Source: an uncultured Treponema sp. | Lineage (GTDB): Bacteria > Spirochaetota > Spirochaetia > Treponematales > Treponemataceae | Length of the DNA stretch: 49,174 nucleotides | Direction of reading: 5' to 3' | Assembly (NCBI GenBank): GCA_946532115.1 | Contig: CAMNBC010000002.1 | Location: forward strand, 1 to 49,174 | Program-made: the position numbers and the translations under genes | The notes under the pieces: generated by a model | Told to the model about the DNA's origin: nothing | Database searches by the model: none | The model's input: only the letters and a program-made list of their open reading frames with translations | Shown here: one piece after another, positions 1 to 49,174 of the stretch | How the letters are laid out: the number at the start of each line of letters is the position of its first letter | How positions within the stretch are numbered: position 1 is the first letter of the stretch

Positions 1-881
1 ATGTAAAGGCAGATGTTATAGAAGTTTATAAACTTATTGCCGCCGCAGAAAGCAATGCACATGGAAAGCCAGTCACAGACATTCACTTTCATGAAGTTGG
101 CACAATGGATGCAATTGCAGACATCACATCTGCTTGTTTGCTGTTCAACAAAATCGGCGCTAAAAATATTTTCTCATCTGCAATAAATGTGGGCTCAGGA
201 CAGGTTCACTGTGCCCACGGAATTCTTCCGGTCCCTGCCCCTGCAACAGCCTTTATCTTAAAAGACATTCCAATCTACAGTAATCATATAAAAGGCGAGC
301 TTTGCACTCCAACAGGAGCTGCCCTTCTCAAGCATTTTGTAAATCACTTTGGAACTATGCCACCAATTAAGATGAGCGCAATCGGCTACGGAATGGGTAA
401 AAAAGATTTTGAAGCCGCAAACTGTGTCCGCGCAATTCTTGGAGATTCAGATGAAAAGCCGGAAACAATTCTTGAATACACCTGCAATCTCGACGACATC
501 AGTGCAGAGAGAATCGGTTTTGCAATGGAGCAGTTATTTGCAGCAGGAGCGGTAGAAGCCTACACAATTCCTGTAACAATGAAAAAATCCCGACCGGGCC
601 ACTTGCTTTGTGTAATGTGCCGTGAACGCGACAAACAGAAAATTCTCGAAACAATTTTTAAACACACAACAACCCTTGGAGTACGCGAAAATATCAGTAA
701 CCGCTACTTTCTTGAGCGAAGTATAGAAACTGTAAAAACAGAGTTCGGCGATATCCGCATAAAACGCGCAGAAGGTTACGGTGTAAAAAGAGAAAAATAT
801 GAATACGAAGACCTGGCAGCAATTGCACGTAAGACTGGTTTGAGTATTGAAGAAATAGTACAAAAAATCACACAGGAGTAA
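1..881 (+). CDS. larC: LarC, nickel insertion protein for the nickel-pincer cofactor (5'-truncated)
   Basis: LarC inserts nickel, in a CTP-dependent reaction, into the pyridinium bis-thiocarboxylate mononucleotide that becomes the NPN cofactor of lactate racemase-type enzymes. The reading frame is open from base 3, so the gene begins upstream of the window; the ATG at 105 lies inside it and is not the start. The visible 292 residues include the early FHEVG motif followed by D-A-I-A-D, and a C-terminal half starting around LEYTCNLDDIS that corresponds to LarC2. In some lactobacilli larC is split and joined by frameshifting; here both halves lie in one uninterrupted frame. The Shine-Dalgarno of the next gene (AGGAG) overlaps its stop, so the two are probably co-translated. 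No racemase or larB/larE is visible, so the client enzyme is unknown. Confidence 0.88.
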   Translation, partial: VKADVIEVYKLIAAAESNAHGKPVTDIHFHEVGTMDAIADITSACLLFNKIGAKNIFSSAINVGSGQVHCAHGILPVPAPATAFILKDIPIYSNHIKGELCTPTGAALLKHFVNHFGTMPPIKMSAIGYGMGKKDFEAANCVRAILGDSDEKPETILEYTCNLDDISAERIGFAMEQLFAAGAVEAYTIPVTMKKSRPGHLLCVMCRERDKQKILETIFKHTTTLGVRENISNRYFLERSIETVKTEFGDIRIKRAEGYGVKREKYEYEDLAAIARKTGLSIEEIVQKITQE

Positions 882-887
882 AAAAAG

Positions 888-2072
888 ATGGCAGACTTAT
901 CGCACAGAAAGGCTGAAGCAAAAATCCAGCTTAAAGGCTCGGATGGAAAACCACTCGCAAACACAAAGGTTCACATTAATCAGGTGAATCACGAATTTCT
1001 TTTTGGCTGCGGAGCCTTTGAAACTCTGCCCTACACTAACGACACACCAGATGCTCGCATGGAAGACCGCATGCAAAAATGGCTCGGCCTCTTTAACTAC
1101 GGAACTCTGCCATTTTACTGGGGCGGTTTTGAACCGGAAGAAGGCTCTCCACACACAGAACAGCTTATAGCAGCTGCAAACTTCCTTAAAAGCAAGGACG
1201 TAACCGTAAAAGGTCATCCATTGTGCTGGCACACAGGTTGTGTTCCATGGCTTATGAATTACGACAACAAAACAATTTTGCAGAAGCAGCTCGAACGCAT
1301 TCACCGCGATGTAGGCAATTTTAAAGGCATAATTGATATGTGGGATGTTATCAATGAAGTTGTAATCATGCCGATTTATGACAAATATGATAATGCCATT
1401 ACAAGAATCTGTAAGGAACTTGGCCGCGTAGGACTTGTAAAAAAAGTTTTTGATGCTGCACAAGAAACAAATCCGGATGGAATCTTCCTTATTAATGATT
1501 TTAATCTTTCTACAAACTATGAGATTTTGATTGACGGCTGTCTCAATGCCGGCACTCCAATCAAGACAATCGGCTTGCAGTCACACCAGCACCAGGGCGT
1601 ATGGTCTTACGAAAAGACAGAAGAGATTCTGAGCCGCTTTGAACACTTTGGACTTCCAATCCACTTTACAGAAAATACAATTGTTGCAGGACCACTCGTT
1701 GCTCCGGAAATCACAGACCTTCAGGACGCACATTATGATGACAATGCAGCAACTCCAGAACTCGAACAAAAGCAGGCAGACGATCTCGAAAAGATGTATC
1801 GTAATCTTTTTGAAAATCACCCTCTTGTTACAGCAATTACAAACTGGGACTTTGGTGACGGAGCCTGGCTCAACGCACCAAGCGGCGTAATCCGTAAAGA
1901 CGGTTCATTGAAGCCTTCTTACGAAAGACTCCACCACCTTATAAAAGAAGAATGGCACACAGAGTATGATGCTGCAACAGATGCAGAAGGTTATGTAACA
2001 GTAAAAGGCTTTAAGGGAAAGTATGAAATTACCGCTGCAGATAATGTAATCACTTACAAATTAACTAACTAA
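888..2072 (+). CDS. GH10 endo-1,4-beta-xylanase, probably cytoplasmic
   Basis: Hydrolyses internal beta-1,4-xylosidic bonds of xylan or xylo-oligosaccharides with retention. Family GH10 marks are clear: GHPLCWHT near residue 110, the acid/base Glu157 in WDVINEV, IGLQSHQH near 228 and the nucleophile Glu262 in HFTEN. The 394 residues have no signal peptide or lipobox, so the enzyme most likely works on imported oligosaccharides. The N-terminal 45 residues before the barrel resemble the short beta-rich lead-in common in gut GH10 enzymes. It starts 6 nt after larC with a good Shine-Dalgarno inside the larC stop region. That pairing with a cofactor gene is unusual. The assignment to GH10 is firm; the cellular site is inferred from the missing signal. 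Confidence 0.92.
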   Translation: MADLSHRKAEAKIQLKGSDGKPLANTKVHINQVNHEFLFGCGAFETLPYTNDTPDARMEDRMQKWLGLFNYGTLPFYWGGFEPEEGSPHTEQLIAAANFLKSKDVTVKGHPLCWHTGCVPWLMNYDNKTILQKQLERIHRDVGNFKGIIDMWDVINEVVIMPIYDKYDNAITRICKELGRVGLVKKVFDAAQETNPDGIFLINDFNLSTNYEILIDGCLNAGTPIKTIGLQSHQHQGVWSYEKTEEILSRFEHFGLPIHFTENTIVAGPLVAPEITDLQDAHYDDNAATPELEQKQADDLEKMYRNLFENHPLVTAITNWDFGDGAWLNAPSGVIRKDGSLKPSYERLHHLIKEEWHTEYDAATDAEGYVTVKGFKGKYEITAADNVITYKLTN

Positions 2073-2093
2073 CGATAGTAAGTAATAACAAGA

Positions 2094-2699
2094 CTACAAG
2101 GCTTTTCGAAAAATAAAAGTCTTGAAGTCTTCATCATCACTGCTAAACTGCTCGTAAATTCCCTCTTCCATAAGTTCGTATCCGTGATTAACGTACCATT
2201 CCCAGTTACATTCAATATCTGTCCAAAGATACAAATTTTTATACCCACTGTTTTTAAGTCGCGCACAAAGTTCATTTAACAAGCGGGAACCAGCACCAGG
2301 CTTTCTACTTACATACAGAGTAAGTTGAATGTCATCTTTATTCATTAAAGACTGAGTTTTTTCATCCATATATTCGATATAAGTCCTGCTCATTTCTGAT
2401 GCAACACAAAAATCTTTTGAAAACTTTTTAGATTCCCTTTCATACCATTCCAAAGCTTTGCATACTCCGCCTTTTTTTGTAAAAAAGGCACAGGAACAAA
2501 AATCCCCGTCCGATTCATTCTCTGCAAAATCAACAAGTTCATAACGCAAATCATTTTCAAAAATGTTATTTCTTACTATATATTCAACATTAAAACGCCT
2601 AAATTCATCATCCGCTGCAGGCGGACTCCACAAAGGAACAACAACATCCAAAATCTGTGGTATATTTTTCATTTCAAAAGGCAAAATTTTTGAGTTCAT
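2094..2699 (-). CDS. GNAT-family N-acetyltransferase
   Basis: Predicted to move an acetyl group from acetyl-CoA to an unknown amine. The 201 residues carry a GNAT acetyl-CoA loop around KPGAGSRLLNELC, followed by the helix and strand of the fold (YKNLYLWTD, then WYVNHGYELMEEG, the classic Y-x-x-x-G-Y/F end of the domain). The first 110 residues are variable and match no family I can name. The gene converges on the GH10 gene with a 21-bp gap and is divergent from the DUF3737 gene. Its substrate cannot be read from the sequence. Confidence 0.78.
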   Translation of the reverse strand: MNSKILPFEMKNIPQILDVVVPLWSPPAADDEFRRFNVEYIVRNNIFENDLRYELVDFAENESDGDFCSCAFFTKKGGVCKALEWYERESKKFSKDFCVASEMSRTYIEYMDEKTQSLMNKDDIQLTLYVSRKPGAGSRLLNELCARLKNSGYKNLYLWTDIECNWEWYVNHGYELMEEGIYEQFSSDDEDFKTFIFRKAL

Positions 2700-2792
2700 T
2701 TTCTTTCCCTGTAGAGTATCCTACACCTCCGGCATTTTATGGTCAATTATCTAAATTAATTGTACAAAATAATATTTATAACAATATTTTTC

Positions 2793-2821
2793 TTGACGAT
2801 TAACACTATGTTAATTAAATT
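2793..2821 (+). promoter_or_regulatory. sigma70-type promoter before the DUF3737 gene
   Basis: TTGACG at 2793-2798 and TAAATT at 2816-2821 are separated by 17 nt, close to the bacterial vegetative consensus, and lie 40 nt before the ATG at 2861. The rest of the 161-bp divergent gap is AT-rich with no other clear signal. Confidence 0.5.
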
Positions 2822-2860
2822 TTAAGCAGTAAGAGAGTACTAACACCATAGGAAATAAAT

Positions 2861-3739
2861 ATGAATATTATTGAGAATAAGAACTTTGATGAAGAACGTG
2901 CACTATATGCTGTCAAAGACACAACAGTAAAAAGCTGTCGCTTTGACGGACCAGCAGACGGAGAGTCTGCAATGAAGGAAGCACACGATATCAAAGTAGA
3001 AGACTGTTATTTTAACCTTCGTTACCCTTTCTGGCATGTTGAAAATGCAGAAATCTCTGATTGTCATATGACAGAAAATTGCAGAGCTGCTCTCTGGTAT
3101 GATAAAAACATAACAATTGATAATTCACGTCTTGGCGGAATTAAAGCTTTGCGCGAGTGCCAGAATATTACACTGAAAAACTCAACTGTAAACTCTCCGG
3201 AATTTATCTGGAAATGTAAAGGTCTTACAATTGATAACGTAAATATAGAAGGTTCTGAATATCCTTTCTTTGAAGTTAGGGATGCAAAAATCACAAAGCT
3301 CAAAATGAAAGGAAAATATTCTTTCCAATACAATGAAAATATTGAAATTACAGATTCTGAGCTGGACACAAAAGATGCGTTCTGGCATACAAAAAATGTT
3401 ACAGTCCGCGACAGTATAATTAAGAGCGAATACCTTGGATGGTATTCAGAAAATCTGAAATTGATAAACTGTAAAATTAGTGGTACCCAACCCTTCTGCT
3501 ATTGCAAAAACCTTGTCCTTGAAAACTGTACAATGGAAGGCTGTGATCTTTCATTTGAAAGAAGTACTGTAACTGCGACAATCAAAGGCAAAATTGACAG
3601 CGTAAAAAATCCGCTTGGTGGTAAGATTGCTGCAGATGAAATTGGCGAAGTGATTCTGGAACGGGAACTGCTGGAAACTCTAAAAGGCTTTAGTGAAACT
3701 AAAATTGAAGCGGGGGTTTTAGGGGGCGGAGCCCACTAG
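2861..3739 (+). CDS. DUF3737 family right-handed beta-helix protein
   Basis: A 292-residue protein made of repeated short strands of the type 'xxITLKNSTxxx/xxLxLENCxMEG', with a periodic pattern of N, C and aromatic residues (for example WHVENAEISDC, WKCKGLTIDNV, WYSENLKLINC). This is the pattern of DUF3737, a predicted beta-helix family of unknown biochemical role, often found in gut bacteria. There is no signal peptide. The extreme C-terminus (about the last 10 residues, through GVLGGGAH) is encoded inside a GC-rich repeat element that starts near 3711, so the natural stop was probably replaced when the element inserted. Its neighbours give no functional clue. Confidence 0.8.
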   Translation: MNIIENKNFDEERALYAVKDTTVKSCRFDGPADGESAMKEAHDIKVEDCYFNLRYPFWHVENAEISDCHMTENCRAALWYDKNITIDNSRLGGIKALRECQNITLKNSTVNSPEFIWKCKGLTIDNVNIEGSEYPFFEVRDAKITKLKMKGKYSFQYNENIEITDSELDTKDAFWHTKNVTVRDSIIKSEYLGWYSENLKLINCKISGTQPFCYCKNLVLENCTMEGCDLSFERSTVTATIKGKIDSVKNPLGGKIAADEIGEVILERELLETLKGFSETKIEAGVLGGGAH

Positions 3740-3800
3740 GAGAAGGGGGTATGGCGAAAAACGAAGTTTTGAGCCTAGGGGGAAGGCTTTCCCCCACATG
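3711..3800. repeat. GC-rich intergenic repeat overlapping the end of the DUF3737 gene
   Basis: A G/C-rich stretch in an AT-rich genome with nested inverted repeats: AGGGGGCGGAGCCCACT, then GGGGGAAGGCTTTCCCCC at about 3778-3795. It supplies the last codons and stop of the upstream gene. A second G/C-rich block with GGGGGAAGTCTCCCCC lies after prfA, so this is probably a dispersed element. Either hairpin could slow or end transcription. Confidence 0.6.
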
Positions 3801-3858
3801 TCATCTAAACATTACCCCTATTTCAACATTTTTTAATCTATGATAATATAAGCGAATT

Positions 3859-4941
3859 ATGGATTTGATTAAGAAGCTTGATGAATGCGAAAAACGCTTT
3901 AAGGAAGTAAGCGACCTTGTTATGGATCCAAACCTCGTAAAGGATCCGAAGAAGTACAAGGACACAATGCGCGAGCACGGATATTTGACTGAATTGTGCG
4001 CGCTTTATGATGAGTACAAGAAAGTTCTCCAGGGCATTCAGGACGCCAAAGAAATGATTACTAACGAAGACGACGCTGATATGCGCGAGATGGCCCGCGA
4101 AGAACTTAAGGAACTGGAAGAAAAACAGCCTAAACTTGAGGAAGATATAAAACTTAAACTTGTTCCGCCTGATCCTCTTGATGAAAAGAACATCATTCTT
4201 GAAATCCGTTCGGCTGCCGGCGGTGATGAAGCTTCGCTTTTTGTGCGCGACCTTTGGGAAATGTACACTCACCTTGCAGAACGCAAGGGCTGGAAAACTG
4301 AAACAATGGAAGCTCAGGAAACTGAGGTCGGCGGTTTCAACAAAATCGTAACTTCTATCAGTGGTAAGTTTGTTTACGGAACTTTGCGCTGGGAATCTGG
4401 TGTTCACCGCGTTCAGCGAGTTCCTGCAACAGAAAGCCAGGGACGTCTGCAGACTTCTACTGCAACTGTTGCCGTTCTTCCTGAAGCTGAAGAAACTGAA
4501 ATTGAAATTAAGCCAGGCGATGTTCGCGTTGACGTTATGCGTGCCGGTGGACCTGGCGGACAGTGTGTAAACACAACTGACTCTGCCGTTCGTCTTACCC
4601 ATATTCCAACCGGTCTTGTTGTTATTCAGCAGGATGAGAAGTCTCAGATTAAGAATAAGGAAAAAGCCTTCCGCGTACTCCGTGCCCGCCTCTTTGACCT
4701 TGAAGAAAGCAAGAAGCAGGAAGAGCGTGCTGCGGCTCGTTCAAGCATGGTAGGCTCTGGTGCCCGCTCTGAAAAAATCCGTACTTACAACTTCCCTCAG
4801 GACCGCGTAACAGACCACCGCATCAACTATTCGGCTCACAACCTCCCTTCTTTTATGATGGGCGAAATGGACGATATGTTAGACGCTCTTAACGTTTACG
4901 CTAAGGAAGAGCAGCTTAAGTCGGATATTACTGAACTTTAA
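3859..4941 (+). CDS. prfA: Peptide chain release factor 1
   Basis: Ends translation at UAA and UAG codons by triggering peptide release on the ribosome. The 360 residues match the usual RF1 length. The stop-codon-reading PxT motif is Pro-Ala-Thr at about 189-191 within RVPATESQG, and the catalytic GGQ is at about 233-235, followed by CVNTTDSAVR. The usual RF1 sequence has AGGQHVN; here it is PGGQCVN, so His is replaced by Cys after GGQ. An acidic, Glu/Lys-rich coiled stretch fills residues 60-100. Next downstream is prmC, whose product methylates the Gln of GGQ, the standard prfA-prmC order. A GATAAT-like box 12 nt before the ATG and a poor Shine-Dalgarno suggest a very short leader. Confidence 0.97.
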   Translation: MDLIKKLDECEKRFKEVSDLVMDPNLVKDPKKYKDTMREHGYLTELCALYDEYKKVLQGIQDAKEMITNEDDADMREMAREELKELEEKQPKLEEDIKLKLVPPDPLDEKNIILEIRSAAGGDEASLFVRDLWEMYTHLAERKGWKTETMEAQETEVGGFNKIVTSISGKFVYGTLRWESGVHRVQRVPATESQGRLQTSTATVAVLPEAEETEIEIKPGDVRVDVMRAGGPGGQCVNTTDSAVRLTHIPTGLVVIQQDEKSQIKNKEKAFRVLRARLFDLEESKKQEERAAARSSMVGSGARSEKIRTYNFPQDRVTDHRINYSAHNLPSFMMGEMDDMLDALNVYAKEEQLKSDITEL

Positions 4942-4944
4942 TTA

Positions 4945-5062
4945 GGGGGGGGAAGTCTCCCCCTGCGCGCCCACTTCGTTGGTCGCTACCCTCTCTACGG
5001 GGGCTTGGCCCCCGTAACGCCCCCGGGGCCTTAAGTGTCATTCCCGGGCTTGACCCGGGAAT
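4945..5062. repeat. Three consecutive GC-rich hairpins between prfA and prmC
   Basis: The gap holds a hairpin GGGGGAAGTCTCCCCC (about 4946-4963), a second CGGGGGCTTGGCCCCCG (about 4998-5015) and a third ATTCCCGGGCTTGACCCGGGAAT (5040-5062). The third belongs to the dispersed GTCAT-(C/G-rich)-CTTGA family also found at 10041, 19221 and 35975. It ends only 7 nt before the prmC start codon, so it may control prmC translation or be a read-through-limiting structure. Confidence 0.65.
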
Positions 5063-5069
5063 CTATCAC

Positions 5070-6014
5070 ATGACCTTACAAGAAATAAAATCCAAAATCA
5101 TAAAAGACCTCACACAAACTTCACCAAGTCCAAAGCTTGATGCCGAAGTTTTATTATCCTACTGTCTGGGCTTTTCCAAAACAGAGCTCCTGCTAAAACG
5201 CGACTACGAAATCCCGCCTGATAAAGAAATCTGGCTCAACGACGCAATTACCCGCCGCACTGCCGGTCTCCCAATCGCATATATCACAGGCCACAAAGAG
5301 TTTTACGGCTACGACTTTATCGTCTCACCAGATGTTCTAATTCCAAAGCCCGACACAGAAATTTTAGTTGAACGCGCAGTAGACGTCATCTTAGCAAAAA
5401 TTGACGCACGCCCAGACTCGCTTCTCACCATCTGCGACATGTGCACCGGCAGCGGCTGCATAGCACTCGCCGTGGCTAAGACCCTGCTCGAAGACGAAAG
5501 GGTTCCCCCGGAACAGCTGCCCAAGTTCACACTCGCCGACATCTCCGAACCCGCCTTAGACATTGCCCGCCGCAACGCACAAGCTCTGCTCGCGCCCCAC
5601 GGCACACTGGCCGCATCCCGCTTCACCTTTGTGCGAACCAACCTCTTTGACGCAATCTCCGAGGCTATCAAATTCGACGTGATTCTTTCTAACCCGCCGT
5701 ATATTCCGCATACACTGGTCGATGAACTTTTACTCGACGGCCGCAGTGAACCGCGTCTGGCACTGGATGGAGATATAACACTTACCGGCGACCGCGCCCT
5801 CACACAAAGTGGCAGCCCCGCAGACGATGGGCTGGAAATTATCCGAAACCTGATTCCACAGGCAGATGCACATCTTGCTCCATACGGCACAATCCTCATG
5901 GAAACCGGAGAATACAATGCAGAAAAAACAGCGGAGCTGGCTCGCAAGGCCGGGTTCCTGTCTAACATTCACCGCGACCTCGAAGGCCAGCTCCGCGTTG
6001 TTGAGATGTCGTAA
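5070..6014 (+). CDS. prmC: Release factor glutamine N5-methyltransferase
   Basis: Transfers a methyl group from S-adenosylmethionine to the Gln of the GGQ motif of release factors. The N-terminal helical domain (about residues 1-100) is followed by a Rossmann methyltransferase domain with the SAM loop CDMCTGSGCIAL and the Gln-binding NPPY at 208-211. At 314 residues it is longer than typical PrmC (about 280), because the usual EPRLAL-DG-G-DGL segment is stretched by roughly 18 residues (through LTGDRALTQSGS) and the segment before FTLADIS is also extended. The start is placed at the ATG directly after a palindromic repeat; no good Shine-Dalgarno outside the hairpin is visible. It follows its substrate gene prfA. 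Confidence 0.95.
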   Translation: MTLQEIKSKIIKDLTQTSPSPKLDAEVLLSYCLGFSKTELLLKRDYEIPPDKEIWLNDAITRRTAGLPIAYITGHKEFYGYDFIVSPDVLIPKPDTEILVERAVDVILAKIDARPDSLLTICDMCTGSGCIALAVAKTLLEDERVPPEQLPKFTLADISEPALDIARRNAQALLAPHGTLAASRFTFVRTNLFDAISEAIKFDVILSNPPYIPHTLVDELLLDGRSEPRLALDGDITLTGDRALTQSGSPADDGLEIIRNLIPQADAHLAPYGTILMETGEYNAEKTAELARKAGFLSNIHRDLEGQLRVVEMS

Positions 6015-6042
6015 TTTAATGCGGGACACCCCGCATTAAACT

Positions 6043-7578
6043 CTATTTAATACACCAGCTAATTAGTTCCACACCTTCCGGCAAAACAATGTACAAATCA
6101 TGAACACCGCTCACACCATTTACAGTGCCCTTTACACTGCCAGTCTTATCAGCCTTAGCCTCACAAATCTCAGTGCCATTGCCTCCAAAACCATCAATCA
6201 AAAGTTTAATTGATTTTCCTTCAGCACAAACCCCTTCTGCTTCAAAAGCCTTTTCGCTGCCTGTAAACTGAACACCCTTAATGCAGACATAAGCTCCATC
6301 TTTTACAGAAACTAAGGTCTGCTTTGTTGTTACAGCTACATTACGGGAAGAGGCAAAGGTTGCAGCCGGCACAACTCCTCCAAGTGCAAACGGATTCAAC
6401 TGCTCAACGCCCTTCTTTGTTACCTTCTGAATCGGAAGACTTCCATCTTTATTTACTGCAAAGTCATTAATGAATACATTGCGGTATCCACCCTTTTCAC
6501 AGCCAACCATTTTTTCCAAAGTTTGTGTGTGGTAAGCAATGTACCACTTTCCACGGAAGCTGAAAATCCAGTGATGGTTATTTCCCCATGAACCAAAATA
6601 GGTTCCCGGATTTTCAAGAGTGTATCCCTTATATTCAAAAGGTCCCAATGGATTTTTAGAGGTCATATATCCTATTACAGCAACAGGCATTTTATTCGGG
6701 TCTTTAGACTCTTTTCTGTCCTGCCAGTTTGTACAATAAGTGTAATACCAGGTATCGCCAATCTTATTAATTCCGGAATCTTCAAAAAGGAATGGAGCGT
6801 CAATTACCTGAGGCTCGCCTTCTATGTGAACCATATCATCAGCAAGAGCTACACAACGGGCATTCATAGGATGCTCATAAGTTTCCGGATTGTGTCCGCC
6901 ACCAAAATAAAGGTAGCCTTTTCCATCAGAATCAACAATTACAGCCGGGTCAAAGAGCCAGTTGATTTTTGCACAGGTTGGTGTGCTGCGGGAAATCAAA
7001 GGAGCTTTAATTGGATCAATAAATGGCCCTACAGGAGAATCACCTTCAAGTACACCAATTCCGTTTCCGCTGTCTGCAAAATAAATAAAGAACTTGTCTT
7101 TTCCATTAATGTTCTTCCAGCAAACTGCAGGTGCCCAGGAATTGCTTGCCCAGCGGGCAGCACCAGTTGTGTTATTTCTTCCGGCAACAGGAATCTCACC
7201 ACAATCTGTCCAGTTTACCATATCTTTAGTGCAGAAGACATTAAGAGTATTAATCTTATTGTATCCGTTATCAATTTTACCTTTTGAAAATTCAAGCTGC
7301 TGCATATCATTTGTAGTGTAGACATACAGAGTATCCTTATATTCAAGAACAGCAGGGTCAGCACCATATTTATGAGCCATAATCGGGTTGTTTTCCCCAG
7401 GCATCTTAAATGCTTTTTCTGCCATCAGCTTCTGCATATCTGTTACAGGTGTTGCTGACACTTCTACTTTTTTTACTTCTTCCTTTTCCGAAGCCATCTT
7501 CTTTTTTCCTCCAAAACTACTTAATAAAACCATAGCTGCCAGAATCAGCACAGCTACAAAAAGTCTTGCATATTTCAT
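6043..7578 (-). CDS. GH43 arabinoxylan-active glycosidase with C-terminal CBM6-like domain, exported
   Basis: Predicted inverting arabinofuranosidase or xylosidase acting on arabinoxylan. The five-bladed propeller signatures are present: catalytic base Asp74 in KYGADPAVL, pKa-setting Asp210 in WLFDPAVIVDSDGKGYLYFGG and general acid Glu266 in FEDSGINKIGDTWYY. The arrangement resembles XynD/AXH-type GH43 enzymes. A hydrophobic N-terminal segment (residues 7-20) is an uncleaved anchor or signal peptide; no lipobox Cys follows it. Residues from about 395 to 511 look like a CBM6-type beta-sandwich. It is divergent from the CE1 esterase, with a shared promoter and operator region. The ATG sits 6 nt from a perfect TATAAT, suggesting a leaderless mRNA. 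Confidence 0.88.
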   Translation of the reverse strand: MKYARLFVAVLILAAMVLLSSFGGKKKMASEKEEVKKVEVSATPVTDMQKLMAEKAFKMPGENNPIMAHKYGADPAVLEYKDTLYVYTTNDMQQLEFSKGKIDNGYNKINTLNVFCTKDMVNWTDCGEIPVAGRNNTTGAARWASNSWAPAVCWKNINGKDKFFIYFADSGNGIGVLEGDSPVGPFIDPIKAPLISRSTPTCAKINWLFDPAVIVDSDGKGYLYFGGGHNPETYEHPMNARCVALADDMVHIEGEPQVIDAPFLFEDSGINKIGDTWYYTYCTNWQDRKESKDPNKMPVAVIGYMTSKNPLGPFEYKGYTLENPGTYFGSWGNNHHWIFSFRGKWYIAYHTQTLEKMVGCEKGGYRNVFINDFAVNKDGSLPIQKVTKKGVEQLNPFALGGVVPAATFASSRNVAVTTKQTLVSVKDGAYVCIKGVQFTGSEKAFEAEGVCAEGKSIKLLIDGFGGNGTEICEAKADKTGSVKGTVNGVSGVHDLYIVLPEGVELISWCIK

Positions 7579-7584
7579 AGTTTC

Positions 7585-7622
7585 ATTATAAAGTTTATTC
7601 CAATAAATGTAAAACGTTTAAC
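7585..7622. promoter_or_regulatory. Divergent promoter with LacI-type operator between GH43 and CE1 genes
   Basis: On the minus strand, TTTACA (7613-7608) and a perfect TATAAT (7590-7585) are 17 nt apart and drive the GH43 gene. The palindrome AAACGTTT (7612-7619, inside TAAAACGTTTAAC), centred on CG as in LacI/GalR operators, overlaps the -35 box. A second CG-centred palindrome of the same kind precedes the ABC transporter at 11027-11036. A LacI-family regulator is encoded at 26469, but the link is inference. Confidence 0.5.
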
Positions 7623-7632
7623 CAAAAGATAA

Positions 7633-8585
<953 letters not shown>

Positions 8586-8586
<1 letters not shown>

Positions 8587-10037
8587 TGAAAAAACAAATC
8601 TTTAATCCCTACATGCCATCCTGGGAACATGTTCCAGATGGAGAACCTCACGTATTCGGTGACCGCGTTTATGTTTACGGCTCCCACGATTTTTTTAACG
8701 GCTGGGTATTTTGCCAGGGAGACTACGTTTGTTACTCTGCCCCGGTAACTGATTTAACGGACTGGCGTTATGAGGGAGTAATTTATCCAAAAACTTCCGA
8801 AGAAATGAATGCAGATGGTCACATGTGCCTTTATGCACCGGACGTAACACAGGGACCGGACGGCCGTTATTACCTTTACTATGTTTATGATAAAGTTGGC
8901 TTTGTTTCAGTTGCTGTCTGCGATACACCGGCCGGAAAATATAAGTTCTACGGCCACGTTCATTATAAAGACGGAACAAGACTCGGAGACCGCAAAGGTG
9001 ATATGCCACAGTTTGACCCGGGAGTTCTTACAGAAGGAAACCGCACATACCTTTATACCGGATTCTGCGGAAATCATATGAAAGACAGAATCGGAGCCAT
9101 GGCTACAGTGCTTGGTCCTGATATGCTGACAATCGAAGAAGAGCCTGTAATCATTGCTCCGGGTGACTGCTACACAGATGTTACAGCTCCAGTTCCAACT
9201 GACTGCCCTTACCCACAGGATTCAATTGAAAACTGGAAGGGCTATAAAGACCATGCTTTTTTTGAAGCTCCTTCAATCAGAAAGATTGGAGACACTTATT
9301 ATTTTGTTTTCTCTTCTCAGGTTATGCACGAGCTCTGCTATGCCACAAGTAAAAATCCGACCTCGGGCTTTACCTATCGCGGCGTAATCGTCAGCAATGT
9401 TGATATGCATATTGATTCCTACAAACCAGCTGATATGCCAGCCTGCTTTGGAGCAAACAACCACGGCGGCTTTGAGCTGATTAACGGCCAGTATTATATT
9501 TTCTACCACCGCCACACAAACGGCAACTGGTTCAACCGCCAGGGCTGTGCTGAAAAAATGACAGTTCTTGCAGACGGCTCAATTCCTCAGGTGCAAATTA
9601 CTTCCTGCGGTCTCAACGGCGGCCCACTCGAAGGAAAAGGCTTTTACCCTGCCTACATCGCCTGCAATATCTTTAATCCGGATGAAAAGAACTTTATTGT
9701 TGATATCCGCCACCCTCGCATTACGCAGGACGGAAAAGACGGCGACCAGGAAGAAGGTTATGTTACAAACATGCAGAACGGATACACCCTTGGCTTTAAG
9801 TATTTTGATTTTAAGGATGTAAAAAAGATTTCGGTCACAACCCGCGGTTATGTTTACGGAAAGTACGAAGTGCGCACAAAGTGGGACGGTCCGGTTCTTG
9901 CAGAAATCACACCAATCGGAAGCAACATCTGGGAAACCTTCTCAGCCGACATCAAGCTTCCAGATGGAGTTGGTGAACTCTACTTTAAGTTCGTAGGCGG
10001 CGGTACTCACCAGTTCAAAGGATTCATACTAGAATAG
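8586..10037 (+). CDS. GH43 glycosidase with CBM6-like tail, cytoplasmic
   Basis: A second GH43 enzyme, 483 residues, without signal peptide. Candidate catalytic residues are Asp18 (PDGEPHVFGDRVYVYGSHD), Asp144 (MPQFDPGVL) and Glu227 (HAFFEAPSIRKIGDTYYFVFSS). The last ~120 residues (ITQDGKDGD... to HQFKGFILE) look like a CBM6-type sandwich, although the protein is apparently intracellular. The most likely job is trimming arabinose or xylose from imported arabinoxylo-oligosaccharides. The start codon overlaps the CE1 stop by one base (TAATG), indicating coupling. It is followed by a GTCAC-CCCGAA-CTTGT hairpin repeat that may end the transcript. The exact linkage cleaved cannot be told from sequence alone. 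Confidence 0.87.
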
Positions 10038-10040
10038 AAT

Positions 10041-10072
10041 GGCTGTCACCCCGAACTTGTTTCGGGGTCTCA
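10041..10072. repeat. GTCA(C/T)-CTTG palindromic repeat
   Basis: CCCCGAA-CTTGT-TTCGGGG forms a 7-bp hairpin between the convergent GH43 and AraC genes. It belongs to the same family as copies at 5038, 19221 and 35975, which share GTCA-Y-CC, a CTTGR loop and GGRTCT. It is placed where a bidirectional terminator would be useful. Confidence 0.65.
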
Positions 10073-10079
10073 TCTTATT

Positions 10080-10913
10080 TTATCTCTCCGTCAACTTTTT
10101 TCTCTTCTTCTGGTATTGCTTCGGCGTACACTTCATGTATTCACGGAATTTTCTCGAAAAGTACTGAATGTTATTGAAGCCGTTCGCCGTTGCAATCTCA
10201 GTAATATTATTACTTGTGTAAATCAAATCCAGACAGGCCTTTTCTATTCTGTATTTATTAATATATTCAGAAACATTCATACCCGTACTTTCCTTAAACA
10301 AGCGGATGAAGTGACTCTTACTGTAATTCGTAAGTGTAAGAAGCGATTTTAAGCTAAGATTTTCACTATAATTTTCCCGTATATAATGCAGCGCATTGTC
10401 AATTGCAGAGAGACTTCTCTTTTCTATAGCCGAAAGCTGAGAATATCGTTCATACTGTCCGGTTTCTATGGAATAGGAAATAACATCCATCAATAAAGAA
10501 CGAATAATTAAATCCCAGCCCTCTGCATTTTTGCCTAAAGCTTCAACATTATGAAAGCGCTGTGCTAGTTCAGGAGGCATTCGCAAAAAACGGCATAATC
10601 TTATACTTTCAAAAAAAGTTCTTCCGGCATCATCCGTACCACCCAGGGCTGCAGAATTAAACAGTATTCTGTAACAGCGGAATGGCCCACCCACAGTATC
10701 CTGCCTGAAAAAGTGGTCTTCAAATGAATTTATAAAAATACAATCTCCGCCCTGAATCATAGAAACTGAATTTCCGAAGTACAAAACTCCGTTACCGCTT
10801 TCAATATATATGATTTCGTATTCGACTTGCCTCTGGGGCTCTTCTGCATAGTAATCCTGCGAAAAAAAGCGTACGGCAACCGGTTGCCGTTCTTTTCCAG
10901 TTTCATTTCCCAT
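10080..10913 (-). CDS. AraC-family transcriptional regulator
   Basis: A 277-residue regulator with an N-terminal cupin-like sensor (EIIYIESGNGVLYFG, then GGDCIFINSFEDHFF) and a C-terminal AraC DNA-binding domain with two helix-turn-helix units, from about residue 170: ENLSLKSLLTLTNYSKSHFIRLFKESTGMNVSEYI and NNITEIATANGFNNIQYFSRKFREYMKCTPKQYQ. It is transcribed away from the solute-binding protein and permease genes, the arrangement seen for regulators of LplABC-type importers. It probably activates the transporter operon in response to an oligosaccharide; the ligand is unknown. Confidence 0.9.
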   Translation of the reverse strand: MGNETGKERQPVAVRFFSQDYYAEEPQRQVEYEIIYIESGNGVLYFGNSVSMIQGGDCIFINSFEDHFFRQDTVGGPFRCYRILFNSAALGGTDDAGRTFFESIRLCRFLRMPPELAQRFHNVEALGKNAEGWDLIIRSLLMDVISYSIETGQYERYSQLSAIEKRSLSAIDNALHYIRENYSENLSLKSLLTLTNYSKSHFIRLFKESTGMNVSEYINKYRIEKACLDLIYTSNNITEIATANGFNNIQYFSRKFREYMKCTPKQYQKKRKKLTER

Positions 10914-11026
10914 AGGGGTATTCTACTATGAAAAATAACGAAATTCAACGCAAAATGAGACTTTTTTATAAATATTATAATACTTTAAGTGTTTTTTTAG
11001 CAAAATAACGGTTTTATCATAATATA

Positions 11027-11036
11027 AAAACGTTTT
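11027..11036. promoter_or_regulatory. LacI-type operator before the sugar ABC operon
   Basis: A perfect 10-bp palindrome, AAAACGTTTT, centred on CG lies 39 nt before the solute-binding protein start. It matches the core of the site at 7612-7619 in the xylan locus. CG-centred palindromes of this kind are typical of LacI/GalR repressors. Nearby AATAACGGTTTTAT (about 11004-11017) may be a weaker second site. Confidence 0.45.
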
Positions 11037-11075
11037 ACCATGTTTTTACTAAAAGTTTATAAATGGAGGACTTTT

Positions 11076-12797
11076 ATGAAAAAAATGATGTTAGCAGCTG
11101 CAGCAGCAGTTCTGGCATTGAGCCTGGTGGGATGTAGCAAGGGCGGTGCTTCTGGAAAGAAAGACGCTCTCAACATCTCTGTATTTACAATTCAGCAGCG
11201 TGAACAGCCACCTGCTGACAACAAGACCTACAAATGGATTGAGGAAAATTTCGGTGTAACATTCAACTGGGATATCCTCGTAGGCGACAAAGACCAGAAG
11301 ATTGGTGTACTTATTGCTTCTGGTGACCTTCCTGACCTCGTAGAAGTAGACTCAGAGAAGTTCCAGGGTGCAGGATGCTTGCGCGACCTTAAGCCACTCG
11401 TTGAAAAATATGCTCCAAACTTGATGAAGCACTATTCTTCAGAATGGAAGAAAATGCTTGATGCAGACTCTGAAAAGGATGCAAACGGCAAAATCGTAAA
11501 AGAACACATCTACTCACTCCCTAACTATGGTGTAAATGATGGTGTTCCTTCTGATACATACTACAACCAGAATGGCTGGTGGATTCAGAAAGCAGTTCTT
11601 AAGGAATTCGGATATCCTACAATTAAGACAATCGACCAGTACTTCGATCTTCTCGAAGCTTACTACAAGAAATATCCTACAATTGATGGAATGCCAACAA
11701 TTCCATTCAATATCATCACAGCTGACTGGGAAGCATTTGACCTCTGGAACCCACCTAACTTCTTGGCTGGTTATCCAAACGATGGTAACGGACACGTTAC
11801 TCTCGAAAATGGTAAATATGTTTACACAGACAACTTCGTAGATGCAAATGCTAAGAGATGGTTCAAGCTTGCTAACGGATACTTCCAGCGCGGTTTGATC
11901 GATCCAGCTTCATTCACAGATAACCGTGACCAGTACTATGCTAAGATTTCTCAGGGCCGTGTACTTGGTATGTTTATCCAGGGATGGCAGTTCATGGGTG
12001 ATAACGCTGAAAACGCACTCTGGTCTGCAGGAAAAGACGAGAGAACATACGCTCCACTCGCTATCACATTTGATGAATCTATCCGCCCTCACTACCGTGA
12101 TCAGGCTCTTCCAAACCTCCAGAGAGGTTATGGTATCACTGTAAAGTGTCCTGAAGACAAGGCTATCAAGATTCTTCAGTTCATGGACAAGATGATTTCT
12201 GAAGAAAACCAGAAGATCCTCTACTGGGGATTCGAAGGTGAAGATTACCTCATCGATACAGACGGTTCTAAGACTGGAACAAAGGGTGCTGCATACCGTA
12301 CACAGGCTATGCGCGACCAGCAGAAAGATCCACAGTACAACCAGAAACACTACGCTCTCCTCTGGAGAGAAGAAGCTCCAAAACTTGAAGGAACAATGGC
12401 TTCTGGCTATACACGTTCTATGGATGACCTTCCATGGGAATATGAGCTTTCACAGAAACAGGTTGATATCGACCTCTGGAAGGCTTATGGTGTAGGTTCA
12501 TACGCTGAATTCGTTGATCCTAACCCACCAAAGAATGCCGGCTGGTACCCAATGTGGCAGTGTAACCCATCTGCTGAAAAGGGTGGATTCGAAGAAGAAG
12601 CAGCAGTTGCTATGACAGGCTTCGAAACAGTACAGCGCAAGTACCTCCCAGCTATGATTATGGGAAAACCAGAAGACTTCGAAAAGACATGGGCTGAGTA
12701 CGAATCATTGCTCAAACCACTTACTGAAACATACAATAAGTTCATGCAGCAGCAGCTCGACAACCGTGTAGAAGCATTCGGTGGCTTCAAAGACTAA
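11076..12797 (+). CDS. Extracellular solute-binding lipoprotein of an LplA/YtcQ-type sugar ABC transporter
   Basis: Binds an oligosaccharide outside the inner membrane and delivers it to the two permeases that follow. I place the start at the ATG at 11076, not the upstream ATG at 11040, because GGAGGA ends 5 nt before it and the protein then begins with a textbook signal (MKKMMLAAAAAV...LSLVGC, lipid-bearing Cys about residue 21). The 573 residues fit the large (>500 aa) LplA group rather than the ~420-aa maltose-type proteins. Codon use is strongly biased (few rare codons), as for a very abundant protein. Two stem-loops directly after the stop probably cap its mRNA and leave the permeases at lower level. 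The AraC regulator is divergent. No ATPase gene is present; a shared MsmK-type ATPase elsewhere is expected. Confidence 0.93.
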   Translation: MKKMMLAAAAAVLALSLVGCSKGGASGKKDALNISVFTIQQREQPPADNKTYKWIEENFGVTFNWDILVGDKDQKIGVLIASGDLPDLVEVDSEKFQGAGCLRDLKPLVEKYAPNLMKHYSSEWKKMLDADSEKDANGKIVKEHIYSLPNYGVNDGVPSDTYYNQNGWWIQKAVLKEFGYPTIKTIDQYFDLLEAYYKKYPTIDGMPTIPFNIITADWEAFDLWNPPNFLAGYPNDGNGHVTLENGKYVYTDNFVDANAKRWFKLANGYFQRGLIDPASFTDNRDQYYAKISQGRVLGMFIQGWQFMGDNAENALWSAGKDERTYAPLAITFDESIRPHYRDQALPNLQRGYGITVKCPEDKAIKILQFMDKMISEENQKILYWGFEGEDYLIDTDGSKTGTKGAAYRTQAMRDQQKDPQYNQKHYALLWREEAPKLEGTMASGYTRSMDDLPWEYELSQKQVDIDLWKAYGVGSYAEFVDPNPPKNAGWYPMWQCNPSAEKGGFEEEAAVAMTGFETVQRKYLPAMIMGKPEDFEKTWAEYESLLKPLTETYNKFMQQQLDNRVEAFGGFKD

Positions 12798-12832
12798 TTA
12801 AGCACTGACCTTTTGGTCTAAACTTAGTTAGT

Positions 12833-12868
12833 GACGGAGGAATGCAAAAAAAAAAGCATTCTTCCGTC
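12833..12868 (+). terminator. Stem-loop after the solute-binding protein gene
   Basis: GACGGAGGAATGC pairs with GCATTCTTCCGTC across a ten-A loop (13 bp with one G-U). It is followed by A rather than T, so it acts more like a processing or stability hairpin than a terminator. A small GACC-TTTT-GGTC hairpin lies just before it (12807-12818). Confidence 0.65.
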
Positions 12869-12869
12869 T

Positions 12870-12907
12870 AAAAAAAAGTCCACGCTTTTTAAGTGGACTT
12901 TTTTTTA
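12870..12907. terminator. Intrinsic terminator/attenuator between binding protein and permease genes
   Basis: GTCCAC pairs with GTGGAC, extended by an A8 run on the left and a T8-9 run on the right, giving a classical U-tailed terminator readable in either direction. Lying 25 nt before the permease start, it should let only part of the transcripts continue, a common way to make binding protein in excess over permease. Confidence 0.8.
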
Positions 12908-12931
12908 TATCATTTTTATGGGTGTTTTTTT

Positions 12932-13912
12932 ATGAAAACTAAAAAAGATTCTGGTTCTGCAAAGGATAAAACTACTACAGAACTTATAAACTTAAATAAA
13001 AAAAGTAAAATGAAACTTCTTGGAAAGCAGAAAATGCTTATCCTCATGTCGCTTCCTTTCGTACTTTACATCATTTTGTTCAGATACATCCCTCTCTGGG
13101 GATGGACAATGGCTTTTCAGGATTATAAGCCATACAAAACTTTCTCTCAGCAGGATTGGGTAGGTTTTAAGTGGTTTGTTGAACTTTTTAAGCAAAAAGA
13201 ATTTTTGCTTTCATTAAGAAATACTGTAGGCATGAGCCTTATCAGTACTGCTTTAGGATATATTACTGCAATTTTACTTGCTGTCTTTATGAACGAAGTT
13301 CGCTTCATTGGTGTAAAAAGATTCGTTCAGACAGTTTCTTATCTTCCGCACTTTCTTTCCTGGGTTATTGTAACAGGTCTCGTTGCAAACGTACTTGTTG
13401 GAGATAATACAGGAATTTTAAATAGCATTTTATTGGGCCTTAATTTAATTGACGAACCAATTCAGTGGCTTGCTAAACAGAAATACTTCTGGCATATCAT
13501 AGGTTGGACTTATGTTTGGAAGGAAGTAGGATGGAATACAATCGTTTATCTTGGTGCAATGACAGCAATTGACCCTTGTCTTTATGAAGCTGCCCAGATT
13601 GATGGTTGTGGTCGACTCCGCAAAATCTGGCACATTACATTGCCGGGAATCAAATCAACAATCATCATTATGATGATTATGTCTGCCGGACACATTCTTG
13701 ATGCAAACTTTGAAATGCCATACTTATTGCAAAATGGTATGATTCAGGATGTAGCAACCACAATTGATATCTATGTATTGAAATATGGTTTCAAACTGTC
13801 ACGCTACGGTCTTGCAACAGCTGCCGGTATCTTTAAGAATGCCGTAAATATTTTACTGCTTGTATTAGCAAATACTATCGCTAAGAGAAGTGGTGAGGAG
13901 CGTCTGATATAA
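12932..13912 (+). CDS. Sugar ABC transporter permease (LplB type)
   Basis: First integral-membrane subunit of the oligosaccharide importer. I choose the ATG at 12932 (protein MKTKKDSG..., 326 residues) over the in-frame ATG at 12893, which lies inside the terminator stem. About six membrane segments are visible, starting with LILMSLPFVLYIILFRYIPLWGW. The EAA loop that contacts the ATPase is EAAQIDGCGRLRKIWHITLPGI. The stop overlaps the next start as TAATG. The ligand is unknown; neighbouring enzymes point to xylan- or glucan-derived oligosaccharides. Confidence 0.92.
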   Translation: MKTKKDSGSAKDKTTTELINLNKKSKMKLLGKQKMLILMSLPFVLYIILFRYIPLWGWTMAFQDYKPYKTFSQQDWVGFKWFVELFKQKEFLLSLRNTVGMSLISTALGYITAILLAVFMNEVRFIGVKRFVQTVSYLPHFLSWVIVTGLVANVLVGDNTGILNSILLGLNLIDEPIQWLAKQKYFWHIIGWTYVWKEVGWNTIVYLGAMTAIDPCLYEAAQIDGCGRLRKIWHITLPGIKSTIIIMMIMSAGHILDANFEMPYLLQNGMIQDVATTIDIYVLKYGFKLSRYGLATAAGIFKNAVNILLLVLANTIAKRSGEERLI

Positions 13913-14850
13913 TGGAAAAGACAATTGACTATGCAGCAGCCAGAAGGCGCACAAATATCAGCAATCTGATTTTTGATATAATTATTTATCTTACACTGAT
14001 TTTCGTTGTTATTGTAACTGTATATCCTTTCTGGAATACAATCGCAATTTCTTTAAACGATGGCCTTGATTCTCTTACAGGCGGAATTAAGCTTTTACCA
14101 AGAAAGTTTACCTGGAAAAACTATACTAATCTCTTTACCACTCCTCGTATCTTCCAGGCAGGTATTATTTCTGTATCACGAACAATCATTCAGACTGTTC
14201 TAAGCGTATTCTGTACAACAATGCTTGCATACGCTTTGAGCCGCAAGGAATTTGTTCTCAGAAAACCTCTCACAACTATTCTTGTAATTTCTATGTATGT
14301 AAATGCAGGTTTAATTCCTGGATACATGCTTATCAAGAATCTTCACCTTCTTGGTAAATATGCAGTTTATATTGTTCCTGCCCTTGTAGATGTATTCAAC
14401 TTCATTCTTGTAAGAACTTACATCAATGGTTTACCAGACAGTTTCGTAGAATCAGCTCGTATTGATGGTGCCAATGAGTTTAGAATCTTCATTCAGATTA
14501 TCTGGCCACTTATCGTTCCTTCAATTGCTATGGTTTCACTGTTTACTGCAGTAGGAGCATGGAACAGTTGGTTCGATACATACCTTTATGCATCTAACAA
14601 ACCTAAGCTTCATTCTTTGCAGTATGTATTGATGTCTATTCTTCAGGCCAGCCAGAACCAGAGTGCAAACGCAAATGATGCTAACGCTATGGCCGTTGCA
14701 GCAGGTTCAGGTGCAACCAGCACATCTGTTACACCAATCAGTACACGTTCTGCAATTACCGTAGTTGCAACATTGCCAATCCTCGTTGTATATCCGTTTG
14801 TTCAGAAATACTTCGTTGTTGGAATGACAATTGGTGGTGTAAAAGAGTAA
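13912..14850 (+). CDS. Sugar ABC transporter permease (LplC type)
   Basis: Second membrane subunit, 312 residues with about six membrane segments (first LIFDIIIYLTLIFVVIVTVYPFW). The EAA loop is ESARIDGANEFRIFIQIIWPLI. A stretch rich in Asn, Ala and Ser (QNQSANANDANAMAVAAG) lies before the last membrane segment, a loop seen in carbohydrate permeases of this subfamily. Coupled to the upstream permease through a one-base TAATG overlap. A dispersed GGCAAGC-GCTTGCC repeat and an intrinsic terminator follow. Confidence 0.92.
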   Translation: MEKTIDYAAARRRTNISNLIFDIIIYLTLIFVVIVTVYPFWNTIAISLNDGLDSLTGGIKLLPRKFTWKNYTNLFTTPRIFQAGIISVSRTIIQTVLSVFCTTMLAYALSRKEFVLRKPLTTILVISMYVNAGLIPGYMLIKNLHLLGKYAVYIVPALVDVFNFILVRTYINGLPDSFVESARIDGANEFRIFIQIIWPLIVPSIAMVSLFTAVGAWNSWFDTYLYASNKPKLHSLQYVLMSILQASQNQSANANDANAMAVAAGSGATSTSVTPISTRSAITVVATLPILVVYPFVQKYFVVGMTIGGVKE

Positions 14851-14862
14851 GCCTAAAATAAG

Positions 14863-14888
14863 AGGCAAGCAGTGCTTGCCGACTTATC
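14863..14888. repeat. Short copy of the AAGC-(A/T)G-GCTT dispersed repeat
   Basis: GGCAAGCAGTGCTTGCC followed by GACTTA, preceded by CCTAAAATAAGA. It matches the hairpin end of the longer element at 40875-40962 and 21013-21103 and the short copy at 31590-31612. Confidence 0.7.
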
Positions 14889-14897
14889 AAACTAGTG

Positions 14898-14934
14898 CGG
14901 TGGTTTTTAGATATCGAAACCACCGTTTTTTTTT
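14898..14934 (+). terminator. Intrinsic terminator after the ABC permease genes
   Basis: CGGTGGTTT pairs with AAACCACCG (9 bp), followed by nine T residues. It ends the transporter operon only 10 nt before the next start, whose Shine-Dalgarno GGAGA follows the T-run, so the esterase depends on read-through or on regulated release of this structure. Confidence 0.85.
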
Positions 14935-14944
14935 GGAGAAAAAA

Positions 14945-16336
14945 ATGCTTCGTATAGTAAAAACTAAACTCGGAATCGTTGAAGGCATTCCTGCCGCAGA
15001 CCCTCGCATAACAGCTTTTAAATCTGTTCCATTTGCAAAACCACCAGTAGGAAATTTGCGTTTTGCACCCCCACAGCCTGCTGAACCTTGGGATGGAGTA
15101 CGCCAGTGTTATAAATTTCCTCCAATTCCAGTTCAACCCTCCCCTAACCGAAATCCTCCACCTGAGGATGTATATTCACGAGAATGGTCGGTAGACCCGG
15201 ATATTCCAGTAAGCGAAGATTGTCTTTACCTGAATATCTGGACTCCTGCAAAGACAGGAAAAGAAAAACTTCCTGTTTACTTCTGGATTTTTGGAGGTGG
15301 CTGGCAGGTTGGTCATACTGCAGAAATGGAATTTGACGGTGAACGTATAGCTCGCCGCGGAATTGTAGTTGTTACTGTAAATTATCGTGTAAATCTTTTT
15401 GGATTCACCTGTCATCCGGAATTAACGGCAGAATATCCTGAAAATCCAGCAAATGCAGGCCTTCAGGACCAGCTTGCCGGCCTTAAATGGATTTATGAAA
15501 ATGTAGAAGCCTTTGGCGGCGATAAAGAAAACATTACGATTGGCGGCCAGTCTGCAGGAGCCGGCAGCGTACTTTTCCACATTGGTAATCCGGACAGCCG
15601 CAAATATTTTAAGAGAGCTGTTGTAGACAGCGGTCTCATATATGCGCCAAACATGCCTGATATGTTCCCTAAGCGTAACGTAGCAGATGCAGAAAAGCTT
15701 GGTCAGGAATTCATTAAATTCTGTGGCTGTAATTCCCTTTCAGAAGCCCGTAAACTCACCACAGAACAGCTTCGACAGAAATGGGACCAATGGGGAGGCT
15801 ATCCAAAATCAATTGCCAGCTGGACACCGGTCTTTGATGAAAAGTACAACAGAGGCAGCTTGATTGAAGTTGTTTCTGAAGGCAAGTGTACTCCCTGCCC
15901 TATTTTTACAGGCTTTACAACCGATGAATTTATTTTCGGTGGAATGCACGCCGTAGAAATGGGTGTAAGAAAACTGATGAAGGAAGAGGAAAAACGAAAT
16001 CTCAATATTCAAAATTACTGCTATAAATTTGATGTTCCAATTCCAGGCTGGGATCATCCTGGAAAATTCCACTCCGTTGATTTGTGGTTCTGGTTTGAAA
16101 GTCTGGCAAAATGCTGGAGACCATTTAAGGGAGTGCATTATGATGTAGCACGTCAGATGTGTGATTATCTCTGTAACTTCATTAAAAATGGAAATCCAAA
16201 TGGTAAAGACCTGAATGGTGAACCGCTTCCGGAATGGACGCCATATACTTCAGAGAAAGAAAACTTCATGGAATTTACAACCGGCAGCGCTCAAAACCGC
16301 ATACCGGCAAGTGAAGAAATGAAGAAGTATCTTTGA
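14945..16336 (+). CDS. Type-B carboxylesterase (alpha/beta hydrolase)
   Basis: Hydrolyses carboxylic esters; next to xylan enzymes it may act on acetylated or feruloylated oligosaccharides. The start at 14945 is preferred over the upstream ATG at 14876, which lies before the terminator; GGAGA is 5 nt upstream. The 463 residues contain SEDCLYLNIW, the oxyanion loop FGGGW, the nucleophile Ser203 in GGQSAGAG and a likely catalytic His376 in FHSVDLWFWF. The acid is probably the Asp or Glu in the TTDEFIF segment. No signal peptide, so cytoplasmic. It follows the ABC transporter and precedes a large inverted repeat. Confidence 0.88.
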   Translation: MLRIVKTKLGIVEGIPAADPRITAFKSVPFAKPPVGNLRFAPPQPAEPWDGVRQCYKFPPIPVQPSPNRNPPPEDVYSREWSVDPDIPVSEDCLYLNIWTPAKTGKEKLPVYFWIFGGGWQVGHTAEMEFDGERIARRGIVVVTVNYRVNLFGFTCHPELTAEYPENPANAGLQDQLAGLKWIYENVEAFGGDKENITIGGQSAGAGSVLFHIGNPDSRKYFKRAVVDSGLIYAPNMPDMFPKRNVADAEKLGQEFIKFCGCNSLSEARKLTTEQLRQKWDQWGGYPKSIASWTPVFDEKYNRGSLIEVVSEGKCTPCPIFTGFTTDEFIFGGMHAVEMGVRKLMKEEEKRNLNIQNYCYKFDVPIPGWDHPGKFHSVDLWFWFESLAKCWRPFKGVHYDVARQMCDYLCNFIKNGNPNGKDLNGEPLPEWTPYTSEKENFMEFTTGSAQNRIPASEEMKKYL

Positions 16337-16340
16337 TTTT

Positions 16341-16416
16341 ATAGATTGCTCCGCCACGCTCGCAATGACAAATATCCGTCATTGCGAGGAGTCCGAAGGG
16401 CGACGAAGCAATCTAT
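16341..16416. repeat. Large inverted repeat, GTCATTGCGAG family
   Basis: Left arm ATAGATTGCT-CGCC-CTCGCAATGAC and right arm GTCATTGCGAG...GGCGACGAAGCAATCTAT face each other across about 7 nt. They form one long hairpin between the convergent esterase and beta-glucosidase genes. This 'GTCATTGCGAGGAG...GCAATCT' sequence is a known dispersed palindromic repeat type in unrelated bacteria; I recognise the type, not its mechanism. It could act as a bidirectional terminator. Confidence 0.75.
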
Positions 16417-17739
16417 TTAAAGATTTTCCCCATTTTTTTCAATCACTTCTTTATACCAGTAAGCAGAATCCTTTGGAATGCGATTAAGAGTTTTGTAATC
16501 GCAGAAAATCATACCAAAACGCGGATTATAGCCTTTAGCCCATTCAAAATTATCCATGAATGACCACTGGAAATAGCCGCGGACATCACAACCAGAATCA
16601 GCTGCAGTTTTAAGTCCACGCAAATATCGCTGTAAGAAATCAATTCTGTTTGGGTCATGAACTTTACCATCAAGGCTAATCCAGTCATGACAAGAAAGTC
16701 CATTTTCTGTGATATATATAGGAAGCTTATAGCGTTTGGTAAAATGTTTTACACCCCACTCAAGTCCTGAATCAAATGTATCCCAGCCGATTTCTGTATG
16801 TGGAGTTCCACGGAATCTTTCATATTCACCAACATACTTAGCCTGATAGATATTCAAACCAATAAAATCAATCTTTTGACTAATCAGTTTCATATCTTCT
16901 TCTGTAAAGGCAGGGAACATGTCTCCCGCAGCCTTCAACAATTCTTCCGGATATTTTCCAAATACAATCGGATCTGCCCAATATGAATCCATCCAGTAGA
17001 AAGGTCCAAGAGGACAAGAAAAATATGAATCATAAGCATTCTGCTCATCAGCTTTTGAAACAGGAATTGCAGGCATTGTTGCAAGTGTAATTCCAACCTC
17101 AGCATCCGGTACAAGACTTCTCAAAACCTTAACTGCCCTTCCGTGTGCAAGATGTACATTATGGCCAATATGAAGCAGATCTCTTGTACTCATCTGGAAT
17201 CCAGGAGCATGAGATCCCTGAGCACAACCACAGCCAACAAAAACAGAAGGTTCATTAAAAGTAATAAAATGCTTTACTCTGTCACCTAACCTTTTTGCAA
17301 TTGCTGTAGTATACTCTTCAAACCAGAGCGGACTTTCAGGATTAGCCCAACCACCTTTTAGCTGCAGACAATAAGGCAAATCCCAGTGATAAAGAGTTAC
17401 ATAAGGAATAATATTATATTTTAAGAGCTCGTCTACAAGGTTACTGTAAAATTCAAGCCCCTTTTCGTTTATACGACCTGTTCCATCAGGAAGTATACGA
17501 GTCCAGGCGATTGAAAAACGATATGCCTTAAGCCCCATATCAGCCATTAATTTTACATCTTCCTTATAACGATGGTAATGATCACAGGCAATGTCTCCAT
17601 TTGAGTTATCTTCTATCTTTCCACCACGATGACAAAAATCATCCCAAATTGAAAGAGATTTTCCATCTTCATTCCAGGCTCCTTCAATCTGGAAAGAAGC
17701 GGTAGCTGCCCCCCAGGCAAAATCTTTTCTAAAGCTCAT
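16417..17739 (-). CDS. GH1 beta-glucosidase / 6-phospho-beta-glucosidase family enzyme
   Basis: Retaining glycosidase of 440 residues, the normal GH1 size. N-terminal FAWGAATASFQIEGAWNEDGK is the GH1 signature; acid/base Glu163 is in TFNEPS and nucleophile Glu345 is in ITENGL. There is no signal peptide, so it probably cleaves cellobiose or short beta-glucans after uptake. The late loop (W-SFMDNFEWAKGY, ending FGMIFCDY) has the Glu-Trp pattern of true beta-glucosidases rather than the Ser/Lys/Tyr pocket of phospho-enzymes. It is coupled to the upstream GH5 by a TAATG overlap, a two-step cellulose pathway: GH5 outside, GH1 inside. Confidence 0.93.
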   Translation of the reverse strand: MSFRKDFAWGAATASFQIEGAWNEDGKSLSIWDDFCHRGGKIEDNSNGDIACDHYHRYKEDVKLMADMGLKAYRFSIAWTRILPDGTGRINEKGLEFYSNLVDELLKYNIIPYVTLYHWDLPYCLQLKGGWANPESPLWFEEYTTAIAKRLGDRVKHFITFNEPSVFVGCGCAQGSHAPGFQMSTRDLLHIGHNVHLAHGRAVKVLRSLVPDAEVGITLATMPAIPVSKADEQNAYDSYFSCPLGPFYWMDSYWADPIVFGKYPEELLKAAGDMFPAFTEEDMKLISQKIDFIGLNIYQAKYVGEYERFRGTPHTEIGWDTFDSGLEWGVKHFTKRYKLPIYITENGLSCHDWISLDGKVHDPNRIDFLQRYLRGLKTAADSGCDVRGYFQWSFMDNFEWAKGYNPRFGMIFCDYKTLNRIPKDSAYWYKEVIEKNGENL

Positions 17740-19106
17740 TACTTAATCTCCTCATTAATTGCCTTTATAATCTCCGGGAAATACCATTCCTGAGTTGTAC
17801 GGTTATAATAACCATAATGTTCACCATATTCAGTTCCTTCTACTTTCCAAACCCCATTATCCCAAAGGAAACAAGGCATTCCATAAACACGAGATTCTTT
17901 TATAAAATCATGGAACCAGGCAATACGATCTTCAAGGTTATTTTTGTTTGTTGCACCATATTCACCAATATATACTGCATAACCATTAGCAATAAAATGG
18001 TCGTTAAGTTTTTTGAACATAGAAGTAAATTCTTTCTTCACAGAATCAGAATATTTAGTAATTCCAGGAGATTCCATTGCAAAATTATATGGTGTATACA
18101 TATGAACAGAAACAATAAGGCGGTCCTTACTTCCATCAAAATCCTGAGGCATTTTAAAAGTTCGAGCCAAAGCAGATTCTGGAGAAGCCTGAAGTGAAGG
18201 AACAGCAACCAGACGCTTTTTATTATTTCCGCCGCTTGCACGAATTACATCAAGAATATTTTGAGTTAGTTTATTCAAATTATTCATTGCCTTTATTGAT
18301 TTTGGAGAAGTTGCATTATACCACCATTCTTCAGATGTTCCACAAAGACGAGGTTCATTCAAAACCTCAAATACAAGATGCTCGTCATAGCCATTATTAA
18401 ATGCGAGTGCAATCTGAGCCCATACATTGCATACAAAGTCAGCTGAATTCTCGTAATTTTCATCAGTTGGATAAAATCCTTCACGAGCAGGCATTTTTGC
18501 ATCCTTAGCATAATTATCATGATGGATATTGATTACTACATACATACCATCTTCAATAGCCCAGTCTACTACCTCTTTAACCCGGCTCATCCATGCTGTT
18601 TGAATGGTATAATTGCTATCCATGATATGATGTCCCCAGGAAACTGGTATACGGATGGTTTTAATTCCGGAAGCAGCAAGACCATCTATCATGGCTTTTG
18701 TTGTTTTTGGCTGTCCCCAGCTTAATTCTGACTGCAGGCTTTTTCCACCGCCAGTTGCATCAAAAGTATTTCCAAGGTTCCATCCGGTTGTCATATCGCG
18801 AACGACATCAATTGCCTTGCGCTCATTAAAAGTTTTATTACCATTATCAACAACTGCATTATCTTTATTGAATTTAATACGCTCAACTGCCGGTATGTTT
18901 TTTTCCTCTACAACAGGAGCTTCTGTTTTATTTGTCTCTTTTTTTGCTTTAGGCTTATCTGTGGTTTGTGCCTTCAAGAAGGCATTCGCCATTGAGTTAT
19001 TATTGTCAGCTGGCAGAGACTTTTTCTTTTCACAAGAAGAAAAAATTGTCATTACCAAAATAACAAGGCAAACGCCCCACACTTTTCTGTTAAAAAAAAT
19101 CTTCAT
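17739..19106 (-). CDS. GH5 endoglucanase/cellulase lipoprotein
   Basis: Predicted endo-beta-1,4-glucanase. The N-terminus is a lipoprotein signal with lipobox IFSSC (Cys25), followed by a Lys/Glu/Pro-rich linker to about residue 90. The GH5 barrel begins near TTGWNLGNTFDA, with IRIPVSWGHH, acid/base Glu251 in VLNEPR and nucleophile Glu382 in YIGEYGA. The WNLGN-F start places it near GH5_2/GH5_4-like cellulases, but the subfamily is my estimate. It heads a two-gene unit with GH1. TATAAT lies 11 nt before the start codon, with AGGTAGGA close to the ATG, so the leader is very short. Confidence 0.9.
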   Translation of the reverse strand: MKIFFNRKVWGVCLVILVMTIFSSCEKKKSLPADNNNSMANAFLKAQTTDKPKAKKETNKTEAPVVEEKNIPAVERIKFNKDNAVVDNGNKTFNERKAIDVVRDMTTGWNLGNTFDATGGGKSLQSELSWGQPKTTKAMIDGLAASGIKTIRIPVSWGHHIMDSNYTIQTAWMSRVKEVVDWAIEDGMYVVINIHHDNYAKDAKMPAREGFYPTDENYENSADFVCNVWAQIALAFNNGYDEHLVFEVLNEPRLCGTSEEWWYNATSPKSIKAMNNLNKLTQNILDVIRASGGNNKKRLVAVPSLQASPESALARTFKMPQDFDGSKDRLIVSVHMYTPYNFAMESPGITKYSDSVKKEFTSMFKKLNDHFIANGYAVYIGEYGATNKNNLEDRIAWFHDFIKESRVYGMPCFLWDNGVWKVEGTEYGEHYGYYNRTTQEWYFPEIIKAINEEIK

Positions 19107-19185
19107 ATTCCTACCTCATTATAATATTAGCAAGAATATGAAGATTTTGACAGTCAGAAATATCTCTTATAATTGGTATAAATAT

Positions 19186-19244
19186 GAGATGCTGAAACAA
19201 GTTCAGCATGACATGCCAGTCACCCTGAACTTGTTTCAGGGTCT
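19186..19244. repeat. Two adjacent palindromes downstream of ettA
   Basis: ATGCTGAA-ACAAG-TTCAGCAT (about 19190-19210) is followed by CCCTGAA-CTTGT-TTCAGGG (about 19224-19242). The second is a copy of the GTCA-Y-CC/CTTGR repeat family, and the first shares its AACAAGTTCA core. They lie just past the ettA stop, where a terminator is expected, although there is no T-run. Confidence 0.6.
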
Positions 19245-20979
19245 ATCTGCTGAGTTTGCGGTAAACTGTTCGTTTTGGAACTCCGGCGTCTTCACCAAAT
19301 TCCTTGAGCTTCCATTCAGCATACTCAGACCAGTTTCCTTCAAAGAAGCGGACCTCGGAGTTGTTTTCGAAGGCGAGAATATGTGTACAGATACGGTCCA
19401 GGAACCAGCGGTCGTGGCTTACAACAAGAGCACAGCCGGCAAAGTCTTCAAGTGCTTCTTCCAGAGCACGGACTGTTTCCACATCCAGGTCGTTTGTAGG
19501 TTCGTCGAAAAGCAGAACGTTTCCGCTTTCCTTGAGCATCATACCAAGGTTGAGTCGATTGCGTTCACCACCGGAAAGCACACTTACCTTTTTATTCTGG
19601 TCTGGGCCATTAAAGTTGAACCAGCCGCAGTAAGCGTGGGCATTTACCTCGCGCACACCACCTTCCAGGGCACGGCCCTTTTCATCTACGGCACCAAGTT
19701 TTACAAGGTCTCCGCCACCGCCAAGAGTTTCATAAACAGTCTTGTTCATATCAAGGCCACTTCTCATCTGATCTACGTAAACAAGTTTAACTGTCTGACC
19801 AACTTTAATTTCGCCAGAATCAGGCTTTTCACCGCCTTCGAGGCCTGCTGCATCAACAATCATCTTAAAGAGAGTTGTTTTACCCGCACCGTTAGGGCCG
19901 ACAATACCAACAATGGCACCTGCCGGAATATGAACGTTGAGATTTTCAAAGAGAAGCTTGTCGCCAAAGGATTTTGTAAGATTTTCAATATCAATTACCT
20001 GATTGCCAAGACGTGGACCTGCAGGAATAGAAATCTGAGTATCTTTAAGCTGCTTTTTGCTTTCCTGAGCCATGAGCTCGTTATAGCGGGTAATGTGTTC
20101 CTTATGCTTTGCCTGACGTCCCTTAGCACCCATGTGAATCCATTCAAGCTCGCGCTGAATTTCCTTCTGACGTGCAGATTCATTTTTATTTTCCTGAGCA
20201 AGGCGGGCATTTTTCTGTTCGAGCCAGCTTGAGTAGTTACCCTTGAATGGGTAGCCTTCGCCACGGTCAAGCTCAAGAATCCAGCCTGCAACCTGGTCAA
20301 GGAAGTAGCGGTCATGGGTTACGGCAATTACAGTTCCCGGATAGTCGTGGAGGTGCTTTTCAAGCCAGGCTACAGTTTCTGCGTCGAGATGGTTTGTAGG
20401 TTCGTCGAGAAGGAGGATATCCGGCTTCTGAAGAAGGAGGCGGCAGAGAGCAACACGGCGGCGTTCACCTCCGGAAAGTACATCTACAACCTGGTCTGCA
20501 GGAGGACAGCGGAGAGCGTCCATAGCAAGCTCAAGATTGTTATCCAGGTTCCAGGCATCGAGGGCATCCAGCTTTTCCTGAACCTCACCCTGGCGGGCAC
20601 AGAGCTTATCAAAATCTGCATCCGGGTCGCCAAAGGCTTCGTTGATTTTATCGAATTCTGCAAGAAGGTCTGTAATTGGTTTTACACCTTCCTTTACAAT
20701 TTCCATAACAGTTTTGCCGGCTTCGAGTTCAGGCTCCTGTTCCAGGTAACCGATTGTGTAGCCCGGCGCCAGAGAAGTTTCACCGGCAAAGTCTGTATCC
20801 TTTCCGGCAAGAATTTTAAAAAGAGAAGATTTTCCGGAACCGTTAGGTCCTACAACGCCGATTTTCGCACCATAGTAATAGGAAATACTGATATCTTTAA
20901 GAACCACCTTAGTTCCATAAGAACGTGTAACACGGTCCATTGTATATATAATTTTCTTATCATCGAATGTCTTTGCCAT
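19243..20979 (-). CDS. ettA: Energy-dependent translational throttle protein EttA (ABC-F)
   Basis: ABC-F protein that binds the ribosomal E site and gates the first elongation step according to the ATP/ADP ratio. Two ATPase domains are present: Walker A GPNGSGKSS and signature LSGGERRRVAL with LLLDEPTNHLD in the first, GPNGAGKTT and LSGGERNRLNL with LLFDEPTNDLD in the second. The linker region with WIHMGAKGRQAKHKEHITRY is the EttA-specific type. The 578 residues are slightly longer than E. coli EttA (555), partly from a Gly-rich insertion (ETLGGGGDLVKLG) in the second domain. AAGGAG lies upstream of the ATG. The first seven codons are duplicated 145 nt upstream (see the small ORF at 21054). 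Confidence 0.95.
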   Translation of the reverse strand: MAKTFDDKKIIYTMDRVTRSYGTKVVLKDISISYYYGAKIGVVGPNGSGKSSLFKILAGKDTDFAGETSLAPGYTIGYLEQEPELEAGKTVMEIVKEGVKPITDLLAEFDKINEAFGDPDADFDKLCARQGEVQEKLDALDAWNLDNNLELAMDALRCPPADQVVDVLSGGERRRVALCRLLLQKPDILLLDEPTNHLDAETVAWLEKHLHDYPGTVIAVTHDRYFLDQVAGWILELDRGEGYPFKGNYSSWLEQKNARLAQENKNESARQKEIQRELEWIHMGAKGRQAKHKEHITRYNELMAQESKKQLKDTQISIPAGPRLGNQVIDIENLTKSFGDKLLFENLNVHIPAGAIVGIVGPNGAGKTTLFKMIVDAAGLEGGEKPDSGEIKVGQTVKLVYVDQMRSGLDMNKTVYETLGGGGDLVKLGAVDEKGRALEGGVREVNAHAYCGWFNFNGPDQNKKVSVLSGGERNRLNLGMMLKESGNVLLFDEPTNDLDVETVRALEEALEDFAGCALVVSHDRWFLDRICTHILAFENNSEVRFFEGNWSEYAEWKLKEFGEDAGVPKRTVYRKLSR

Positions 20980-21012
20980 ATAAAATCTAAATCTCCTTTA
21001 TTTTATGTATTA

Positions 21013-21103
21013 CGCAAGCACAGCTTGCGTTTGAGCCGGTTTTGAGGATAATCCTAAAACGACCCTCGCGGCTCGTTTTTTAACGGATTTTCGATTTTAG
21101 GCA
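21013..21103. repeat. Full-length dispersed repeat (TCGTTTTTTAACGG family) upstream of ettA
   Basis: Contains CGCAAG-CACAG-CTTGCG hairpin, then CCTAAAACGACCCT, GGCTCGTTTTTTAACGG and TTTTCGATTTTAGGCAT. The central 35-bp part is almost identical to the copy at 40875-40962. On the minus strand it begins with an ATG and codes for the tail of the upstream ORF. The element sits exactly between two copies of the ettA start. Confidence 0.8.
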
Positions 21104-21125
21104 TATCGTCGAAAGTCTTAGCCAT
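21054..21125 (-). CDS. 23-residue upstream ORF carrying a duplicated EttA N-terminus fused to a repeat element
   Basis: Starts with ATG at 21125 behind a good AGGAG (11 nt spacing) and encodes MAKTFDD, the same seven residues as EttA, then MPKIENPLKNEPRGSF and a stop, the last 16 residues being entirely inside the dispersed repeat. The seven shared codons differ from those of ettA at three third positions, all silent. Two readings are possible: debris of a repeat insertion that displaced the ettA start, or a translated leader peptide controlling ettA. The stop is 74 nt before the ettA start, with the repeat hairpin in between. Expression is unproven. Confidence 0.5.
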   Translation of the reverse strand: MAKTFDDMPKIENPLKNEPRGSF

Positions 21126-21246
21126 AGTGCTCGAAACTCCTGTTTACATACTGTTTGTTCATTTACAGTTTACATAAAAAAAACGAATGAAACAACACAT
21201 AACAGCACCATTTTCAAAGACATTCTAAAAATCAGTATAAATCAGC

Positions 21247-22074
21247 TTATGAAAGACGCTTGATAAGATAAGGCAGAGCCTGTTCAAACTTTACGCCGTA
21301 CCAGTGATCTTTATCTCCAGCGGTAAGTTTGATTGCCTCCACTACTACATCAGCACCAAGGCTTGCAGCTTCAAGCAGAGATTTTCCACGAAGCAGAGCG
21401 CCCGCAACTACTGAAGCATAAAGGTCACCGGTTCCATGAGAACTTACAGCCTGCTTTTCATTAAAGTAATATTCAACTTTATTACCATCATAAACTGCAA
21501 CACCAAGCTTAGAAGGATCAAAACTTACGCCTGTAACAATTACATTTTTTGCACCAAGGGCTGCAAGATCGCGAGCCATCTTTTCAATAAACGCCTTATC
21601 ATAACCTTCAGCAACATAAGGCTGCCCAAGAAGAAAAGCAGCTTCAGTAAGATTTGGCATGATTACATCTGCGTCTTTAATCAGATTTTTCATCTCCTGT
21701 GGGAAGTCTTCATCAAAACCGGTATAAAGTTTTCCGTTGTCGGCCATTACAGGGTCAACAATACGGAGCGCACCAGGGCGGGCAGCTTTTTCCATAATTT
21801 CGAGAATGTATGGAATCTGAGCCTTTGAAACATAGCCTGTATAGAAAGCATCAAAGCTTACTTTCTCAGTAAGCCAGCGCTCAAGGATTTTTGGCATATC
21901 CTCTGTAAGGTCGTGGAAAGTCCAGCCGGAATAGCCCGCAGTATGATTCGAAAGAACAGAACTTGGAAGAATTCCAGTTTCGATTCCGCAGGCAGAAATT
22001 ACAGGAAGTGCAACTGTAAGCGAACACTGTCCGACACAAGAAATGTCCTGAATTGTCAAAAGTCTTTTATCCAT
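21247..22074 (-). CDS. pdxY: Pyridoxal/pyridoxamine kinase (PfkB family)
   Basis: Phosphorylates pyridoxal, pyridoxine or pyridoxamine with ATP for salvage of vitamin B6. The 275 residues begin with the strand-loop typical of the ribokinase-like B6 kinases (LLTIQDISCVGQCSLT). VDPVMADNGKLY is the shared PdxK/PdxY motif and the catalytic Asp217 is in SSHGTGD. It is divergently transcribed from a MocR-type regulator, and GAGG precedes the ATG. The PdxY-versus-PdxK choice is by overall likeness; both make PLP. Confidence 0.9.
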   Translation of the reverse strand: MDKRLLTIQDISCVGQCSLTVALPVISACGIETGILPSSVLSNHTAGYSGWTFHDLTEDMPKILERWLTEKVSFDAFYTGYVSKAQIPYILEIMEKAARPGALRIVDPVMADNGKLYTGFDEDFPQEMKNLIKDADVIMPNLTEAAFLLGQPYVAEGYDKAFIEKMARDLAALGAKNVIVTGVSFDPSKLGVAVYDGNKVEYYFNEKQAVSSHGTGDLYASVVAGALLRGKSLLEAASLGADVVVEAIKLTAGDKDHWYGVKFEQALPYLIKRLS

Positions 22075-22137
22075 TTTATTACCTCGAAAAAATTGCCAGA
22101 TGGCGTTGTTTATTGTTTATAGGCAAATAGTATCGAC

Positions 22138-22190
22138 AATCTGATATTATAGATATATTCAATTTACACTAAGTTTAATATAATCAGATT
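22138..22190. promoter_or_regulatory. Promoter and inverted repeat between pdxY and pdxR
   Basis: AATCTGAT (22138-22145) and ATCAGATT (22183-22190) are exact inverted repeats 37 nt apart. TATAAT (22179-22184) overlaps the second arm and lies 7 nt before the pdxR ATG, so the pdxR mRNA is probably leaderless. The repeats are a good candidate for the binding site by which a PdxR protein represses itself and controls pdxY. Confidence 0.45.
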
Positions 22191-22191
22191 T

Positions 22192-23628
22192 ATGATAACT
22201 CTGGACTTTGAAAATCGCGGGAACAAAACGCTGACAGATTTTCTTTACAGCTCAATCAAAAATCAAATTCGAGATGGAGTGCTGAAAGAAAACGAAAAAC
22301 TTCCTTCTAAACGGGCTTTGAGCGAGCACCTTGGAATCAGTGTAATTACCGTACAGAATGCCTATATCCAGCTGATTGATGAAGGTTATATTTATTCTAT
22401 AGAAAAGAAAGGATTTTTTGTTTCTGATATTGCTCGACATTTGAAAAAGGAAAACGCCGCAACCGACCTCAAAACTGCGCATACAGAATCAGAAAGCACT
22501 GCAGCCCCACATACATTTTTTGCAGATTTTACGAGTAATTCGGCAGTCCCCGGAAAGTTTCCTTTCAGTCTCTGGTCAAAAACAATGAGACAGGTTCTTG
22601 CTTCAGAAAATGATAAATTATTAAAACGAACTGATGTCTTTGGAACTCTGGAACTGAGGCACGCAATATGCAGACATCTCAAAGCATTCCGCAACATGGA
22701 CATATCAGAATCTCAGGTAATTATTGGAGCTGGGACAGAATCGCTGTATTCTATGCTTGTGCAGTTTTTAGGAAGTAATCAGATTTTTGCCGTAGAAAAT
22801 CCAGGATATCACAAGGCAGCAGAAATCTTTCGCTTGCACGGCACAAAATGCGTACCTGTAAAAATTGATAATAATGGAATAATTGTTGAAGAACTCGAAA
22901 AATCCGGCGCCACGGTTGTTCACGTTTCGCCATCTCATCATTTTCCAAGCGGAATTGTTATGAATTTCAGACGTCGAACAGAACTTCTTGATTGGGCTAA
23001 TACAACACAAAACCGCTTTATAATAGAAGATGATTATGACAGTGAATTTCGATTTATAGGAAAGCCACTTCCAACCTTGCAAAGCATTGATAAAAACAAT
23101 CGTGTAATTTACATCAATACATTTTCAAAAACGCTCTCACCATCATTCCGAATCAGCTATATGATTTTGCCACCGGAACTTGCTCTGGCCTTTTCTAAGA
23201 AGCTCGGATTTTATTCGTGCCAGGTTTCAAGTTTTGAACAGTTTACCCTCGCCCGTTTTATTGATGAAGGTCATTACGAAAAACACATCAATAGAATGAA
23301 AAACTATTACAGAAGTCTCCGCAACAATCTGATTACTGCTATTGAGAACTCCGAGCTTTCTAAAGTTTTTTCGATTCATGAAGAGAACTCTGGACTTCAT
23401 TTTCTTTTGACGCTGAACAATGATTTTGATGCCCGAGTTATACAGGAAAAATGGCGGAAGGCTGGAATCAACATTCAGCTTTTATCAGATTATTTTTATG
23501 ATGCAAAACCAAAGCCCGCCACCGAAAGCTTTGTCGTAAACTACTCGGGAATCAAGCGGGACAGTGTTGGTGAGGTTATTCAAAGTATGAATCGAGCTCT
23601 CAGCGAAGTTCTTTATTCAACTCCGTAA
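22192..23628 (+). CDS. pdxR: MocR/PdxR-type regulator: GntR winged helix fused to an aminotransferase-like domain
   Basis: 478 residues. The N-terminal winged helix (LPSKRALSEHLGISVITVQNAYIQLIDEGYIYS, about 35-80) is joined by a linker to a fold-type I PLP domain from about residue 105. The likely PLP Lys313 is in NTFSKTLSPSFRISYM and the PLP-ring Asp is in IIEDDYDSEF. Proteins of this kind sense PLP; PdxR controls PLP synthesis or salvage. Adjacency to pdxY in divergent orientation supports the PdxR assignment. The 3' end overlaps the convergent SPOR gene by 16 nt. Confidence 0.88.
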   Translation: MITLDFENRGNKTLTDFLYSSIKNQIRDGVLKENEKLPSKRALSEHLGISVITVQNAYIQLIDEGYIYSIEKKGFFVSDIARHLKKENAATDLKTAHTESESTAAPHTFFADFTSNSAVPGKFPFSLWSKTMRQVLASENDKLLKRTDVFGTLELRHAICRHLKAFRNMDISESQVIIGAGTESLYSMLVQFLGSNQIFAVENPGYHKAAEIFRLHGTKCVPVKIDNNGIIVEELEKSGATVVHVSPSHHFPSGIVMNFRRRTELLDWANTTQNRFIIEDDYDSEFRFIGKPLPTLQSIDKNNRVIYINTFSKTLSPSFRISYMILPPELALAFSKKLGFYSCQVSSFEQFTLARFIDEGHYEKHINRMKNYYRSLRNNLITAIENSELSKVFSIHEENSGLHFLLTLNNDFDARVIQEKWRKAGINIQLLSDYFYDAKPKPATESFVVNYSGIKRDSVGEVIQSMNRALSEVLYSTP

Positions 23629-24626
23629 CAGTCGTAGCCGGAAGAACGCAGTCGGTCAGCAACATTACCGTTTTTGTCTTCGCGAACAAGGACAATGAAA
23701 TATGTAGTTCCGCTGGCTCGTTTTTCAGTTGAGATGTAAGCATCAAAGCCTTTGGCTTTTACTTCATCTGCAAGAAGCTTTGCATTACTTTCGGTGCGGA
23801 AAAGGCCAAGCTGCCATTTTGTAAATTTAGCAGGAACTACAATCTCAGCTTCTGACACTGCATTTTCTCCAACTTTTGAAGCATCTGATTTCTGAGCGTC
23901 TGTTTCTGCAAAGGTTCCAGTCCCCTGTTCCGCTTCCCCACTCTTTGGTACAAAGAACCAGAAAGGAGTTGGAAGCAGTTGAGCATCACCACATACAATA
24001 GAAGCTTCTATAGATTTTGGATAAAGTTTTGTAATCTGCTGTGAATATCCTTTTTCACCGGTTACATACCAGAGGGTAAGAAGTACCGCAGGTTTTACGG
24101 CATTCATAGAATCAACTTTGAGATAAGCCTGAAGCATTACAACCGGCTCCTGAATATCAGCTACATCATCTGCCTTACAAAGCGCAGACCACTGGGTATA
24201 AAGCTTTATATAAGCCTGTACTGTCGGATTTTTAGAATTGCGTACTGCAGAATTCAGATAACTATCTGCAGTAGCATAATCTCCAGAACTCAAGGCACAG
24301 CGTACAGCATCAAGAACAATCTGTTCATTTGATTTTTTGGGCATACCTTCTGCATCTCCTGCAGCAATTGCTGCAGCCTGTGCATATGATTTTTGAGCAT
24401 CATCATATAAAGCCATTTGTTCCTGCAGTGAAGCAAGAAATATATAAGCCGCACGTTTTTCTGCAGCTACAGTCATTTTTGATATCTGATTTTTTAGATA
24501 TGAAACTGATTCTTCTACCGAATCTTTTTTTGCTGACTCTGACGTTACAAATGAAGCAGTGAGTTCTGCAGCAAAAAGAAATGTAAATAACAAAAATGCA
24601 GTAACAAATGAAATTATTTTCTTCAT
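23613..24626 (-). CDS. Secreted SPOR-domain protein with TPR-like repeats
   Basis: 337 residues. A signal peptide covers about residues 1-20 (KKIISFVTAFLLFTFLFAAE). Residues 35-180 are alanine-rich helical repeats (AAAIAAGDAEG, ALSSGDYATADSYLNSA) resembling TPRs. The last 70 residues from KWQLGLFRTESNAKLL form a SPOR domain, which binds denuded peptidoglycan at division sites. It is presumably a periplasmic cell-envelope or division protein. It lies 3 nt before the LapA-like gene on the same strand, in a unit with miaB. The precise role is unknown. Confidence 0.8.
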   Translation of the reverse strand: MKKIISFVTAFLLFTFLFAAELTASFVTSESAKKDSVEESVSYLKNQISKMTVAAEKRAAYIFLASLQEQMALYDDAQKSYAQAAAIAAGDAEGMPKKSNEQIVLDAVRCALSSGDYATADSYLNSAVRNSKNPTVQAYIKLYTQWSALCKADDVADIQEPVVMLQAYLKVDSMNAVKPAVLLTLWYVTGEKGYSQQITKLYPKSIEASIVCGDAQLLPTPFWFFVPKSGEAEQGTGTFAETDAQKSDASKVGENAVSEAEIVVPAKFTKWQLGLFRTESNAKLLADEVKAKGFDAYISTEKRASGTTYFIVLVREDKNGNVADRLRSSGYDCYGVE

Positions 24627-24629
24627 ATA

Positions 24630-24971
24630 TTATACTTCGGCTTCCGGCTTGCGTTCTTTTATCTTTTTAGCTTCTTTTTCAGCTTGTTTTTCTTTTGCAA
24701 TACGAAGTTTTTCTTCTGACCGAGCCTTTTTTTCAAGTTTTTTCTGAGCTCTGATTTCAGCATCACTAGCAGGGGCTTTCATTTTTGCAACAAGAATAAA
24801 AAGCAGGGCAAAAATAATTCCTGCTCCAAAGGCAATCAGGGCAAGAACAGCTACCGGCAGGTCTGTATAGGTTTTGAAAAACCAGAAGGTACATGCATTA
24901 CTGAGGTTCATGCCAACAAAGAAGGCCATAAAAATTATAAGTAATAAAATCAGAATCAGACTAACTATCAT
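24630..24971 (-). CDS. LapA-domain (DUF1049) small membrane protein
   Basis: 113 residues with two membrane segments (MIVSLILILLLIIFMAFFVGMN and LPVAVLALIAFGAGIIFALLFILV) around the polar loop SNACTFWFFKTYTD. These are followed by a highly charged Lys/Glu/Ala coiled tail. This is the layout of LapA/YciS-type proteins, which in E. coli help the LapB regulator of lipopolysaccharide assembly. Treponemes lack typical LPS, so the role here is open. It lies between miaB and the SPOR gene. Confidence 0.78.
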   Translation of the reverse strand: MIVSLILILLLIIFMAFFVGMNLSNACTFWFFKTYTDLPVAVLALIAFGAGIIFALLFILVAKMKAPASDAEIRAQKKLEKKARSEEKLRIAKEKQAEKEAKKIKERKPEAEV

Positions 24972-24984
24972 TTTACTCCATCTC

Positions 24985-26379
24985 CTATATCAACTCTCCA
25001 CGGAAAGTATTTCCGCTCAGTTCTGTTATTTTAACATTCACAAAATTTCCGATTTTTGATTTGTCAGCTTTGAAGGCAATCTTTTCGTGCTGTTCTGTCT
25101 GGCCAAGCAGTTCTGTCTTATCATCACGGCTTACCCCCTCAACAAGAACCATTACAGTGCTGCCAACACGTCTGCTCATCTGCTCGTGAGTATGCTCCAA
25201 CTGTAAATCTATCACCTTCTGAAGTCTTTCTTTTCGTACATCAACCGGAATCTGTTCCATTTTTGCCGCCGGAGTTCCTTCCCGCGGATTATAATAGTAC
25301 ATCATGGCAGATTCATACTTTACCTGACGCATCAAATCAAGAGTATCTTCAACATCAGCTTCTGTTTCACCAGGGAAGCCCATCATAATATCTGTTGTAA
25401 GCGATACTTCTGGTATTTTTGCTTTTATACGTTCAACAAGCTCTAAATACTGCTCGCGGCTATAACGGCGATTCATTGCCTTGAGAACTGCAGTAGAACC
25501 GTTCTGAACCGGAAGATGAATGTGGCGGCAAATTACAGGTTCTTTTGCAATTACATCAATTACATCATCAGAAAAATCTTTTGGATGAGAAGACATAAAA
25601 CGAACCCATTTAACAGGAGAATCTGTTTCACGAAGATGGTCTGCTATTATCTGCAGCAGGCCTGCAAAGTTTATGTCATCTTCTGAATCTTTACTGCTTG
25701 CCCCGTGGTAAGAATTTACATTTTGACCGATCAAAGTAATTTCGCGAACATTCATTTTTCCAAGCAAATCAATTTCATTAAGAATCTCATCTACCGGGCG
25801 GCTCAATTCTCTTCCACGTACATACGGAACAATACAATAGGTACAGAAATTATTACAGCCATGCATGATTGGAACAAAAGTTGAGAATGCACCAGGCTCA
25901 GCCGAAATTGAAGCAAAACGATACTGTTCAGAATCGTCAATTGCAAAAGGCTTTCTCCCCTCTTCTACAGCAGAAATTATCTCCGCAAAATGATGTTTTG
26001 CATAAGTTCCAACAACATAATCAATAAACGGATAGTCTTTTTGAAAACTGGTAAGAAGTCGCTCTGCCATACACCCCATAACAACCAGGGTAAGCGGCTT
26101 TGGACCGTCTTTTACATATTCAACAGCTTCTTCAAGCATTTTAGTTTTTGCACCAAACTTACACTCTCGCACAGCTTTGAGTCCGTTAAACCAGCCGAGT
26201 CTTCCCAAAATACGGTTTTCTGCGGTTTCACGAATTGAACATGTATTAATAACTGCAACATCTGCCGTCTGAGCTGATTCAGAACGCTTCCATCCACGGG
26301 CAATAAAAAGCTGTTCAACTGCAGCCGATTCAGCAATATTCATTTCACAGCCGTAAGTTTCAAAGAAATAGGTTTTCAT
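24985..26379 (-). CDS. miaB: tRNA-2-methylthio-N6-dimethylallyladenosine synthase MiaB
   Basis: Radical-SAM methylthiotransferase that adds the methylthio group to i6A37 of tRNAs reading UNN codons. 464 residues: UPF0004 domain with cysteines at YGCEMN, NTCSIRE and MGCMAE for the auxiliary cluster, radical-SAM triad in HGCNNFCTYCIVPYVRGRE (about 175-193) and a C-terminal TRAM domain (about 400-464). The N-terminal domain is longer than usual between NRILGRLGWFN and KTKMLEEAV. It heads the miaB-LapA-SPOR unit. Confidence 0.96.
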   Translation of the reverse strand: MKTYFFETYGCEMNIAESAAVEQLFIARGWKRSESAQTADVAVINTCSIRETAENRILGRLGWFNGLKAVRECKFGAKTKMLEEAVEYVKDGPKPLTLVVMGCMAERLLTSFQKDYPFIDYVVGTYAKHHFAEIISAVEEGRKPFAIDDSEQYRFASISAEPGAFSTFVPIMHGCNNFCTYCIVPYVRGRELSRPVDEILNEIDLLGKMNVREITLIGQNVNSYHGASSKDSEDDINFAGLLQIIADHLRETDSPVKWVRFMSSHPKDFSDDVIDVIAKEPVICRHIHLPVQNGSTAVLKAMNRRYSREQYLELVERIKAKIPEVSLTTDIMMGFPGETEADVEDTLDLMRQVKYESAMMYYYNPREGTPAAKMEQIPVDVRKERLQKVIDLQLEHTHEQMSRRVGSTVMVLVEGVSRDDKTELLGQTEQHEKIAFKADKSKIGNFVNVKITELSGNTFRGELI

Positions 26380-26432
26380 AAGTTAATAATATACAGGAAA
26401 AATAAGAATTTATAAATATATGGATAATACCT

Positions 26433-26461
26433 TTGCGTTAACTTTATTTTTCCTATATAAT
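26433..26461 (+). promoter_or_regulatory. Promoter of the LacI-family gene, leaderless start
   Basis: TTGCGT (26433-26438) and a perfect TATAAT (26456-26461) are 17 nt apart. The start codon at 26469 lies 7 nt after the -10 box, the normal distance to a transcription start, and there is no Shine-Dalgarno, so translation probably begins at the mRNA 5' end. Confidence 0.55.
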
Positions 26462-26468
26462 AAATGAA

Positions 26469-27467
26469 ATGAGAAACCTTGTAACAATGAAAGACATCGC
26501 AGACGAGCTGGATGTTACAGTAATGTCTGTTTCTAAAGCGTTATCAGGTAAAGACGGGGTGAGTGAAGATTTGAGGGCCAAGATTCTGGCAAAAGCAGAG
26601 GAACTTGGTTATAAGAAATCACAACCCTCGAATAATGATGACGGTACATCGCACAATATAGGCATTTTAATAGCAGAACGCAGTATGAATGCCAATGCTA
26701 CATATATGTCCCTGCAGCAGCCTCTTATTTCTAATCTTTTACAGTTAAATTACTACGGAATTACCGAAATTATTTCTGATGAAACAGAACATCTTCTTAT
26801 TCTTCCTAAAATATTAAAAGAAAACAAAGTAAATGCCTTTATTATTCTTGGTCAGATGAGCATAGAATATGTTCAGGTACTGAAAAATACAAATAAGCCA
26901 TTTCTGTTCCTTGAACATATTTATGATGATGTAAATGTTGGTGGAATTATTACAGATAACCTTTATGGCGGCTTTACACTTGCCAATTATCTGCTTGAAC
27001 AGGGGTGTAAAAGCATTGGTTTTGTAGGAAACATTCAATTTGCCGAAATTGTCATGGATCGTTATCTGGGAATTGCAAAAGCGCTTCTCCACCATGGCCT
27101 TGATTTAAAAAAAGAATACATAATTTCTGATGTAAATGATTATGGCGAAGAAATAAGTCTTATTTTGCCAGATAAAATGCCAGATGCATTTATCTGCAAT
27201 GACTGTCGTACAGCTTACAAGCTTATACATAATCTGGAAGGTCTTGAATATAACATTCCAAAAGACATTTCTGTTGCCGCATTCGATGACGGTATTTTTG
27301 CTGATATTGGAATCCCTAAACTAACTACCTACAGCATCAATTATAACACTATGGCACAACTTGCTGCAGAAAGTATGGTTCTGAAAATTGAGAATCCTAA
27401 TTACCATATTGGCAAGAAAGTTGTACACGGTGGCGTAATTATTCGTGACTCAGTAAGAAAAAACTAA
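26469..27467 (+). CDS. LacI/GalR-family transcriptional regulator
   Basis: 332 residues: an N-terminal LacI helix-turn-helix (MKDIADELDVTVMSVSKALSGKDGVSEDLRAKILAKAEELGYKK) and a periplasmic-binding-protein-like sugar domain with YGGFTLANYLLEQGCKSIGFVGN and the late AAFDDGIFADIGIPKLTTYSIN. The hinge-helix region is short and less conserved. It is the only LacI protein in the window and so a candidate for the AAACGTTT sites in the xylan and transporter regions 15-19 kb away; this is inference. A second ATG at 26487 could be the start, but the promoter spacing favours 26469. Confidence 0.9.
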   Translation: MRNLVTMKDIADELDVTVMSVSKALSGKDGVSEDLRAKILAKAEELGYKKSQPSNNDDGTSHNIGILIAERSMNANATYMSLQQPLISNLLQLNYYGITEIISDETEHLLILPKILKENKVNAFIILGQMSIEYVQVLKNTNKPFLFLEHIYDDVNVGGIITDNLYGGFTLANYLLEQGCKSIGFVGNIQFAEIVMDRYLGIAKALLHHGLDLKKEYIISDVNDYGEEISLILPDKMPDAFICNDCRTAYKLIHNLEGLEYNIPKDISVAAFDDGIFADIGIPKLTTYSINYNTMAQLAAESMVLKIENPNYHIGKKVVHGGVIIRDSVRKN

Positions 27468-27702
27468 ATAAATCATTCTCTCCCCCCACACAACCAGACA
27501 AATCTCTTTTTTTTCCTAAAGTTAAGGTTAAATCATTTTAAACTTAAAAAAATGATATTAAAAGATCTTATTTTTTGAGTTTTTTCTTAAATATGACTAC
27601 AGTCACAATTCATTTTTGAAGCATATCTACATAACTACCAATTGTTAGTAAAGAAAATCGATGGATTTTCAAAAAAATTTAGCATTTTTTTTACAATTTT
27701 TC

Positions 27703-27731
27703 TTGACATATTACTTAAGTCATATTACTAT
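27703..27731 (+). promoter_or_regulatory. Strong consensus promoter in the lacI-folE2 gap
   Basis: TTGACA (27703-27708), exactly 17 nt, then TACTAT (27726-27731). The nearest downstream gene is on the opposite strand, so the promoter has no protein gene to serve. AGTCAT repeats (AAGTCATATTACTATAGTCAT) around the -10 box could bind a regulator. Confidence 0.6.
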
Positions 27732-27737
27732 AGTCAT

Positions 27738-27940
27738 AGGGTAAGTAAAGTTATCCTAAAGTTAAAAATATATATTTAATAATGATTATTAAAAAATAGT
27801 TAAAAAAAAGATTTAAAAATGAATTAAAAAAAAGAAAAAAGTTATTTAAAAAACGAGTTATTAGGTGTTTTGATTTTTACGTACGTTATTGAGAGCCGTT
27901 TGATAGTTATCGGGTAATTATCAAACGGCTCTTCCCTTTA
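27738..27940 (+). ncRNA. Candidate small non-coding RNA
   Basis: Predicted from the promoter at 27703-27731 and the hairpin at 27893-27931, giving a transcript of about 200 nt. The interior is A/U-rich with only trivial ORFs. I see no match to tmRNA, 6S, RNase P or SRP RNA. The hairpin is followed by TTCCCTTTAA, a weak U-tract, so the end is uncertain. Confidence 0.3.
27893..27931. terminator. Long hairpin downstream of folE2 / end of candidate ncRNA
   Basis: GAGCCGTTTGATA pairs perfectly with TATCAAACGGCTC, extended by GTTA/TAAT to 17 bp with a 5-nt loop. It lies 61 bp after the folE2 stop. Neither side has a clean T-run (TTCCCTTT on the plus strand), so it may be a terminator of low quality or a stabilising structure. 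Confidence 0.6.
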
Positions 27941-27992
27941 ACGGAATATACAATATACACAAATATTGTAACACAACAGTTTTTATGCAGGA

Positions 27993-28763
27993 TTATTCAG
28001 AATACTCAGCCAGAGCATAGGCATTGTGATTGTGGATACTTTCATCAGTCTCTGCTTCTACAGCAAAATATGAAAAGCCTGCCTTTTTTAATCCAAGATA
28101 CACCTCACGGACAACATCCTCAACAAAACGAGGATTATCATAGGCATTTTCTGTTACATATTTTTCATCTTTTCGCTTCAGCAGTGTATAAAGTGGAGTC
28201 GATGCACACTTTTCTATCATTGAAATTATATCTTCTATCCAGAAAAAGTCTTTATACAGCAGACGTACACTTACAGTTCCTCTTTGATTATGAGCACCAT
28301 ACTCACTTATTGCCTTGCTGCACGGACAAAGAGTTGCAATTGGCACCTGGATTGACACATAAAACTTTCGCCCCTCATCTTCGCTGACTTCACCTTCATA
28401 AGAGCACTTATACTGCATTATACCGGCAGCACCAGTTACAGGAGCTTTCTTTTCAATAAAATATGGAAATTCAACACGCCCAAAAGCCTTTTGTGCAGTC
28501 AGTTTGTTACGCATTTCCTCGAGCATATCAAGGAAATGGTGCATAGAAATATCTTCGTGGTATTTATGAAACACTTCTATAAAGCGCGACATATGCGTGC
28601 CTTTGAAGTTATGTGGAAGATTCACGAATAAATCTACAGTAGCTGTAGTCTGCTGCTGTTTTGCATTTTTATCAAGCACCGTTACCGGGTAATGAACACC
28701 CTTTACACCTACTTTTTTCAGCGGAACGGCGCGAGTATCTTCTTCACTTTGGATATCTCTCAT
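27993..28763 (-). CDS. folE2: GTP cyclohydrolase FolE2 (type IB)
   Basis: Converts GTP to 7,8-dihydroneopterin triphosphate, the first step of tetrahydrofolate (or queuosine) synthesis, with relaxed metal demand compared with FolE. The 256 residues match the COG1469 family: opening DIQSEEDTRAVPLKKVGVKGVHYPV, metal-site Cys in ATLCPCSKAISEYGAHNQR, and the late DNPRFVEDVVREV. It sits 11 nt after folD on the same strand, giving a small folate unit. Confidence 0.94.
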   Translation of the reverse strand: MRDIQSEEDTRAVPLKKVGVKGVHYPVTVLDKNAKQQQTTATVDLFVNLPHNFKGTHMSRFIEVFHKYHEDISMHHFLDMLEEMRNKLTAQKAFGRVEFPYFIEKKAPVTGAAGIMQYKCSYEGEVSEDEGRKFYVSIQVPIATLCPCSKAISEYGAHNQRGTVSVRLLYKDFFWIEDIISMIEKCASTPLYTLLKRKDEKYVTENAYDNPRFVEDVVREVYLGLKKAGFSYFAVEAETDESIHNHNAYALAEYSE

Positions 28764-28774
28764 TATTTTGTACC

Positions 28775-29650
28775 TTATTTTCCCTTGCGTTCAGCACTTT
28801 CAAGTGTATTCTGCATGAGCATTGCAATAGTCATTGGACCTACTCCACCAGGAACAGGAGTAATAAATGAAGTTTTTTCCTTCAAATCATCAAAATCACA
28901 GTCACCAATCAAGCGGAAACCAGACTTTTTGCTACTATCTGGAATACGGTTTACACCAACATCAATTACGACAGCCCCAGCTTTTACCATATCACCTGTA
29001 AGAGTGTGTGGATGACCACTTGCTACAACAATAATATCTGCCTGGCGCGTAATTTCAGCCATATTTTTAGTACCTGTATGGCACATTGTTACAGTACAGT
29101 TTACATCTTTGCGGGCGAGCAATATAGAAACAGGCTTTCCTACAATATTAGAACGTCCAATTACAACAGCATGTTTACCACTTGTCTCAATTCCAGCCTT
29201 CTGTAAAAGAACAATAATTCCGTGAGGAGTACAAGGCAAGAAACCCGGGCGGCCTATCATAAGATTACCAACACTAACCGGATGGAATCCGTCAACATCC
29301 TTTTCCGGTGAAATTGCCATTATTACTTTTTCTTCATTTATATGCTTAGGCAATGGCAGCTGAACAAGAATTCCATGAACACTATCATCTGAATTAAGCT
29401 CATCAATAAGTTTAAGAAGGTCTTCTTCGCTTGTATTTTCCGGCAAGTGAACTGAACGATCTACCATTCCAACTTCAGCAAGAGCTTTCTGCTTACCGGT
29501 AACATAACTAACACTGGCAGGATTCTCTCCTACTAAAATAACTGCAAGACAAGGTGCAATACCTTTTTCTTTTAATTCTGCAACCTTAGCTGCAACCTCT
29601 GCACGAACATCTGCAGCAACCTGTTTTCCGTCAATAATAACTGCGCTCAT
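28775..29650 (-). CDS. folD: Methylenetetrahydrofolate dehydrogenase/cyclohydrolase FolD
   Basis: Interconverts methylene-, methenyl- and formyl-tetrahydrofolate. The start is set at 29650 ([15 protein letters not shown], 291 residues, normal length). The frame stays open to 29794, but that part has no family likeness, while GGAAGG precedes 29650. The catalytic Lys is in YVTGKQKA, the substrate loop in VDGFHP, and the NADP site in [32 protein letters not shown] closes the protein. It is followed by folE2 and divergent from a small outer-membrane protein. Confidence 0.95.
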
Positions 29651-29750
29651 GTAACCTTCCATGCCCCTTTCTGTTTTATTGATAAACTGCCATAAAAACA
29701 GTATATTCTTATAGTAACAAAATATACTGAAATAAAAAAAAGGTCGCAAT

Positions 29751-30338
29751 ATGAAACGCTTTATTTCCATATTTATATCTCTGATTTTATGCACAACTGC
29801 GGTATTTGCGCAGGACAGTTATGAAGATGATGAAGATATTTATGATGATGGATATGTTTACGAGCAGAACGGTGCCGGAGACAGATTCCTTAAAATTGAT
29901 ATGGGTGCAAATTTCCCTTTAAACTTTGGCGATCAGTTATACACAGGTGCTGCAGCATCAATAGGTTTCTATTATTTTCTTAATAGTTATCTTGCCGTTG
30001 GTGGCGATGTCATTCTCAGCTATAATCTTTCTATAGGTAAAAAACCTTTAATTACGGTTCCTGTTACTTTTGGTGCTATGTTTCAGCCATGTCTTGGAAA
30101 ATTTGAATTTCCATTTATGTTGAATGTCGGATTTGCTACTGTAAGCTGCCAGCAGTTGATGTATTTCCCTGCTTTTTCCGCAAAAGCATCTGCAGGAGCT
30201 TTTTACCGCTGGAATGAAACCTGGTCTTTTGGTATATCAGCACACGGATACTGGATTCCTCAATGGTATACAAACCCGGAATATAACGATTACGGATTAT
30301 TTACTTCCGTTGATTTAAGTGTAAGATATCACTTCTAA
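29751..30338 (+). CDS. Small outer-membrane beta-barrel protein
   Basis: 195 residues. Signal peptide of about 20 residues ([18 protein letters not shown]), an acidic linker ([14 protein letters not shown]), then alternating hydrophobic strands with many aromatic residues and a final Phe in VDLSVRYHF, the typical C-terminal barrel signal. About eight short strands can be drawn, similar in size to the small barrels of treponemes such as the OmpW-like TP0733 group. This is a structural guess, not a family match. The next lipoprotein gene starts 25 nt later and is probably co-transcribed. Confidence 0.6.
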
Positions 30339-30363
30339 TAAAATTAATAACAGGATTATTAAA

Positions 30364-31566
30364 ATGAAAAAAAATAATTTATTTGCAGTAATCATTCTAC
30401 TTCCATTTCTTATGCTCTTTAACAGCTGTTTTTCTCCAGTTTTTTATGAAATCAGAAAAGATGTCAGACCTGAATCTGCAACAGTATCTGGAAATATCCC
30501 TCAGATTACAAGATATACACTTAATGGTGAAGAATATATTTTTGCAAGTGCAAACGGTGGTTTAAGATATAAAAAAGCTGATAACCAAGAACACGGAACC
30601 TGGGCTACCATGGCAGTTCCTTTTTCACTTCTTAATTTCAATTACGATTCTACAAAAATGAATGGAGCTCAACTTATAGGAGTTTTTGCAAATTCAGAAA
30701 CACTCTATCTCATTGCAGCCACATTTTCTACAGAAGGCTCAGAAGGTACGACAAACCCTTCTAAACTTGAAATCTGGGCTTCAAATACTCCAGATGTAAC
30801 GGACAGCTGGAGTCAGATTAATAAAGATTCTTCTATTGATTACTTTCCATTCCTTTATGATTCTGTAAATGAAGTTTATAAAGCAAATTACAATGTATTC
30901 CAGACTAATACACCTAAACAGACTAACAGACATGCTTATATCTGCTGTTATATTAAAAATGAAGATGGAACTTCTGGAGCATATAATTGTTTTGAACTTT
31001 CAGGAACAAGCATTCAGCCAGTATCAATTTCGAAACTGGAAGACGCAGAAGCAGGAAACAGAGTTTATTCTGCAGCATATTTTAAAGGCGAAGTACGCTT
31101 CTTTACTTCAAGAGCTGTTGTAACTGATGAAACATATTCATCTGATGCAAAGAATATTTATTACGCAGATGGAGATGGTCTGTATTATTATTCATCAGCT
31201 GAATCAACATATATAAAAGCATGTTCTACAGGAACTGTTATTTCTACCCTTGCAACTACAAAAGATTCAATTATAATTGGTTTAGGAAATCTTTTGAGCC
31301 TATCTACTGACGCAGGTGGAATTAAACGAGTGCTTCGGGCAGAGGATGGTACACCAGGCAGTGCAACAGTCAGCTTTGAAACAAATGCAGATTTCCAGAT
31401 TTCAACTGCTTATAACGTTCTTTCTCTACTTAACACAACTCCAGAAAATGAAGAAAAAAACAGCATACTTTATGCATCTATAACCTTCAGTGGTTATGAT
31501 GGCATATATGATAATATTGGAATTTGGTCATATTACCCGACACGAGGTAACTGGAACCGGGAATAA
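30364..31566 (+). CDS. Lipoprotein of unknown function, possible beta-propeller
   Basis: 400 residues. The lipoprotein signal ends LMLFNSC (Cys about 22). The mature part has repeated strand pairs with Gly/Tyr turns (YTLNGEEYIFASANGGLRYKK, YSAAYFKGEVRFFTSRA, IYYADGDGLYYYSSAEST), suggesting a propeller-like sensor or binding protein. I do not recognise a family. It follows the small barrel gene and may form a surface complex with it. The stop is close to a repeat element. Confidence 0.65.
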   Translation: MKKNNLFAVIILLPFLMLFNSCFSPVFYEIRKDVRPESATVSGNIPQITRYTLNGEEYIFASANGGLRYKKADNQEHGTWATMAVPFSLLNFNYDSTKMNGAQLIGVFANSETLYLIAATFSTEGSEGTTNPSKLEIWASNTPDVTDSWSQINKDSSIDYFPFLYDSVNEVYKANYNVFQTNTPKQTNRHAYICCYIKNEDGTSGAYNCFELSGTSIQPVSISKLEDAEAGNRVYSAAYFKGEVRFFTSRAVVTDETYSSDAKNIYYADGDGLYYYSSAESTYIKACSTGTVISTLATTKDSIIIGLGNLLSLSTDAGGIKRVLRAEDGTPGSATVSFETNADFQISTAYNVLSLLNTTPENEEKNSILYASITFSGYDGIYDNIGIWSYYPTRGNWNRE

Positions 31567-31589
31567 GCCGAAAATAGCAAAACAGATCA

Positions 31590-31612
31590 AAGGCAAGCTG
31601 TGCTTGCCGACT
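31590..31612. repeat. Short copy of the GGCAAGC-GCTTGCC dispersed repeat before rarA
   Basis: AGGCAAGCTGTGCTTGCCGACTT matches the hairpin end of the elements at 40875-40962 (inverse orientation) and 14863-14888. A GTG inside it (31600) is in frame with rarA but is unlikely to be the true start. Confidence 0.65.
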
Positions 31613-31635
31613 TTAAAAAGAACACGGAGTTTTTT

Positions 31636-34239
31636 TTGTCAGAAAGCTTATTTGAACAAATAAAACTTACTCAGGAACCCCTGGCTGCACGTATGCGGCC
31701 AAGAAATCTTGATGAGTATATAGGTCAGGATCATATTGTCGGTAAAGGCAGATTATTGCGCCGTGCAATTGCAGCAGATCAGCTTACATCTGTCATTTTT
31801 TACGGACCTCCAGGAAGCGGAAAAACAACTCTTGCCCGTGTAATTGCAAATCATACAAAATCAAACTTTCTTACCCTTAATGCAGTTCTGACTGGCGTTC
31901 AGAATATCCGTGATTCAATTAAACAGGCCGAAGATTATTACAATTTATATTCTAAACGTACAATTTTATTTGTTGACGAAGTACACCGCTGGAATAAGAG
32001 CCAGCAGGATGCTCTTTTGCCCTGGGTAGAAAACGGCACAATTATTTTAATTGGAGCAACTACAGAAAATCCTTTTTTTGAAGTAAATAAAGCGCTGGTT
32101 TCACGTTCACGCGTTTTTCAGCTAAAACCTCTCACCTATAAAGATCTTGAAAAAGCTGCACACCAGGCTTTAACTGATGTAGAACGCGGTTATGGACACT
32201 GGAAAGTTGAGTTCGAAGCCGGAGCGCTTGAACATTTAATTGAAACTGCAAATGGCGATGCACGTTCCCTGCTTAATGCCCTGGAGCTGGCAATTGAAAC
32301 TACACCGGAAAAATGGGCCCCTTATGCAGAGCCTCCGGTTCCAGCCTACGGGACTCAGATTTACATTTCAAAAGAAGCAGCAGAAGAATCTATTCAGAAA
32401 AAAGTTGTTCTATATGACCGTGACGGAGATTACCATTACGATATTATCAGTGCATTTATAAAGAGTTTACGGGGGCGGGATCCGGATGCAGCCTGTTACT
32501 GGCTTGCCAGAATGGTTGCTGCAGGAGAAGATCCTCATTTTATTTTCCGAAGAATGCTTATTTCTGCATGTGAAGATACAGGTCTTGCAGATCCTCAGGC
32601 CGTTTCTATTGTTAATTCCTGCGCAGAAGCATATGACCGCGTTGGAATGCCAGAAGGCAGGTATTTTCTTGCACACGCAGCATTGTATCTTGCAACAGCT
32701 CCTAAATCAAACAGCAGCATGGCATTCTTTGATGCACTTGCTTCCGTTGAAAAAGAAGATGCAGAAGTGCCAAATCATCTTAAAGACAATAGCCGCGATG
32801 CAGAAGGTTTTGGACACGGAGCCGGGTACCTCTACCCTCACGCTTACCGCGACCATTGGGTTGCACAGCAGTATCTGCCTGATACATTGACCGGCCGGGT
32901 ATTTTACACTCCAAGCACACAGGGTTACGAAGCAACAATTCGTGAAGAAGTACTTTCAAGACGTGAACTTCAGATTGCAGCAATACTCGAAAAAGCACAG
33001 AATCATGGAGAATACACAACAGATGAACTTGCATCATCTCCAGAAACGACTGGCTCAATAAACGTATTCAGTGCCAGAAAAAACAATTCAACCAGTTCTG
33101 GTATACAAAATGCTGAAAAATCAGAATTCGGCGAAAATCCAATTTCCGAATGGTGGATTAATGAGCATTTTAAGAGTGGCAATGTAAAAACAGAAGAAAA
33201 TCTCACATTCAGCCCTAAGGATCCTGCAAAAGAAGTGGTTTTAGACAGGGCAGAACGTTTCTGGCAGCAGAGACTTGATTCAAACCGTGCAGAGGTTCTT
33301 CTTGGAATACGAGATACTATGATTTCGATGGCAGAATTATTACGCCATCACCGTTCTTTAATCTGGAATGCAGATAATGGACTTTTACTATGGGATATTG
33401 CACGAAAAACTCCGGAAGGAGTTACCTGTGGTGTGTGCCGTAGTGAAAAAGGAATGCAAATTCTCGAACAATACGGACGTACCTTAGGAAGCCTCGACCG
33501 GCCAATTTTACAGTATCGTGGAAATTCAATTTCCACCGATTTTCTGACACAAAAAGATTTTTACAATATTTTGGTTAAATTCCAGTATAACGGAGCTGTA
33601 TTTGACAGAGTATTCTTTACTGACCCGTTTGCAAGCGAGCCTTCAATTATTGCACTTGCAGATTCTCTTGCCGGCATAATGACTCCTCAGAAAGACACAG
33701 ACTCAGAAGATGCATCCCCGGCAATTCCTTATACAGATACCGATAAAATTGTAGAAAAAGCAGGTGAAGATTTTGCCTATGAATGTCCTCTTGCATCAGG
33801 CTGGAAAGTAATTATTTCTCAGAAAATTCCATGCCGTGGACAGCATATAAGTGACATTGTACGCAAGCAGATTCTCTCGCCGGAAAGTCTTTCTCCATTC
33901 CGGGAAATACTGGATAAAATGGAAGCCGCAGAACAGGAATTCTTTGGAGACAGAGATAATCCTCTGTTCTCCTGGGATGGAATCTACATCGCAAACATTT
34001 TCCGCAAGCGAGGCTTTACAGTAAAAGCCGCTTCCCAGGTCCTCACAGAAAAACGCCGTATAACACCATCCGAGATAGAAAAATGGTTCAACCCCGAAAG
34101 TTCAGCATACGGAGCAAAAATGTGCGAGGCCTGCGGCAGTTCAGAATTACAGAAAATTGTAAACCTCTTGATTACCGCATGCGATCGCACAATATTTGAG
34201 TGGAAAAGCGAAATCGCATTTTTTACTATTGAGCATTAA
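31636..34239 (+). CDS. rarA: RarA/MgsA AAA+ ATPase fused to a large C-terminal domain
   Basis: Replication-fork maintenance ATPase with an unusual extension. I place the start at TTG 31636 because GGAG lies 6 nt before it; an in-frame GTG at 31600 lies within a repeat. Residues 1-430 are Rar[18 protein letters not shown], Walker [10 protein letters not shown], Walker B FVDEVHRW, sensor GATTENP and the RarA C-terminal cluster around SRVFQLKPL. Residues from about 530 to 867 form a second domain ([45 protein letters not shown], and [18 protein letters not shown]) that resembles the unknown C-terminal part of the RarA fusion proteins known from cyanobacteria and others; I suspect a methyltransferase-like fold. 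A Ser/Asn-rich linker separates the parts. The stop overlaps the convergent ilvB stop. Confidence 0.85.
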
Positions 34240-35954
34240 TCTCGGATTGAATCTATATTTGCTTTACCGCCTGGAACAAAAGGAAGTACATTTTCTTCTG
34301 AATCAACGCTGATACGAACAAAACATGGTCTGTTCTGACGTTTATTGTCGAATGCCTTTTTATACCAGTCCGGATCACTGTCACCGTCAATTGCCTCAAT
34401 ACCAAATCCTTTTGCAATTTCAAGAAGTTCTGGTGAACGACCAAAAATAGAAGCACTGTAATTCTTATCAAAAAGGAATTTCTGCTGCTGGTAAACCATA
34501 CCTAAAGTTCCATTTTCAAATACAATTACAGTTACGGGAAGATTCAATTCTGCAAGAGTTGCCATTTCCTGAATATTCATCATAATTGAACCGTCACCGC
34601 TAAAACATACAATTCTCTTTTCAGGATTAGCAATTGCCGCTCCGATTGCTGCAGGTAAACCAAACCCCATTGTTCCAAGACTTCCCGAAGTCAGGAATGA
34701 ACGAGGTCTTTCAACTGGATAATATTGAGCAGCCCACATCTGATGCTGTCCTACATCTGTTGTAGCAATCAAACCATCAGCTGCAATTCCAGCCTCACTT
34801 GCAAGTTGTGGAATTTTAGAAATAATTTCACGAGGATTAGCAAGCTTTTCATTTTTAGGACGGCCGCACTCAACAGAGTGACATTCGCTCTTAAGCTTTC
34901 TGATTTTCTTTAACCAGTTTTCTTCACTTGTGATTTTCTTTTCGCTTACAAGCTGGGCAATTACAGGAAATACAGATTCAACATCTGCTACTACAGAAAT
35001 ATAAGATTCAAGAATCTTATCAACTTCTGCAGCATCAATATCAATATGAACAATCTTTGCATCTGGACAGAATTTACTTACAACACCAGTTGCACGATCA
35101 TCAAAACGAACTCCCGCAGCAATTACAAGATCTGCATCGTGCATCGCAACATTTGCAGCATGACTTCCGTGCATACCAACCATGCCGATAAAGCATTCAG
35201 AACTTTCAGGTACGCAGCCAAGGCCCATAAGACTGGTTACTACAGGAAGCTTATAATTCTGCAGAAAGGCTTTGATTCCGCCTGCGGCTTCTTCTGAATC
35301 GCAGCCACCGCCACAGTAAAGAACCGGGCGTTTTGCTGCTGTCAGCAGGTCTGTAATCTTTCCCATTTTTTCAGAATACTCATCAATAGGAGTATGGAAA
35401 CGGATATCGTGCAAACGGATTTTTTTGATGTCCGGCCAGGTATCAAAATCACATTCCTTGAGCTGAACGTCGCGGGGAACATCAATCAAAACTGGACCAG
35501 GGCGGCCACTTGTGGCAATCTCAAAGGCCTTAGGAATTGCGTCCAGCAAATCATAAGGAGTTTTTATAAAAATAGAATGCTTTGTAATTGGGAAGGAAAG
35601 CCCAAATGTATCTGCTTCCTGAAAGGCATCGGTTCCGATGAGACTTGTGTTTACCTGTCCTGTAATTGCGATGATTGGGATAGAATCTGCGCGGGCATCT
35701 GCAATTGCAGTAAGAAGATTCATGGCACCCGGGCCGCTTGTTGCAAGACAAACTGCAGGCTTACCTGTAGAACGTGCCATACCCTGGGCAATGAATCCGG
35801 CAGCCTGCTCGTGGCGCACAAGGACGTGTCGGATTGAAGAGCGGTTGAGTTCGTCATAAAGAGGGAGAATAGAGCCTCCAGGAATTCCTGCTACGGTTTC
35901 AATACCATACATTTCCAGTAACTTAACAATAATTTGTGCGCCAGTGTGTTTCAT
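34236..35954 (-). CDS. ilvB: Acetolactate synthase large subunit
   Basis: Thiamine-diphosphate enzyme making acetolactate or acetohydroxybutyrate, the first common step of valine, leucine and isoleucine synthesis. The start is set at 35954 (MKHTGAQIIV, 572 residues) with AGGAG 7 nt before; the frame continues upstream to 36071 only through non-coding leader sequence. The activating Glu is in RHEQAAGFIAQG, GDGSIMMNIQEMATLAELN is the ThDP-Mg site and ENGTLGMVYQQQ follows. No small subunit (ilvN) or ilvC is adjacent. Regulation looks to be by ribosome-mediated attenuation through a leader peptide and terminator between 36141 and 36008. Confidence 0.94.
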   Translation of the reverse strand: MKHTGAQIIVKLLEMYGIETVAGIPGGSILPLYDELNRSSIRHVLVRHEQAAGFIAQGMARSTGKPAVCLATSGPGAMNLLTAIADARADSIPIIAITGQVNTSLIGTDAFQEADTFGLSFPITKHSIFIKTPYDLLDAIPKAFEIATSGRPGPVLIDVPRDVQLKECDFDTWPDIKKIRLHDIRFHTPIDEYSEKMGKITDLLTAAKRPVLYCGGGCDSEEAAGGIKAFLQNYKLPVVTSLMGLGCVPESSECFIGMVGMHGSHAANVAMHDADLVIAAGVRFDDRATGVVSKFCPDAKIVHIDIDAAEVDKILESYISVVADVESVFPVIAQLVSEKKITSEENWLKKIRKLKSECHSVECGRPKNEKLANPREIISKIPQLASEAGIAADGLIATTDVGQHQMWAAQYYPVERPRSFLTSGSLGTMGFGLPAAIGAAIANPEKRIVCFSGDGSIMMNIQEMATLAELNLPVTVIVFENGTLGMVYQQQKFLFDKNYSASIFGRSPELLEIAKGFGIEAIDGDSDPDWYKKAFDNKRQNRPCFVRISVDSEENVLPFVPGGKANIDSIRD

Positions 35955-35974
35955 TTGTTTCTCCTGTTTCGTGT

Positions 35975-36000
35975 CATCCTCCGGCTTGACCGGAGGATCT
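35975..36000. repeat. GTCAT-CTTGA palindromic repeat inside the ilvB leader
   Basis: ATCCTCCGG-CTTGA-CCGGAGGAT is a 9-bp hairpin of the same family as the elements near 5040, 10041 and 19221. It is placed between the attenuator and the ilvB Shine-Dalgarno, so it would be transcribed in the full-length mRNA only. Confidence 0.7.
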
Positions 36001-36007
36001 TTTATAT

Positions 36008-36034
36008 AAAAAAAAGCTCCCCGACCGGAGAGCT
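36008..36034 (-). terminator. Attenuator terminator of ilvB
   Basis: On the minus strand AGCTCTCC pairs with GGGGAGCT across a GGTC loop (8 bp, one G-U), followed by seven or more T residues. It lies 47 nt past the stop of the valine-rich leader peptide and 54 nt before the ilvB start, the standard geometry of an attenuator. Its 5' arm can pair instead with ACCGGGAG just after the leader stop (36075-36082). Confidence 0.85.
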
Positions 36035-36074
36035 TCTTTCTTATATTTTTGCTTTTGCCAAAATATATCATTCA

Positions 36075-36094
36075 CTCCCGGTTATCTTATAACC
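36075..36094 (-). promoter_or_regulatory. Pause hairpin and antiterminator strand of the ilvB leader
   Basis: GGTTAT-AAG-ATAACC (36094-36080) encloses the leader-peptide stop codon. The overlapping ACCGGGAG can pair with CTC-T-CCGGT of the terminator 5' arm: eight Watson-Crick pairs with one bulged U. A ribosome that finishes the peptide would cover this strand and let the terminator form; one stalled at the valine codons would leave it free. Confidence 0.6.
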
Positions 36095-36141
36095 TGTACG
36101 ACGAGGACTGATACGACTTTGACCAAAGAGTTAAATTTCAT
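36082..36141 (-). CDS. Branched-chain amino-acid attenuation leader peptide
   Basis: A 19-residue ORF, MKFNSLVKVVSVLVVQVIR, with seven valines, two leucines and one isoleucine among its residues, ending TAA. Such composition just upstream of ilvB and before a terminator hairpin is the hallmark of ribosome-mediated attenuation, as in ilvL/ivbL of enterobacteria. The peptide is too short to be found by ordinary gene finders. The start codon lies a few nt after a -10-like box and lacks a strong Shine-Dalgarno, so it may be translated from a leaderless end. Confidence 0.75.
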   Translation of the reverse strand: MKFNSLVKVVSVLVVQVIR

Positions 36142-36147
36142 ACAATA

Positions 36148-36176
36148 TATTTTCCAAATTTTTGAAGTTGTGTCAA
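36148..36176 (-). promoter_or_regulatory. Promoter of the ilvB leader
   Basis: TTGACA (36176-36171) followed after 17 nt by AAAATA (36153-36148), or after 19 nt by AATATA. Transcription would start at or just before the leader ATG at 36141. The opposite-strand rqcH promoter (TATAAT 36186-36191) begins within 10 bp, so the two genes share a compact divergent control region. Confidence 0.55.
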
Positions 36177-36204
36177 GACAAGATTTATAATATAATAATT
36201 AAAA

Positions 36205-37734
36205 ATGTCATTAAATTGTAATGAAATAAATCTTATTCTGAATGAATTAAACCTTGAAGGTGCATTTATTCAGGATATTATTCAACCCGGATATGATACT
36301 CTTGCTTTGTACACTTATAAGGAAGGCAGTGCAAAAACTGTACTCATTTGTACAGCTCAAAATTCCGTTCGGCTTAATGAGACTCGCAGAAAAATTACAA
36401 AAAATGAAAAACCCCTGCGTTTTATGGAATTTCTCCGATCCAGAATTAAAGGCTGCCGCATAAATTCTGTTACACAACTTGGTTTCGAACGTGTAATAAA
36501 ATTTGAATTAAGCAGAATTGTTTCGGAGAAACCTGGAAATTCCTCAAAAGACTATATTCATATTTCTTTAATTAAAAAACCGGTTCTTTCAAAAGAAGAA
36601 ATAGAAGCACAGAATGGACCCGAAGAATATGAAGAAAACTATATTCTTTATGTAAAATTATGGAATAATGCAGCTAATGTAATTCTTTGTGATGTTAATA
36701 GCATAATCCTTGAACCTATGTTCCGAAGACCTGAACGAAACGAAGTAAAGGATGAAAAGTTTCTGATCGAAGTTCGGACTCTGGAAGAAAGCGAAGTGCT
36801 TTTAAAGTATCCGGTTCGTGGATGGAATGAATATCCGTCTTTTAACGCTTATATTGACTGGTGGTATTCTGAACATTCTGATACCCTCTCCCGTGAGGCT
36901 CTTTTAGAAAAAGCAGAGAAGTGGTACAACACAGCCCGTTCTAAAAAGGAATCTGCACTTCATAACCTGGAATCTAAACTGGAAAGTTTTAAGAATGCAG
37001 GTCAATTGAAACATCAGGGAGATCTGATATTAAGTTTTGGTCATTTAATAGACGGAACCTCCCGATACCTTGAATGTGAAGATTATGAATCTGGAAAAAC
37101 GGTACGGCTTTTGATAGACCCTAAAAAATCTGCACAGGAAAATGCACAGGACTATTACAAGCAATATAAAAAATCAATTTCCGGTACTGAAGAACTTGCC
37201 CGCGATATTGAAATAACAAAGAAACAACTTGAAAAACTTGATTCACTTTACGAAGAAATCAAAAACGAAAAGAATCCTGTAAAAATAGAACAGCTTTTAC
37301 GCCGTGATACAACTCCTAAACAGCAGCAGAAAAAAACACACCCTGGGCTGGATTATACTGTTAACGGCTGGTACATTCTTGTTGGACGTGATGCAAACGA
37401 AAATGATGAACTTTTACGACATCATGTTCGTGGAGATGACTTATGGCTTCATGTCCGCGACTTTCCGGGTGGTTATGTATTTATAAAAGCAAGAAAAGGA
37501 AAAACTGTTCCCCTTGATATTCTGTTAGACGCTGCTAATCTTGCTGTATATTATTCTAAGGCACGCAATGCAGGAAAGACTGACCTTTATTACACACACG
37601 TAAAATATCTCCGAAGAGCCAAAAATGGCCCTAAAGGACTTGTACTTCCAACACAAGAAAAAAATCTATGTATCACTCCAGACAAGGCTAGACTTGCCAT
37701 GCTTGATTCACTGCATCAAGAAGCTCAAATATGA
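36205..37734 (+). CDS. rqcH: RqcH/NFACT-family ribosome quality-control protein
   Basis: Binds obstructed 50S-peptidyl-tRNA complexes and recruits tRNA-Ala to add C-terminal alanine tails, marking incomplete proteins for decay; older annotations call it a fibronectin-binding protein. 509 residues: NFACT-N domain (1-~200), coiled-coil middle (about 230-375, EKAEKWYNTARSKKESALHNLESKLESFK and SISGTEELARDIEITKKQLEKLDSLYEEI) and NFACT-R domain with HHVRGDDLWLHVRDFPGGYVFIKA, then AVYYSKARNAGKTDLYYTHVKYLR. It is somewhat shorter than the B. subtilis protein. It overlaps the next gene by ATGA. Confidence 0.92.
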   Translation: MSLNCNEINLILNELNLEGAFIQDIIQPGYDTLALYTYKEGSAKTVLICTAQNSVRLNETRRKITKNEKPLRFMEFLRSRIKGCRINSVTQLGFERVIKFELSRIVSEKPGNSSKDYIHISLIKKPVLSKEEIEAQNGPEEYEENYILYVKLWNNAANVILCDVNSIILEPMFRRPERNEVKDEKFLIEVRTLEESEVLLKYPVRGWNEYPSFNAYIDWWYSEHSDTLSREALLEKAEKWYNTARSKKESALHNLESKLESFKNAGQLKHQGDLILSFGHLIDGTSRYLECEDYESGKTVRLLIDPKKSAQENAQDYYKQYKKSISGTEELARDIEITKKQLEKLDSLYEEIKNEKNPVKIEQLLRRDTTPKQQQKKTHPGLDYTVNGWYILVGRDANENDELLRHHVRGDDLWLHVRDFPGGYVFIKARKGKTVPLDILLDAANLAVYYSKARNAGKTDLYYTHVKYLRRAKNGPKGLVLPTQEKNLCITPDKARLAMLDSLHQEAQI

Positions 37735-38669
37735 AAGTAAATTGTCCAAATCTAGAAAATAGAAACAGGAAATACCAGGGAAAAAGTCTTTCTAACTTTT
37801 CTTCGACAAAAGCTTTTATCCGTACATTATTCCAACCATATACATCACCGTATGTACTGATGCTTATATTTGTTGTATTAAAAGATTTTTTTCTGCTTCA
37901 ACTTCATCAAAAATTTCATTTGTCTAAAAGACCAGTAATAAATGTTGATACGGAAATTGATAAAAAAATTCCTTTTTCTCCTGAGCATGTAAAAACTTAT
38001 ATTAGTTTTATTGATTATTTTATAAAGCCGGCTGATATGCTGGAAAAACGCATGGGATATAAATACGCAAGCCAGTACGTTTGTCTTTATCTGAAATTTC
38101 TTTCTACACTCTACAAGAATTCAGCTTCTATTTACCGTCATTGCATGACAACCACCACAAGACCTAAATATCTTAAGACACAACGATTCCGTGCCATTCA
38201 TTTTTTTGACCCTCATCTGCTTTGCGTACCAAGTCTTCATGTAGCAATTTCTGCAGGTGTATATGCATGGTTCAGGCAGTTTTTTCAGCTTAACATTTTA
38301 CCACAAGAAGATGCACAAATGTATCTTGCAGAAATTAAAGCACATGCAATTTCAATTGTAGAAAGTGTTCTATTCGTAAAGCAGCACAGCGTAAACTGCA
38401 TTCCCCTTGCCCTTTATATGCTCACTTCTACAATGAATAAATCATTTTTTTCGATAGAAGATGCAATTGAGTTTATTGAATCTCTGTTCTTAAACTCAAC
38501 AGAAATTTCTCCGGAAAATCGCAAAGAAATAATTGATTATTTTATTTACATGTACGACCGTGCTCTTCTAGAAAGTAAATATTCAGCAAACTGGCAAAGC
38601 TGTATTCTGCACTGGCTTTCAGATTTTGCAAAGCATACAGGTCAAAATATTAATCTTCGCACAGAATGA
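37731..38669 (+). CDS. PAP2-like phosphatase-fold protein, divergent
   Basis: 312 residues, not an obvious member of any named family. Motifs suggest a divergent PAP2 (phosphatidic-acid phosphatase) fold: RP followed about 15 residues later by DPHLLCVPSLHVAISAG (motif 2 P-S-x-H) and then ESVLFVKQHSVNCIPLAL (motif 3, K-Q-H-x-x-x-D with Asp replaced by Cys). Only one strong membrane segment is seen (SPYVLMLIFVVLKDFFLLQL), unlike the six of typical PAP2 enzymes. It is translationally coupled to rqcH (ATGA overlap). The chemistry, if any, is unproven. Confidence 0.55.
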   Translation: MKVNCPNLENRNRKYQGKSLSNFSSTKAFIRTLFQPYTSPYVLMLIFVVLKDFFLLQLHQKFHLSKRPVINVDTEIDKKIPFSPEHVKTYISFIDYFIKPADMLEKRMGYKYASQYVCLYLKFLSTLYKNSASIYRHCMTTTTRPKYLKTQRFRAIHFFDPHLLCVPSLHVAISAGVYAWFRQFFQLNILPQEDAQMYLAEIKAHAISIVESVLFVKQHSVNCIPLALYMLTSTMNKSFFSIEDAIEFIESLFLNSTEISPENRKEIIDYFIYMYDRALLESKYSANWQSCILHWLSDFAKHTGQNINLRTE

Positions 38670-38705
38670 TTTGAAAAAAAAGCTGTAATCTGATATTTTT
38701 ATTCT

Positions 38706-40547
38706 ATGAGCAGCGAAAAAGTTTTTACCTCTGATGTAAAAAATCAGGCTGCCCTTCTGGAAGAGTTTTTTTCAAAGCATGAATATCTTTCTTCAGAAGA
38801 AAAGGCGGCTGTCACAAAGGCTTGGTCTCTTTTAACAACTAAGGCCGGAAATACAACCCGAACCGGCGGAGAACCTTACTATCTTCATCCATTAAGAGTT
38901 GCAAATATTCTTGCAGAAAGTAAACTGGATAGCGAAACTCTTGTTGCTGCAATTCTTCATTCTATTAAAGATTTTGAATTATCTGATGAAGAATTAAAAA
39001 CCACTTTTGGTGAAAACATCTGCAATATTATTATAACTGTAAATAAAATCCTCAATCTTCCCATTAATACAAAGACAATTCATCAGTCTGATGCAATCAG
39101 AAACATGCTTTTTGCCATGTGTGATGATGCAAGAATTATACTTATAACCCTTGCCGATCGCCTTGACCGGATCAGAAATATAAAGAATTTCTCGGCTGCT
39201 GACCAGCACACAATTGCTAAAACAATTATTGAAATCTGGGCTCCACTTGCAGACCGTCTTGGTATGCAGGCTGAAAAAAATGAATTTGAAGATTTGAGCT
39301 TAAAATATACAAATCCTGCAGTATTCCAGCAGATAAAAGCAATCGTAGCTCAGAAAAAGGACGAACGGGCAAACTATCTCGAAAAAGCAGTAAACAGTAT
39401 TTATAAGTCCGCAGATAAGATGGGAATGAAAATTGAGATTCAAAGTCGTGCAAAACACTTTTATTCCATCTATCAGAAAATGCGTAAGCGTAATAAAGAG
39501 GCAGGGGAATTGTTTGATTTGCTTGCACTGCGCATTTTGTGTAACACCACTGCAGAATGTTACACTCTTGTTGGAATTGTACACGGACTCTGGAAACCTC
39601 TGGACGGACGTTTTAAGGATTACATTGCAATGCCAAAAAGCAACGGCTATCAGTCTCTGCATACAACTGTAATGTGCGAGGGCAAGCCTCTTGAGATTCA
39701 AATCCGAACTCATGAAATGCATAATATGGCGGAGCATGGTATTGCTTCTCACTGGTTGTATAAAAAAGGAAGCTCACGCGAACTGATTGAAGAAGACAGA
39801 CTTGCAATCATAAATAAACTGCAAAAGTTTAAGGACAGTCTTACAGAGGGCAATAATTTTGAAACACTTAAAAATGAATTTCTTGGTGACGAGATTTATG
39901 TCTTTACTCCAAAGGGAGATGTAAAAAAACTTCCTATGGGAGCAACAGCTATTGACTTTGCATATTCTATACATACAGCTATTGGTGAAAAAATAATTGC
40001 CGCAAAAGCAGATGGTAAGATTATTCCTCTTTCACGTCCATTGCAGAATACACAGATTATTGAAGTTATTACAAATCCTCAGGCTCATCCTACAGAAGCC
40101 CAGCTTAAACTTGTAAAAACCACAAAGGCTCATCAGAAAATCCATTCATGGCTTATGGCTAATGATCCTACCTTCAGTGAAAGACTTGCTCTTAAAGCAG
40201 AAGAAAATGCTGCGGCGGCTGGAATTGAAGGCACAGTGGGAATGGCTGGCGGCGGGGCTATGCATTTTAGCCGCGTCAAAAAATCTCGTCCTAAAAAAGG
40301 TGCTAAAGAGGCAGCCGAAATACGTCCTCAAAAAAAATACGGAGTTCTTGTACAGGGAGAACGCAGGGTGCTATATAATCTGGCACAATGCTGCAAACCT
40401 GTATATCCGGATTTGATTGCAGGCTATGTAACCCGAACAAAAGGCGTATCAATTCATAGGGCAGACTGCCTCATCTACCAGCGAATTCCTCACAAAGAAG
40501 ACCGCAGCGTAGATGTTGCATGGGATACAAAAGATTCAAAAGAATAG
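38706..40547 (+). CDS. relA: (p)ppGpp synthetase of the Rel family with degenerate hydrolase domain
   Basis: 613 residues. The HD hydrolase region starts YYLHPLRVANIL (His61), but the HD pair is LHSIKDF (His85-Ser86) where active enzymes have LHD-x-x-ED, and the late DRLHNMRT is DRLDRIRN, so hydrolysis should be lost. The synthetase domain (about 230-370) looks intact, with FDLLALRIL, GYQSLHTTV and EIQIRTHEMHNMAEHGIASHW. A TGS domain (about 400-460, EIYVFTPKGD) and a zinc-finger-like segment with CCKP and C-L-I near the end are present, but the usual C-terminal ACT domain is missing (most Rel proteins have about 730 residues). It is therefore probably a RelA-like synthetase. No hydrolase partner is in the window. 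Confidence 0.9.
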   Translation: MSSEKVFTSDVKNQAALLEEFFSKHEYLSSEEKAAVTKAWSLLTTKAGNTTRTGGEPYYLHPLRVANILAESKLDSETLVAAILHSIKDFELSDEELKTTFGENICNIIITVNKILNLPINTKTIHQSDAIRNMLFAMCDDARIILITLADRLDRIRNIKNFSAADQHTIAKTIIEIWAPLADRLGMQAEKNEFEDLSLKYTNPAVFQQIKAIVAQKKDERANYLEKAVNSIYKSADKMGMKIEIQSRAKHFYSIYQKMRKRNKEAGELFDLLALRILCNTTAECYTLVGIVHGLWKPLDGRFKDYIAMPKSNGYQSLHTTVMCEGKPLEIQIRTHEMHNMAEHGIASHWLYKKGSSRELIEEDRLAIINKLQKFKDSLTEGNNFETLKNEFLGDEIYVFTPKGDVKKLPMGATAIDFAYSIHTAIGEKIIAAKADGKIIPLSRPLQNTQIIEVITNPQAHPTEAQLKLVKTTKAHQKIHSWLMANDPTFSERLALKAEENAAAAGIEGTVGMAGGGAMHFSRVKKSRPKKGAKEAAEIRPQKKYGVLVQGERRVLYNLAQCCKPVYPDLIAGYVTRTKGVSIHRADCLIYQRIPHKEDRSVDVAWDTKDSKE

Positions 40548-40551
40548 AAAA

Positions 40552-40851
40552 TTATGAAAGATCCTCTGCCTTTGTAAAGAACAGACTTATTCCTTCATGC
40601 GGAAACTGTTCTTTTACAGTTTCTATGATTTTTTTAATTTTTTGAGCAGCTTCCAGTTCTACATAGGTAAAAAGTACAAAATTCATTTCTGGCCAGACTG
40701 TGTCACCACTTTTTTTTGTACGTATACCGCGTCCCTGAACTTCCGGAATCAGGGTATACTGAACAGATGGAATTTCTTGTTCGAGACGTTCAGTAATATC
40801 TTCCTGAACAGACTGATTTGAAATAATCTCGACTCTATAAAGCTCAGCCAT
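40552..40851 (-). CDS. Small PII-like protein linked to an RND transporter
   Basis: 99 residues, beta-alpha-beta pattern with YRVEIISNQSVQEDITERLEQ and, near the end, VLFTYVELEAAQKIKKIIETVKEQFPHEGISLFF, reminiscent of a PII/CutA-like ferredoxin fold. Such proteins are found next to RND efflux genes in Bacteroidetes and spirochetes (the PG0541-type transporter-associated group, from memory). It is last in the efflux operon, after a dispersed repeat, and may regulate the pump. The function is unknown. Confidence 0.6.
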   Translation of the reverse strand: MAELYRVEIISNQSVQEDITERLEQEIPSVQYTLIPEVQGRGIRTKKSGDTVWPEMNFVLFTYVELEAAQKIKKIIETVKEQFPHEGISLFFTKAEDLS

Positions 40852-40874
40852 ATTATTATCTCCTAAATCTTAAT

Positions 40875-40962
40875 TAAGTCGGCAAGCACAGCTTGCCTCT
40901 GAGGCATTTTTTCGATGAACCTAAAACGACCCTGTCGGCTCGTTTTTTAACGGTTCTTCGAT
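40875..40962. repeat. Full-length dispersed repeat overlapping the end of the RND pump gene
   Basis: TCGGCAAG-CACAG-CTTGCC, then CCTAAAACGACCCT-GTC-GGCTCGTTTTTTAACGG and TTCTTCGATTTTCGCCTCAT. The middle matches the ettA copy (21013-21103) almost base for base. On the minus strand it supplies the last eight codons (MRRKSKNR) and stop of the pump. The same core in the ettA copy is read in another frame. Confidence 0.8.
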
Positions 40963-43900
40963 TTTCGCCTCATAACCAAACTATAAAGTACAGGAATTAC
41001 CAGCAGGGTAACAAATGTACTTGAAATCAAGCCTCCAACCACTGCAATGGCAATTGGCCTTACCATTCCAGACTGTCCGTCTGTTGTAAAACACATTGGA
41101 AGCATACCAAGAATTGTTGTAAGTGTTGTCATCAATACCGGTCTAAAACGGCTCTTTCCGGACTCAAAGCATGCCTGTTTCAGTTCATATCCACGACCAA
41201 CCAGAATATTAGTGTAGTCAACAAGAATAATACCATTATTAACTACAATACCTATCAGCATGATTACACCTACGGCTGTCATAAACGAAAGTGCTTCGCC
41301 TATAATTTTATGAATCAAAATTACACCAATAATAATGAACGGCATTGTCGCAAGGTTAATGAGAGGAGCTTTAAATGATTCATAAGTAGCTGCCATTACC
41401 CCAAATACAAGCAGAATGGCCATAATTGCAATTCTTGCATAGAAACCATACTGGCTCATTGTATCTTTCCAGGCACCTTTATAATTAAGTACAACGGAAT
41501 CCGGGATGATTACATTTTCCTGAATTGCCGCCTTAATTTCTTCTTCAATGACATTGTCATTTTCTTCTGTAAGATTACTTGCTCGTACATGAATTATTCG
41601 CTTCTGGCTTTCACGGCGTATAGAAACCGGGCCCAAACCTTTTTTGATTGAAGCAAAGTTTGCAACGCTTACCATGCCTCCGTTGCCCCGAACGTAAATT
41701 GATTCAAGATCATTTATTGTTTTGCGGTCTTCTGGTCTATACGCTACTACGACACTATAATCTTTACCATTACTCTTGTATGTACAGGCTGTTGAACCAT
41801 TTATCGCATAGTTGATTTCGCGGGCGACTGTTGCAATGTCTACGCCCATACTGTAGGCGCGTTCGCGGTCTATTACAATTTCTACCTGCGGTAAACCTTT
41901 GTCCATACTTACAGAAGGCTCACTGATTTTTTTATTTGCAGAAATTACATCACGTATTTCTTCTGCTGTATCAAGTGCTGCATCTAGATCATCAGAAAGA
42001 AGAACAATATCAACACTGCTTCCCATCCATTGCCCGCGGAATCCTTCACTGAATGAAAGTCGGGCATTTGGAAATTCTGAAAAATGCCTGCGCAGCTTAT
42101 TTTTCATTTCATCTGCTGAATCAATTTGTTTAGCAGTTTCCGGCAGCGCAATTGTAATAGAACCACGGTTTGTGTTGCGGCCACCAATAGATGTAGTAAC
42201 AGTTTTATAGCCCTTACACTCTTCCTTTACATAAGCTTCAAGAGCAAGCACAACTACCTTTGTTTCTTCAAAAGGAGTAGCTGTGGCCATATTTATGTTC
42301 AATTGAACCTGATCATCACGTCCGGCCGGAATCTGATTAATCTGCATTGTCGGAATAAAGGCAAAGGAAATTACAAGAATACAGATAGCAGCTGTAATTG
42401 TTATAAGACGATTATCCAATGCCTTTTTCAAAATTTTCGCATAAATACGTGTAAAGAACTGAATTACGCCTTCAAAAAATCCATAAAGCATTTTCAAAAC
42501 AGGATTTGTTACAGGCTTTTCTTTTCGATTGGAAAGAGGAAGGAATTTTCCAGCCAAAACCGGTACGAGGAAAATTGCAACAAGAAGTGATGAAACAAGA
42601 GCAATTACAATTGTAAAAATTGCAGCTTTAAACATCTGCCCCATAAACCCCAAATCTTTAATAAAGAAGATAAAAGGAATGAATACGCAGATTGTCGTAA
42701 GATTTCCAGAAATTACAGACATCAGCATTTCCTGAGATCCTAGTACAGCTGATGTTCGCGGCTTGGCCCCACGCTGTCTGTATGCATAGATATTATCTAT
42801 CATAACGATAGATGCATCTACAATCATACCAACACCAAGAATCAAACCTGTCAAAGTCATCATATTAAGGGTAAGACCAAACATGCTCATTGCAAAAAGC
42901 GTAATGATGATAGAGAGTGGAATAGAAATTGAAATGATGATTGTAGACTTAAAGTTTTGTAAAAAGATAAATAGAATAACTACAGCAAGAATCAGGCCCT
43001 GCCATGCAGAAGTAATAAGTGTGTTTATTGTTTCACGAATAGCATCCGTAGAATCTTGAATGATTTGCAGAGTTACGTCAGGAGGAAGATTATTCTCTGC
43101 CTGTTCAATCTTTTTGTAAACATTATTTGCAACCGTAACAGAGTTTGCATCCGACTGTTTTGTAACGCTTATATAAACACCTTTTTCCCCATTAATAAAA
43201 GATTCCTGTGTCGTATCTCCATAACCAATTGAAGCTTCGCCTATGTCCCTAAGACGAATGCTATAACCATTTATTGTTGAAATTACAGTATCATTAATTT
43301 CGTCAAGGCTGGTATATTCACCAGTTGTTCGTACAATATAATTTTTATGACCTTCCTGAACCTTTCCACCACCAAGTTCAAGATTCTGTCTTGAAAGAGC
43401 ACTTGTAACGGTAGGTACTGTAAAACCATATGCTGCCATACGGTTTTGATCCAGTTTTACATTTACCTGTGCTGCTCGACCTCCATAAACTTCTGCTTCA
43501 CCAACACCATCAGCCTGTTCCAGAATACTAACAACGTTAGTTTCAGCAATTGATTTCAGGTCATCTACAGAACGGTTACCGCGAATAAGGATTCGCATAA
43601 TCTCACCGTTATCTCCAGAAAAACGAAAAATCGTAGGAGTTCCAGCATTATCTGGCAGCGCGCGTTTTACTCTGTCCAGCTTATCACGAATATCATTCAT
43701 CGCAGCTGTAAGGTCTGTCCCATATTCGAATTCAAGAGAAACATTTGAAGACCCCTCATTCGAAGTTGAAGTAAGGTTTTTAAGACCATTTACACTCATA
43801 ACGGCACTTTCTATAAGCTTAGTTATTGATTTTTCAACAGATTCAGGGTCAGCATTCGGATAAGATGTATTGATAGAAAGAGACGGATTTTCCATTTCCG

Positions 43901-44012
43901 GCATAAGAGCTGTAGCAACATTACTCAATGTAAATATTCCTACCATACCTAAAAGAGCAAATACTATGAGAATAAGAACCGGATGTTCAAGCGTTTTTCG
44001 ACTAAGACTCAT
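40947..44012 (-). CDS. RND efflux pump inner-membrane subunit (AcrB/MdtB-like)
   Basis: Proton-driven multidrug or envelope-lipid exporter of 1021 residues with twelve membrane segments and two large periplasmic loops. It begins LSRKTLEHPVLILIVFALLGMVGIF, with PGTY-type YPNADPESVEKSI. In the relay of membrane segment 4 the usual D-D pair is D-A (GMIVDASIVMIDNI), and in segment 10 the usual Lys is Asn (IGIVVNNGIILVDYTN), so proton coupling must differ from AcrB. It overlaps the adaptor gene by ATGA. The last eight residues come from a repeat element. Substrate unknown. Confidence 0.93.
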   Translation of the reverse strand: MSLSRKTLEHPVLILIVFALLGMVGIFTLSNVATALMPEMENPSLSINTSYPNADPESVEKSITKLIESAVMSVNGLKNLTSTSNEGSSNVSLEFEYGTDLTAAMNDIRDKLDRVKRALPDNAGTPTIFRFSGDNGEIMRILIRGNRSVDDLKSIAETNVVSILEQADGVGEAEVYGGRAAQVNVKLDQNRMAAYGFTVPTVTSALSRQNLELGGGKVQEGHKNYIVRTTGEYTSLDEINDTVISTINGYSIRLRDIGEASIGYGDTTQESFINGEKGVYISVTKQSDANSVTVANNVYKKIEQAENNLPPDVTLQIIQDSTDAIRETINTLITSAWQGLILAVVILFIFLQNFKSTIIISISIPLSIIITLFAMSMFGLTLNMMTLTGLILGVGMIVDASIVMIDNIYAYRQRGAKPRTSAVLGSQEMLMSVISGNLTTICVFIPFIFFIKDLGFMGQMFKAAIFTIVIALVSSLLVAIFLVPVLAGKFLPLSNRKEKPVTNPVLKMLYGFFEGVIQFFTRIYAKILKKALDNRLITITAAICILVISFAFIPTMQINQIPAGRDDQVQLNINMATATPFEETKVVVLALEAYVKEECKGYKTVTTSIGGRNTNRGSITIALPETAKQIDSADEMKNKLRRHFSEFPNARLSFSEGFRGQWMGSSVDIVLLSDDLDAALDTAEEIRDVISANKKISEPSVSMDKGLPQVEIVIDRERAYSMGVDIATVAREINYAINGSTACTYKSNGKDYSVVVAYRPEDRKTINDLESIYVRGNGGMVSVANFASIKKGLGPVSIRRESQKRIIHVRASNLTEENDNVIEEEIKAAIQENVIIPDSVVLNYKGAWKDTMSQYGFYARIAIMAILLVFGVMAATYESFKAPLINLATMPFIIIGVILIHKIIGEALSFMTAVGVIMLIGIVVNNGIILVDYTNILVGRGYELKQACFESGKSRFRPVLMTTLTTILGMLPMCFTTDGQSGMVRPIAIAVVGGLISSTFVTLLVIPVLYSLVMRRKSKNR

Positions 44013-44995
44013 TTTTTATCTCCCGCAGGAGCAGGAGGAGCTGCTTCTACAAACTCAACATTACCACTGATATCTCTAACCTTTGCTCCCTCATAAAGAG
44101 AAAGCATACCTTCAAGTACAATTACATCTCCATCAGAAATTCCTTCCGTTACCTGATAGAAACCGTCTATATTTTTTCCACGTGTTACCTTTCTTTTTGT
44201 TACAGTACTATCATCTTTTACAATATACAGATAATACTCATCACTATTTTCAACAAAGGCATCCTGTTGAATAACCGGGTATCCGCCATAATCAACGGTA
44301 AAAAGTTTTACACGAGCAAACATTCCGGCATTCACCTTTGCATAATTCTTGTCAAAAGTCAGAATAATCTCTTTTGTACGGGTTGCAGGATCTACAACTG
44401 GAGATATCCGGCTTACCGAAGCCATAAACTTTTCATCTCCATATGCCTGCAGTGTAATTTCTGCCTTCTGCCCTATAGCAAGTTCAGCAACATAACGTTC
44501 AGGGACTCTTGCAGTAATCTGAAGGTTTCCAATATCTCCTATTTTTGTAATTACAGAAGACATACTTACCTTCTGCCCTATTTTTACAGGTGAAGTAATT
44601 ATACTTCCATCAATTGGTGCAGTTACCGGGCTCTTGGCATAATAACTTCCAGGTTCAGAAGGATCAATATAAGCTATAATATCACCAGCTTTTACAGAAG
44701 AACCAAGTGATACTTTCATCTCTACAACTTTTCCACTGTTTGATGGAAAAACATCTATAGATTTCTGAGTTTCAATTTCACCATTTGTATAGACAAAATC
44801 TGTGATTGTCTGATTTCGCGCAATTACAGTACGAACAGCAGTTGCAGTCTGAGGTCCTCGACCAAAACCACCTCCAAAACCTCCAGGAGCCTGATTTTTT
44901 TTCTTTGCAGAATTATTAATCAAAAATACTGCTCCAGCAGTAATTGCAATAAGGATTGCCAGAATAATTACAGTAGTTGTCGTTTTTTTGTTCAT
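44009..44995 (-). CDS. RND efflux periplasmic adaptor (membrane-fusion protein)
   Basis: 328 residues: N-terminal membrane anchor (TTTVIILAILIAITAGAVFLI), Gly-rich linker GGFGGGFGRG, lipoyl-like half-motifs (GKVVEMKVSLGSSVKAGDIIAYID and ITSPVKIGQKVSMSSVI) with almost no helical hairpin between them, then beta-barrel and membrane-proximal domains. It links the RND pump to the TolC-like channel. The very short hairpin is as in the MdtA-like group with few coils. GAGG lies before the ATG; it is 9 nt from the TolC-like gene and overlaps the pump gene by ATGA. Confidence 0.92.
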   Translation of the reverse strand: MNKKTTTTVIILAILIAITAGAVFLINNSAKKKNQAPGGFGGGFGRGPQTATAVRTVIARNQTITDFVYTNGEIETQKSIDVFPSNSGKVVEMKVSLGSSVKAGDIIAYIDPSEPGSYYAKSPVTAPIDGSIITSPVKIGQKVSMSSVITKIGDIGNLQITARVPERYVAELAIGQKAEITLQAYGDEKFMASVSRISPVVDPATRTKEIILTFDKNYAKVNAGMFARVKLFTVDYGGYPVIQQDAFVENSDEYYLYIVKDDSTVTKRKVTRGKNIDGFYQVTEGISDGDVIVLEGMLSLYEGAKVRDISGNVEFVEAAPPAPAGDKK

Positions 44996-45004
44996 ACTAA
45001 CCTC

Positions 45005-46324
45005 TTATTTATTTTCTCCAAGAGAACCAAACGGAATCCCCAGTGTATTTTCCAAATCAAGTACAGCGCAAATAAGATTATATAGCTGAGACTCTCTGTC
45101 TGTTTTTGCTTTTAGCAAGGAGTCTGCTGAATTCTGCAGGGTAAGCAAATCTCGTGACCCGTGGCTATAGGCTGTCAAAGTCATATCATAAGCCTTCTGG
45201 GCAATTTCTACATTACGGTTCAAAAGCTCCATCTGACTCTGCTTTTGTTTGATGTTTTTTATACTGTTCTGTAAATTAAGTTCTGCCGTTGTTTTTTCGT
45301 TTTCCAGCTGAAGTTCAAGATCTTTTAGTGCTGCCTTTTGATTTTCAATGCTCTGTGAACCGTTTGACCATGGTATATAACCGTCGAGTGGAATAGATAG
45401 TCCTAAAGAAATTGAATTACCAGTTGTAGAGAGAGAATCAAAATCTTTAGTAAAATTATTACCCCTCTTACCATAAGAATAACTTGCAGAAAGCGTTGGT
45501 CCGTAAGCCGAGAATCTGCTTGCCAAAAGAGAGTTTTTCTGCTGTTCTATACTTACTTTTATTTTTTTGATGGAAGGAAGCTCTTCAACAGAGTTATCTA
45601 TGGAAAAAGAAGTTGGAGGAATGGCATCGGTCAGGGAGCCGGAAAGCTCAATTTCTTCATTCTGAGGAATTCCCATAATCTGCTTAAAAGATGCAATATT
45701 GTTCTGATATGATATTTCAGCAGATTCGATAGAAGGCCTCTGACTTTCGTAACTATACTGAGATTGTAAAAGGTCAAGCTCAGAAAGCTGTCCCCGGTTA
45801 TATTTGTCGCGGTTGTTTTCATAACGCAGTCGGGCAGTTTCCATATTTCTTTTTTGCAGATTCATACTTTCTTTTGCATAAAGAAGGCTGTAAAAAAGCT
45901 TTCTGATACTCAACTCTATCTGACGAACTGCATCTTCATACGAAGTTTTTCCACTTTCAAACTTAAGCTTTGCATCTTTGATTGAAGTATAAAGCGAAGG
46001 TGTAATTCTTAAACTGACACTCGCTGATATATTATAAGTATAATCTGCAGGATTTGGATTCATAATTGATGGCTCAGCTTTCTCAAGAGGCAGATCTAAT
46101 CCTGCACTCAAACTTGCAGAAGGAATAAGACCATTCCAGGAATTATTATTGCGACGTTCAAGTGTATCTAAATTTATTTTTTGTCTTTTAAGTGAAATAT
46201 TATTATCAGCAGCCAGAATGACTGCCTCATCAATCGTTATAACTCTGACTTGTTTTGTATTTTCCTGCGCATTCAAAATAAAAACGCAGGCGGCTGCAAA
46301 CATTATTGTAATAAAGCGTTTCAT
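45005..46324 (-). CDS. TolC-family outer-membrane efflux protein
   Basis: Outer-membrane channel of the efflux complex, 439 residues from the ATG at 46324, preferred to the ORF start at 46351 because AGGA precedes it and a signal peptide (FITIMFAAACVFILNAQ) then begins properly. Two repeated helical halves: IDEAVILAADNNISLKRQ... and QNSIKNIKQKQSQMELLNRNVEIAQKAYDMTLTAYSHGSRDLLTLQNSADSLLKAKTD. It heads the operon TolC-adaptor-pump-PII-like. Confidence 0.92.
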   Translation of the reverse strand: MKRFITIMFAAACVFILNAQENTKQVRVITIDEAVILAADNNISLKRQKINLDTLERRNNNSWNGLIPSASLSAGLDLPLEKAEPSIMNPNPADYTYNISASVSLRITPSLYTSIKDAKLKFESGKTSYEDAVRQIELSIRKLFYSLLYAKESMNLQKRNMETARLRYENNRDKYNRGQLSELDLLQSQYSYESQRPSIESAEISYQNNIASFKQIMGIPQNEEIELSGSLTDAIPPTSFSIDNSVEELPSIKKIKVSIEQQKNSLLASRFSAYGPTLSASYSYGKRGNNFTKDFDSLSTTGNSISLGLSIPLDGYIPWSNGSQSIENQKAALKDLELQLENEKTTAELNLQNSIKNIKQKQSQMELLNRNVEIAQKAYDMTLTAYSHGSRDLLTLQNSADSLLKAKTDRESQLYNLICAVLDLENTLGIPFGSLGENK

Positions 46325-46417
46325 ATTTATTCCTACTATATTATTATACACTAAAACAATAATAGTTACAGTTGATTACACTTTGCATTTGAGAAATATC
46401 TGTTATTTTTTTAGGCA

Positions 46418-46448
46418 TAAAAAAAACGTGCATATCTTAATGCACGTT
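46418..46448 (-). terminator. Intrinsic terminator after the tRNA remnant cluster
   Basis: AACGTGCAT pairs with ATGCACGTT (9 bp) and on the minus strand is followed by a run of T. It would end transcripts coming from the tRNA-Thr side. Confidence 0.8.
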
Positions 46449-46457
46449 AAAATGTTG

Positions 46458-46482
46458 AGCCGACTGTCAGACTCGAACAGCC
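46458..46482 (-). pseudogene. tRNA-Thr 3' fragment 1
   Basis: On the minus strand GGCTG-TTCGAGT-CTGAC-AGTCGGCT matches the T-loop and 3' acceptor end of the intact tRNA-Thr at 46707-46779. Upstream of the T-arm all tRNA sequence is replaced by a G9 run and GC-rich repeat, and the T-stem no longer pairs, so the gene is broken. Confidence 0.65.
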
Positions 46483-46561
46483 CCCCCCCTCCAGTCGCAG
46501 ACTTCGTGTCTGCTCCTTCCGGGCGTCTACGCTCGCTGCCGCCGCCATTGTATAGAACTCT

Positions 46562-46587
46562 AGCCGACTTTCGGACTCGAACCCGCC
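46562..46587 (-). pseudogene. tRNA-Thr-like 3' fragment 2, joined to a repeat
   Basis: GGTTCGAGTCCGAAAGTCGGCT on the minus strand keeps the T-loop, the 3' T-arm and the 3' acceptor strand. The sequence before it is the TCGATTTTAGGC end of the dispersed repeat, so the element joins the tRNA remnant inside its T-arm. Confidence 0.65.
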
Positions 46588-46610
46588 TAAAATCGAAGAA
46601 GCGTTAAAAA
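46586..46610. repeat. Fragment of the TCGTTTTTTAACGG repeat in the tRNA region
   Basis: GCCTAAAATCGAAGAAGCGTTAAAAA is the same end as in the ettA copy (GCCTAAAATCGAAAATCCGTTAAAAA in reverse orientation), truncated before the central part. Confidence 0.65.
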
Positions 46611-46660
46611 CTGGGCTGCAACAGCAGGCCAGTTTAGCTTCATCGATAAAAAAGGCGACT

Positions 46661-46697
46661 ATAAAAACAAAACGGAGCCCGTTGAGAACTCCGTTTA
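46661..46697 (-). terminator. Terminator of tRNA-Thr
   Basis: AAACGGAG pairs with CTCCGTTT, followed on the minus strand by TTTTGTTTTTAT. It lies 10 nt past the tRNA 3' end. Confidence 0.8.
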
Positions 46698-46706
46698 TAT
46701 ATTATG

Positions 46707-46779
46707 AGCCGACTAACAGACTCGAACTGTTTACCTGCGCGTTACGAGTGCGCTGCTCTACCAGGTGAGCTAAGTCGGC
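46707..46779 (-). tRNA. tRNA-Thr (anticodon CGT)
   Basis: A complete 73-nt cloverleaf on the minus strand: acceptor GCCGACT/AGTCGGC, D-arm GCTC...GAGC with ACCTGGTA loop, anticodon stem GCGCA/CGCGC (one mismatch next to the loop), loop CTCGTAA with anticodon CGT, variable AGGTA, T-arm AACAG-TTCGAGT-CTGTT. CCA is not encoded. It reads ACG codons. Confidence 0.92.
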
Positions 46780-46795
46780 GGATGTACAAAATTGA

Positions 46796-48046
46796 TTAAA
46801 GCCCGGCGCTTCTTGCTCCACCACGAGTATCGACAGTACGCTTCATATCATTGATATTATTTACAATCATGTAGTTGTCGTAAACTTCAATCTTGCGGCG
46901 TTCAACAAACTTATTGATTTCATCCCGTGTAACTTCTGCACTAAGGCCAGCCCAATGAGCAATATCTGCAATAGTAACATTAAATCTGCGCTGTTTTTCA
47001 GCTTCATTCATTACAGGATTCATTTCATCAAGCAGCATAAATACATCAGCAAGACGTGCCTGCAAATCTTTAATAACAAGGATTCTAAAACGTCGCTTCT
47101 GGTCATAAATACGCTTACAGAAAAGCTTAAGAAGCAGGAGCGCCATCTGAGGGTTACCTGTAATTAAAAGCTCAAAGTTTTCTTTATTAAACTCAAGACA
47201 TTTAACGCGGCCAGCAGCCATACAGGTAGCAGAACGAGGGGAATTATCAAGAATGGCCATTTCACCAAAGAATTCACCAGGTTTAAGAACATCAAGATTT
47301 TTCTTGCTTCCATTTACACATTTTACAAGCTGAACTCTACCACTCTGAATGAGATAGAAACAGTCTCCCGGTTCATATTCCGCAATAATAACTTCTCCCG
47401 GTTCATAAGTTTTGGCAAAACGTTCAAATGCAGGTAATGAGAATAATTTCAACGATGCGTTTCCACCATCATCATCATAATCAACAGGAATACCTCGGTT
47501 TACAGATGCAAGTTTATCACTACGAAGTTTAGAATCATTATATTTTTTCTGAACAGTTGCAATTTGTGGACTATTAGGGTATCGCTTCATGAATTTCATA
47601 TAAACATCACAGGCAGAACGATACTGCTCTTCTTCATAAAAACTGTTGGCAACCGCAATCATACCAGACTGCTGATCTTCCTGAATGTTATTTAAGATTG
47701 ATTCAGTTTTTTTATGAATCTGTCGAAGCTGATTAGAGAAAACGCGAAGCATTTTCATAATTAAAGCTTTATTATTACTAAAAAGAAGTTCAAATTCCTG
47801 AATTGTAAGAGCTACAGCTACAGTAGGAACTAATGCCGTTGCTGTTTCTTCACGTCGGAAATGTCCAAGTGCAGATTTAACACCAAAAAATTCTCCACTT
47901 TTTACCTGTTCAGCAACCGGCTGGCCAGATTCAATATCCGTGCTTGTTAAAAGAACAGCTCCCTGCTGCATAATAAAAATGCGCTCATCATGGTCGCCTT
48001 CAAAATAGATGATAGACCCTTTTGTATATTGCATCGCTTTTGGCAT
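46796..48046 (-). CDS. Dual cyclic-nucleotide-binding-domain regulator with Crp-type DNA-binding tail
   Basis: 416 residues from the ATG at 48046; the longer frame begins at a TTG (48058) right against an AAGGGG and is unlikely. Two cNMP-binding domains: residues ~5-115 (GSIIYFEGDHDERIFIMQQGAVLL, GEFFGVKSALG) and ~200-320 (GEVIIAEYEPGDCFYLIQSGRVQLVK, GEFFGEMAILDNSPRSATC with the phosphate-binding Arg). Between them is a TPR-like helical stretch (ANSFYEEEQYRSACDVYMKFMKRYPNSPQ). The C-terminus (VTIADIAHWAGLSAEVTRDEINKFVERRKIEVYDN) is a Crp-like winged helix. The second domain keeps the R-S-A motif for cAMP; the first does not. Comparable proteins occur in treponemes. Confidence 0.85.
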   Translation of the reverse strand: MPKAMQYTKGSIIYFEGDHDERIFIMQQGAVLLTSTDIESGQPVAEQVKSGEFFGVKSALGHFRREETATALVPTVAVALTIQEFELLFSNNKALIMKMLRVFSNQLRQIHKKTESILNNIQEDQQSGMIAVANSFYEEEQYRSACDVYMKFMKRYPNSPQIATVQKKYNDSKLRSDKLASVNRGIPVDYDDDGGNASLKLFSLPAFERFAKTYEPGEVIIAEYEPGDCFYLIQSGRVQLVKCVNGSKKNLDVLKPGEFFGEMAILDNSPRSATCMAAGRVKCLEFNKENFELLITGNPQMALLLLKLFCKRIYDQKRRFRILVIKDLQARLADVFMLLDEMNPVMNEAEKQRRFNVTIADIAHWAGLSAEVTRDEINKFVERRKIEVYDNYMIVNNINDMKRTVDTRGGARSAGL

Positions 48047-48120
48047 ACTTTTATACAACCCCTTTTTAAAAATAGTTCCTACAACTTTATATTATATCAT
48101 ACATTTAAAAATTATGCTAT

Positions 48121-48126
48121 TATAAT
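48121..48126 (+). promoter_or_regulatory. -10 box directly before the PHP gene
   Basis: A perfect TATAAT ends 3 nt before the ATG at 48130, with TATGCT a little upstream (48113-48118) as an alternative. No Shine-Dalgarno is present, so the mRNA is leaderless or nearly so. Confidence 0.4.
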
Positions 48127-48129
48127 CTT

Positions 48130-48993
48130 ATGATAGATTTACATGTTCATACAACTGCATCCGACGGTCAATATACTCCTGCCCAAATAATCGAGAAAGC
48201 ATCTGAAAAGAACATTAAAGTAATAGCAATTACTGATCACGACAGCTTTGCAGGTGTAAATGAAGCAATGACTGCAGGTGAAAAACTCGGTATAAAAGTA
48301 ATTCCAGGAATAGAGTTGAACATCAGTTTTCCTACCGGTGAATTTCATTTACTTGGACTGGGTATAAATAATCCATCTGATTCACTCAAATGTATAGTGG
48401 AAAATGTAATTAAATATAGGAATGAACGAAATCAGGCAATTATTTCTAAAATGAATGAAGACGGTGTTCAAATAACACTTGATGAACTTTTAACTGATTT
48501 CCCAAACACAGTAATAGGACGTCCACATTTTGCAGCTGAACTTGTAAAACATGGAGTAGTAAAAACAAGACAACAGGCTTTTGATCAATATCTTGCACGG
48601 GGCCGAAAATGGTATACACCTAGAATTTGTACGAATCTGGATGAAGCAATAGTAGCTATTCGGGAAAGTGGAGGCGTACCTGTCGTAGCACATCCAATGT
48701 CTTTATATCTTTCATGGGGTAAACTTCCAGATATGCTAAAAGACTGTTATGACAAAGGTGTTGCAGGAATTGAAGCCTTTCATCCTGGTGCACGAGTTAC
48801 AGAATGCTTACGCCTGGAAGAACTTGGCCGAAAAATTGGTTTTATAATTACAGCTGGAAGTGATTTTCATGGGGAAAAAATCCGTGCAGATCGAAAGCTG
48901 GGGCATACCTGTGGCGGTAAAAAAATCGACGATAAATATTATTTTGAAGAATTATTGAAAGTACTGCCTGTCGGCTATGCCGACCTTACCTAG
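48130..48993 (+). CDS. PHP-domain phosphoesterase (RNase AM/TrpH-like)
   Basis: 287 residues of the PHP family: LHVHTTASDGQYTP (motif 1, metal-binding His pair), ITDHDSFAGV (motif 2), PGIELNISF (Glu), GRPHFAAELVKHG, PVVAHPMSL and the late GSDFHG (Asp and His). This order fits the 5'-3' exoribonuclease/nucleoside bisphosphate phosphatase group (RNase AM, YciV/TrpH) that processes rRNA 5' ends and pAp. The last codons (VGYADLT) lie in a GTCGGC-TAT-GCCGAC palindrome, part of the repeat cluster downstream. It is next to the probable rRNA operon end. Confidence 0.88.
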   Translation: MIDLHVHTTASDGQYTPAQIIEKASEKNIKVIAITDHDSFAGVNEAMTAGEKLGIKVIPGIELNISFPTGEFHLLGLGINNPSDSLKCIVENVIKYRNERNQAIISKMNEDGVQITLDELLTDFPNTVIGRPHFAAELVKHGVVKTRQQAFDQYLARGRKWYTPRICTNLDEAIVAIRESGGVPVVAHPMSLYLSWGKLPDMLKDCYDKGVAGIEAFHPGARVTECLRLEELGRKIGFIITAGSDFHGEKIRADRKLGHTCGGKKIDDKYYFEELLKVLPVGYADLT

Positions 48994-49096
48994 TTATACC
49001 GCACCGAAGGTGTCGGTTATCAACAACGTTTACGCGGCACGAAGTGTCCGCGTATAGTCAAGTTATACGGTAGCGTGCCTGACACGCTGTCCGTAT
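48969..49096. repeat. Tandem hairpins between the PHP gene and 5S rRNA
   Basis: Four stem-loops in a row: GTCGGC-TAT-GCCGAC (48970-48984, inside the PHP gene end), ACCGCACC-GAA-GGTGTCGGT (about 48997-49018), TACGCGGCAC-GAA-GTGTCCGCGTA (49031-49055) and ATACGGTAGCGTG-CCTGA-CACGCTGTCCGTAT (49065-49096). The last three share the layout (A/G)TAYRCGG-CAC-GAA-GTG-YCG(T/C)AT, so they look like copies of one unit. Confidence 0.65.
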
Positions 49097-49099
49097 GAC

Positions 49100-49174
49100 A
49101 AAAAAAAGCTGGCAGCTATCTACTTTTGCGTTCGGTCGCAAGCTCCCTCACTACCGAGTTTTGCTACGCTTTGC
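49100..49174 (-). rRNA. rrf: 5S rRNA, 3' part (cut by window end) with U-tract terminator
   Basis: On the minus strand GGTAGTGAGG...GCAAAAGTAGATAGCTGCCAGC has the order of a 5S 3' half (GGTAGTG, then AAGTAG-GT-GCTGCCAG), and TTTTTTTT follows at 49107-49100. The 5' half lies beyond the window. The helix IV region is unusual (CTTGCGACCGAACGC), and CG-rich repeats of similar look occur elsewhere, so certainty is limited. If right, an rRNA operon reads into this edge from the right. Confidence 0.5.

Follow-up and report, generated by a model that had tools for sequence, protein, structure and literature searches.

The rtT (RttR) repeats of the E. coli tyrT operon (Rfam RF00391) lie in tandem and in variable copy number behind a tRNA gene, with an inverted tRNA-Tyr 3' sequence (GGGGAAGGAT) at the left, a GA-rich hairpin core and a direct ATCCTTCCCCCACCACCA at the right. 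We find rtT in 4,703 of 5,426 E. coli genomes at 1 to 14 matching places, and E. coli annotation describes it as processed from the tyrT transcript. PMC4986893, citing Bosl and Kersten 1991, reports that rtT modulates the stringent response.

Here, we analyzed a stretch of 49,174 nucleotides from an uncultured Treponema sp. (GCA_946532115.1, contig CAMNBC010000002.1; hereafter the window). Its tRNA-Thr locus carries an array of two decayed units, which belong to a widespread tRNA-tail repeat with an rtT-like layout, and complete units of this repeat occur behind tRNA and tmRNA genes of many other spirochaetes.

The tRNA-Thr locus of the window

The tRNA-Thr 3' end (AGCCGACTNNCNGACTCGAAC) is present three times, with copies starting at 46458, 46562 and 46707, so that a pattern search bears out the three tRNA tails and the start-to-start spacings of 104 and 145 bp reported in a preliminary description of this DNA. 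Allowing up to 3 mismatches, a degenerate pattern has exactly 3 matches in the window where 0.03 are expected from shuffled sequence, and a genome-wide pattern search of the own 2.45-Mb assembly returns the same three copies only. This assembly is a draft MAG of 284 contigs and 73% completeness in which single bases near 46481-46489, a C9 run inside the locus, need caution. As the preliminary description had also noted, the third copy alone belongs to a full tRNA, the only one that ARAGORN calls as complete (Table 1), and the other two are broken within the T-arm, starting inside it and extending to the tRNA 3' end. On the minus strand, the T-stem 3' halves of these partial copies read CTGAC and CCGAA compared to CTGTT in the resident tRNA, and they are therefore not simple recent duplicates of it.

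Table 1. Features of the tRNA-Thr locus in the order of the minus strand, followed by matches to TD-2 at other loci
Feature	Position	Strand	Remarks
Intact tRNA-Thr(CGT), T-stem AACAG/CTGTT	46706..46779	-	ARAGORN; Rfam tRNA 57.5 bits
Terminator-like hairpin 1, between tRNA and rep B	46670..46696	-	11 pairs, T-rich tail
Rep B, REP-like palindromic repeat; inverted arm absent here	46585..46656	-	also dispersed in the genome
Direct tRNA-Thr 3' copy no. 2, GTTCGAGTCCGAAAGTCGGCT; bounds the rep B unit downstream	46562..46582	-	
Truncated rep A, 5' half lost	46470..46562	-	cmsearch: L024 1571-1663, 55.7 bits, E 7e-15
Direct tRNA-Thr 3' copy no. 1, GTTCGAGTCTGACAGTCGGCT; bounds the rep A unit downstream	46458..46478	-	
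Terminator-like hairpin 2, 3' of the last tRNA copy	46425..46448	-	9 pairs, T-run
TD-2 sub-threshold matches	L188 1029-1112, L226 711-795, L197 4438-4528, L220 3205-3302	-	

Along the minus strand, the tRNA is followed by a terminator-like hairpin, a dispersed REP-like repeat (rep B), tRNA copy 2, a truncated copy of a structured element (rep A), tRNA copy 1 and another terminator-like hairpin. Both spacers are thus non-random, and the earlier view of them as a GC-rich repeat plus a fragment of a dispersed repeat holds. The GC-rich repeat matched by the second spacer turns up again 3' of tRNA-Thr in further genomes of the genus. The cmsearch match of the truncated rep A terminates inside the next tRNA copy, and the second hairpin resembles the one directly 3' of the intact tRNA-Thr in a related genome (G003, L026). 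The preliminary description had missed that a full element also bears, in inverted orientation, a copy of the T-arm that matches its own tRNA. This arm is gone from both decayed units of the window, so that their membership rests on the rep A match, on rep B and on the tRNA copies.

Rep B has more than 12 other matches in the own genome, several of them intergenic and without a tRNA fragment at their ends. At tRNA genes of other species, an inverted T-arm copy borders it on one side and a tRNA 3' copy on the other. At one tRNA-Ala (L070), units of rep A alternate with units of rep B, and the tRNA-Ala 3' end together with a hairpin delimits every one of them. Rep B-like palindromes with a conserved AAGTCGGCAAGCACAGCTTGCCTCTGAGCC arm also lie between genes in the window (40907-40965 and 21077-21102) and on other contigs of G000; we regard these intergenic palindromes as a REP-like family of their own.

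A structured element behind tRNA and tmRNA genes

Genomes of the same genus show the complete layout, which is constant: the tRNA, a terminator-like hairpin, an inverted copy of the T-arm of that tRNA, a folded core and a direct copy of the tRNA from the T-loop to the 3' end, often with a second terminator downstream. Such units are non-coding and about 190 to 200 bp long, and a full unit holds a folded element of about 130 to 150 nt with either core A or the unrelated core B and a right-end box reading GTTCAAG (type 1) or GCCAAAT (type 2). Since filled loci have a terminator-like hairpin after the tRNA and in many cases a further one after the copy, the tRNA remains complete and its transcription unit is kept closed.

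Both the anatomy and the distribution of rep A are well supported. A first model, built from 8 copies, finds rep A in 103 of 146 genomes of the genus, often in tandem at about 200 bp, and does not detect it in the other 43. With a second model, built from 123 matches, it is found in 127 of 195 genomes of the family (15 of 20 genera) and in 49 of 296 genomes sampled across the phylum, other orders and classes included. Among the matches listed for an exact core pattern over the genome collection are almost only spirochaetes, such as Treponema bryantii, T. berlinense and Treponema sp. C6A8, along with one Tannerella-labelled contig that may be misbinned. For 197 of 225 distinct rep A copies, the same strand holds an intact tRNA or tmRNA gene of one of 26 kinds no more than 900 nt upstream, and most of the other 28 come after a tRNA 3' half, a preceding unit or the edge of a contig. 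No Rfam family covers rep A or the other elements in a search of the window and the element loci (matches to L20_leader, mir-1 and anti-hemB were dismissed as weak and not credible). We found no description of such repeats in Treponema in the largely open-access literature covered, and the structured tRNA-tail element of spirochaetes looks unreported so far.

The fold of core A is conserved through compensatory change. In two alignments of matches, both fitted to the structure and thus favouring the covariation figures, 97% of paired cells hold standard pairs, 28 of 30 pairs have changed on both sides across many genera, and the covariation score reaches 0.546 and 0.620 compared to 0.160 and 0.173 after shuffling and at most 0.086 with slid partners. 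A structure-free MAFFT alignment of the first 8 copies has double changes in 16 of the 30 pairs. The conserved purine loops between the helices could, judged from their sequence, form tandem G-A pairs. G-U pairs account for 1.0% to 2.1% of conserved core pairs but for 8.6% in the tRNA stems of the same loci, and with both sets as minimum-energy folds they make up 9.5% in the hairpins behind the tRNA and 3.4% in the elements. This scarcity hints that the core fold matters in DNA rather than in RNA.

These data bear on the possibility that the units are functional small RNAs of the rtT kind, transcribed behind the tRNA and freed by tRNA processing, with the arm base-pairing to the pre-tRNA or 3' copy and so creating a processing signal. 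The strong covariation of the core would fit such an RNA, as would the shared layout with rtT, its annotation as a processed part of the tyrT transcript and its reported role in the stringent response. However, a terminator-like hairpin separates the tRNA from the element at most gut-treponeme loci, G-U pairs are nearly absent, many genomes of the genus lack a detectable element, and the RtT model finds nothing above its cut-off in 30 genomes of the genus while scoring on the E. coli control. We therefore consider a small RNA possible but rather unlikely.

The inverted arm and the turnover of units

The ends of the units follow their host tRNA. For the left arm, the longest exact match has a mean of 12.7 nt with the own tRNA and of 5.9 nt with other tRNAs, and for the right copy these values are 19.0 nt and 6.2 nt. 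The direct copy begins at C56 of the tRNA in 66 of 128 copies, and the inverted arm spans approximately tRNA positions 54-65 for the majority of tRNAs and 45/47-58 for Thr and Ala-GGC, thereby covering the junction in both types. Tracking of the T-stem was demonstrated for Thr and Ala-GGC loci only: at 41 distinct Thr/Ala loci the arm equals the resident tRNA at positions 48-52 in 93% to 100%, where 33% to 61% would be expected if the two were independent, and it also follows minor tRNA alleles (19 of 22 at position 49, 13 of 13 at 51 and 12 of 12 at 52). The downstream copy agrees with the resident tRNA at these positions in 17% to 73%, and the arms follow that tRNA at variable-loop and T-stem bases that are absent or mismatched in the downstream copy. 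The arm thus answers to the tRNA gene, and the view of a plain terminal inverted repeat, in which it would match the downstream copy alone, is rejected at the Thr/Ala loci. Positions 56-66 favor the tRNA by 29 to 2, a count that is biased since the arm span was chosen by its tRNA match.

A close match between neighbors could also arise neutrally if slippage and template switching duplicated tRNA tails around hairpins and the arm were copied and quasi-palindrome-corrected from the nearby tRNA. The arm and the tRNA are indeed near each other and exactly matching, identity among the tandem copies of an array is about 91%, and low G-U content fits correction at the DNA level. Yet a core conserved with compensatory changes throughout many genera calls for selection or a copying machinery, and at L063 and L065 the arm of the second unit fits neither the preceding copy nor the resident tRNA, so that correction is not general. 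Overall, we judge such a neutral origin unlikely.

Core identity falls from about 91% between tandem copies to 74% between different tRNAs of one genome and 69% between different genomes. The within-genome value barely exceeds the one between genomes, so there was no recent burst, and the units have long been resident, turning over locally in tandem and jumping rarely. At the tRNA-Thr/grpE locus, the site is empty in two species (G050 and G100) and holds rep B units in four others (G035, G045, G233 and G244), of which two have an intact and two a decayed 22-bp copy; in G045 and G233, rep B is bounded by this 22-bp tRNA 3' direct repeat. Two hairpin types occur at this locus in either order. 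At the window's locus, the order of hairpin and T-stem types in G003 is opposite to that in G000, and it is likewise reversed between G140 and G089, where the resident tRNA matches the first unit in both. Such changes of unit order could come partly from ordinary recombination between direct repeats.

By eye, a cNMP-binding gene upstream of tRNA-Thr is common to the species compared (L025-L034, L050) and the downstream gene differs in nearly all of them, which marks the tRNA tail as a synteny breakpoint and as a site of rearrangement, too. Integrase and transposase are absent from the commonest Pfam families listed for 43 downstream and 41 upstream ORFs beside arrays, and no mobilizing protein was identified among these neighbors.

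Taken together, these comparisons uphold one part of the earlier proposal that the locus is a scar of repeated integration and excision: the tRNA 3' end is mobile or rearranging, with junctions in the T-arm and with filled and empty sites in related species. They speak against its other part, by which tyrosine-integrase islands with tRNA-Thr as their target would have left attachment-site scars. Such islands would account for the T-arm junctions, the displaced tRNA 3' copies, the variable downstream flanks behind a conserved upstream gene and the HsdM gene that adjoins one array. They do not account for non-coding units of 190 to 200 bp that share a conserved folded core behind so many kinds of tRNA and tmRNA, and no integrase family is prominent nearby, making integrase-bearing islands a very unlikely source.

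Several other features were observed. Among the 43 genes beside arrays, HsdM and BrxA, which may serve in defence, occur as single cases and are too few for enrichment; the former is a type I restriction-modification hsdM gene downstream of the array at L008. At the same locus (1330-1390, G000:C97) and at L110, L118 and L217, a tRNA-Met 3' half without its 5' half precedes rep A; the break is close to the anticodon loop and looks like a split of the gene by another element. At L077 (about 857-985, plus strand, G093), a palindromic insert measuring some tens of bases (GATAGTTTATAAAAAAACAGTCCACTGGACTATTTTTTTATAAACTATC and flanks) breaks a tRNA-Ala gene close to its anticodon. Spacers of tRNA-Ser arrays in termite-gut treponemes have Rfam TD-2 matches of 33 to 39 bits, below the gathering threshold of 48.7 (Table 1).

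We favor, at about an even chance, that this is an rtT-like repeat targeting tRNA tails that is probably spread or maintained via recognition of the T-arm, and of which the window holds a decayed two-unit array. Recombination at the T-arm would let units move in, move out or relocate, where the inverted arm at the left of the unit spans the junction point and the unit ends in the direct tRNA 3' copy. With very few G-U pairs in the core, the arm may act as a target-recognizing guide in DNA, and by being targeted again and again, a tRNA would preserve the match of the arm while older units degrade, as seen in the window.

A bolder version, which we hold only tentatively and think rather improbable, makes rep A the non-coding part of a nucleic-acid-guided homing system. 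Its arm would be a guide of about 10 to 13 nt complementary to the tRNA gene that crosses the T-loop junction (tRNA 47-58 or 54-65), a trans-acting recombinase would read the core, and insertion would restore the tRNA, with repeated homing into the same tRNA keeping the guide matched. This guide-target hypothesis is testable. For the tRNA-tail-targeting repeat that we favor, an odd scar at one tRNA becomes a structured element, widespread in a bacterial phylum at tRNA and tmRNA 3' ends, whose complementarity follows the host tRNA, and the evolution of the T-arm and the order of arrays become a readable record of unit turnover.

Comparison with known systems

Similar to the spirochaete units, integron attC sites are folded imperfect palindromes that bound exchangeable modules of changing order. 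We rejected this assignment since the right-end boxes differ from GTTRRRY and neither a gene cassette nor an integron integrase was seen. Palindromic repeats of the REP/MITE type are likewise short, non-coding and folded. Dispersal without a common host gene is found for rep B, which also occurs outside tRNA loci, but not for rep A, which is essentially confined to tRNA and tmRNA 3' ends and has end sequences that vary with the host tRNA.

Tyrosine-integrase elements at tRNA 3' ends also restore the tRNA on one side and leave a displaced 3' copy on the other with a junction in the T-arm, and the spirochaete inserts share with them a bounding direct repeat of the tRNA 3' end and empty sites in relatives. 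Unlike these elements, the units are only about 200 bp long, non-coding and devoid of an integrase, and they carry a folded core and an inverted arm.

In layout, the spirochaete units match rtT, with an inverted tRNA 3' copy at the left and the 3' end of their own tRNA at the end of the repeat. They differ from rtT in the range of 26 tRNA and tmRNA kinds, the terminator-like hairpin in front, the second unrelated core (rep B) at the same junctions and an arm that tracks the T-arm of the resident tRNA. The sole sub-threshold RtT match in Treponema (L290) lies neither at a tRNA nor at rep A. Searching E. coli with the second rep A model (R2), the four rtT copies are the best 4 of 19 matches, with a best E of 0.11 at which we do not claim homology. 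Rep A and rtT thus have the same architecture while their homology is not proven, and the puzzling rtT repeats of E. coli might be explained as one case of a broader architecture.
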